Part shown: piece after piece, positions 1-29,236 of the stretch
How positions within the stretch are numbered: position 1 is the stretch's first letter
Layout: every line of letters begins with the position of its first letter
IMG/VR virus record: IMGVR_UViG_3300034523_000119
Location: 1-29,236 of that record
Length of the DNA stretch: 29,236 bases
Direction: 5' to 3' (one strand)
Source of the DNA: a virus
Notes under the pieces: generated by a model
What the model was told of the DNA's origin: nothing
Databases searched by the model: none
What the model saw: the letters and a program-made list of their open reading frames with translations, nothing else
Made by a program: the position numbers and the translations under genes

Positions 1-171
1 GCTGTCGATGAAGCCGCAGGTGTTGACCACCACCACGTCGGCATCCTCGTAGGTAGGCACGACTTCATAGCCTTCCATGCGCAGCTGGGTCAGGATGCGC
101 TCGGAATCGACCAGGGCCTTGGGGCACCCCAACGATATCATTCCTACACGCGGCGCTTTGTCTGTCATCAT
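1..171 (-). CDS. rimO: Ribosomal protein S12 methylthiotransferase RimO, 5' part (host gene, runs off the window)
   Basis: RimO is a radical-SAM enzyme that beta-methylthiolates an aspartate of ribosomal protein S12. Only about the first 57 codons are present, read on the minus strand. They contain the N-terminal UPF0004-type signature [18 protein letters not shown] followed by [11 protein letters not shown], whose cysteines (C16, C52) would help bind the auxiliary Fe-S cluster. Two ATG codons are adjacent (171 and 168), and a GAGGA ribosome binding site lies about 7 bases before the first. The residues before SLGCPKA ([12 protein letters not shown]) differ from the Pseudomonas RimO N-terminus I remember (MSTTPATPKVGFV), while everything after matches. 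I infer that the integrated element supplies the first codons, the ribosome binding site and the promoter, keeping the gene functional. Identification is secure; the replaced start is inference. Confidence 0.93.
115..145. other. Probable attL crossover zone inside the 5' end of rimO
   Basis: The boundary between typical rimO sequence and phage-like sequence falls around the codons for [11 protein letters not shown], only about 60-90 bases from the divergent serine integrase. Large serine integrases usually recombine at short conserved coding sequences, and the integrase gene normally lies next to one att site, which fits. No matching partner sequence was found near the right end of the window, so the exact core cannot be defined and attR is probably just beyond 29236. 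Confidence 0.4.
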
Positions 172-204
172 AGGATGATCCTCATCAGGGTTATATTTTG
201 GGTA
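172..204. promoter_or_regulatory. Compact divergent control region between rimO and the integrase
   Basis: Only 33 bases separate the two start codons. On the minus strand there is a GAGGA ribosome binding site for rimO and a TATAAC -10-like hexamer (190-195). On the plus strand TATATT (192-197) is a possible -10 for the integrase; no good -35 was seen for either. An imperfect palindrome, AGGATGATCCT (172-182), overlaps the area. Expression of rimO in the lysogen must start here or inside the integrase gene, so the two genes may interfere with each other. Confidence 0.35.
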
Positions 205-1824
205 ATGGCTAAAAACGGCGCGCGAGTATACAGCTATTTGCGGTTTTCCGATCCACGGCAAGCGACCGGCAGCAGTGCCGACCGTCAGCTGCAGTACGCC
301 CAGAACTGGGCGGCCAGCAAGGGGCTTACCCTAGATGACACGCTTTCGTTACGGGATGAGGGGCTGTCTGCTTATCACGAACGGCACGTCAAGCAAGGCG
401 CCCTGGGTGTGTTCCTGGAAGCGATCGAGAATGGGCGCATTGCGCACGGTTCTGTCCTGGTCGTGGAGGGCTTGGACCGACTGAGTCGCGCCGAGCCGAT
501 CCAGGCCCAAGCCCAGCTGGCTCAGATTATCAACGCCGGTATTACCGTGGTCACGGCCAGCGATGGTCGTGAGTACAACCGCGCTGGTCTGAAGGCCCAG
601 CCAATGGACCTGGTCTATTCGCTGCTCGTCATGATTCGCGCACATGAGGAGTCAGACACCAAGAGTAAGCGTGTGAAAGCAGCCATCCGGCGCCAGTGCG
701 AGGGGTGGCGGGCTGGTTCGTTCCGTGGGTTGATACGCAATGGCAAGGATCCTCAGTGGTTGCGCTGGACTGGTGAGGCCTGGGAGCTGATCCCGGAAAG
801 GGTGGCGGCAGTTCAGCGAGCCTTGGCGCTGTACCGCCAGGGTATGGGAGCGGGCCGGGCCGCCAAATTGATGCACCAGGAAGGCCACGAACTGACCGAC
901 TGGGGGATATCAGGGCTGCAGATCTACCGGCTGATTAAACTGCCAGCGCTACGCGGGGTGAAGCGGTTAACGCTCGATGGAGAGGATTACGAGCTGGAGG
1001 ATTACTACCCCCGGATCTTGTCGGATGTGGAGTGGGGCGAACTGCAGCACCTTGCTGGCCAGCGCCTTCGTCGTCGGGGGCATGGTGAGATACCGGGGAT
1101 CGTGACCGGCATTGGTCTGGCGGTCTGCGGGTATTGCGGTACAGCTTTAGTCGCCCAGAACCTCATGAATCGACGGCGCGAGGACGGCACTCTTGCGGAT
1201 GGCCACAGGCGTCTACATTGCACCTCCTACAGCAAGAACGGGGGGTGCTCTGCGGGTGGCAGCTGCAGCGTAGTGCCGATAGAGCGGGCGCTGCTCAAAT
1301 TCTGCTCTGACCAGTTCAACCTGCAGCGGCTGCTGCAGGAAGGGGATGATGGGCGCGGTCTGCAGCACCAGCTGGTTGCTGCTCGAGCAGAGGTCGAGAA
1401 ATTGTCGGGCCAACTGGCGAAGGTGACCGATGCTTTGCTGGCGGATGATAGCGGGGCGGCCCCACTTGCATTCGTTCGAAAGGCGCGTGAGCTTGAGCAG
1501 CTGCAGGGCGCAGCTGAGAGGAAAGTTAAAGACCTGGAGCACCAGGTGTCTGCGTTCTCGAGCATAGAGCGACCAGCGCACGCTGCGCGCTGGTCAGAGC
1601 TGGCCGATCAGGTGGAAGCTGGTGACCACGGGGCACGCGAGCAGGTTCGCCAGTTGGTCATGGATACGTTCGAGCGGATCGTTATCTACATGCGAGGCGT
1701 AGGGGCTGAAGATCGCTCTAGCCGCACCATCGATGTCCAGCTGTTTTCCCGCACTGGCCAGCACCGTGTGCTGCAAATCAATCGACGTACCGGTGCCTGG
1801 GTCGCTAGTGAGGACTGGGAATAG
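205..1824 (+). CDS. int: Large serine recombinase (phage integrase)
   Basis: This enzyme would integrate and excise the prophage by site-specific recombination through a serine-DNA intermediate. The 539-residue protein begins with a resolvase-type catalytic domain: Y-L-R-F-S at residues 11-15 gives the catalytic Ser15 with Arg13, and the conserved LDRLSR motif follows near residue 93. A recombinase domain comes next, then a zinc ribbon (CGYCG, later HC, and two more cysteines in GGCSAGGSC), and a C-terminal coiled coil rich in Leu, Glu and Lys that typically controls synapsis direction. I chose ATG 205 ([15 protein letters not shown]) because the catalytic strand starts right after it; an upstream ATG at 175 would overlap the rimO ribosome binding site and add ten hydrophobic residues. 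Length and architecture are normal for the family. A separate directionality factor was not identified. Confidence 0.93.
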
Positions 1825-1835
1825 GTGATGGCCTA

Positions 1836-1879
1836 TTGCCTTCCATTGGAGGTAAATTATACTGTATGTACGTACAGTG
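1836..1879 (+). promoter_or_regulatory. SOS promoter: sigma70 hexamers overlapped by a LexA box
   Basis: The stretch 1860-1879 (TACTGTATGTACGTACAGTG) matches the LexA consensus CTGT-N8-ACAG with an alternating AT-like core. It overlaps a plausible promoter, TTGCCT (1836-1841), 16-base spacer, TATACT (1858-1863). LexA bound here would cover the -10 and the start point, so the gene at 1883 should be switched on by DNA damage, the same signal expected to inactivate the prophage repressor. Confidence 0.88.
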
Positions 1880-1882
1880 CTT

Positions 1883-2149
1883 ATGGATCAGCTTATGCTT
1901 GCGTCTCCCAGATTCCCGCCTCCGTCGCCTACCCCAACCCGCTTTGATCAACTGACCCAACGCATACACCGTCAGGTGAACAGTTCGGCGGCCCAGGACC
2001 GGCGGCGGACGGTCATATCACGTATGCCCGGTGAACTGATGGACGACTGGGACAAGCTGCTCGACCAGTTGGAGATTGAGGAGAGTGTCAGGCTGACCCG
2101 CCTCGAGAGCGGCGCTATTCAGCTGTGTTGGACCAATCAGCACCGTTGA
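1883..2149 (+). CDS. SOS-regulated small protein, DUF1654-like
   Basis: This is an 88-residue protein of unknown function. The first 20 residues are proline- and serine-rich; the rest (TRFDQLTQRIHRQVNS, then DDWDKLLDQLEIEESVRLTRLESGAIQLCW) resembles the DUF1654 family, small proteins I associate with Pseudomonas prophages and LexA control. The LexA box ends 3 bases before the ATG at 1883. An in-frame GTG at 1877 lies inside the box and an ATG at 1895 is also possible; no clear ribosome binding site decides among them. A cellular role in damage response or phage induction is inferred from the promoter only. The family match is from memory. Confidence 0.7.
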   Translation: MDQLMLASPRFPPPSPTPTRFDQLTQRIHRQVNSSAAQDRRRTVISRMPGELMDDWDKLLDQLEIEESVRLTRLESGAIQLCWTNQHR

Positions 2150-2161
2150 CATAGGAGAAAT

Positions 2162-2175
2162 ATAGGAGTTCCTGT
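2162..2175. promoter_or_regulatory. Left operator OL-a (repressor/Cro site)
   Basis: ATAGGAGTTCCTGT fits the pattern A-Y-R-G-G-N4-C-C-Y-R-T shared by five sites in this window. Its last base coincides with the first base of the -35 element of the promoter at 2175-2203. The start-to-start distance to the next operator is 25 bases. Confidence 0.7.
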
Positions 2176-2203
2176 TGACTTGAAGTATGGGTATTCCTAT
2201 ATT
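2175..2203 (+). promoter_or_regulatory. Early leftmost promoter (PL-like), repressor-controlled
   Basis: TTGACT (2175-2180), a 17-base spacer and TATATT (2198-2203) form the best sigma70 promoter in the window. It reads into the operon starting at 2233. Two operators overlap it, so it should be silent in the lysogen and fire on induction. Confidence 0.85.
2187..2200. promoter_or_regulatory. Left operator OL-b (repressor/Cro site)
   Basis: ATGGGTATTCCTAT is nearly identical to the operator at 4872-4885: the two share the 12-mer GGGTATTCCTAT. It lies between the -35 and the -10 and overlaps the -10, so a bound repressor would block RNA polymerase directly. Confidence 0.8.
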
Positions 2204-2232
2204 TGATCTCGTTCCCTTACGAGGTCCCTCAC

Positions 2233-2808
2233 ATGACTACTCTTCTTCCCTTGCTTCGCCTCTCTCTGGCCAGCCGTCACGAGCTGGCCAGCCAGGTAAC
2301 CCTCAGCGGTACCTATCACCACAACATTCATGACAGCACCACGTCCGCTGTGCGAGGTACGGTTCGTATTGCCATTGAACAATGCTGTGACGGTCTGACG
2401 GCTCGAGTGGAGTTGGGCGATTCCGTTAACAGCATTACCCTGGCCAAGCGTGAGGATAATGGCGGCCGACTGGCCGTGTTCATTGAGTCCGTGGCGAATG
2501 GTGTTTCGTTGCCTGCCGGCATCATCGAGATAGAAGAATACGACCTGGTCAGCGATCTCGAAGGAATGCTGCGCGATGCCGTGCGCGAGCGCCGAGGCAC
2601 GTACTACCTGCCAGTAGACGGTGTTGAGGAGCTTGCCCTTCTGATTCGTCAGAGCAGCGCTGATCCCAAGCGAGTTGCGTTCCGTTTCGAGCTGGAAGGG
2701 GTAGGTCTAACCCTTCCAGCTTTGATGCCGAGCGATCGAGAGGTGGCCTATGAGCTGCTGAACGGTTGTGTGGCAGAACTTGTCGCCAACTACCGCACTG
2801 CTGCTTGA
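2233..2808 (+). CDS. Early phage protein of unknown function
   Basis: First gene of the repressor-controlled early operon, 191 residues. I do not recognise a family. The start at ATG 2233 is set by GAGG at 2221-2224 and lies about 30 bases after the -10. The N-terminus is MTTLLPLLRLSLASRHELASQ. The protein is acidic, mixed alpha/beta in appearance, with no predicted membrane segment, no cysteine motif and no recognisable catalytic signature. Being the first product after derepression, it could act in host takeover, counter-defence or excision control, but the sequence does not say which. The following gene starts 9 bases after its stop codon. Confidence 0.75.
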   Translation: MTTLLPLLRLSLASRHELASQVTLSGTYHHNIHDSTTSAVRGTVRIAIEQCCDGLTARVELGDSVNSITLAKREDNGGRLAVFIESVANGVSLPAGIIEIEEYDLVSDLEGMLRDAVRERRGTYYLPVDGVEELALLIRQSSADPKRVAFRFELEGVGLTLPALMPSDREVAYELLNGCVAELVANYRTAA

Positions 2809-2817
2809 GGGGGCTTG

Positions 2818-3039
2818 ATGACTATCCAAATCACGCTGCCTGGCAAAGCCCAGGCTCAGCTTGAAATCGCCCTCGGCCACTATCGAAAAGCCGTCGCTGA
2901 ATTGGACGCTGCAATCAACTCGGGGGCGTGGGGGAAAGTTCCCAACCTCCAAGGCTGTCGTGACCTGCAGGCCCATACCATTGCCTTGATCGTTAATGCC
3001 AATTCTCCCACGCTCGTCGGGGAAGGGGTGCCAGCATGA
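2818..3039 (+). CDS. Small early phage protein, unknown function
   Basis: 73 residues, starting MTIQITLPGKAQAQLEIALGHYRKAVAELDAA. The first half looks like a long amphipathic helix; no known domain was recognised. ATG 2818 is preceded by a strong GAGGGGG ribosome binding site at 2806-2812. Its TGA overlaps the next start codon (ATGA), which indicates translational coupling within the operon. Confidence 0.7.
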   Translation: MTIQITLPGKAQAQLEIALGHYRKAVAELDAAINSGAWGKVPNLQGCRDLQAHTIALIVNANSPTLVGEGVPA

Positions 3040-3344
3040 TCGGGATCCCTAAGACCGGCGCCCTCGAGCATGGCTGCATCAGTGCCAACGTGACCACGGG
3101 CTATCGCTTTACCACCGCTGACGGTCGACCCGCGCGCCTGGCGATCATTGACGACCAGGGCAACGTGGTCGAGGCCGGTGAGTCTGTAGCCCAGGAGGCC
3201 TGGAACGTCTGCATCGCGGTCATCAAGAACTTCAAGATCGGGCAGGGCCATATCGTGGTGCACAGCGCACCACCTGGTTCCCCCTCCGAAAGCGATCGGC
3301 GATCTGCCGGCGCGAAGCGTAGTCAGACGTCCCCAAAGCGATAA
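3036..3344 (+). CDS. Small early phage protein, unknown function
   Basis: 102 residues. The body contains strand-like stretches such as ARLAIIDDQGNVVEAGES; the last 25 residues are Ser/Arg/Lys-rich and probably disordered (PPGSPSESDRRSAGAKRSQT). ATG 3036 overlaps the previous stop codon. No family recognised. It shares transcription from the promoter at 2175. Confidence 0.65.
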   Translation: MIGIPKTGALEHGCISANVTTGYRFTTADGRPARLAIIDDQGNVVEAGESVAQEAWNVCIAVIKNFKIGQGHIVVHSAPPGSPSESDRRSAGAKRSQTSPKR

Positions 3345-3351
3345 CTCACCC

Positions 3352-3588
3352 ATGTCTAAACAGCAGCGATTCAACAAGACCGAGATTCCTACTGACTGGG
3401 AAGAAGTCCGTCAGAACGCAGATCGCTACCTGTGGCTGCGTGAGCATGCGGTGAGGATTCAAGGCAGCGGGACCTGGTATCAGGGCGCGGCGTTAGACAT
3501 CCGCGTTGATGTAGGGCGTGATCGCATGGCCAATCAGGCCAAGCAAGTTCTGGAGGGAAGGGTGCTGCTCAGGCATCAACCTGAATGA
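3352..3588 (+). CDS. Small early phage protein, unknown function
   Basis: 78 residues, starting MSKQQRFNKTEIPTDWEEVRQNADRYLWLREHAVRIQ. It is rich in Trp, Arg and Gln and has a charged N-terminal helix. No family recognised. It begins 7 bases after the preceding stop codon, so it belongs to the same operon. Confidence 0.65.
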   Translation: MSKQQRFNKTEIPTDWEEVRQNADRYLWLREHAVRIQGSGTWYQGAALDIRVDVGRDRMANQAKQVLEGRVLLRHQPE

Positions 3589-3597
3589 GAGAGTCCA

Positions 3598-3621
3598 GGA
3601 CAGCGGTTGCAGCCGCTGTCC
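3598..3621 (+). other. Stem-loop between early genes (possible attenuator)
   Basis: A perfect 9-bp stem, GGACAGCGG and CCGCTGTCC, with a six-base loop, sits in the 66-base gap of the early operon. The nearest T-run (TTTT at 3640-3643) is too far downstream for a classical terminator. It may be an mRNA stability or attenuation element. Confidence 0.4.
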
Positions 3622-3654
3622 CGGCGGGACTGACCAACTTTTAGGGAATCAATC

Positions 3655-3810
3655 ATGTCCGAACGTGACTATACCACGGTTCGTAGGATGAGCCTGCGCG
3701 AAGCAGTAGATCCAGCCAATCGGGAGAAGGTGATGGCCTACTTCATCCGCGAGTGCTCGCTGGTCGCCCTACATGGCTACTTGCGCTCGATCGGGGAGGC
3801 AGCAGGGTGA
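3655..3810 (+). CDS. Very small early phage protein, unknown function
   Basis: 51 residues: MSERDYTTVRRMSLREAVD at the start, then a helix ending in [19 protein letters not shown] ribosome binding site lies about 8 bases before the ATG. The stop overlaps the GTG of the next gene (GTGA), supporting both starts. No family recognised. Confidence 0.6.
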   Translation: MSERDYTTVRRMSLREAVDPANREKVMAYFIRECSLVALHGYLRSIGEAAG

Positions 3811-4433
3811 CCTTCTGTTTGTCAGCGATGGCATTGACTGATGCGGAAGTCGCTGCAGTAGCTCGCCCAGGCGAGTCCTGGGCAAGCGCTCGCCGGCGTG
3901 CTGAGCGGTTGCGTGTGAGCGTGCGGTTGGGCATAGCTCCTGGCTGGACCGATGACGACCGATACGACTGCCCTTGCTGCAGGTACCAGAGTGTCGACCG
4001 CGACGCCTCAGCGCCGGCCGATGCCAACCAGGGGCAGGCAGTATATGCGAACGCACTTGAGGAGCAGTGGCAACGCGTTGTGGCGTATCGGCAGTTGAGC
4101 CCCCAGGACCAGCTGCGCCAATGGCTCGGGAAAAGAGGCAAGAACGTCTTGGCTGCGCCGGTGGTGCAGGAATCGTCACATACCGGTGATCTTGGCGTCG
4201 ATCGCCCGGCCAACGATCTCCCAGTTGTCATCCAGGACGACGGTTTGGTACTCGGGGTTGAGCGGTACCAGGTAGCCAACACCAGCGTCCAGGACGTACT
4301 GCTTGAACGTGTGTTCACCTGTGCCGGTGTGGCGGGCAATGTAGAACTTGCCGCTGACGAGCTCGAAGCCCTCAGGACGGATGAGGATCGGCGTTCCCTC
4401 GGGAAAGCTAGGCGGGGTATCGGACGTCATTGA
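3807..4433 (+). CDS. Early phage protein with a C-x-C-C motif; 3' end overlaps the repressor gene antisense
   Basis: 208 residues if the frame is used to its stop. GTG 3807 is favoured because GGGGAGG (3793-3799) is well spaced and the start overlaps the previous stop; ATG 3828 is an alternative. The N-terminal half looks genuine: a helical [30 protein letters not shown] segment, a [11 protein letters not shown] cluster that could bind zinc, then [24 protein letters not shown]. From 4176 the frame runs antisense to the repressor's C-terminal codons and loses any domain-like character. A 258-base convergent overlap is unusual, so the true 3' end may have been altered or the tail is simply read-through. 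Function unknown. Confidence 0.5.
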
Positions 4434-4835
4434 CTTGCCCTTTACCGCCAGCCAGTAGCCACGGGGCCCGGCGTTCTCTGTGGATGTCAGCCATTCGTCT
4501 GCGATGCCCGTGGGATGGGATACCGATGACTCAGTGGCGCTCCCGGCCACTACCCAGGTAAGTAACGGGTATTCGCGTGCTTCCCGATGGGGCTGCAGCA
4601 TGGGGGCAACGTTGGAAGGCTCTGCGGGGGGCAACATGGACCCCAACCCATTCTCGAGCCACAACGCATTCACGCCGCAGGCCTGGGCGATTCTGGCGTT
4701 GAACGACGTGCCTTTCGACTTCCCACGCTCAAGGTCTGAAACAGACGTTTGGGTAATCCCGATAGCGTCAGCAAGCTCGCCCTGGGTCAACTTTGCGTGC
4801 TGCCTGGCAGCTTTCAATCGGTCTTTGTATTCCAT
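4176..4835 (-). CDS. cI: CI-type prophage repressor (XRE HTH plus S24 self-cleavage domain)
   Basis: This protein should maintain lysogeny by binding the five operators described here, and be inactivated by RecA-stimulated self-cleavage after DNA damage. The 219 residues hold an XRE helix-turn-helix (about residues 5-60: [29 protein letters not shown]), a linker with the Ala97-Gly98 cleavage site (WVVAGSATE), and an S24/LexA-like peptidase domain with nucleophile Ser135 (KGKSMTS) and general base Lys178 (TFKQYV). The start at 4835 ([12 protein letters not shown]) places the HTH at the usual distance from the N-terminus; the open frame extends upstream, but only through the operator region. 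No ribosome binding site precedes this ATG and the promoter is immediately upstream, which suggests a leaderless mRNA. It is transcribed divergently from the Cro-like gene. Confidence 0.92.
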
Positions 4836-4871
4836 GTGCCGCACGATATGGGAGAGCCCATTTTCTTGCAA
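4836..4871 (-). promoter_or_regulatory. Repressor maintenance promoter (PRM-like)
   Basis: Read on the minus strand: TTGCAA (4866-4871), a 17-base spacer, then TATCGT (4843-4848). Only seven bases separate the -10 from the repressor ATG at 4835, so transcription should start at or within a base or two of the A of the ATG. This is the arrangement of lambda PRM and its leaderless cI mRNA. Confidence 0.65.
4848..4861. promoter_or_regulatory. Operator OR3-like
   Basis: ATGGGAGAGCCCAT has perfectly complementary half-sites (ATGGG/CCCAT). It lies between the -10 and -35 of the repressor promoter, so binding here would shut the repressor gene off. It starts 24 bases before the next site. Confidence 0.8.
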
Positions 4872-4894
4872 ACGGGTATTCCTATGTGTAATCT
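4866..4894 (+). promoter_or_regulatory. Early right promoter (PR-like)
   Basis: TTGCAA (4866-4871), 17 bases, TAATCT (4889-4894). TTGCAA is its own reverse complement, so the same six bases serve as the -35 of both divergent promoters. The hexamers are only moderate matches to consensus; the placement relative to the operators is the stronger argument. Confidence 0.55.
4872..4885. promoter_or_regulatory. Operator OR2-like
   Basis: ACGGGTATTCCTAT is the middle of three operators at exact 24-base intervals (4848, 4872, 4896). It abuts the shared TTGCAA -35 element and fills the spacer of the Cro-like promoter. In that place a repressor could block the rightward promoter and contact polymerase at the leftward one, as lambda OR2 does. 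Confidence 0.8.
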
Positions 4895-4895
4895 T

Positions 4896-4909
4896 ATGGG
4901 AATTCCCAT
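4896..4909. promoter_or_regulatory. Operator OR1-like
   Basis: ATGGGAATTCCCAT is an exact 14-base palindrome and the most symmetric of the five sites. It covers the predicted transcription start of the Cro-like gene, 15 bases before that gene's start codon. Confidence 0.85.
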
Positions 4910-4923
4910 TTTCAGGGCTTGCC

Positions 4924-5136
4924 ATGAACATCTATCAATCTCTCGTAAAGCACTTCGGCACCCAGAGCGCCGTTGCAGACGCGCTGCATGTCAACCAGGG
5001 AACCGTCTCGGGGTGGGTACGTGGCAAGTATGGAATGGGCCCACTCTTGGCGCTGAAAGCAGAGGCGGCTACGCACGGAAAATTCAAAGCTGCTGACCTT
5101 TGCCCGTCGCTTAGAGGCGTCTCCAATCACCCCTGA
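4924..5136 (+). CDS. cro: Cro-like / YdaS-like DNA-binding regulator
   Basis: A 70-residue protein consisting essentially of one helix-turn-helix: [49 protein letters not shown]. The [22 protein letters not shown] segment (residues 11-32) is the HTH typical of Cro and YdaS proteins. Its place, divergent from the repressor and behind three operators, gives the role: it should bind the same sites in a different order and favour lytic growth. AGGG at 4914-4917 is well spaced from ATG 4924; the longer upstream frame crosses the operators and the repressor gene and is not credible. Confidence 0.85.
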
Positions 5137-5188
5137 GTACGGCCTTTTCGGCTAGTTCAGTGATCAAAGGTAGAAGTAGGCCTTCTGA

Positions 5189-5818
5189 ATGAACACGTCC
5201 AACCCTCGACACCCGCTGGTGTCCCGCGACCAGGTACTGGTGGCGCACGCCGCCGACATGATCGCTCGCACCGGGTTCAGCCAAGACCACTTCGCCCAGG
5301 CGCTCAGTGGTCACCTGCATGACCTGGCCCCCGCCAAGGCGATCGCCAAGGACGTGCCGGACTTCCACGCACTCGCCCAGGGCAACGACACTGACGCCTT
5401 CCTCAAGGCCTCAGGCGCCTGGCTGCGCCGCGTCTCGCGCTGGCTGAGCGGCGAGGTGGACCTCCCCAGCTGGATCGAGGAGGCCTGGGTACAGGCGCTT
5501 GAGGACGAGTACCAGGATCGTTGCCTGAACGAGCTGGCAAGCCGGCACGGCCTGTCCGGTGCTCGAGCACTGCGCGGCGACGCCAACCCTGTTGGTGTAT
5601 TCGGGCAGCTTGTGGCCCGTTTGGGCAGCACGGTGTCGTTGGGCAGCGAGATCCTGGCGGATGGCCGCATTGATGCCCAGGACCTGGCCAAGTTGCCCGA
5701 GTTTGTTGAGCGGCTGCGATCGGCAGAGGCGCGCTGCAGCGAGCTGCGCACCCGGGCCGAGGAAGTGTTGCTCGAGCAGTCGCAACAGCCCAGCCATAAG
5801 GCGAACGCCGCTCCGTGA
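5189..5818 (+). CDS. Early phage protein, unknown; possibly a CII/CP76- or YdaT-like regulator
   Basis: 209 residues directly after the Cro-like gene, where P2-like phages and Rac-type prophages carry a second regulator. The N-terminal part (SRDQVLVAHAADMIARTGFSQDHFAQALSGHL) looks like a helical DNA-binding or activation segment. The C-terminal segment EILADGRIDAQDLAKLPEFVERLRSAEARCSEL resembles the helical tail of phage CII/CP76-type proteins; this is a weak pattern match. ATG 5189 is preceded by AAGTAGG. The stop overlaps the GTG start of the RepA-like gene, so the two are translationally coupled, pointing to a role linked to replication or its control. Confidence 0.6.
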   Translation: MNTSNPRHPLVSRDQVLVAHAADMIARTGFSQDHFAQALSGHLHDLAPAKAIAKDVPDFHALAQGNDTDAFLKASGAWLRRVSRWLSGEVDLPSWIEEAWVQALEDEYQDRCLNELASRHGLSGARALRGDANPVGVFGQLVARLGSTVSLGSEILADGRIDAQDLAKLPEFVERLRSAEARCSELRTRAEEVLLEQSQQPSHKANAAP

Positions 5819-6720
5819 GTTCGCCTCCCGATACAACCGCGCCGCAAGCAGCAGGCCGCTCGGGAAACGAGCGGCCTACTGCTGTCCGTCGTGTAGACCC
5901 GAAGAAGCCACACGCGGGCTTGCGCGCCCCGATTCGACCTCAGCGCTACGCGGCCCCGCGTAAGCTCTCTGCCGAGCAGATGAAGAAGCCTCTGATCCGT
6001 AAGGCGCTGTGGCGTCTGAGCCGCATCGGAGAGCTACGGGGGCGTTACCTGCGCGCCCTGGATACGATCCACGGCGGGCGTCGTACACGCTCCGAGAAGT
6101 TCGCAGCCTTGGCGCGGATCCCCGAGCAACTGCTGGTGCGCCTCGATCTCGCAACGGGGGTACTGGGCTGGCTCGATGTCGAGCAGGGGCAGTTCTTCCT
6201 GAACACTCAGTGCAGCATCGCCGAGGACAGCGGGGTTTCGCCGGCTGTACTCAACCGCCTTCTGCACAGCATGGAGAAAGCCGACTACGTCTACCGGCGG
6301 ATAGAGAAGGTGCGCCTGGACGAGAAGGACGAGGCCGGGCTGAACCTGGTGCGCACCCGCGTCCTGGTGCGCTTCACCCAGAAGTTCTGGAAGGATCTCG
6401 GGCTTGAATACGAGTGGATCAAGGCCAAGAAGTCGGCCATCAAGAAGCGTGAACAGGAGCTACGAGAGGTTGGCCAGGCGCGCTCGACCCGCATCGAAAA
6501 GGCCTCTCTGGAAGCATTCCAGCGGCAAGTGAAACGCCATCAATGGCAGAAGAGCGAGGAGCGCAAAGCCGCGCTCCAGAAAGCGCCCGAGGCGCCACCC
6601 AGTGGGGCAGGGCCACCCACCCCTGATACACCCCAGCAGCGGCCTCCCACGGGCCCCACGGCAGTCACGAGTGCCATGGATCGCCTGCTCAACAAGGTCG
6701 CTGCCAAGAAGACCACGTAA
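5815..6720 (+). CDS. RepA-like replication initiation protein (plasmid IncFII-type resemblance)
   Basis: 301 residues, GTG start overlapping the previous stop. The central region has the layout of IncFII-type RepA proteins: LARIPEQLLVRLDLATGVLGWLD, then a CSIAEDSGVSPAVLNRLLHSMEKADYVYR helix-turn-helix, then a strand-helix unit TRVLVRFTQKFWKDLGLEYEWIKAKKSAIKKREQEL and a long basic helix. Both ends are Pro/Arg/Lys-rich and probably disordered. It should bind an origin and open it for host replication proteins, replacing the rolling-circle gpA found in P2. The 680-base gene-free stretch directly after it is where IncFII-type origins lie relative to repA. Family assignment is by pattern from memory and moderately certain; a phage replication protein of another family is the alternative. 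Confidence 0.6.
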   Translation: MSSPPDTTAPQAAGRSGNERPTAVRRVDPKKPHAGLRAPIRPQRYAAPRKLSAEQMKKPLIRKALWRLSRIGELRGRYLRALDTIHGGRRTRSEKFAALARIPEQLLVRLDLATGVLGWLDVEQGQFFLNTQCSIAEDSGVSPAVLNRLLHSMEKADYVYRRIEKVRLDEKDEAGLNLVRTRVLVRFTQKFWKDLGLEYEWIKAKKSAIKKREQELREVGQARSTRIEKASLEAFQRQVKRHQWQKSEERKAALQKAPEAPPSGAGPPTPDTPQQRPPTGPTAVTSAMDRLLNKVAAKKTT

Positions 6721-7350
6721 CACCCTCTATCGCACCCCTGCGAGGCCTGGCCGCACCAGGCGTTCACCATCCCCCCGTATTTCCTCCGCGCACAGCGGCC
6801 ACAGGCTGGCCGGCATCGTCGTGCGCGATCATTTTTCCCCCAGGTTTACCCATGCCGCCGGCGGCCCCCCGGGGGCGCCGGCATGCTTTTGAATTAAATG
6901 GAATTTTATACCCCCACCAGTAACCGCGAAGCGTTAAAAATCAGAGGCTTACGAGTTGTTTGGACGATCGCATGTAGGGAACAAGATGATGCCTTCGCCC
7001 CAAGGGGCTCAGCTCGCTGCGCTCGATTCTTTACCTTCGCGGGCTGCTCGCCCGCACCCAGGCAGGGCAAGTGCCCTGCACCCAGCGCTTCCTCGCCTGC
7101 ACGATGTGCTGGCGATCCAGCAGATCAAGAGCGGGTGATCAGGCGCGGCGGGTCGCGATCTTGCGTGGCGTGGTGCGCTCGCGGGCGGGCCTCGGCGGGG
7201 GCGCTTCGATCTTGGGGGCGGCGTTGACGCCCGATCGGCCGCTGCGCGGGTATCGCCGCGTCGAGAAGGTGGCTATCACCAACGATCTTGCAGGCGGCTT
7301 TCATGCCTGCGTTGCAGGCATCCGGCGGTGGGTTGACCATGGGGGATATG
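6721..7350. other. Gene-free, hairpin-rich region: likely cos and/or replication origin
   Basis: No convincing gene is seen. The region contains an AT-rich patch (about 6886-6912) with GAATTAAATGGAATTTTATA, rare in this GC-rich element. It also has a series of perfect hairpins: GCCCC/GGGGC at 6997-7008, GCGGGC/GCCCGC at 7039-7055, GCAGGGC/GCCCTGC at 7062-7079, and ATGCCTGC/GCAGGCAT at 7303-7321. In P2 the cos site lies between the replication genes and the portal gene, which is here. No exact DnaA box (TTATNCACA) was found and no cos could be pinpointed. Origin and packaging roles are inference from position. Confidence 0.45.
6851..6890 (+). terminator. Probable terminator of the early right operon
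   Basis: A very GC-rich hairpin, outer stem CATGCCG/CGGCATG (6851-6857 with 6879-6885) and an inner C-run pairing with a G-run around 6865-6876, is followed by CTTTT. It lies 130 bases after the RepA-like stop codon. The stem has a bulge and the T-run is short. Confidence 0.55.
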
Positions 7351-7373
7351 AAAAGTGCCCGCGTGGGGCACTT
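7349..7373 (-). terminator. Terminator of the minus-strand late operon
   Basis: Read on the minus strand: an 8-bp perfect stem, AAGTGCCC/GGGCACTT, loop CACGC, then a short T-run. It comes 28 bases after the stop codon of the Ogr-like gene and would end the terminase-portal-ogr transcript. Confidence 0.6.
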
Positions 7374-7400
7374 GAGGGCGGAGCGATCGGACGGGAGGGG

Positions 7401-7661
7401 TCAGGCGGCGGGGGAAATGCCCAGTTGCTGGAACAGTTCATGCTGCCGATCGGTCGGCAAGCTCCTGATGTGATCGAGGAGTAGGGTGGTCTGGCGCTGG
7501 GCCGGTGCGCGTAGCGTGTGCTTGAAGGTCAGTTCCGACACCCAGGTATGCCCACATTCCGCGTTCAAGCACTGGCAGTACAGTTTCACGTAGGCTCGGG
7601 TCGTCTCTTCACGCGAACTGATTCGGCCCTTATGGTCACACGCTGTGCAGTAAATCCTCAT
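7401..7661 (-). CDS. ogr: Ogr/Delta-type zinc-finger activator of late transcription
   Basis: 86 residues. Cysteines 5, 8, 31 and 36 give C-x2-C-x22-C-x4-C, the exact spacing of P2 Ogr as I recall it; these residues bind zinc. Ogr/Delta proteins activate late promoters by contacting the alpha subunit of RNA polymerase. The start at 7661 (MRIYCTACDHKGR) has a GGGGAG ribosome binding site 7 bases upstream; the frame extends further but without such a site. It lies downstream of the portal gene on the same strand, whereas P2 ogr is at the opposite end of the late region near att. Here it may therefore be driven by the very promoter it activates, giving positive feedback. A direct repeat ACAGTATT flanks its upstream gap. 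Confidence 0.88.
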   Translation of the reverse strand: MRIYCTACDHKGRISSREETTRAYVKLYCQCLNAECGHTWVSELTFKHTLRAPAQRQTTLLLDHIRSLPTDRQHELFQQLGISPAA

Positions 7662-7733
7662 ACGCCACTCCCCTGGATCCAATACTGTCATTATGCCGCT
7701 AAACAGGGCGGCGATCACTCAAATACTGTGTTT

Positions 7734-8765
7734 TTATGCAGTGTTTCCGGCGGTTTTTGCCGGATCGACCCAACCGATCTGCCGGTCTTCTCGCAGGTGT
7801 TCGTTGACCTGGTTGAACAGCTGGCAGATGGGCCGAATTTCGTTGCTGGTGTACACCCGATCAATCTTCTCGATGTCCCCGAAACCGCCGGTGGTTTCCG
7901 GGATGATGCCGGCCAGGGCTGGGTTCATCCGCCAGGCGGCGATGACGTCGTTCCGTGTGATGTTCTTGACCTTCTCCAGCTCGTCCTTGGCCTGAAAGTC
8001 GCCGATCGGGATGATTTTGATGGCGTTCTCGGCGCCACCAGGGATGTTCACGAACATCGATCGGAAGTTGCCCACGCCCTTGCTCGCGCTGATCTGGGCG
8101 CGCAGCTCGTTCTCGTCCTCCTCGGAGAGGTCCGGGTCGTTGGTGTAGAAGATGTAGCCGGCATGCGCGCCGTTGCTGTAGTAGCGCCGGCGGAAGAGAG
8201 TGGCGGCCTCGTTCAGCAGCAGCGCCTGCAGGCCGCCCAGATAGTCCGGGATCCCGTAGATGTTCTGCTCGACGTCGTAGTCCTTGATGTGGACGATCTC
8301 GTCCTGGTCGAAGTCCTCGAATTTGTTGTCCGGCAGCAGCATGCGATAGCCGCCCTTGACCTTCACCCGCATGTTTATGGCCATCAGGTGGTCCAGCTCC
8401 ACCGTCTGCCCGAAGGCGTTCGGGATCCGGTAGAAATACGCCTCCCCGAAGACCATGTAGTCCAGCGCGGCCTTGGCCATGGTCTGTGCGCTGCAGCCCT
8501 GGGAGGCGATGAACTCACGCAGCATCAGGTTGCGCTTGAACTTTGGGATTGCGCCGTGGTGCGCGTTGGCGCGCAACAGCTTGGCCAGGCCTGCCCGCGA
8601 CACCGGCGGCTTGTAGATCTCGCCGTCGTCGCTCGGGAACACGCCCAGGTACTCGCCGATGTTGCCGGTGAGCACCTGCTCGGGTTCTCCGAAGGTGAAC
8701 ATCCTGGTGGGCTGTTGCGACCGCGCCGGCGGCGCTGCCTTGCTGTTTCTGCGTCGTTTGGGCAT
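7734..8765 (-). CDS. Q: Portal protein (P2 gpQ family)
   Basis: 343 residues, almost exactly the size of P2 gpQ. It should form the dodecameric ring through which DNA enters the capsid and to which the tail attaches. The sequence carries the family's typical path: MFTFGEPEQVLTG near the start, KAALDYMVFGEAYFYRI, EIVHIKDYDVEQNIYGIPDYLGGL, and DVIAAWRMNPALAGIIPE toward the end. It starts within the 3' part of the terminase reading frame (250-base overlap). Together with the terminase it is transcribed away from the capsid genes, as in P2. Confidence 0.96.
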   Translation of the reverse strand: MPKRRRNSKAAPPARSQQPTRMFTFGEPEQVLTGNIGEYLGVFPSDDGEIYKPPVSRAGLAKLLRANAHHGAIPKFKRNLMLREFIASQGCSAQTMAKAALDYMVFGEAYFYRIPNAFGQTVELDHLMAINMRVKVKGGYRMLLPDNKFEDFDQDEIVHIKDYDVEQNIYGIPDYLGGLQALLLNEAATLFRRRYYSNGAHAGYIFYTNDPDLSEEDENELRAQISASKGVGNFRSMFVNIPGGAENAIKIIPIGDFQAKDELEKVKNITRNDVIAAWRMNPALAGIIPETTGGFGDIEKIDRVYTSNEIRPICQLFNQVNEHLREDRQIGWVDPAKTAGNTA

Positions 8766-10572
8766 TGGTTCCGCTCGTGAGGTAGCGGCTCCTGCGCCGC
8801 TTGTTGGTGTTCAGAGGCTCGTTGTAGAGGGCGTGCATGATCGACCAGGCGATATCGGCGTGGCCGGTGGCCTCGGTTCTGGACGCGCTGAACGTGATCT
8901 GCCCGCCGTTGGTGGTGCCGCGCTTGATCGTCAGGAAGGCCTGGGCGATATCGGTCCAGCCGGCGTCCCACTCGATTCGGCCCGCCTGGATGACGTCCTG
9001 GGCCTTGAGTACCAGCCTGGTTTTCGTCTCGAGGCTGTAGTGGATCTGCATCACCCGTGGGTAGAAGTCCTTGACCAGGTCGTAGACGCCATAGCCGACG
9101 CCGGTTGTATCGATGCCGATGTGCTGCACGTTGAAGCGCTCGGTGATCTTCTTGACCTGGGCGGCCTGGAACGTGAACGACTGTCCACGCCAGCTGTGCT
9201 TCTCCAGGATCCTGAACTTGCCGCCTGGGTCGTCCGGCGGGGCGACCACCACACACGTAGCGTCGTCCCGGGTTCGGCTCGGGTCGTAGCCGACCCAGAC
9301 AGGGCGGTTGCCGAACGGCCGTGCATCGTCCGGGTTGAGGTCATCCCACAGCGAAAGGTCGGAGTAGGCGCGCTCCAGGTCCTTGAGGCCGAACGCACTC
9401 TGCGTGCTGTCGATGAACTTGCAGTAGAACAGCTGCTGGAAGCTGTCTTCGTCATACTCCTGTTGCAGCTGGTCGACGTCGAATAGGTCGCAGCCGCCGG
9501 CGATGGCATCGTCCAGGGTGATCGTCTTGCGCCATTGACCATCCGGGCACAGAGCGCCTTGGGTGTATGCCACCTCGCCCGGCCAGTCGTTGGCGGTCGG
9601 TTTGCCCCGCTTGCTGTTGCGGTAGGCCTCGCCGGTCCAGAACGGGTACGCCTGGTGCGATACGGCGCTGGGTGTCGAAAAGTAGGTCTTGCGCCACTTT
9701 TTGTGGGTGCCCATGGCACTGGCTACTTTGCTCAGCTTCTCGAAGTCGCGGATCCAGAAATATTCATCGACGTATACGTGGCCGTGGTAGCCCTGGGCGG
9801 TGCTGCTGTTCGTGGACAGGAAGCGCAGTTCGGCGCCGTTGCTGAGCGTGATCGGGTTGCCGGTCAGCTCGATGCCGAACCACTCCTGGGCGAACGACAC
9901 GATGTAGCTGCGGAAAATCTCCGACTGGGCGCGGCTGGCCGACAAGAACACCTGGTTGTCGCCGGTCAGCACGGCGTCCATGAAGGCCTCGCCGGCGAAG
10001 TAGTAGGTCAGCCCGACCTGCCGGCTCTTGAGGATGTTGCGGATCCTGCAGGTGAGGGGATTGAGCTTGGCGGCGAACAGATCTTTCTGGTAGCCGTACA
10101 TTTTGGAGATGAACTTGTCCAGGAAGTCCACCTCTGTCAGGCCGCTGATGTCATTCTTGGCCTTCTTCTCTTTGCGCTTGCCCCCTCGATCGCCCTTGTC
10201 GCCCTGATCTCGACGCTCACGGCGTTGCCCGCGCTGTTCGTCCAGGTCGGGATCAGCTGCAGCGTCATTCGCCGGCGCCGGCGGCCTGCTCGATTGCTTG
10301 AGCAGGCGCTCGCGCACCGTGGTCAGGCGCTCCAGTTCGTCCAGCTCGCCCTTCGTCAAAGGGTCCGTCTTATCCAGGATGAGCGTGATCCGCCGGCTCA
10401 CTGCAGTGACCGGTTCCTCATCCGTCAGCATCTCGTCCCACGACCCCTGGCGGATCCAGTAGTAAATGATCCGCACGTTGGGCAGCTTCAAATGAGCCTG
10501 GATTTCCTTCACCGATGCCCGGCGCAGGTAGAGGCGTTTGGCGGCCTCTTTGACTTCGATGGAGTAGTTCAT
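8515..10572 (-). CDS. P: Terminase, large ATPase subunit (P2 gpP family), with an unusual C-terminal extension
   Basis: The enzyme cuts concatemeric or circular phage DNA and pumps it into the procapsid. Residues 1-60 form a helix-turn-helix-like N-terminus, 95-140 is a charged linker rich in Arg, Asp, Gln and Lys, then come the ATPase and nuclease domains. KSRQVGLT at 182-189 is the ATP-binding loop, VYVDE at 266-270 the Walker B motif, and VWVGYDPSRTRDDATC starts the nuclease domain. P2 gpP is about 590 residues, so a stop would be expected near residue 600, at the portal start. Instead the frame stays open for 83 more codons over the portal gene, giving an Arg-rich, low-complexity tail from about residue 602. 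Either the ancestral stop was lost or the tail is tolerated. Confidence 0.93.
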   Translation of the reverse strand: MNYSIEVKEAAKRLYLRRASVKEIQAHLKLPNVRIIYYWIRQGSWDEMLTDEEPVTAVSRRITLILDKTDPLTKGELDELERLTTVRERLLKQSSRPPAPANDAAADPDLDEQRGQRRERRDQGDKGDRGGKRKEKKAKNDISGLTEVDFLDKFISKMYGYQKDLFAAKLNPLTCRIRNILKSRQVGLTYYFAGEAFMDAVLTGDNQVFLSASRAQSEIFRSYIVSFAQEWFGIELTGNPITLSNGAELRFLSTNSSTAQGYHGHVYVDEYFWIRDFEKLSKVASAMGTHKKWRKTYFSTPSAVSHQAYPFWTGEAYRNSKRGKPTANDWPGEVAYTQGALCPDGQWRKTITLDDAIAGGCDLFDVDQLQQEYDEDSFQQLFYCKFIDSTQSAFGLKDLERAYSDLSLWDDLNPDDARPFGNRPVWVGYDPSRTRDDATCVVVAPPDDPGGKFRILEKHSWRGQSFTFQAAQVKKITERFNVQHIGIDTTGVGYGVYDLVKDFYPRVMQIHYSLETKTRLVLKAQDVIQAGRIEWDAGWTDIAQAFLTIKRGTTNGGQITFSASRTEATGHADIAWSIMHALYNEPLNTNKRRRSRYLTSGTNAQTTQKQQGSAAGAVATAHQDVHLRRTRAGAHRQHRRVPGRVPERRRRDLQAAGVAGRPGQAVARQRAPRRNPKVQAQPDAA

Positions 10573-10601
10573 GGGCCGCAGTCTATGCGGCGATCCGCGC
10601 C

Positions 10602-10628
10602 GAAACGCCCGGAAAAACTTCGCGTTTC
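10602..10628. promoter_or_regulatory. Inverted repeat in the divergent terminase/scaffold gap: candidate late-activator site
   Basis: GAAACGC (10602-10608), 13 bases, GCGTTTC (10622-10628) is a perfect 7-bp dyad in the only gap between the two late operons. P2 Ogr binds a dyad of the form TGT-N12-ACA in the equivalent place; that motif is absent here. This repeat is the best substitute by position and geometry. Its role is inference. Confidence 0.45.
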
Positions 10629-10648
10629 TCCTAGATTTTCAAGATAGG

Positions 10649-10686
10649 AAAAGGCCGGAAGTAAAGCGGTTGGCCGGGCTTTTTTT
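10649..10686 (+). terminator. Hairpin with T-run in the divergent late-promoter gap
   Basis: AAAAGGCCGG (10649-10658) pairs with CCGGGCTTTT (10674-10683) with one mismatch; seven T residues end at 10686. It resembles an intrinsic terminator placed upstream of the scaffold gene, where it could insulate the late operon from upstream readthrough or act as an attenuator. Confidence 0.5.
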
Positions 10687-10743
10687 GGTGCCTATGGTGG
10701 GGGCCTCTGACCCCGTCGATCACCGCCGAGCACCCTCCCAACC

Positions 10744-11667
10744 ATGCCACGCTCCCTTGTCTCATTCTGGAAACGTGTAGCTGTCAGCGGTAAGACCGCC
10801 GACGGTCGCGTTATCTCGGCCCAGGACCTGCGGGATATTGCCGAGACCTACAAACCCTCGTTTTACACCGCAGTCATCTGGTGCGATCACGAGCGTTGGC
10901 CCGGCTCTCACGGCACCGTGTACGCCGTGCGCCTCGTTGAGGAGGATGACGACCTACAGCCTGGCGAATTGGCGCTTGAGGCGCAGCTGAAACCAAATGA
11001 TCAGCTTCTCTACCTGAACGATCGTGGCCAGAAGCTGTTCAGCAGCATCGAAATCACCCCGGATTTCCGTGGTACCGGCAAGGCCTATCTGACTGGCCTC
11101 GGCGTCACTGACGAGCCCGCCAGTGTTGGTACCCAGGAGCTCTACTTTTCCAAGCGCTCCAACAAGACCTCCTACTACGCCGGATCAGTCGCCATGGGGG
11201 CGTTCGATGACAGCCAACCTCAGGGTGAAGCCAGCAAGCTCATCACCATGCTGACGAAAATTTTCAGCCGCTTCGCGTCCGGCGATACCGCCACCGAAAC
11301 CGAACCCACCACCACCGAGAGCAAACCCCCAATGGATGAAGCTACCGCAACGGCCTTGAAGGCCCTGCTGGCTCAGCTGCTCGTCGTCGCCGCCGGCATT
11401 CAGGCAGTGATCGAGCCCGCCGCCGAGGATGCACCAGAGCCTGAGCAGGCTCCGATCGATGACGTCCAGTCCGCGGTTGACGACATCGTCACTACCGCCG
11501 AGGAGCAGCGCGAGTACGCCCGCAACGGCGGCGCCGGCAACAAGGCTGTGCTGAAAGCCCTGGCGGGCCTGCAGCAGCAGTTCACCGCCCTGCAGAACAC
11601 CCCGGCCGGTCGTAACCTGCCGCGCACTTCAGCGCCGGTGCCAACCCCGAAAAAGCGGGTGTTCTGA
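10744..11667 (+). CDS. O: Capsid scaffolding protein with protease domain (P2 gpO family)
   Basis: 307 residues. The N-terminal domain is a serine protease that trims the capsid and scaffold proteins; the C-terminal helical part is the scaffold. The P2 catalytic triad (Asp, His, Ser) has counterparts here: Asp20 in TADGRVIS, His49 in WCDHERW and Ser101 in FSSIEITPDF. The VTDEPASVGTQEL motif follows, as in P2. Residues 180-205 are a Thr/Glu-rich linker. It is the first gene of the rightward late operon and divergent from the terminase. Confidence 0.95.
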   Translation: MPRSLVSFWKRVAVSGKTADGRVISAQDLRDIAETYKPSFYTAVIWCDHERWPGSHGTVYAVRLVEEDDDLQPGELALEAQLKPNDQLLYLNDRGQKLFSSIEITPDFRGTGKAYLTGLGVTDEPASVGTQELYFSKRSNKTSYYAGSVAMGAFDDSQPQGEASKLITMLTKIFSRFASGDTATETEPTTTESKPPMDEATATALKALLAQLLVVAAGIQAVIEPAAEDAPEPEQAPIDDVQSAVDDIVTTAEEQREYARNGGAGNKAVLKALAGLQQQFTALQNTPAGRNLPRTSAPVPTPKKRVF

Positions 11668-11668
11668 C

Positions 11669-12688
11669 ATGGCCCGTAACCTGAGCGCCTACGGCGCGGA
11701 AATGTTCGCCAATCTGCAGTTGGCCATGGCCGAGAGCTATGGCGTTAACCTGGTCAGCACGCAGTTCAGTGTAGAGCCGTCGATCACCCAGGAGCTGAAT
11801 GACGCGATCACCGCGAAGTCGGACTTCCTGGAGCGGATCAACGTCGTTCCGGTGACCGAGATCAAGGGCGAAAAGGTCTTCATCGGTACCAATGGCCCGG
11901 TGACTGGCCGCACCAACACCAAGACCACCGATCGTGAGGCCAAGGATGCCTCCGGTTTGGACAACAACCAGTACGAGCTGCACGACACTCAGTCCGATGT
12001 GGGCCTGCCGTACGCCAAGATCGATGCCTGGGCCAAGTTCCCGGACTTCCATCAGCGCTACTCTGCCGCCGTACAAAAGCAGATCGCCCTGGACCGCATC
12101 ATGATCGGCTTCCACGGTACCCACGTGGCCATCGATACCGATATCACCCAGTACCCGCTGCTCCAGGACGTGAACATCGGCTGGCTGCAGATCTTGCGCA
12201 CCCAGGCGCCGCACCAGGTGGTGGCCCAAGGCAAGGTGGCCGGCAAGATCGTCATTGGCGCCGATGGCGACTACGCGAACCTCGACGCCGCAGTGCATGA
12301 CGCCAAGCAGTTGGTGGATGAGCGTCTGCGGGAGAACGGCGACCTGGTGGCCATCATCGGTTCCGACCTGCTGGCAGCTGACAAGGCGAAGCTGTACAGC
12401 AAGCAGGCTGATACCCCGACCGAGAAAGAGCGCATCGAGTTGGCCCAGGTGATCGCCACCTATGGCGGCTTGGCGGCTTACAGCGTGCCGAACTTCCCTG
12501 TGGACGCGATCCTGGTCACCAGCTTCGACAACCTGTCGATCTACTACCAGGACACCAGCTGGCGTAAGCAGACCGTCGACAATCCGAAGCGCTCCCGTGT
12601 CGAGGACTACAACAGCCGCAACGAGGGCTATGTGGTCGAGCAGCTGGAGAAGGCCGGCCTGATGGAGAACATCGAGGTGGCCAAGTGA
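11669..12688 (+). CDS. N: Major capsid protein (P2 gpN family)
   Basis: 339 residues with the HK97-like fold expected of P2 gpN (P2 is 357 residues). Recognisable segments are the N-terminal scaffold-cleaved region MARNLSAYGAEMFANLQLAMAE, then FLERINVVPVTEIKGEKVFIG, KFPDFHQRYSAAVQKQIALDRIMIGFHG and YYQDTSWRKQTVDNPKRSRVEDYNSRNEGYVVE near the end, which is strongly conserved in the family. It begins one base after the scaffold stop codon. Confidence 0.96.
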   Translation: MARNLSAYGAEMFANLQLAMAESYGVNLVSTQFSVEPSITQELNDAITAKSDFLERINVVPVTEIKGEKVFIGTNGPVTGRTNTKTTDREAKDASGLDNNQYELHDTQSDVGLPYAKIDAWAKFPDFHQRYSAAVQKQIALDRIMIGFHGTHVAIDTDITQYPLLQDVNIGWLQILRTQAPHQVVAQGKVAGKIVIGADGDYANLDAAVHDAKQLVDERLRENGDLVAIIGSDLLAADKAKLYSKQADTPTEKERIELAQVIATYGGLAAYSVPNFPVDAILVTSFDNLSIYYQDTSWRKQTVDNPKRSRVEDYNSRNEGYVVEQLEKAGLMENIEVAK

Positions 12689-13419
12689 GCCTGGCCCTGG
12701 CGCACAAGCGCCGGACCCTTGCCATGGGCGCTGCTGCAGTGACTGCTGCAGCGACCGCCGCCACGCTGGCGTACTCGCCGGCCGAGGCGCTGAGCAGCCC
12801 TGCGAACGCTCGCAAGCACCTGGCGCTGATGCTTGCTGGACTGGATGAGGACCTGGCTCGCTTGAGCGATATCAAGGCCTTGACCACCAAGCAGGACCTC
12901 AAGCGCAACGAGCTACTGCCCAAGTACCAGGAGTACATCGATCGCTACTTGGCGTCCGGCCAGGTGTACCAGAACCGCGTCATGGTCATGGTCATGGTGT
13001 GGCTGTTCGATACCGCGCAATTCGAGGACGCCCTGGCGCTGGCAGACATCGCCATCGAGCAGGGACAGGAAATGCCGGAGCGCTTCAAGCGCGACATCCC
13101 GACCTTTGTTGCCGACGCCGTGTGCGCATGGGCCTACGACGAGCACCAGGCCGGTCGCAGCCCCGAACCGTACCTGTCCGAGCTGCTGCCGCGTGTGGAC
13201 GGTGAGTGGGACCTGCCGGAGCAGATCCCGGCCAAGTACCACAAGCTGATCGGCATTCGTGCCCTGGAAGCCAAAGAGTGGGCGACCGCGATCAAGCATC
13301 TGGAGCGCGCCGCCGAGCTGTATCCGAAGGTCGGGGTGAGTACCCGCATCGATAACGCTCACAAGGCCTTGGCCAAGCTACAGCCGGCGCCTGTGGTGCC
13401 GGCGGCCAACACCCCGTAA
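12685..13419 (+). CDS. M: Terminase small subunit / endonuclease (P2 gpM family)
   Basis: 244 residues. It should recognise and cut cos together with gpP. The central stretch YQNRVMVMVMVWLFDTAQFEDALALADIAIEQG is the family signature. An Ala-rich N-terminal segment (AMGAAAVTAAATAATLAYS) and a Pro/Ala-rich C-terminal tail flank it. GTG 12685 overlaps the capsid stop codon (GTGA), so it is translationally coupled to the capsid gene. Confidence 0.95.
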   Translation: MSLALAHKRRTLAMGAAAVTAAATAATLAYSPAEALSSPANARKHLALMLAGLDEDLARLSDIKALTTKQDLKRNELLPKYQEYIDRYLASGQVYQNRVMVMVMVWLFDTAQFEDALALADIAIEQGQEMPERFKRDIPTFVADAVCAWAYDEHQAGRSPEPYLSELLPRVDGEWDLPEQIPAKYHKLIGIRALEAKEWATAIKHLERAAELYPKVGVSTRIDNAHKALAKLQPAPVVPAANTP

Positions 13420-13515
13420 CCGACTACCCCCCCAGCGGGAACCCGTGAAACGAGTCGGCCATTTATGGCCCGCCCCGTGGCAACGGTGTTTCCCGCCCTT
13501 TTCGAGTGGCCAGCA
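13420..13515 (+). other. Structured 96-base gap between gpM and gpL
   Basis: This is the longest gap within the capsid-to-spike operon. CCGACT (13420-13425) pairs with AGTCGG (13453-13458) around a nested CGGG-AA-CCCG hairpin (13436-13445), and the overlapping palindrome GGCCAT-TT-ATGGCC (13457-13470) offers an alternative fold. It could be a processing site or a mutually exclusive RNA switch setting the ratio of head to downstream genes; function unknown. An ATG at 13465 opens in frame with gpL but has no ribosome binding site. Confidence 0.45.
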
Positions 13516-13977
13516 ATGAGCTTTTCAGGCAAACCCACCACGGTCGTAGACCAGTCCATCGAGAACAACGGCTTCTGGCCGGACCTCTCGCTGGCTGAAT
13601 ACCAGAAGGCTTACCGCCTGCCGGGTGAGTACCTGAGCGAGGTGCTGGTCACTCAACTTGAACTGGCCATGGGCGATGTGAACAGCGACCTGGCCCGTCT
13701 GATGGCCAGTTGGCAAAGCCTTGGGATCACCGAGGTAGCCACCGCTGACCCGCTGCTCCTGCAGGCGCGGGCCTACAAAGTGAAGCTGTACAAGCGCGCC
13801 GTGTACTGCCGGGCCAAGGCCACTGCCCTGACCGACTTTGCGACCGTTACCCGTCGCGAGGTGGCCGAGAACACCGGCAAGGAAGCCCCAGAGCGTGCCG
13901 ATACCTTCCTGGCCTTCAGCCAGTCCGCTGTCCGTGCCCTGCAGGGCCGCAGCCGCATCACGGCGGCATTGCTGTGA
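13516..13977 (+). CDS. L: Head completion/stabilisation protein (P2 gpL family)
   Basis: 153 residues. gpL seals the filled capsid at the portal. The start at 13516 (MSFSGKPTTVVDQSIENNGFWPDLSLAEYQKAYRLP) fits my memory of Pseudomonas homologues; the longer frame from 13465 adds 17 residues made from the hairpin region. Other conserved parts are YKRAVYCRAKATAL and the C-terminal SQSAVRALQGRSRITAALL. Its stop overlaps the next start codon. Confidence 0.9.
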   Translation: MSFSGKPTTVVDQSIENNGFWPDLSLAEYQKAYRLPGEYLSEVLVTQLELAMGDVNSDLARLMASWQSLGITEVATADPLLLQARAYKVKLYKRAVYCRAKATALTDFATVTRREVAENTGKEAPERADTFLAFSQSAVRALQGRSRITAALL

Positions 13978-14420
13978 ACCTGCTGCGCGCCCTGACGGCG
14001 TACCTACAGGAGCAGAACCTGGTGCTGCCTGAGCAACTGGACAGTTGGGTCGACCAGGTGAACCTGGACCTGATCTGGAAGCCCACCGGCAACGGCGGCA
14101 TGCACATGGGCGACATGCGCTATCGCGCTGTGCTCGTCCTAGAGCGCTTCGCCGGTAACCCCGCGCTGCTCATGGCCCTGGTCGGCTCGTGGTTGGAGTC
14201 GAACGACCCCGACCGCGACGACGATATGCCGGTACCGGCCTTTGCCGTCGAGCCCCTGGACAACGATCTGTTCGACGTAGAACTGACCATCGAGTTCGAG
14301 GAAGGGCAGCACCTGGTCGAGGATCCGAACGGTCAAATCGAGTCTGGCGGCAAGAAGTACGGCCTGGGCCAGGCCGAGCTGTGGGTGGCAGAACAGGGCG
14401 AGGTGGCGCATGGCGCGTAG
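13974..14420 (+). CDS. R: Tail completion protein (P2 gpR family)
   Basis: 148 residues with a GTG start overlapping the gpL stop. gpR terminates the tail tube and helps it join the head. The segment MRYRAVLVLERFAGNPALLMALVGSWLESNDPDRDDD and the following DNDLFDVELTIEFEE match the layout of the gpR family (hydrophobic helix, then a W-L-x-x-N-x-P-D turn, then strands). Gene order L-R-S also supports it. Confidence 0.85.
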   Translation: MNLLRALTAYLQEQNLVLPEQLDSWVDQVNLDLIWKPTGNGGMHMGDMRYRAVLVLERFAGNPALLMALVGSWLESNDPDRDDDMPVPAFAVEPLDNDLFDVELTIEFEEGQHLVEDPNGQIESGGKKYGLGQAELWVAEQGEVAHGA

Positions 14421-15090
14421 CTCCCTCGACCTGGACGTGCGCGGCCTGCTCGATGCACAGGCCCAGCTAGATCTGCTGGTACTGCCGCCCAAGCTGCGCC
14501 GGCGCCTGCTCAACCGCCTGGGCACCCGTGCCCGAAGCCTGAGCCGCAAGCGCATTCGCAACCAGCAGAACCTGGACGGCTCGCCATTCGCCCCGCGTCG
14601 CAATGCTGACGCTGGCAAGAAGAAGATGGAGGCAGGCCTGGGCAAGCTGCTGCAGGTCACCCGCGTGGATGCCGACGAGGCAGTCCTGGGCTGGAAGAAC
14701 AACCTGACCAGTTGGGTGGCCTCCCAGCAGCACAACGGCGTATCCGAACGCCGCACCGCGCAGCAGATGCGTCGCTGGAACCGCGTCGAAGAGGGCGCCA
14801 AGAGCACCGACAAGCAGGCCAAGCGGCTGCGCCGACTGGGTTTTCGCGTGCGCCAGGCCGGCAAGAAGCGGCTGAGCCGTCCCCCAGTGTCATGGATCCT
14901 CGAAAACGTCAGCTACATGCAGGCCGGCGTGCTGATCCGGGTGCTGGACGAGGAACGCGGCGAGTCCACCGGCGCGCAGAGCTGGGAAATCAAGCTGCCC
15001 AAGCGGCAGTTCCTGGGCGCTGGCAACGAGCAGGAGAACCGCGACCTGCTCAACCTCCTGCTTGATCAAATCATCAACTCACCCCGTTAA
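14410..15090 (+). CDS. S: Tail completion / virion morphogenesis protein (P2 gpS family)
   Basis: 226 residues, longer than P2 gpS (150) in its middle. The family features are the N-terminal helix LDLLVLPPKLRRRLLNRLGTRARSLSRKRIRNQQNLDGSPFAPRRN, in which the RNQQNLDGSPFAPR turn is typical, and the C-terminal LPKRQFLGAGNEQENRDLLNLLLDQI, typical of phage virion morphogenesis proteins. It overlaps gpR by 11 bases. Confidence 0.85.
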   Translation: MARSSLDLDVRGLLDAQAQLDLLVLPPKLRRRLLNRLGTRARSLSRKRIRNQQNLDGSPFAPRRNADAGKKKMEAGLGKLLQVTRVDADEAVLGWKNNLTSWVASQQHNGVSERRTAQQMRRWNRVEEGAKSTDKQAKRLRRLGFRVRQAGKKRLSRPPVSWILENVSYMQAGVLIRVLDEERGESTGAQSWEIKLPKRQFLGAGNEQENRDLLNLLLDQIINSPR

Positions 15091-15101
15091 CGAGGCATCG
15101 C

Positions 15102-16208
15102 ATGGCACTCGGCAAAGTCAGCGTGAACAATCTCAACCTCGGCCAGGGTGCCGTGACCGAGATCGAGCGCTATTTCCTTTTCATCGGCCCCGCCGGCAAG
15201 AACGTCGGGCAGCTGCTGCAGCTCAACACTGACAGCGACTTGGACGCCATGCTGGGTGTGCCGGCAAGCGACCTGAAAACCCAGGTGACCGCCGCCCGCC
15301 TGAATGGTGGCGATCGCTGGGCCTGCCTGGTGGCGCCGATCGGCGGCGAGAACACCTGGCAGAGCGCGCTGGAGAAGGCCCAACAGCAAGGCTACTCCGT
15401 GGAAGCGGTCGTGATTACCACCCCAGTCACCGCCGGCGCCGAGCTGTCCGCAATGCACGACGCGGCCACCTCGGTCATCAACACCTACGGGCGTCGATTG
15501 TTCGTCATGGCCGCTACTGTCGGCATCACCGCCGCACAGACCTGGTCGGAGTACGCCGCCGCGCAGAAAGCGATCACTAAGGACCTGGTGGCGCCGCGTG
15601 TCCTGGTTGTGCCCCAGTTGCACGGCAACGACCTGGGCGTGCTGGCCGGGCGCCTGGCGAACGCTGCCGTCAGCATCGCTGACAGCCCCATGCGTGTGGC
15701 CACTGGCGCCGTTCTAGGCCTCGGCGCGGTGCCGAAGGATAAGGAAGGCATCCCGCTACCGTCTGCCATCCGCGCCGCCCTGGACGCCGACCGGCTCTCG
15801 GTTTCGCAGACCTACCCAGACTATCCAGGCGTTTACTGGGGCGATGGCAACATGCTCGACGCTCCGGGCAGCGACTACCTGGTGATCGAATACCTGCGCC
15901 TGGCGGACAAGGCGGCCCGACAGATCCGCCCGTTGCTGATCCGCCGCGTGGGCGATCGCCGCCTGAACAACAGCCCGGCCAGCATGGCCGCAGCGGTCAC
16001 CGCCTTCATGAAGCCGCTGCGTGTTATGGCCAAGGCCACCACCTTCGCCGGCGAGCAGTTCCCGGGCGAGATCGAGCAGCCCAAGGACGGCGACATCGTC
16101 CTGACCTGGGTCACCAAGACCCGGGTGGAGGTGTACATCAAGCTCACCCCGCTGAACTGCCCGAAAGACCTCACCGCCAACATCGCACTCGACCTTTCGA
16201 ACGAGTAA
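15102..16208 (+). CDS. Contractile tail sheath protein (short HP1-type, DUF2586 family)
   Basis: 368 residues. It should polymerise around the tail tube and contract on infection. The sequence fits the DUF2586 family found in HP1-like phages rather than the P2 FI family: the N-terminus MALGKVSVNNLNLGQGAVTEIERYFLFIGPAGKN and the C-terminal block TKTRVEVYIKLTPLNCPKDLTANIALDLSN, which supplies the inter-subunit strand. GAGG lies 7 bases before ATG 15102. Its presence after P2-like head genes marks this phage as a P2/HP1 mosaic. Confidence 0.85.
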   Translation: MALGKVSVNNLNLGQGAVTEIERYFLFIGPAGKNVGQLLQLNTDSDLDAMLGVPASDLKTQVTAARLNGGDRWACLVAPIGGENTWQSALEKAQQQGYSVEAVVITTPVTAGAELSAMHDAATSVINTYGRRLFVMAATVGITAAQTWSEYAAAQKAITKDLVAPRVLVVPQLHGNDLGVLAGRLANAAVSIADSPMRVATGAVLGLGAVPKDKEGIPLPSAIRAALDADRLSVSQTYPDYPGVYWGDGNMLDAPGSDYLVIEYLRLADKAARQIRPLLIRRVGDRRLNNSPASMAAAVTAFMKPLRVMAKATTFAGEQFPGEIEQPKDGDIVLTWVTKTRVEVYIKLTPLNCPKDLTANIALDLSNE

Positions 16209-16217
16209 GGAGCCCGT

Positions 16218-16667
16218 ATGTCCCGCATTGGCGGCAAGAACTTCGATATCGCCCTGGGCGACCTGCAGGTGCACGTCGAGTCCTGCACCCTGGATATCAC
16301 CGACAACAGCGCCGTGGCGCAAACCCGGGGCGTGCCTGATGGCTATGTCGACGGCGACGTGACGGCCAGCGGTGAATTCGAGTTCGACAGCATGAACTTC
16401 AACCTGCTGATTGAGGCCGCCCGCACTGCCGGCAGCTTCCGCCAGCTGAGCGTCTTCGACACCGTGTTTTTCGGCTCTGCAGGTGACCAGGAGCTGAAGG
16501 TGGAGGCCTTCGGCTGCCGCCTCAAGGTTTCCAGCCTGCTCAGCGTCGACCCCAAGGGCGGCGAGAAGTCCAAGCACAAGGTGCCGTTCGACGTCACCAG
16601 CCCGGATTTCATCCACATCAACGGCGTGCCGTACCTGGCAGCGTCCGAGATCGAGGGCCTGAGCTGA
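16218..16667 (+). CDS. Tail tube protein (HP1-type, DUF2597 family)
   Basis: 149 residues: MSRIGGKNFDIALGDLQVHVESCTLDITDNSAVAQTRGVPDGYVDGDVTASGEFEFD. This beta-rich layout, with the tube-type loop around GVPDGYVDGDVTASGE, matches the DUF2597 family, which sits directly after the sheath gene in HP1-like phages. A strong AAGGAG precedes it. The stop overlaps the next start codon. Confidence 0.85.
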   Translation: MSRIGGKNFDIALGDLQVHVESCTLDITDNSAVAQTRGVPDGYVDGDVTASGEFEFDSMNFNLLIEAARTAGSFRQLSVFDTVFFGSAGDQELKVEAFGCRLKVSSLLSVDPKGGEKSKHKVPFDVTSPDFIHINGVPYLAASEIEGLS

Positions 16668-16876
16668 TGGTTTGCCCGTTCGATCGCGCCCAAGCCCTGG
16701 AACAGCGTCAGCGTGACCAGGCGATCGCCGCCGCCCTGGCCAACGCGCCGTCGAGCGGGGCGAGCCTGACCCATTGCGAGGACTGCGACAGCGAGATCCC
16801 CGAGGCGCGCCGCGCCTTGGGCGGGAAGACGCGCTGTGTGCCCTGCCAATCCCTTTTCGAGCGTGCCCCACGATGA
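16667..16876 (+). CDS. TraR/DksA-type C4 zinc-finger protein
   Basis: 69 residues with C37-x2-C40-x16-C57-x2-C60 (HCEDCDSEIPEARRALGGKTRCVPC), the zinc finger of the TraR/DksA family. Such small proteins bind the secondary channel of RNA polymerase and mimic ppGpp/DksA effects; several phages and conjugative plasmids carry them. Residues 1-35 form the helical arm. Lying in the late operon just before the lysis genes, it could tune host or late transcription. ATG overlaps the previous stop codon. Confidence 0.85.
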   Translation: MVCPFDRAQALEQRQRDQAIAAALANAPSSGASLTHCEDCDSEIPEARRALGGKTRCVPCQSLFERAPR

Positions 16877-17169
16877 CCACACGCACCCTGCCAAGACCCA
16901 AGGTCGAGATCCGTCTGGCCCTGCTCGAGCAGCGCCTGGACGCCCTGGCCAGCCACAATGAATCCGTGCCCGGGCGGGTGACCCGCCTCGAGGGCGAATT
17001 CGAGCACATGGCCACCCAGCTGACCGCGCTCAACGATGGCCAGCGGCAGCTGACCGCCACGGTGGCTGATCTCGGCACCAAGGTCACCCGGATGATCGCC
17101 ATGCTGACCGTCCTGGGCGTTGTGGCCCAACTGGTTGCGCCGGCGCTACTGCGCATGGTGTTCCCATGA
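16873..17169 (+). CDS. Holin-like membrane protein (coiled coil plus C-terminal membrane helix)
   Basis: 98 residues. Residues 10-72 are a heptad-rich coiled coil (LALLEQRLDALASHNESVPGRVTRLEGEFEHM), and residues 74-96 form one hydrophobic membrane segment (MIAMLTVLGVVAQLVAPALLRMV). This is the layout of XhlA-like lysis proteins, and it lies directly before the endolysin with a 4-base overlap. I infer a holin or pinholin role: a pinholin would suit the SAR endolysin next to it. The start at 16873 overlaps the previous stop (ATGA); the upstream frame is a shadow of the zinc-finger gene. Confidence 0.65.
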   Translation: MTTRTLPRPKVEIRLALLEQRLDALASHNESVPGRVTRLEGEFEHMATQLTALNDGQRQLTATVADLGTKVTRMIAMLTVLGVVAQLVAPALLRMVFP

Positions 17170-17696
17170 GCCTGCGCAATCGGATTATCGCCGGCACCCT
17201 CGGCCTGGTCCTGGGCAGCAGCACGCTGATGGCGTTTCTGGGCAAGTGGGAAGGCGAGGGCCAGAACGTGGTCTACGCCGATAAGCTGGCACGGGGCCTG
17301 CCGACTGTATGCATGGGAGTCACCCGCCATACCAGCCCTTACCCGGTGATCGTGGGCGACTACTGGTCCCCCGAGCGCTGCGCCGAGGTGGAAAAGCTGG
17401 TGGTTGAGAAGGGCCAACTTGCCCTGGCCGACTGCCTGACCAACCCCAACATCACCCAGGACACGTTCGACGCCCTGAGCAGCCACGGCCACAACGTCGG
17501 CGTGCCGTCGACCTGCGCGAGCCGCGCCGTGGGGCTCATCAACGCCGGGCGCATCAAGGAAGGCTGCCGGGCGCTGGCTTGGGGCGCCGATGGCCGCCCG
17601 GTCTGGGCGTACGTCACCGATGCCAAGGGCAACAAGCGGTTCGTGCCCGGGTTACATGCTCGCCGGCTCGAGGAGGCGCAGCTATGCGCCGCCTGA
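17166..17696 (+). CDS. SAR endolysin, GH24 lysozyme (muramidase)
   Basis: 176 residues. It cuts the glycan chains of peptidoglycan at the end of the lytic cycle. Residues 7-26 form a weakly hydrophobic, Gly/Ala/Ser-rich segment (IIAGTLGLVLGSSTLMAFLG) typical of a signal-anchor-release helix, which keeps the enzyme inactive in the membrane until the membrane is depolarised. The catalytic site follows at once: Glu29 (KWEGEG), Asp39 (VYADK), Thr47 (PTVCMG), as in phage 21 R but with two extra residues on each side. Cysteines at 49, 70, 83 and further on could allow disulphide control. It overlaps both the holin candidate and Rz. Confidence 0.9.
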   Translation: MSLRNRIIAGTLGLVLGSSTLMAFLGKWEGEGQNVVYADKLARGLPTVCMGVTRHTSPYPVIVGDYWSPERCAEVEKLVVEKGQLALADCLTNPNITQDTFDALSSHGHNVGVPSTCASRAVGLINAGRIKEGCRALAWGADGRPVWAYVTDAKGNKRFVPGLHARRLEEAQLCAA

Positions 17697-18178
17697 TCCT
17701 GCAGGTCCTGGGTGCCTTGCTGCTGGCCGGCGCTACCTGGTTGCTGTTCGACCGGGTCCTGGAGCAGCGCGACACCGCCCGATCAGAGCGCGACCAGGCC
17801 CAGGACGAGGCGGCAGGCCTGCGCGAAGCCGCCCGTATCACCGGAGAGCGGCTGGCCCAAGCCGCCGTCCTGGACAGCAAACACACCCAGGAGCTGAGCA
17901 ATGTGCTCAAGAACAACCAGGATCTGCAGCGCGCTGTTGATCTTCGCGATCAGCGGCTGCTCGTCAAAGCCAGCTGCCCCAACGCCGCAGTGCGCACCGA
18001 TTCCGCCGGCACCGGCGTGGCTGATGCAGGAACCGCCGAACTCGCAGCAGACGCTCGACCGGATTATTTCACCCTCCGCGATCAGCTCGCCCTAAGCCGG
18101 CAAATGATCCTCGGCCTGCAGGAGCGCGAACGCAGCTTCTGCACCAACACCCCAACCACTACTGGAGCCACACCATGA
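17684..18178 (+). CDS. Rz: Rz-like inner-membrane spanin
   Basis: 164 residues. i-Spanins fuse inner and outer membranes as the last step of lysis. The N-terminus MRRLILQVLGALLLAGATWLLFDRVLEQRD is a single membrane anchor. It is followed by a long charged helix (RSERDQAQDEAAGLREAARITGERLAQA and onwards) and a typical Rz-like stretch, NNQDLQRAVDLRDQRLLVKASCP. The ATG at 17684 lies inside the 3' end of the endolysin gene. A second lysis gene, Rz1, is nested in the +1 frame. Confidence 0.88.
   Translation: MRRLILQVLGALLLAGATWLLFDRVLEQRDTARSERDQAQDEAAGLREAARITGERLAQAAVLDSKHTQELSNVLKNNQDLQRAVDLRDQRLLVKASCPNAAVRTDSAGTGVADAGTAELAADARPDYFTLRDQLALSRQMILGLQERERSFCTNTPTTTGATP
17901..18095 (+). CDS. Rz1: Rz1-like outer-membrane lipoprotein spanin, nested inside Rz
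   Basis: 64 residues in the +1 frame relative to Rz and entirely inside it. The signal peptide ends in a lipobox, ALLIFAISGC, with Cys20 as the lipidation site; the mature part is proline-rich (SSKPAAPTPQCAPIPPAPAWLM) as expected for o-spanins. AGGAG lies about 7 bases before ATG 17901. The pair would span the periplasm with Rz. Nested Rz/Rz1 genes are a known arrangement (lambda); annotation pipelines often miss them. Confidence 0.88.
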   Translation: MCSRTTRICSALLIFAISGCSSKPAAPTPQCAPIPPAPAWLMQEPPNSQQTLDRIISPSAISSP

Positions 18179-18462
18179 CCGACCGCCGCGAGATCACCCT
18201 GGAGCTGGGCGAACAGGAATTCACCTTCACCCTGACCCCGGCTGACGTGACCAAGTACTTCAACAGCATGACCCAGAACAACAAGGTCGCGCCGGCCAAT
18301 AACCTGCTGGTCACCACCGTTAGCCAGGAACAGCGCGCCATCCTGAAACCACGGCTTGGGAACCCGGTGATGGTCATGCAGCTGGCCGGCGCGCTTATGG
18401 AGGAGTACGCCCCCAACGTTGAAGTGATCGTAAAAAAGTCCTCGAGCACGCCGACCGCCTGA
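18175..18462 (+). CDS. Tail assembly chaperone, zero-frame product
   Basis: 95 residues, starting MTDRREITLELGEQEFTFTLTPADVTKYFNSMTQNNKVAPANNLL, which fits small tail assembly chaperones (TAC) of contractile phages. These bind the tape measure during tail tube assembly. It lies directly before the tape measure gene, the invariant place for such chaperones, and overlaps the Rz stop codon. Its last seven codons (SSSTPTA) follow a slippery sequence, so this is the short form of a two-product gene. Confidence 0.85.
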   Translation: MTDRREITLELGEQEFTFTLTPADVTKYFNSMTQNNKVAPANNLLVTTVSQEQRAILKPRLGNPVMVMQLAGALMEEYAPNVEVIVKKSSSTPTA

Positions 18463-18626
18463 CGGAAAACGGGCTGGGCCAGCTGCTGGCCCTCACCAAT
18501 CGCTGGCTGCCTGGTGCAGAGCCCTCGATCGAGAACATGGGCCTGGCCAAGTGGCTGGATGACGAACACTGGAGACGCATGGAGATCGCTGTGGCCAACG
18601 GCATCGCCCACGCCCTCAACGGATAA
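18175..18626 (+). CDS. Tail assembly chaperone, -1 frameshift product
   Basis: Slippage by -1 on A-AAA-AAG joins 88 zero-frame codons to 62 codons of the -1 frame, ending at TAA 18624-18626, for a 150-residue fusion. The added part reads VLEHADRLTENGLGQLLALTNRW at its start and later LAKWLDDEHWRRMEIAVANGIAHALNG, clearly protein-like with no start codon or ribosome binding site of its own. This corresponds to the E/E+E' gene pair of P2 and G/GT of lambda. The coordinates describe the span; the coding strand shifts at 18438. Confidence 0.8.
18432..18438 (+). promoter_or_regulatory. Programmed -1 ribosomal frameshift site
   Basis: The heptamer A AAA AAG is in the correct phase (gtA AAA AAG in zero-frame codons), the strongest -1 slippery sequence in E. 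coli-type ribosomes. The zero-frame stop lies 22 bases downstream and the -1 frame then stays open to the tape measure gene. No obvious pseudoknot was seen by eye. Confidence 0.85.
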
Positions 18627-18632
18627 CCCCCC

Positions 18633-20615
18633 ATGGCTGATCGCTCCTCCCGCCTGGACTTCATCCTGGCCCTGACCGACAAGGTCACCGCGCCGCTCGG
18701 CAAGGTGAAGACGTCGTTCTCCGACCTCGCCGAAAAGAGCCAGGAGAACTTCAAACAGATGGGCATCGGCCTGGCCGGCATGGCCGGCAGCTTTATGGCC
18801 ATCAATGCCTCGCTGGAACCCGCGTTGGAGATGAACCGCTCCCTGGGCGACGTCCGATCGCTTGGTGTGGCCGAGAACGCTCTGGAGTCGCTGAACGCAA
18901 AGGCCCTAGAGTTTTCGGTGGCGTATGGGGAGAACGCGCAGGAGTTCGTCGCCTCGGCGTACAAGATCCAGGGCGCGGTCGAAGGCCTGGCCGGCACCCA
19001 GCTGGCCACTTTCACCAACACCAGCGCCGTGCTGGCCAAGGCCACCAAGGCCGACAAGGAAGTGATGAGCGAGTACGTCGGTACGCTCTACAACCTGCAG
19101 AAGCAGCAAGCCGACGCCATGGGCGCAAACCAGTGGGTCGAGAGGTTGGGCGGGCAGACAGCGCTGGCCACTCAGCTATTCCGTACTTCCGGTGAAGCCA
19201 TGAAGGACGCCTTCAAGGAGGCCGGCGCGATCGCCACGGCCTCCGGCGTCGACCTGGCCGAACAGATGGCGGTGATCGGCACCCTCTCGTCAACCATGGA
19301 AGGCGGTGACGCCGGCGGGCGCTACAAGGCGTTCTTCGAGAACATCGCCAACGCCGGCGACAAACTGGGGATGAAGTTCACCGACGCCAATGGCAAGGCC
19401 CTGCCGATGCTCGACATCCTGGGCAAGCTTGAGGGCAAGTACGGCGATCTCAAGGGCGCGGCGGCAAACACCAAGCTGGTGGAGGCCTTCGGCGGCGAGG
19501 GCGCACAGGTGATCGGCGCCCTGGCCGCAGATACCGGACGGCTGCGCAACGGCATCGAGCAGCTGGGCAAGGTGCACGGCCTTGAGCAAGCCGAGCGCAT
19601 GGCCAAGGCCATGGTGGACCCGTGGCAACAATTCGGCGCCGCTGTACAAGCGCTGCGCATCGCCTTCGGCCAATCGCTGATTCCCGTCCTCACCCCACTG
19701 ATGGACCGTCTGGTCGGCATTGCCGGCACGCTGACCCGCTGGACCCAGTTGTTCCCCAACATCACCCGCGTGATCGGGTTCGCTACGCTGGCTATCCTCG
19801 GCATGGCTGCCGGCATGGGCTTGCTCACCTTTGCGGTAGGCCTGGGCCGGTCGACCTGGTTGTCTCTGGTCACGATCTGGAAAGTGCTGACCTGGACCGG
19901 CTGGAAGAGCATCGCCATGTTCCTCTACCACACCGTGATGATCACGTTGTTCGTGGCCGGCATGGTCGCCATGTACACCTGGATGGGCCTTGTGCGCGTG
20001 GCGATGCTCGCCTGGCAAGGCGTGATCTGGCTGGTGAACGCGGCGCTGAGTGCGAACCCGGTCGGACTGATCGTGATCGGCATCGCCGCGCTGATCGCCC
20101 TGGTGGTTGCGGCAGTTGCGTACTGGGACGAATGGACCACGGCCCTCGTGAACACCGCCGCGTTTCAGTGGATCAGCGAGCAGCTGCAGGCCCTCTCGGC
20201 ATGGTTCGACACCATGGGCGGCTGGTCCGGCATTGCCAAAGCCGCCTGGGACGGCATCGTCTCGATCTTCCAGAACGCAATCAATGGCCTGATCGAACTC
20301 ATCAACAAAATCCCCGGCGTGAACATCGAAACCCGCCTCGGTGACATGCCGACGATACCTGGTGCCGACCAGGCGGCAATGGCTGGTGAGACCGCCAGCG
20401 TCTCGCAGAACGCCCAGCAAGCTCTCAGCGCCTCGGTACCAAGCCTTGCGCCGGCGAGGCCCAACGCCGTGCCCAAAGGCGGGCTGTTGACCAGCATCCA
20501 GAACACCAGCAACCAGACCAACACCGGCAACAAGGTGGAGAACGTGAACATCTACAACAGCCAGCCCATGGACGCTCAGCGCCTGGAAGGCATGCTCGAA
20601 ATGGCGGTGGGTTGA
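18633..20615 (+). CDS. Tail tape measure protein
   Basis: 660 residues. It sets tail length and sits inside the tube. Residues 1-370 resemble the TP901-type tape measure core: a helical N-terminus DFILALTDKVTAPLGKVKTSFSDLAEKS, then SVAYGENAQEFVASAYKIQGAVEGLAG and a segment with ALPMLDILGKLEGKYGDLKGAAA. Around residues 370-500 there are three hydrophobic stretches (for example GFATLAILGMAAGMGLLTFAVGLG and VGLIVIGIAALIALVVAAVAYW) that could enter the host membrane. The C-terminus is Asn/Gln/Thr-rich. A 660-residue tape measure is short, predicting a relatively short tail. Confidence 0.93.
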   Translation: MADRSSRLDFILALTDKVTAPLGKVKTSFSDLAEKSQENFKQMGIGLAGMAGSFMAINASLEPALEMNRSLGDVRSLGVAENALESLNAKALEFSVAYGENAQEFVASAYKIQGAVEGLAGTQLATFTNTSAVLAKATKADKEVMSEYVGTLYNLQKQQADAMGANQWVERLGGQTALATQLFRTSGEAMKDAFKEAGAIATASGVDLAEQMAVIGTLSSTMEGGDAGGRYKAFFENIANAGDKLGMKFTDANGKALPMLDILGKLEGKYGDLKGAAANTKLVEAFGGEGAQVIGALAADTGRLRNGIEQLGKVHGLEQAERMAKAMVDPWQQFGAAVQALRIAFGQSLIPVLTPLMDRLVGIAGTLTRWTQLFPNITRVIGFATLAILGMAAGMGLLTFAVGLGRSTWLSLVTIWKVLTWTGWKSIAMFLYHTVMITLFVAGMVAMYTWMGLVRVAMLAWQGVIWLVNAALSANPVGLIVIGIAALIALVVAAVAYWDEWTTALVNTAAFQWISEQLQALSAWFDTMGGWSGIAKAAWDGIVSIFQNAINGLIELINKIPGVNIETRLGDMPTIPGADQAAMAGETASVSQNAQQALSASVPSLAPARPNAVPKGGLLTSIQNTSNQTNTGNKVENVNIYNSQPMDAQRLEGMLEMAVG

Positions 20616-20944
20616 TGGACGGCCAGTACATCGACCTGCTTATCCAGGACAACGACTTGGTGCTGGACCTGGCCCGTCAGCCTGAGCCAATTCAGGACCG
20701 GGCCAGCATCGCCCAGGACATCGCCCACATGATCCGCGACAGCGGCCTGCTGGTCACCTTGGTGGCCGAGCGTGACAGCTTACGCCGGCGCGACTGCATC
20801 CAGCAGCTGGAACTGCTGGTGGAGAACGACGAGCGCCTGGTACCGGGTACTGCGCAGATCATCGAGCAACAGAGCGGCGTGTACCTGGTCACCGCTACCA
20901 CGCTCGAGTTCGGCATGGTTGAAGTCAGCGGGGTGTCGGCATGA
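20615..20944 (+). CDS. Baseplate wedge-type protein (DUF2590-like)
   Basis: 109 residues starting MDGQYIDLLIQDNDLVLDLARQPEPIQDRASIAQDIAHMIRDSGLLVTLV. The phage baseplate gpW/gp25-like proteins have this layout (early strands, a D-R-x-x-I-A-Q-D helix, later strands), and the DUF2590 family occupies this place in HP1-like phages. ATG 20615 overlaps the tape measure stop codon, and its own stop overlaps the gpJ-like start codon. Confidence 0.75.
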   Translation: MDGQYIDLLIQDNDLVLDLARQPEPIQDRASIAQDIAHMIRDSGLLVTLVAERDSLRRRDCIQQLELLVENDERLVPGTAQIIEQQSGVYLVTATTLEFGMVEVSGVSA

Positions 20945-22110
20945 GCGACGTCGATTTCCAGCAGGCGCTGGCCGACGCCGGCATTCCGACCACCGAGGCG
21001 GGCCTGCGCCAAGCCTGGGAGGCGGAAGTGGCCGCCCAGGGCAGCAAACTGAGCAACACCAGCGCCTACTCGCCGTTCTGGCGGGTGGTTACCGCCCTGG
21101 TGACCAAGCCAGTGCTGTGGCTACTTGGCTTTGTCAGCGGTACCGTGCTGCCCAACTTCTTCGTCAAAACAGCGACCGGTAGCTGGCTGGACATGCTGGC
21201 CTGGGCGGTGGACGTCACGCGCAAAGGTGCGACCAAGGCCACTGGCGTGATCCAGTTCACCCGCAACGCACCGGGCGGCACGCTGGTGGTGCCTGCCGGC
21301 ACCGTGGTCCAGTCGCCGGCGATCAACGGGCGCGTCTACCAGCTGGTGACCACCGCAGAAGGCCAGTTCAGCGACGGCCTGATGCAGTTGGACATCCCAG
21401 TCGAGGCCGTCGAGGCTGGGTCTGGGTTCAACCTGGCCCCGGGTTACTACGCGATTCTGCCGGTGCCGGTCCAGGGCATCGCCCAGGTGGCCAACGGTGA
21501 AAGCTGGCTGGCCACCCCAGGCGCGGATCCTGAACCCGACGAAGAGCTGCGTCTGCGCACCCGCAACCAGTTCAGTGCCGTCAACCAGTACCACACCGAC
21601 GCCGTCTACCGCGCCATGATCTCGGCCTTCCCGGGCGTGCGTCCCGATGGCGTTTACTTTCAACATGGCGCACCGCGTGGCCCAGGCAGCGCCAACGCCT
21701 ATGTGCTGTTCGACGCCGGCGTGCCGGCGGATACCTACCTGGCGCAGATCAATGCCCACATCCGCGACGATGGCAACCACGGCCACGGCGACGACTTGCT
21801 GGTGATGGTCATGCCCGAGACGTTCCACGACCTGGTGGTGCAGCTGTGGCCTCGTTCCACCTTAACTTCCGAGCAGCGCAACAAGCTTGAGGCGGATGTG
21901 GGCCAGTTCATCCGCGCCGCATTCCGGGAAAACAGCGAGTACACGGCCACACTGACCTACCCACAGGCGCGGTTCTCCTTCAGCCGCCTGGGCGAGGAGT
22001 TGCATCAGCAGTTCGCCGGCATTGAGTCGTTGCACTTCGAGAACGCCGACATCGTGTCGGAGCTGAGCATTCCGCGCATTCGGACGCTGCAGGTGGTGCC
22101 CCGTGATTAA
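20941..22110 (+). CDS. J: Baseplate assembly protein (gpJ/gp47 family)
   Basis: 389 residues. The sequence has the baseplate J signature: NTSAYSPFWRVVTALVTKPVLWLLGFVSGTVLPNFFVKTATGSWLDMLAWAVDVTRKGATKATGVIQFTRN near the N-terminus, then a central beta region with PAGTVVQSP and PGYYAILPV, then PDPEPDEELRLRTRNQFS-type conserved residues (here ADPEPDEELRLRTRNQFSAVNQYHTDAVYRAMI). It forms the baseplate wedge with the preceding and following proteins. Confidence 0.92.
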   Translation: MSDVDFQQALADAGIPTTEAGLRQAWEAEVAAQGSKLSNTSAYSPFWRVVTALVTKPVLWLLGFVSGTVLPNFFVKTATGSWLDMLAWAVDVTRKGATKATGVIQFTRNAPGGTLVVPAGTVVQSPAINGRVYQLVTTAEGQFSDGLMQLDIPVEAVEAGSGFNLAPGYYAILPVPVQGIAQVANGESWLATPGADPEPDEELRLRTRNQFSAVNQYHTDAVYRAMISAFPGVRPDGVYFQHGAPRGPGSANAYVLFDAGVPADTYLAQINAHIRDDGNHGHGDDLLVMVMPETFHDLVVQLWPRSTLTSEQRNKLEADVGQFIRAAFRENSEYTATLTYPQARFSFSRLGEELHQQFAGIESLHFENADIVSELSIPRIRTLQVVPRD

Positions 22111-22627
22111 GCTCGATCTGAAATTCTGGCTCGCCGGCACCGAGCTGACCAAGCTCAAGCTGGCCGCGCAATCCTGGTGGGAAAAGGTCGAAGGCTGGCT
22201 GCGCTGGCCGCTCCTGCAGCTCGACGCCGAGACCTGCCACCTGACCATCCTGGACCTGCTGGCCTGGCAGCGGGACATCAACCGCTTCAAGGGTGAGCCC
22301 GAGTCGCTGTACCGGCTCCGGGTCAAGCACGCCTTCGTCAACGCAGTGGACGCCGGCAGCACCGCCGGCATGAAGCGGATCCTGGTGCGCCTGGGCGTCG
22401 GCTATGTAGAGATCGAGGAGCGCAAGCCAGACCGGGACTGGGACGTGGTCCTGCTCAAGCTCAGCAACAACCAGCTGGCCGACAACCCGGAGCTGCTGCG
22501 CGTTTTGATCCAGCAATACGGTCGCACCTGCCGCCGCTACGACTTCGTGACTATCACCCCCGTGACCATGGGCGTAGCCCTGGTGCACTTCAACGACGAC
22601 CAGCAGACGCTCGTCGCACGCCTGTAG
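22103..22627 (+). CDS. I: Baseplate/tail protein (P2 gpI-like)
   Basis: 174 residues, GTG start overlapping the gpJ-like stop codon. It contains LDLLAWQRDINRFKGEPESLYRLRVKHAFVNAVDAGSTAGMKRILVRLGVG, the segment seen in gpI-type baseplate proteins (a W-x-x-D helix, then an L-R-x-R-V-x-x-A turn). Gene order J-I-fibre is the same as in P2 and HP1. Function: completes the wedge and holds the tail fibre. Confidence 0.82.
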   Translation: MIKLDLKFWLAGTELTKLKLAAQSWWEKVEGWLRWPLLQLDAETCHLTILDLLAWQRDINRFKGEPESLYRLRVKHAFVNAVDAGSTAGMKRILVRLGVGYVEIEERKPDRDWDVVLLKLSNNQLADNPELLRVLIQQYGRTCRRYDFVTITPVTMGVALVHFNDDQQTLVARL

Positions 22628-22636
22628 GAACTCCCA

Positions 22637-24238
22637 ATGGCAAGCATCACCCTTGCAGGCGAAAGCCTGATTGCACAAAAGCAGGCCGCGCAGCAGGCCC
22701 TGGTTATCAAGCGATTCATCTTCGCCAACGTTCCCGGGCTGGACCCGGCGGCAGCGGTCAACCGAGCCGCACCTAAGCCCGTGGCCGCGCAGATCGTGTA
22801 CACGGCCAACATCGCCAGTGGTAATGCCGGGTACGTGAACCCGAACCAGGTCGTGTACAGCCTGCAGGTGGGCTCGGACGTAGGGGACTGGGATTTCAAC
22901 TGGATCGGCCTGGAGTCGGCCGAGGGCGTGCTGTTCGCCGTGGCCTACGTGCCCCTGCAGCAGAAGCGCCGCAACAACCCGCCGCTGCAGGTGGGCAACA
23001 ACATAACCCGCAATTTCCTGGTTGTGTTCGACGGCGCGCAGTCTCTCACCGGGATCACCATCGACGCGAAGACCTGGCAGCACGACTTCACCGTCCGGCT
23101 CGCCGGCATCGACGAGCGCGAGCGGCAGAGTAACCGCGACCTCTTCGGTCGTGCCTGCTTCTTTGGCAGCGCCCTGCAGGTCGAGAGGGCAGGCGGGCTC
23201 TATCAACTGAAAGCCGGTACCGCGTACATCGAGGGGATCCGGATTGCCCGGACGTCAGCGCTCGCCTTCACTCAGCCGGGTGGATACCCAACTGGTGTCT
23301 GGGTCGACGTATCGCTGGCCCGAGACGGCAACGACATGGTGGCCAACGTCGTTCCTCTATATGGGTCAGCGGCGAACAGGGTGGACTACACCGACAGCGC
23401 CGGAGTGAAGCACTACCTGGTGCAGCTCGCAGACCTGACCAACGCCGACACCATCGTTGATCGCCGGCCATCCGAGCCGGTCACCGGGGCGCTGGTGACG
23501 CACTTTGCTGCCCGCACTGGGGACTATCCCGGGCTGCGTGCCCGGGCTACGACAAAGGACGACGTGCAACTGAGCAACATCCCGAACGCCATCAGCGACG
23601 ACGAAGCCACCAACAGCACCGCGATCCTGGCCACTACCAAGGCGGTCAAGAGTGCCACGACGCTGCTTTGGAACGCCCTCGCGAACATCGTCGCTGGCGA
23701 TACCGCCGTCGGACGTGCTGTGAAGCTGGCCACCGCCCGGGTTATCACGTTGACCGGCGCCGTCACTGGCTCTGTGTCATTCGACGGCTCGGGAAATGTG
23801 AGCTTGGCCACCACCGCCACCCAAGCCACGGAGGCAGTGGCCGGCGGTGCAAAGGTCGCAACCAACGCACAAACGGCGGATGGTACTGACGACACGACGT
23901 TCGTCAGCCCGAAGAAGCTGCGCTGGGGGCTTTCCGCGAGCTTTCTGGCCTCGGGATACCTGCTACTGCCCAGCTGGCTCGGCGGCTTCATCTTTCAATG
24001 GGGGCGGATCAACGGCATCACCCACACCGCCGAGATCACCCGGGACATCACCTACCCGATCGCCTTCACCACCACGCTCCTGGGCCTACACCCGACCGTG
24101 ATCTGCAACCAGCACTGGGCGGCGCAGATCACCGTCTACGTGGGCAACGAGACGCTGCAGGGCGCGCGGCTCTACATCGACAAGGACAGCGCCGAGACAT
24201 CGACCATCGGCCTGTTCTGGTTCGCCATCGGAAAGTGA
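22637..24238 (+). CDS. Tail fibre protein (receptor binding)
   Basis: 533 residues. The N-terminus (MASITLAGESLIAQKQAAQQALVIKRFIFANVPGLDP and later DVGDWDFNWIGLES) is the conserved baseplate-attachment domain of P2-type collar fibres. The middle is rich in Thr, Ala and Val with fibre-repeat character (ITLTGAVTGSVSFDGSGNVSLATTATQAT). The C-terminal 100 residues, starting SGYLLLPSWLGGFIFQWG, resemble the gp53-like receptor-binding tip. This tip sets host range and is the part most likely exchanged between phages. Confidence 0.9.
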   Translation: MASITLAGESLIAQKQAAQQALVIKRFIFANVPGLDPAAAVNRAAPKPVAAQIVYTANIASGNAGYVNPNQVVYSLQVGSDVGDWDFNWIGLESAEGVLFAVAYVPLQQKRRNNPPLQVGNNITRNFLVVFDGAQSLTGITIDAKTWQHDFTVRLAGIDERERQSNRDLFGRACFFGSALQVERAGGLYQLKAGTAYIEGIRIARTSALAFTQPGGYPTGVWVDVSLARDGNDMVANVVPLYGSAANRVDYTDSAGVKHYLVQLADLTNADTIVDRRPSEPVTGALVTHFAARTGDYPGLRARATTKDDVQLSNIPNAISDDEATNSTAILATTKAVKSATTLLWNALANIVAGDTAVGRAVKLATARVITLTGAVTGSVSFDGSGNVSLATTATQATEAVAGGAKVATNAQTADGTDDTTFVSPKKLRWGLSASFLASGYLLLPSWLGGFIFQWGRINGITHTAEITRDITYPIAFTTTLLGLHPTVICNQHWAAQITVYVGNETLQGARLYIDKDSAETSTIGLFWFAIGK

Positions 24239-24246
24239 GGTAAGTC

Positions 24247-24840
24247 ATGCAGTTCTTCTATTCGCGTTCCACCGGCGGCCTGTACCTGGACGGCGTCCAC
24301 GGCGACGGTATCCCTGTCGACGCCGTGGCGATCAGCAAGACCCAGCACACCGAGCTGCTCCAGGGCGAAGCTGCCGGTCGGAAGATCGTCAGCGACGCCG
24401 CCGGCGTCCCGTTCCTGACCGATCTGCCGCCATCAGCCTCGCATGTGTGGGTCAACGGCGCCTGGATTCTTGAGCCAAGCGGCCTGTATGAGCTGAAGCG
24501 CAGCGAGATCAACGCCGCGTGCGAACAAGCCATCATCGCCGGGTTCACCTCCTCGGCGCTCGGCGATAGCTATCGATACGACAGCGCAGTGGAGGATCAA
24601 CTGAACCTGCAGAGCTGGGTCATTCGCAAGCAGGACACGGAGTATCCATGCGCAGGCCAGGACGGCATCGTCCGGTTCCGACCGCACACTGCAGCGCAGT
24701 TGCAGCGGGTCAGCGACGATTTCACCGTCTTCAGGCACGCTCTGCTGCTCCGGGCCAATGAACTCAAGGGCCAGCTGGAAGAGGCCCTGGCGATCGGCGA
24801 CGCCGGCGCTATCGAGGCGATCGCCTGGAGTGAACCATGA
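24247..24840 (+). CDS. Tail fibre assembly / DUF4376-like protein
   Basis: 197 residues. MQFFYSRSTGGLYLDGVHGDGIPVDAVAIS is typical of the N-terminus of tail fibre assembly proteins. The C-terminal half (SEINAACEQAIIAGFTSSALGDSYRYDSAVEDQLNLQ) matches DUF4376, where a short Ala/Gly/Phe-S-S-A loop precedes a Y-D-S-x-x-E-D-Q helix. Such proteins fold or trimerise the fibre. GAGG lies 6 bases before the start codon. Confidence 0.87.
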   Translation: MQFFYSRSTGGLYLDGVHGDGIPVDAVAISKTQHTELLQGEAAGRKIVSDAAGVPFLTDLPPSASHVWVNGAWILEPSGLYELKRSEINAACEQAIIAGFTSSALGDSYRYDSAVEDQLNLQSWVIRKQDTEYPCAGQDGIVRFRPHTAAQLQRVSDDFTVFRHALLLRANELKGQLEEALAIGDAGAIEAIAWSEP

Positions 24841-25757
24841 CCTGGTCGCCGATCACAATGCGCTGGCCAGCGCAGTCCACCAGTTGGCTCGGCGACCTGG
24901 ACGCAGCGAAAGCCCTGGCTGCTACCGAGCTGGCCAGCACCGGCCAGCGGCTCAGCGGTCTGGCAGACATCGCCACCACTGCGCCAGGCCCAGTTGGCGA
25001 AGCCGCCCAAGGCGCGGTGGCAGCCGGGCACAGTGCTCTGGCCGCCCAGCTCGGTCAGGTGCCGGCCTGCCTGGCGGTCACGCCGTTCCAGAGCGGTATT
25101 GGCCAGGGCCGGGGCCATCAAAAGTACCTGTCGGCGCCGAACCTCCTGCAGCAGCTGGCCAGCAAGCTGACCGACGCGGGCGACAGCGCCCGGCCTGCCG
25201 GCGAGCAATACGCCCTGGCGGTGATGTTCCTGGGCACCCGATACGACCAGTTCGCCGACACCCTGGGGCGCTTCAATGCGCTGCTGCCAATCCCCGACCT
25301 GGTGCGCACCGAACGGCGCGCCCGGCACCTGTCCACGCTCGAGCAGGAAAAGTGGGTGATCCCCAGCGCCGGCGCACTCCCGCGTTGGGGCGCCCTGCCG
25401 CTTGAGCGCTGCACCGTGGTGAAAGTGGCCAAGCAGTCGATGGCCGGGCAGATCGCCGCGCTGGAGAGCTACGCCGACAGCTCACCCATGGCGGATCTCG
25501 CCGGACTGGTCGGGCGCAAGGCCGAGAAGGCGCAAGCCCGGGACAAGAAACTGGCCGACCTGCAGGCGCTGCTCGCCGGCGGCCAGGCTGATCGCAGCAT
25601 GCGCGCCCGTTTGATCGGCCCGGGCTCGCCAGCGGATCTACGCCGTGATTTGCTCCAAGGCGATGCCCCAGGGCATGAATGGGTGCTGTCTGCAGGCGTG
25701 CTCCTGGTCGGCTCCCGCGAGGGCTTGAGCTTCGTGCGCGAACTGGTGGGCCTATGA
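24837..25757 (+). CDS. Probable tail/baseplate-associated protein, unknown
   Basis: 306 residues, start overlapping the previous stop codon (ATGA). Ala/Leu-rich helical protein: long helix LDAAKALAATELASTGQRLSGLADIA, then SPAQ-type low-complexity regions and an Arg-rich helical part (VRTERRARHLSTLEQEKWV). I do not recognise a family. It lies between the fibre assembly gene and the hub genes, so a structural or assembly role at the baseplate is likely. No membrane segments. Confidence 0.7.
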   Translation: MTWSPITMRWPAQSTSWLGDLDAAKALAATELASTGQRLSGLADIATTAPGPVGEAAQGAVAAGHSALAAQLGQVPACLAVTPFQSGIGQGRGHQKYLSAPNLLQQLASKLTDAGDSARPAGEQYALAVMFLGTRYDQFADTLGRFNALLPIPDLVRTERRARHLSTLEQEKWVIPSAGALPRWGALPLERCTVVKVAKQSMAGQIAALESYADSSPMADLAGLVGRKAEKAQARDKKLADLQALLAGGQADRSMRARLIGPGSPADLRRDLLQGDAPGHEWVLSAGVLLVGSREGLSFVRELVGL

Positions 25758-26305
25758 CCCTGATGCTCGATGGCCAAAAGATCCAGGGCAAGCGCATGAA
25801 GGTCACCGCGAACCTGCGCATCGAGGCCGACGATATGTCGGGCCAGACCAGCGGCACCGAGAAGGCTCACAAAGGCTTCAAGCCCAAGACCCTGACAGTG
25901 TCGCTTATGGTCCCCTACAAGGACGCGACGGACCTGCGTGCCCTGATGAGCCTGGCCGAGGCCACTGCCGGCGGCGGCCAGCTCAAGACCTATCGCGTCG
26001 TGAACGATACCGCTGCGGCCTTCGGGATCCGCCAGGTGCAGTTCGCCGAGGGCGTGAGCGCCCGGGAGGACGACACGCTGGCCCAGTGGGTCGTCCAGTT
26101 CACGCTGTCCGAGAAACTGTCGAACCCCGAGCGGGTAGAAGGCCGACGCAAGTCCAGCAGCACCACGGCGCAATCCAGCCCGGGCCAAGCTGTAGGCAGC
26201 GGCGCCGGCGGCAGGGGGAGCGATGGCAGCGACGGTGAGCAGGGCCTGACTGGCTTCGAAGCCGTGCTCAAAAGGGTGGACACGTACATCGGCGGTGGCT
26301 CATGA
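25754..26305 (+). CDS. Probable baseplate complex protein
   Basis: 183 residues. The first 125 are beta-rich (MTLMLDGQKIQGKRMKVTANLRIEADDMSGQTSGTEKAHKGFKPKTLTVSLMVPYKD), of the kind found in baseplate/hub adaptor proteins next to gpD-like genes in HP1-like phages. A Gly/Ser-rich linker (SPGQAVGSGAGGRGSDGSDGEQG) leads to a short C-terminal helix (LTGFEAVLKRVDTYIGGG) that may dock on the hub. ATG 25754 overlaps the preceding stop codon. Confidence 0.65.
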   Translation: MTLMLDGQKIQGKRMKVTANLRIEADDMSGQTSGTEKAHKGFKPKTLTVSLMVPYKDATDLRALMSLAEATAGGGQLKTYRVVNDTAAAFGIRQVQFAEGVSAREDDTLAQWVVQFTLSEKLSNPERVEGRRKSSSTTAQSSPGQAVGSGAGGRGSDGSDGEQGLTGFEAVLKRVDTYIGGGS

Positions 26306-27012
26306 GCATGAAGCTCCACAAGGTGCTGAGTGTTGGCGGGGCTGTTCTGCCGCTGATCCAGGACGAGGTTCGTCTGCAGCTCAAACACCCTGGGCGGGCT
26401 TCGTTCACGGTCCAGGCCGGCAACCCGGTCAAGGGTCTGGTAACGCTGGACATTGGCTACAACGAACGCCAGCTGCAGCGCCACTTTATCGGCTACGTTG
26501 AGCGCAGCACCGTAGTAAACGGCCAGCAGCAGATCCTGTTCTGTCGCGAGCTGGCCACCGTGCTCGAGGCGCCGCTGCCGCTCAACCTGCGACACGTCAG
26601 CCTGCAGGCCGTGCTCGAGGAGGTCAGCCAGAAGACCGGGCTGCGCTTCCGTGTACCTGCCCAGACCTACGCCCAGGTGAAGGCACCGTACTTCTACAGC
26701 TTGGGTGGCGGCTACCAGGCCATGGACAACCTGGCCAAGGTGTTCAGCGTGCCGGACTTCATCTGGCAGCAGCAGGGCGACGGCGAGGTGTTCGTGGGCA
26801 GCTGGGCAGATAGCTTCTTTGGCGCCCGATCGCCACTGCAGCTGCCGATCGAGCTGTTCGACGGCTACCAGGGCAACCAGAGCGCCACGATCTCAGCCCT
26901 TCCCGGACTGCGACCAGGCGTATCGATCAACCAGGGCGAGCGGATCACGAATGTGACGCTGGCCGGCAACCAGATGGCCATCCGATGGACAACGCAATCA
27001 AGCGCAGCGTAG
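26302..27012 (+). CDS. Baseplate hub protein (gpD-like)
   Basis: 236 residues. The layout of early strands (EVRLQLKHPGRASFTVQAGNPVKGLVTLDIGY), the IGYVERS turn, LRHVSLQAVLEEVSQKTGLRFRVPAQ, and FYSLGGGYQAMDNLAKVFSVPDFIWQQQGDGEVFVG fits the hub (gpD/gp27) fold, which makes the trimeric base of the tail tube. It is shorter than P2 gpD, as in HP1-type phages. Its 3' end overlaps the spike gene by 28 bases. Confidence 0.75.
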   Translation: MSMKLHKVLSVGGAVLPLIQDEVRLQLKHPGRASFTVQAGNPVKGLVTLDIGYNERQLQRHFIGYVERSTVVNGQQQILFCRELATVLEAPLPLNLRHVSLQAVLEEVSQKTGLRFRVPAQTYAQVKAPYFYSLGGGYQAMDNLAKVFSVPDFIWQQQGDGEVFVGSWADSFFGARSPLQLPIELFDGYQGNQSATISALPGLRPGVSINQGERITNVTLAGNQMAIRWTTQSSAA

Positions 27013-27956
27013 AGCGCCAATTCCCCGAACTCAGCGGCGGTTACCACCTGCCGCGCTTTGGCCGCGTCGTGGCGGTACCGGATGCGCCGACGACGTCTGG
27101 GTTGTGCGACGACTTCCGGCCGCGCTTCGCCGTCGACGTGGAGATCCTGCTGCCGGATGGCGAACCCGACCCAGACCTGCCGGTGCTGACCGGGCTGCCG
27201 CTGCCGGCGCCGATGGGCGGGCAAGAGGCCGGTATGTTCGGCTTTCCCGAAGAGGGCACTACTGTGGTGGTGGGCTTCGCCTACGGTCTGCCGCACAAGC
27301 CCTTCATCCAGCAGATCCTGGCCCACGGGCTGAGCCTGCCCCGGGTACCGAAGGGCGACCAGGTGTGGCAGCACAGCGAGGCCTGTCAGCAGCGCGTGGA
27401 CGCGGACGGCAACTGGCTGCGCCAGACGGACGGGAAGATCCAGGACAAGGCGATCGAGCGCGAGGTGGAAGCGCTGGACAACCGCGAGCAGTACCAGAGC
27501 CACACCAGGACGGTGGATGATCATTCCACCGAGTCGGTGGGGGGTACCAAGACGCTCGAGGCGCTGGGCGCCCTCAAGCTGCTCTCAGGCGGGGCGGCGA
27601 GCCTGGCAGCGGTGGATGACCTGAATCAGGCCACTGGCCGCGATCTGAACCTGGTAGTCGGCCAGAAGCTCAACGCCACGATCGGCGGCGACGTCCAAGA
27701 GCGGATCGAGGGCCTGCGCCGGAGCGTGGCGGGGAAAGGCCAGCGCCTGCAGGCGCCGAAGACGTGGCTTGGGTCGGATGGGGTGAACGTGCTCCAGGTG
27801 GTGTGTGATCTGCTCGACCTGGTGCAAGCAATGAACCTTCAGCTGGCAGGGCACACGCATGGGCCCACGCCAGCGCCGAGCAACGCGACGGCATTCTCTC
27901 AGGCAGCAGCTTCGTCCCTTCTGCTAACGAACCGACTCAAGCCAATCACCCTATAG
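26985..27956 (+). CDS. V: Baseplate spike protein (gpV/gp5-like)
   Basis: 323 residues. The N-terminal OB-like domain (LPRFGRVVAVPDAPTTSGLCDDFRPRFAVDVEILLPDG and EAGMFGFPEEGTTVVVGFAYGLPHKPFI) sits on the hub, and the middle is a beta-helical stretch with the TVDDHSTESVGGTKTLEALGALKLLSGG pattern. Near the C-terminus is LAGHTHGPTPAP, an H-x-H metal-binding motif of membrane-piercing spikes such as P2 gpV. In this phage the hub and spike genes follow the tail fibre, the reverse of P2 order. Confidence 0.87.
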   Translation: MDNAIKRSVERQFPELSGGYHLPRFGRVVAVPDAPTTSGLCDDFRPRFAVDVEILLPDGEPDPDLPVLTGLPLPAPMGGQEAGMFGFPEEGTTVVVGFAYGLPHKPFIQQILAHGLSLPRVPKGDQVWQHSEACQQRVDADGNWLRQTDGKIQDKAIEREVEALDNREQYQSHTRTVDDHSTESVGGTKTLEALGALKLLSGGAASLAAVDDLNQATGRDLNLVVGQKLNATIGGDVQERIEGLRRSVAGKGQRLQAPKTWLGSDGVNVLQVVCDLLDLVQAMNLQLAGHTHGPTPAPSNATAFSQAAASSLLLTNRLKPITL

Positions 27957-28005
27957 CCAATACTCAATAGTGGCGGCATGATGGCAAAAACTAAGAGGCC
28001 ATCTT

Positions 28006-29151
28006 ATGATCTGCACGGAATGCGTAATCCCGATACCGCTCAAAAAACTCATAGCTGGGCAAGGTGGCTTTGGCGACTGTCAATATTGTCAAAAGCCTGG
28101 GATGTGCCTTCAAGATGAAACTGTTCTTGAGTACATAAAAGAGCGAATTTTAGAGTCTTTCCGTACGCTCGAGGAACTCAGCCACATCGAGCAGCACATA
28201 TTTTTTCATGGATCAGACAAGATAACTCCGAGCGAGTTCTGGGCGATAGTGCAAGATGACTACACCGTTGGCACGGACGCATTCGTAGAGCGCGCCATAA
28301 ATTACCTCGAAGAAGATCTAGCGTTAGATGAGCACGGTGAGACCCAGATCTGGGCACTTGATGATGGAACATTAGCGCGAAATGTTTATGAGGAACGATG
28401 GCAAAAATTCGTCCTAGACACTCACCACGGCTATCGCTTTTTCAATTTTGCCGCGAAAGAATTTCTCGATTCATTGTTCGACTTTGCCTGCCACGACAAG
28501 AAATTGAGACCTGAACTGCTCACGACATTAAAGGACGATCAGCTATTGTTTAGGGCGCGAAAAGTCTCGGAACGTAGAAAATGCGATGAGTTTGACAAGT
28601 TTCCAGAAACTGCCTTAGGTCCAGCCCCGGCGGCAAAAGCTGGCGATCAGCGAATGACCCCGTCTGGTATCTCGGCAATGTATTGCGCGTTTGATCGGGA
28701 AACATGCCTGAGTGAAATTCGCGCAATCACAGGCGATCTTGTAGTCAGTGGTGCTTTCACGCCAGTAACTCAACTTAAGTTTCTTGATCTTCGCATGCTT
28801 CAAGAAATGTCGAAAATTTCAGCGCACCCGTTTGATAAAGGATACGTAGAGACCTGTCACGCTCATCGATTCTTATGTCTGCTCATCAACAAATTGTCGA
28901 AGCCTAAAAGCAGTTCCGACACCCTGGGATATATATCCACACAGGTGGTATTTGAATACCTGCGACTGAGATTTAAAGGCCAAGTATCTGGCCTGATCTT
29001 CCCTTCAGTGCAAACTGGCTTAGTTGGTACTAACGCTGTTTTGTTTCCTGAGAGCGCTGTAATTGCCCCCAAAGGGTACAAAATTGAGAATGAGGACCCG
29101 CTGGGACATCAATGTCATCAACTTTGGAAATTATCCATAAATATCATATAA
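28006..29151 (+). CDS. RES-domain protein (predicted NAD+-degrading effector) with N-terminal cysteine cluster: prophage cargo
   Basis: 381 residues. The C-terminal half (about 180-350) has the RES-fold signature: R183 in LLFRAR, then RMTPSGISAMYCAFDRETCLSEIR with Tyr226 and Glu237, and later GLIFPSVQTGLVGTNAVLF with Ser334. These are the Arg-Glu-Ser residues that name the family, whose toxins degrade NAD+ by phosphorolysis (for example MbcT). The N-terminus carries C3-x2-C6 and C25-x2-C28-x5-C34, a probable zinc site, and residues 35-170 are helical, as in RES proteins with a HEPN-like N-terminal region. AAGAGG is well placed before ATG 28006. The gene is clearly AT-richer than the rest, shows no antitoxin neighbour, and lies between the last virion gene and the expected attR, a classic cargo site. 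Role in anti-phage defence is inference. Confidence 0.75.
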   Translation: MICTECVIPIPLKKLIAGQGGFGDCQYCQKPGMCLQDETVLEYIKERILESFRTLEELSHIEQHIFFHGSDKITPSEFWAIVQDDYTVGTDAFVERAINYLEEDLALDEHGETQIWALDDGTLARNVYEERWQKFVLDTHHGYRFFNFAAKEFLDSLFDFACHDKKLRPELLTTLKDDQLLFRARKVSERRKCDEFDKFPETALGPAPAAKAGDQRMTPSGISAMYCAFDRETCLSEIRAITGDLVVSGAFTPVTQLKFLDLRMLQEMSKISAHPFDKGYVETCHAHRFLCLLINKLSKPKSSSDTLGYISTQVVFEYLRLRFKGQVSGLIFPSVQTGLVGTNAVLFPESAVIAPKGYKIENEDPLGHQCHQLWKLSINII

Positions 29152-29185
29152 TTAGCGCTCAAATCAGTGCATGGGAGAAGCCCTT

Positions 29186-29236
29186 TTGACTACCTATACC
29201 GCATCGCTTGACACCGCCAGCCAAACCCTGGCTTGA
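29186..29236 (+). CDS. Possible short ORF at the right edge (TTG start), very uncertain
   Basis: A GGGAGAA ribosome-binding-like sequence (29172-29178) precedes TTG 29186, and the frame reads 16 residues to a TGA that ends the window; an ATG at 29171 would give 21 residues. No family recognised. It may be a chance ORF near the prophage end. Confidence 0.15.
   Translation: MTTYTASLDTASQTLA

Follow-up and report, generated by a model that had tools for sequence, protein, structure and literature searches.

An apparently hybrid immunity region in a P2/HP1-like prophage, with five predicted D3-type operators and a left early promoter that faces the repressor gene

The stretch of DNA analysed here (the window) comprises a viral record of 29,236 bp, IMG/VR IMGVR_UViG_3300034523_000119, and it carries a prophage with a serine integrase, P2/HP1-like structural genes and a lambda-like control region. 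The integrase gene occupies positions 175-1824; the adjoining positions 1-180 resemble, by eye, the start of a host rimO-like gene on the minus strand, which suggests that the attachment site lies there. The virion genes include matches to Phage_cap_P2, Phage_GPO, a small terminase and HP1 Orf24. At the right end (28006-29151) is a cargo-like gene with a RES domain, typical of a family of NAD-acting toxins, for which PADLOC gave no match. An operon on the plus strand (2233-4433) contains ORFs at 2233-2808, 2818-3039, 3036-3344, 3352-3588, 3655-3810 and 3807-4433, none of which belongs to a family of known function in Pfam, PHROGs, NCBIfam or PADLOC. The last of them is antisense to the repressor gene cI over 258 nt (4176-4433). 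This ORF also bears a CPCC motif; its sole full-length relative seen is that of L005/L051, among the sister prophages described below, and phage records gave no match to it.

The cI gene (4176-4835, minus strand) encodes a 219-amino acid CI repressor with HTH_3 and Peptidase_S24 domains. To its right, on the plus strand and downstream of the predicted rightward promoter PR, profile matches identify genes for a 70-amino acid Cro-like repressor of the P22_Cro/YdaS family (4924-5136) and a CII-like transcriptional activator (5189-5818; phrog_4834). CI matches the lambda repressor 3bdn over most of its length (E = 2e-23), and its helix-turn-helix (HTH) taken alone has the 434 repressor as its best match; the protein combines a 434/D3-like HTH in residues 1-68 with an S24 C-terminal domain like that of lambda CI. 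In an alignment to the lambda repressor A97-G98, S135 and K178 stand at the expected places, and we take these to be the cleavage and catalytic residues; self-cleavage is predicted from the sequence only. The initial annotation described a five-operator immunity circuit of the lambda type, split over two control regions, on a P2/HP1-like phage, and this much is supported.

The proposed operators have the form A-Y-R-G-G-N4-C-C-Y-R-T (AYRGGNNNNCCYRT). All five lie where they were first reported, at 2162, 2187, 4848, 4872 and 4896, and these are the only exact matches in the 29,236 bp; the spacings of 25 bp (2162/2187) and of 24 and 24 bp (4848/4872/4896), and the overlap of the first pair with a promoter, are likewise as described. 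That promoter, PL (2175-2203, plus strand, TTGACT-17-TATATT), is directed towards cI. OL2 (2162-2175, plus strand, ATAGGAGTTCCTGT) is an exact motif match whose final base also begins the PL -35 box, and OL1 (2187-2200, plus strand, ATGGGTATTCCTAT), also a motif match, covers the PL spacer and half of the -10 box. In the other control region the cI-proximal site OR3 (4848-4861, plus strand, ATGGGAGAGCCCAT) lies over the predicted spacer and -10 box of PRM, the middle site OR2 (4872-4885, plus strand, ACGGGTATTCCTAT) lies within the predicted PR spacer, and OR1 (4896-4909, plus strand, ATGGGAATTCCCAT) is a perfect palindrome and lies where PR is predicted to start. The centre of OR2 is about 43 bp upstream of cI, close to the position of lambda OR2, which is centred at -42.

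In 1000 dinucleotide shuffles of the window the mean number of matches was 0.405 and the maximum 3; five were reached in 0 of 1000, and the 24/24 triplet was present in 0 of 1000. A scan of the full prophage for further sites gave only weaker matches at chance level (107 with at most two mismatches, 113.6 expected), among which none stands out as an extra operator. Nor does the motif occur at random frequency in related bacterial DNA, a possibility that had been raised against the operators: in four related Pseudomonas genomes, standing in for the host's own, it is rarer than a reversed-pattern control (28-41 versus 51-70 matches per 4.8-6.2 Mb).

PR and PRM were assigned from conserved geometry alone; both have weak -10 boxes, and a promoter scan did not detect either. 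Their predicted shared -35 box, TTGCAA (4866-4871), is self-complementary and so could be used by PR on the plus strand and by PRM on the minus strand; it lies at -36 from the cI ATG in all 86 of the related loci described next. The predicted PRM -10 box, TATCGT (4843-4848, minus strand; placed by geometry only), is separated by 17 bp from TTGCAA and by 7 nt from the cI ATG, an arrangement from which the cI message is probably leaderless.

Searches with the whole CI and with the HTH alone yielded 86 non-redundant loci, the window included, that share this DNA-binding domain; we call them D3-type after Pseudomonas phage D3. Nearly all 86 have three sites, at about -74, -50 and -26 relative to the cI ATG, and 71 of 86 have outside that region a further pair, spaced at exactly 25 bp and together containing no more than one mismatch, although the relatives are phylogenetically non-independent and these counts overstate the number of independent observations. 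The pair, whose spacing departs from 25 bp only twice (23 and 26, once each), brackets TTGACN-17-TATATT and lies at a distance from the cI start that varies from about 0.7 to 6 kb; of the loci that lack it, several stop a short way past cI, or are D3-like loci in which the second site has diverged further. D3 itself, as known from its record, its sequence and the published account in which its immunity region is described as lambda-like (PMC7326022), is like the window in many ways. Its record annotates three putative operators before cI, 24 bp apart and placed as in the other loci; its sequence has an OL pair around TTGACA and TTGCAA at -36; and in the group as a whole (D3, F10, PMG1, JBD44 and PseuP_222) the HTH is 61-68% and Cro about 59-61% identical to those of the window (64% and 59% for D3), the second or other operators varying by one or two bases. 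D3 differs in having a PL directed away from cI, a different CI C-terminus and a lambda-like rather than P2/HP1-like phage body, and the serine integrase family is not common to both. The recurrence of the 3+2 layout across the relatives of D3 makes this a circuit of a known kind; these comparisons show it to be conserved in D3-type Pseudomonas immunity and not a one-off. Of 72 D3-type loci, 70 have a PL directed away from cI; the other two are the window and L172, which has a degenerate module. The window, whose PL points towards cI, is therefore a variant of the D3-type region rather than a plain member.

A search that did not use cI as a criterion gave a similar picture. The 42-bp OL/PL module, used as a probe of 400 Pseudomonas genomes, had 31 matches in 30 of them (reversed control, 0). 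A D3-type cI adjoins 30 of the 31, with PL 711-5670 bp from the cI start and at least one OR site, usually two or three, in place; the 31st match is on a short contig. OL and the D3-type CI thus belong together. In all 30 of these independent genome loci PL is directed away from cI. Seven loci (L186, L196, L201, L203, L205, L206 and L208) combine operators of the class AAAGG-N4-CCTRT, in an unchanged 25-bp OL/PL geometry, with a CI HTH that has only 47-54% identity to that of the window; this class is apparently another immunity specificity.

The chassis of the window has different relatives. Through gene 3036-3344 we found a set of sister prophages in Pseudomonas (L005-L019, L024 and L036-L088) that have in common with the window the integrase, the DUF1654 gene, the left operon, the CI C-terminus, the CII-like gene and the direction of PL, which is towards cI in the window and 52 sisters. 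They differ from it in having a lambda-like CI N-terminal domain, as judged by matches to solved structures, and another cro. The window's motif is absent from the control regions of those sisters that were checked; at the two places where the window has it, they carry a 15-bp TWARCCNNNGGYTWA-like palindrome, often at 24-25 bp spacing (the pattern was chosen by eye, and the counts include off-register matches). When the OL of each sister was compared with its own OR, the best agreement over 15 bases averaged 13.48, against 12.35 +/- 0.15 in permuted pairings (0 of 2000 permutations reached 13.48); overall relatedness could account for part of this, because closely related sisters resemble one another in OL and in OR. 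In the window, OL and OR agree at 13 positions, whereas the agreement of its OL with the sisters' OR averages 11.0. One more relative of this chassis (L020, 5983-9150) has a third type of repressor N-terminus; its DUF1654 gene and left operon are directed away from cI, the reverse of what is seen in every other sister, and by eye its two control regions have CAC/GTG-type repeats in common.

These two sets of relatives amount to a natural domain swap, in which the same HTH with another C-terminus goes with presence of the motif, and the same C-terminus with another HTH goes with its absence. Relative to the nearest sister, L051, identity drops at about 2150-2250 and about 4600-5190, and these two stretches correspond to the exchange; further drops (3301-3400 and 4001-4150) are differences in gene content. 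By its sequence the window is a natural hybrid. Its D3-type portion comprises OR, the OL sites, cro and the DNA-binding domain of CI, and its integrase, left operon and CII-like gene, together with the CI C-terminus, are those of a P2/HP1-like Pseudomonas prophage family. Since the sisters have another HTH and another palindrome at both places, the window's repressor specificity and its two operator regions differ from theirs together; its OL sites may have been gained by recombination or by stepwise change. The relatives of gene 3036-3344, 14 from genomes and 48 viral, included no other prophage with the same hybrid, and published phages gave only distant matches to the window's family. The seven strong matches to the whole CI in the 400 Pseudomonas genomes, judged from the search alignments, cover the protein only from residue 3-14 on, at 51-70% identity and with longer open frames. 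An inversion of the left region or an assembly fault in the window was also considered and is ruled out, because the order and direction of the DUF1654 gene, PL and the next gene are identical in 52 sisters.

The best explanation of the five palindromes, to which we give a probability of roughly 0.9, is that they are the operators of the prophage's own CI, and probably of Cro too, in a hybrid, lambda-like switch of the D3/434 type. In a lysogen, CI dimers on OR1 and OR2, perhaps bound cooperatively, would shut PR and with it cro, the CII-like gene and the genes after them, and dimers on OL1 and OL2 would shut PL and the operon at 2233-4433. By its geometry OR2 would stand where lambda CI activates PRM, and OR3 would serve negative control of PRM. 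On SOS damage the S24 domain would cleave CI, both early promoters would open and the lytic programme would start, with Cro competing with CI after induction; PL, parallel to PR as in the P2/HP1-like family, would run convergently into the 3' end of cI. Two observations count against this explanation: the direction of OL is opposite to that in every clear D3-type relative, and PR and PRM, whose -10 boxes are weak, were both missed by the promoter scan.

How closely the circuit would copy that of lambda is a separate matter. Lambda and lambda-imm434 are like the window in their three-site OR with about 24-bp spacing, in promoter overlap, in a middle site near -42 and in a probably leaderless cI message, and the window's CI joins a 434-like HTH to a lambda-like C-terminus. 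They have six sites, however, compared with the five predicted here, and a different promoter layout. In lambdoid immunity, as defined in PMC8053113, the lytic promoters PL and PR diverge and cI lies between them, and the initial annotation, which gave no direction for PL, held that the arrangement mirrors lambda. In this respect it does not: PL and PR of the window are parallel, both on the plus strand, and PL converges on cI, whereas in lambda and the D3-type phages they diverge around it. The window is a circuit of the known D3/434/lambda kind whose promoter layout is not lambda's. In a strict copy of lambda, a CI octamer would loop the DNA between OL and OR over 2.7 kb and control both regions cooperatively. 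Looping is plausible by analogy, given the homology of the CI C-terminus to that of lambda CI, the presence of at least two adjacent sites in each region, and the published looping by the lambda, HK022 and phiKO2 repressors (PMC8053113). The non-divergent promoters and the variable distance of OL in the relatives speak against a strict copy, and we rate it at somewhat under even odds.

A further suggestion adds to the two-region CI switch rather than replacing it, namely that transcripts from the inward PL reach the 3' end of cI and, through collision of RNA polymerases or as antisense RNA, reduce the level of CI, which would make the lytic decision harder to reverse. We hold this only tentatively. 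It fits the shared orientation of PL in the window and its sisters and the antisense overlap of the operon's last ORF with cI. A hairpin-plus-T search for intrinsic terminators between gene 3036-3344 and cI found one in the PL direction before cI in 2 of 54 loci and one in the cI direction in 4 of 54, while 29 of 71 D3-type loci have a cI-direction terminator between cI and OL; gap lengths differ between the groups, and the comparison is thus suggestive only. On the other side, the search was crude and leaves room for Rho-dependent termination, the D3-type phages do without an inward PL, and no account of a prophage that controls cI by convergent or antisense transcription came up in a literature search. 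It is possible, if somewhat doubtful, that this Pseudomonas prophage family silences cI by convergent or antisense transcription when PL opens, the wiring staying fixed while operator specificity (lambda-like to 434/D3-like) is exchanged at both regions.

It is very improbable that the OL pair serves another regulator, such as Cro only or a host protein, the likeness to OR being incidental. Cro shares its operator sites with CI in lambda and very likely does so here too, and to that extent another regulator would use the pair; but the pair tracks the CI DNA-binding domain across loci, including the sisters and the matches of the blind genome search. That the palindromes are chance products of a short motif with ten specified positions, some of them degenerate, is ruled out by the shuffles, the genome background and the conservation of the layout in dozens of relatives.

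The split operator circuit was already known in outline from D3, and the points of interest here are the hybrid nature of the region and the inward PL. The 42-bp OL/PL module is a simple DNA signature that locates D3-type prophages and would predict which of them share immunity. In nature the hybrid seems to parallel the classic lambda-imm434 exchange, and since operator regions 2.7 kb apart differ together from those of the sisters, one may ask by what route a phage alters both. With its inward PL, the window also offers a testable case of whether early transcription that converges on a repressor gene contributes to shutting the repressor off.

Follow-up and report, generated by a model that had tools for sequence, protein, structure and literature searches.

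A zinc-ribbon/HEPN-like/RES protein gene in a prophage cargo slot is a candidate single-gene NAD+-consuming superinfection-exclusion effector

The IMG/VR record IMGVR_UViG_3300034523_000119 (29,236 bp; referred to below as the window, meaning the whole stretch of DNA that was analyzed) is a prophage related to the Pseudomonas phages UFJF_PfPro and phi3 (Peduoviridae). A serine recombinase, whose gene (positions 175–1824, + strand) matches phage serine recombinase genes, inserted this prophage into rimO. At the left junction (1–168, − strand), reverse-strand reading and comparison with rimO place host rimO at positions 1–131, joined to a phage-supplied rimO start with its ATG at position 168. 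The insertion site is the 5'-terminal part of rimO, where phage-encoded first codons are fused to the host gene. The prophage seems to give rimO a new start in this manner, and integration would leave rimO functional.

At the other end of the window, a complete open reading frame (28006–29151, + strand; all gene calls are longest-ORF calls) starts with ATG and encodes a 381-aa protein with a zinc ribbon, a HEPN_RES_NTD1-like region, and a RES domain. A Shine-Dalgarno-like AAGAGG (27993–27998, + strand), read by eye, precedes the ATG by 7 bp. The gene lies directly 3' of a baseplate/spike gene (26985–27956, + strand), which has 75% identity to UFJF_PfPro, 67% to the phi3 baseplate protein, and 420 relatives in IMG/VR. 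This baseplate gene forms the left border of an AT-rich cargo slot that occupies positions 27957–29236, as far as the contig extends, and has a GC content of 0.46 compared with 0.66 in the sequence preceding it. The RES gene itself has GC and GC3 values of 0.46, whereas those of adjacent phage genes are 0.63–0.70 and 0.80–0.83, respectively. A preliminary description of this DNA, prepared from the sequence alone, had reported an AT-rich gene in a GC-rich phage, and the composition agrees. It had also placed the gene in a moron position between spike and attR. The position directly after the spike gene is correct, but attR is absent from the window: the last 1.3 kb and the rimO region of three Pseudomonas genomes have zero 12-mers in common, and the contig therefore ends inside the prophage.

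The N-terminus of the protein carries four zinc-ribbon cysteines (C3xxC6 and C25xxC28; 28012–28089, + strand) that are conserved in 98–99% of 143 aligned sequences. The preliminary description had given a helical N-terminus with a zinc-like cluster of five cysteines; the zinc-type cluster and the helices hold, but the fifth residue, C34, was rejected as a zinc ligand (cysteine in 42 of 143 sequences, 29%). The helical region (residues 21–151; 28066–28458, + strand) matches HEPN_RES_NTD1 (PF18870) at 18.8 bits and E = 0.002, which is under the cut-off of 27.4. The same model matches 55 of 63 full-length relatives at E < 1e-3, and these relatives align over the whole N-terminal region. The RES domain (residues 181–351; 28546–29058, + strand) is matched by PF08808 over residues 202–351 with E = 1.1e-11 and a score of 45.4 bits, compared with a Pfam cut-off of 23.2, and PF08808 matches 63 of 63 relatives.

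Although most of the 143 aligned relatives are only about 25% identical to the window protein, R183, R216, E237, Y309, Q313, and N343 are invariant among them, and Y226 and S334 are each conserved in 142 sequences (99%). The published active site of NatT consists of R23, R82, Y93, S184, and N193, and R82A inactivates the enzyme (NatT paper). By order and spacing, with no superposition, these residues correspond to R183 (codon at 28552–28554), R216 (28651–28653), Y226 (28681–28683), S334 (29005–29007), and N343 (29032–29034), respectively, all on the + strand. The R-to-Y spacing is 10 in the window protein and 11 in NatT, and the S-to-N spacing is 9 in both. In addition, E237 (28714–28716, + strand) corresponds to the glutamate of the R-E-S triad of RES proteins (PMC12457610). 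An AlphaFold2 model built from a 63-sequence alignment (pLDDT 75.7, mostly 80–93 in the RES core) contains the N-terminal ribbon, the helices, and the RES core. In a Foldseek comparison with this model, the first five PDB ranks were all RES toxins, namely VPA0770, NatT (two entries), RES-Pp, and ParT, with probabilities of 0.23–0.94 and weak E-values of 0.03–1.3 (best 0.03, with VPA0770 as the top match). PDB sequence searches with the single sequence or a profile returned nothing meaningful. These results uphold the RES fold with R183, E237, and S334 that motif reading had proposed, and the comparison with RES toxin structures that had been suggested as a check gave the same answer.

No other protein in its clade is as short as the window protein, which lacks mainly linker and the last residues at its C-terminus. 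A damaging C-terminal truncation was considered and judged unlikely, because the tail HQCHQLWKLSINII is alignable by eye to the VHxI strand that its relatives have. Taken together, catalysis is strongly predicted from the conserved residues and the structural model. By homology, the reaction would be NAD(P)+ consumption, probably by phosphorolysis as in NatT.

Anantharaman et al. (2013; PMC3710099) reported proteins that combine HEPN/RES-NTD1 with RES, in some cases with a zinc ribbon at the N-terminus, and predicted RNase activity; subsequent studies of RES toxins instead indicate NAD+ chemistry. Plasmid records with RefSeq-type names label such genes as "RES family NAD+ phosphorylase" and "HEPN-associated N-terminal domain-containing protein." The window protein is therefore an added member of a known, uncharacterized family, and the gene is less novel than the preliminary description implied; the new part of this work is the setting, namely the slot and the locations of the family. 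A literature search, in which subscription papers and preprints were scarcely covered, found no phage-restriction test of the zinc-ribbon/NTD1/RES family and no paper on RES in defense.

Family-wide scans with one alignment (A3) found relatives in 302 of 400 candidate stretches of GTDB contigs (several phyla among the 80 retained) and in 17 IMG/VR contigs. Matches also occur in 287 of 72,556 plasmids (looser matches included) and in 61 of 400 sampled Pseudomonas genomes, where the weakest matches span part of the protein only. In E. coli, one subtype is found in 42 of 5,426 genomes and is always plasmid-borne. No close relatives were found by tblastn in 50,697 phage records, and no relatives were found in a related-locus search with the window protein alone or in viral contigs searched with a clade-specific alignment or the A. 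johnsonii protein. In the phylogeny, six Pseudomonas copies and the window gene form a small, supported clade, which the A. johnsonii copy joins more loosely on a long branch. The window copy represents a divergent Pseudomonas clade, with 45–47% identity to its closest relatives. The copy on the P. putida plasmid p716811-VIM has an in-frame stop (locus L003, 8721–8723) at the position equivalent to R239 of the window protein and is annotated as two genes; because of this interruption it was excluded from the main alignment. Between this locus (L003, 7974–9290) and another (L150, 9154–10551), the flanking genes are 96–100% identical, whereas the RES proteins between them are only 77–79% identical. 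This pattern looks like an exchange of the RES allele within a mobile segment that is otherwise nearly the same. Genes for TniB and a Mu-type transposase lie near this segment.

Known RES toxins act with Xre antitoxins, and the preliminary description had stated that none is adjacent here. Within the window, no antitoxin-like gene is present upstream of the RES gene. On the other side, the contig stops 85 bp beyond the stop codon, and the absence is therefore established upstream only. The neighborhoods of relatives extend the comparison. Among 150 family loci, the six closest relatives included, no partner gene recurs: the largest homologous cluster of immediate neighbors has six members, mostly from Rhodobacterales-type genomes. 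This lack of a recurrent neighbor implies that the family has no general cognate antitoxin. About four members do adjoin an Xre/MbcA/ParS-like gene, of which two are confirmed by Pfam (L155, 10915–11376, − strand; L171, 10829–11191, + strand) and two are identified by similarity (L164, 10746–11201, + strand; L166, 2823–3257, − strand). The gene in L155 lies 284 bp upstream on the same strand, and the gene in L171 and its homologs in L164 and L166 are divergent. It is possible that these neighbors are acquired or ancestral antitoxins in one subclade. The window protein might be the toxin of a RES toxin-antitoxin pair that serves prophage stabilization or stress dormancy, with its antitoxin encoded past the end of the contig or at another place in the genome. 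The four Xre-adjoining members, the early end of the contig, and a HicAB pair in the same slot of two related phages (see below) are consistent with this explanation. However, the neighborhoods of the 150 loci argue against it, many family members stand alone between unrelated genes, and canonical RES toxins are short and lack the zinc-ribbon/helical N-terminus. A toxin-antitoxin pair is considered unlikely.

The slot was characterized from 80 related phage ends that were fetched via the baseplate gene (L211–L290), of which 70 had enough downstream sequence and were used. These 70 slots are the best-matching loci, not a random sample, and they include a few near-duplicates. The median GC content drops from 0.62 to 0.44 at the slot start, with a fall of more than 0.10 in 51 of 62 loci. 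In 47 of the 70 loci, the slot contains AT-rich genes of at least 150 aa, 71 genes in 50 families. Their products include Septu PtuA/PtuB, PD-T4-2_A, PDC-S31, NsnA, GmrSD, HEPN, DUF4238, DndB-like, and AAA/AbiEii-like proteins, as well as acyltransferase- and glycosyltransferase-like proteins of the O-antigen-modifying kind. Among the named phages, UFJF_PfPro has a glycosyltransferase at this site, and phi3 and BIBS67 have a HicAB pair. One recurring gene of about 98 aa marks the far end of the slot in 27 loci, 0.7–2.8 kb farther on. Judging from these predicted products, the region 3' of the baseplate gene is a hypervariable cargo site rich in means to exclude other phages. With 50 families in 47 prophages, it offers a compact set of candidate defense genes from HP1/phi3-like phages of Pseudomonas. 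None of the 70 surveyed slots has a RES gene, suggesting that the occupant found in the window is rare in this phage type.

Other mobile elements carry relatives at comparable sites. In one prophage locus (L100, with near copies in L099 and L112), the RES relative lies between gpA, which encodes the nicking protein, and the portal gene; in another (L110), it lies between gpA and the terminase gene. Both positions match the P2 gpA-gpQ interval, an anti-phage defense hotspot validated by Rousset (2022; PMC9122126). In a Mu-like prophage (L172), the relative is a reverse insertion between the neck and head-protease genes, and matching arrangements beside the protease are found in L163 and L169. 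The latter locus has two divergent family members in tandem (9354–10658 and 10990–12225) near the head genes of a Mu-like prophage. Furthermore, among plasmid-borne relatives, the one in A. johnsonii adjoins BREX and another adjoins PifC and a 741-aa gene annotated as "FxsA" in the PifA position, and further relatives lie near AbiEii, HEPN nuclease, and DUF4238 genes. A survey for homologs in prophage cargo sites and defense islands, as had been proposed from the sequence, found them at prophage and plasmid defense sites. When 20 chromosomal Pseudomonas copies were compared with 20 controls by using PADLOC, 188 and 39 redundant model names, respectively, were found nearby; enrichment was non-significant for every single family (best family 6/140 vs. 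1/137, p = 0.12), and the comparison is suggestive of a defense context. The window protein itself matches none of the PADLOC models, which include no model for this family.

On balance, the window gene is probably a single-gene, NAD+-consuming superinfection-exclusion effector, a reading held with moderate confidence in which the defense role comes from genomic context and the NAD+ chemistry from homology. The defense role is favored mainly because unrelated mobile elements have repeatedly captured the family at defense sites. In the proposed mechanism, the zinc ribbon and the HEPN/RES-NTD1 region would provide restraint in place of a separate antitoxin. The N-terminal region may also bear the trigger, such that an infection signal would release the RES domain; that the N-terminus acts as a sensor, and what the trigger is, are inference only. 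The resulting loss of NAD+ would halt growth or kill the cell, and the competing phage would be excluded by abortive infection. Several observations weigh against this reading. Some slot occupants, such as the acyl- and glycosyltransferases and HicAB, are not defense genes in the strict sense, and natT had no effect on more than 50 phages (NatT paper). The weak Foldseek E-values, the Xre/MbcA/ParS-like genes beside four family members, and the lack of single-family significance in the PADLOC comparison count against it too. Extended to the entire family, the proposal is a widespread form of single-protein immunity in which one polypeptide combines a zinc-ribbon/helical sensor with a RES NAD+ phosphorylase and needs no antitoxin. 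This broader version is more tentative, with perhaps a little less than an even chance of being correct.

Alternatively, the protein may be a defense effector that does not empty the NAD+ pool but uses its RES domain to ADP-ribosylate one particular macromolecule of the host or of a phage, in the way that ParT modifies Prs. RES chemistries do differ: phosphorolysis is the activity of NatT and MbcT, ADP-ribosyltransferase activity is reported or predicted for ParT and VPA0770, and VPA0770 is the best PDB match of the model. The full conservation of the NatT set (R/R/Y/S/N) counts against this alternative, although sequence cannot separate the two chemistries, and a specific macromolecular target is regarded as improbable to the same degree as a toxin-antitoxin pair. 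Least likely of all, the gene could be a passenger that does nothing to exclude phages (a decaying copy, or a gene for stress or host fitness), for which the broken P. putida relative, the short C-terminus, and the single copy of the subclade in this phage type, with no RES gene in the surveyed slots, may be cited, but which fits poorly with the intact reading frame, the complete set of active-site residues, the alignable C-terminal stretch, and the fact that plasmids and different types of prophage have picked up family members repeatedly.

If exclusion of other phages by NAD+ loss is indeed the function, the family would represent the first phage-exclusion system built on RES and would add a class of NAD+-destroying effectors to TIR and SIR2, with conjugative plasmids and at least three types of prophage as its carriers. 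The biological role of RES toxins, which are widespread, is a matter of debate; in this family, the RES domain is fused to its own candidate control domain and occurs at prophage and plasmid defense sites.

Compared with the other zinc-ribbon/HEPN-RES-NTD1/RES proteins (PMC3710099; PF18870 and PF08808), the window protein appears to have the same three modules in identical order, with a below-cut-off match for HEPN_RES_NTD1, but it is shorter at the C-terminus and belongs to a divergent clade. The RES fold and the five matched NatT active-site residues connect it to NatT, MbcT, RES-Pp, and ParT. However, those toxins are short and each has an Xre antitoxin as its partner, whereas this family has an added zinc-ribbon/helical N-terminus and usually no partner gene. 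The P2-like hotspots (old/tin, DUF4238, and PARIS; PMC9122126) are likewise small hypervariable slots between conserved phage genes, but the post-baseplate slot, which HP1/phi3-like phages of Pseudomonas have at their right end, differs from the sites named in the accessible text of Rousset (2022). According to the NatT paper, known NAD-targeting immunity consists of TIR and SIR2 only, and no RES toxin-antitoxin system has been implicated in immunity. In the abortive-infection systems based on TIR and SIR2, NAD+ loss excludes the phage; the same outcome is proposed for the window protein, through a RES fold that is unrelated to their catalytic folds.
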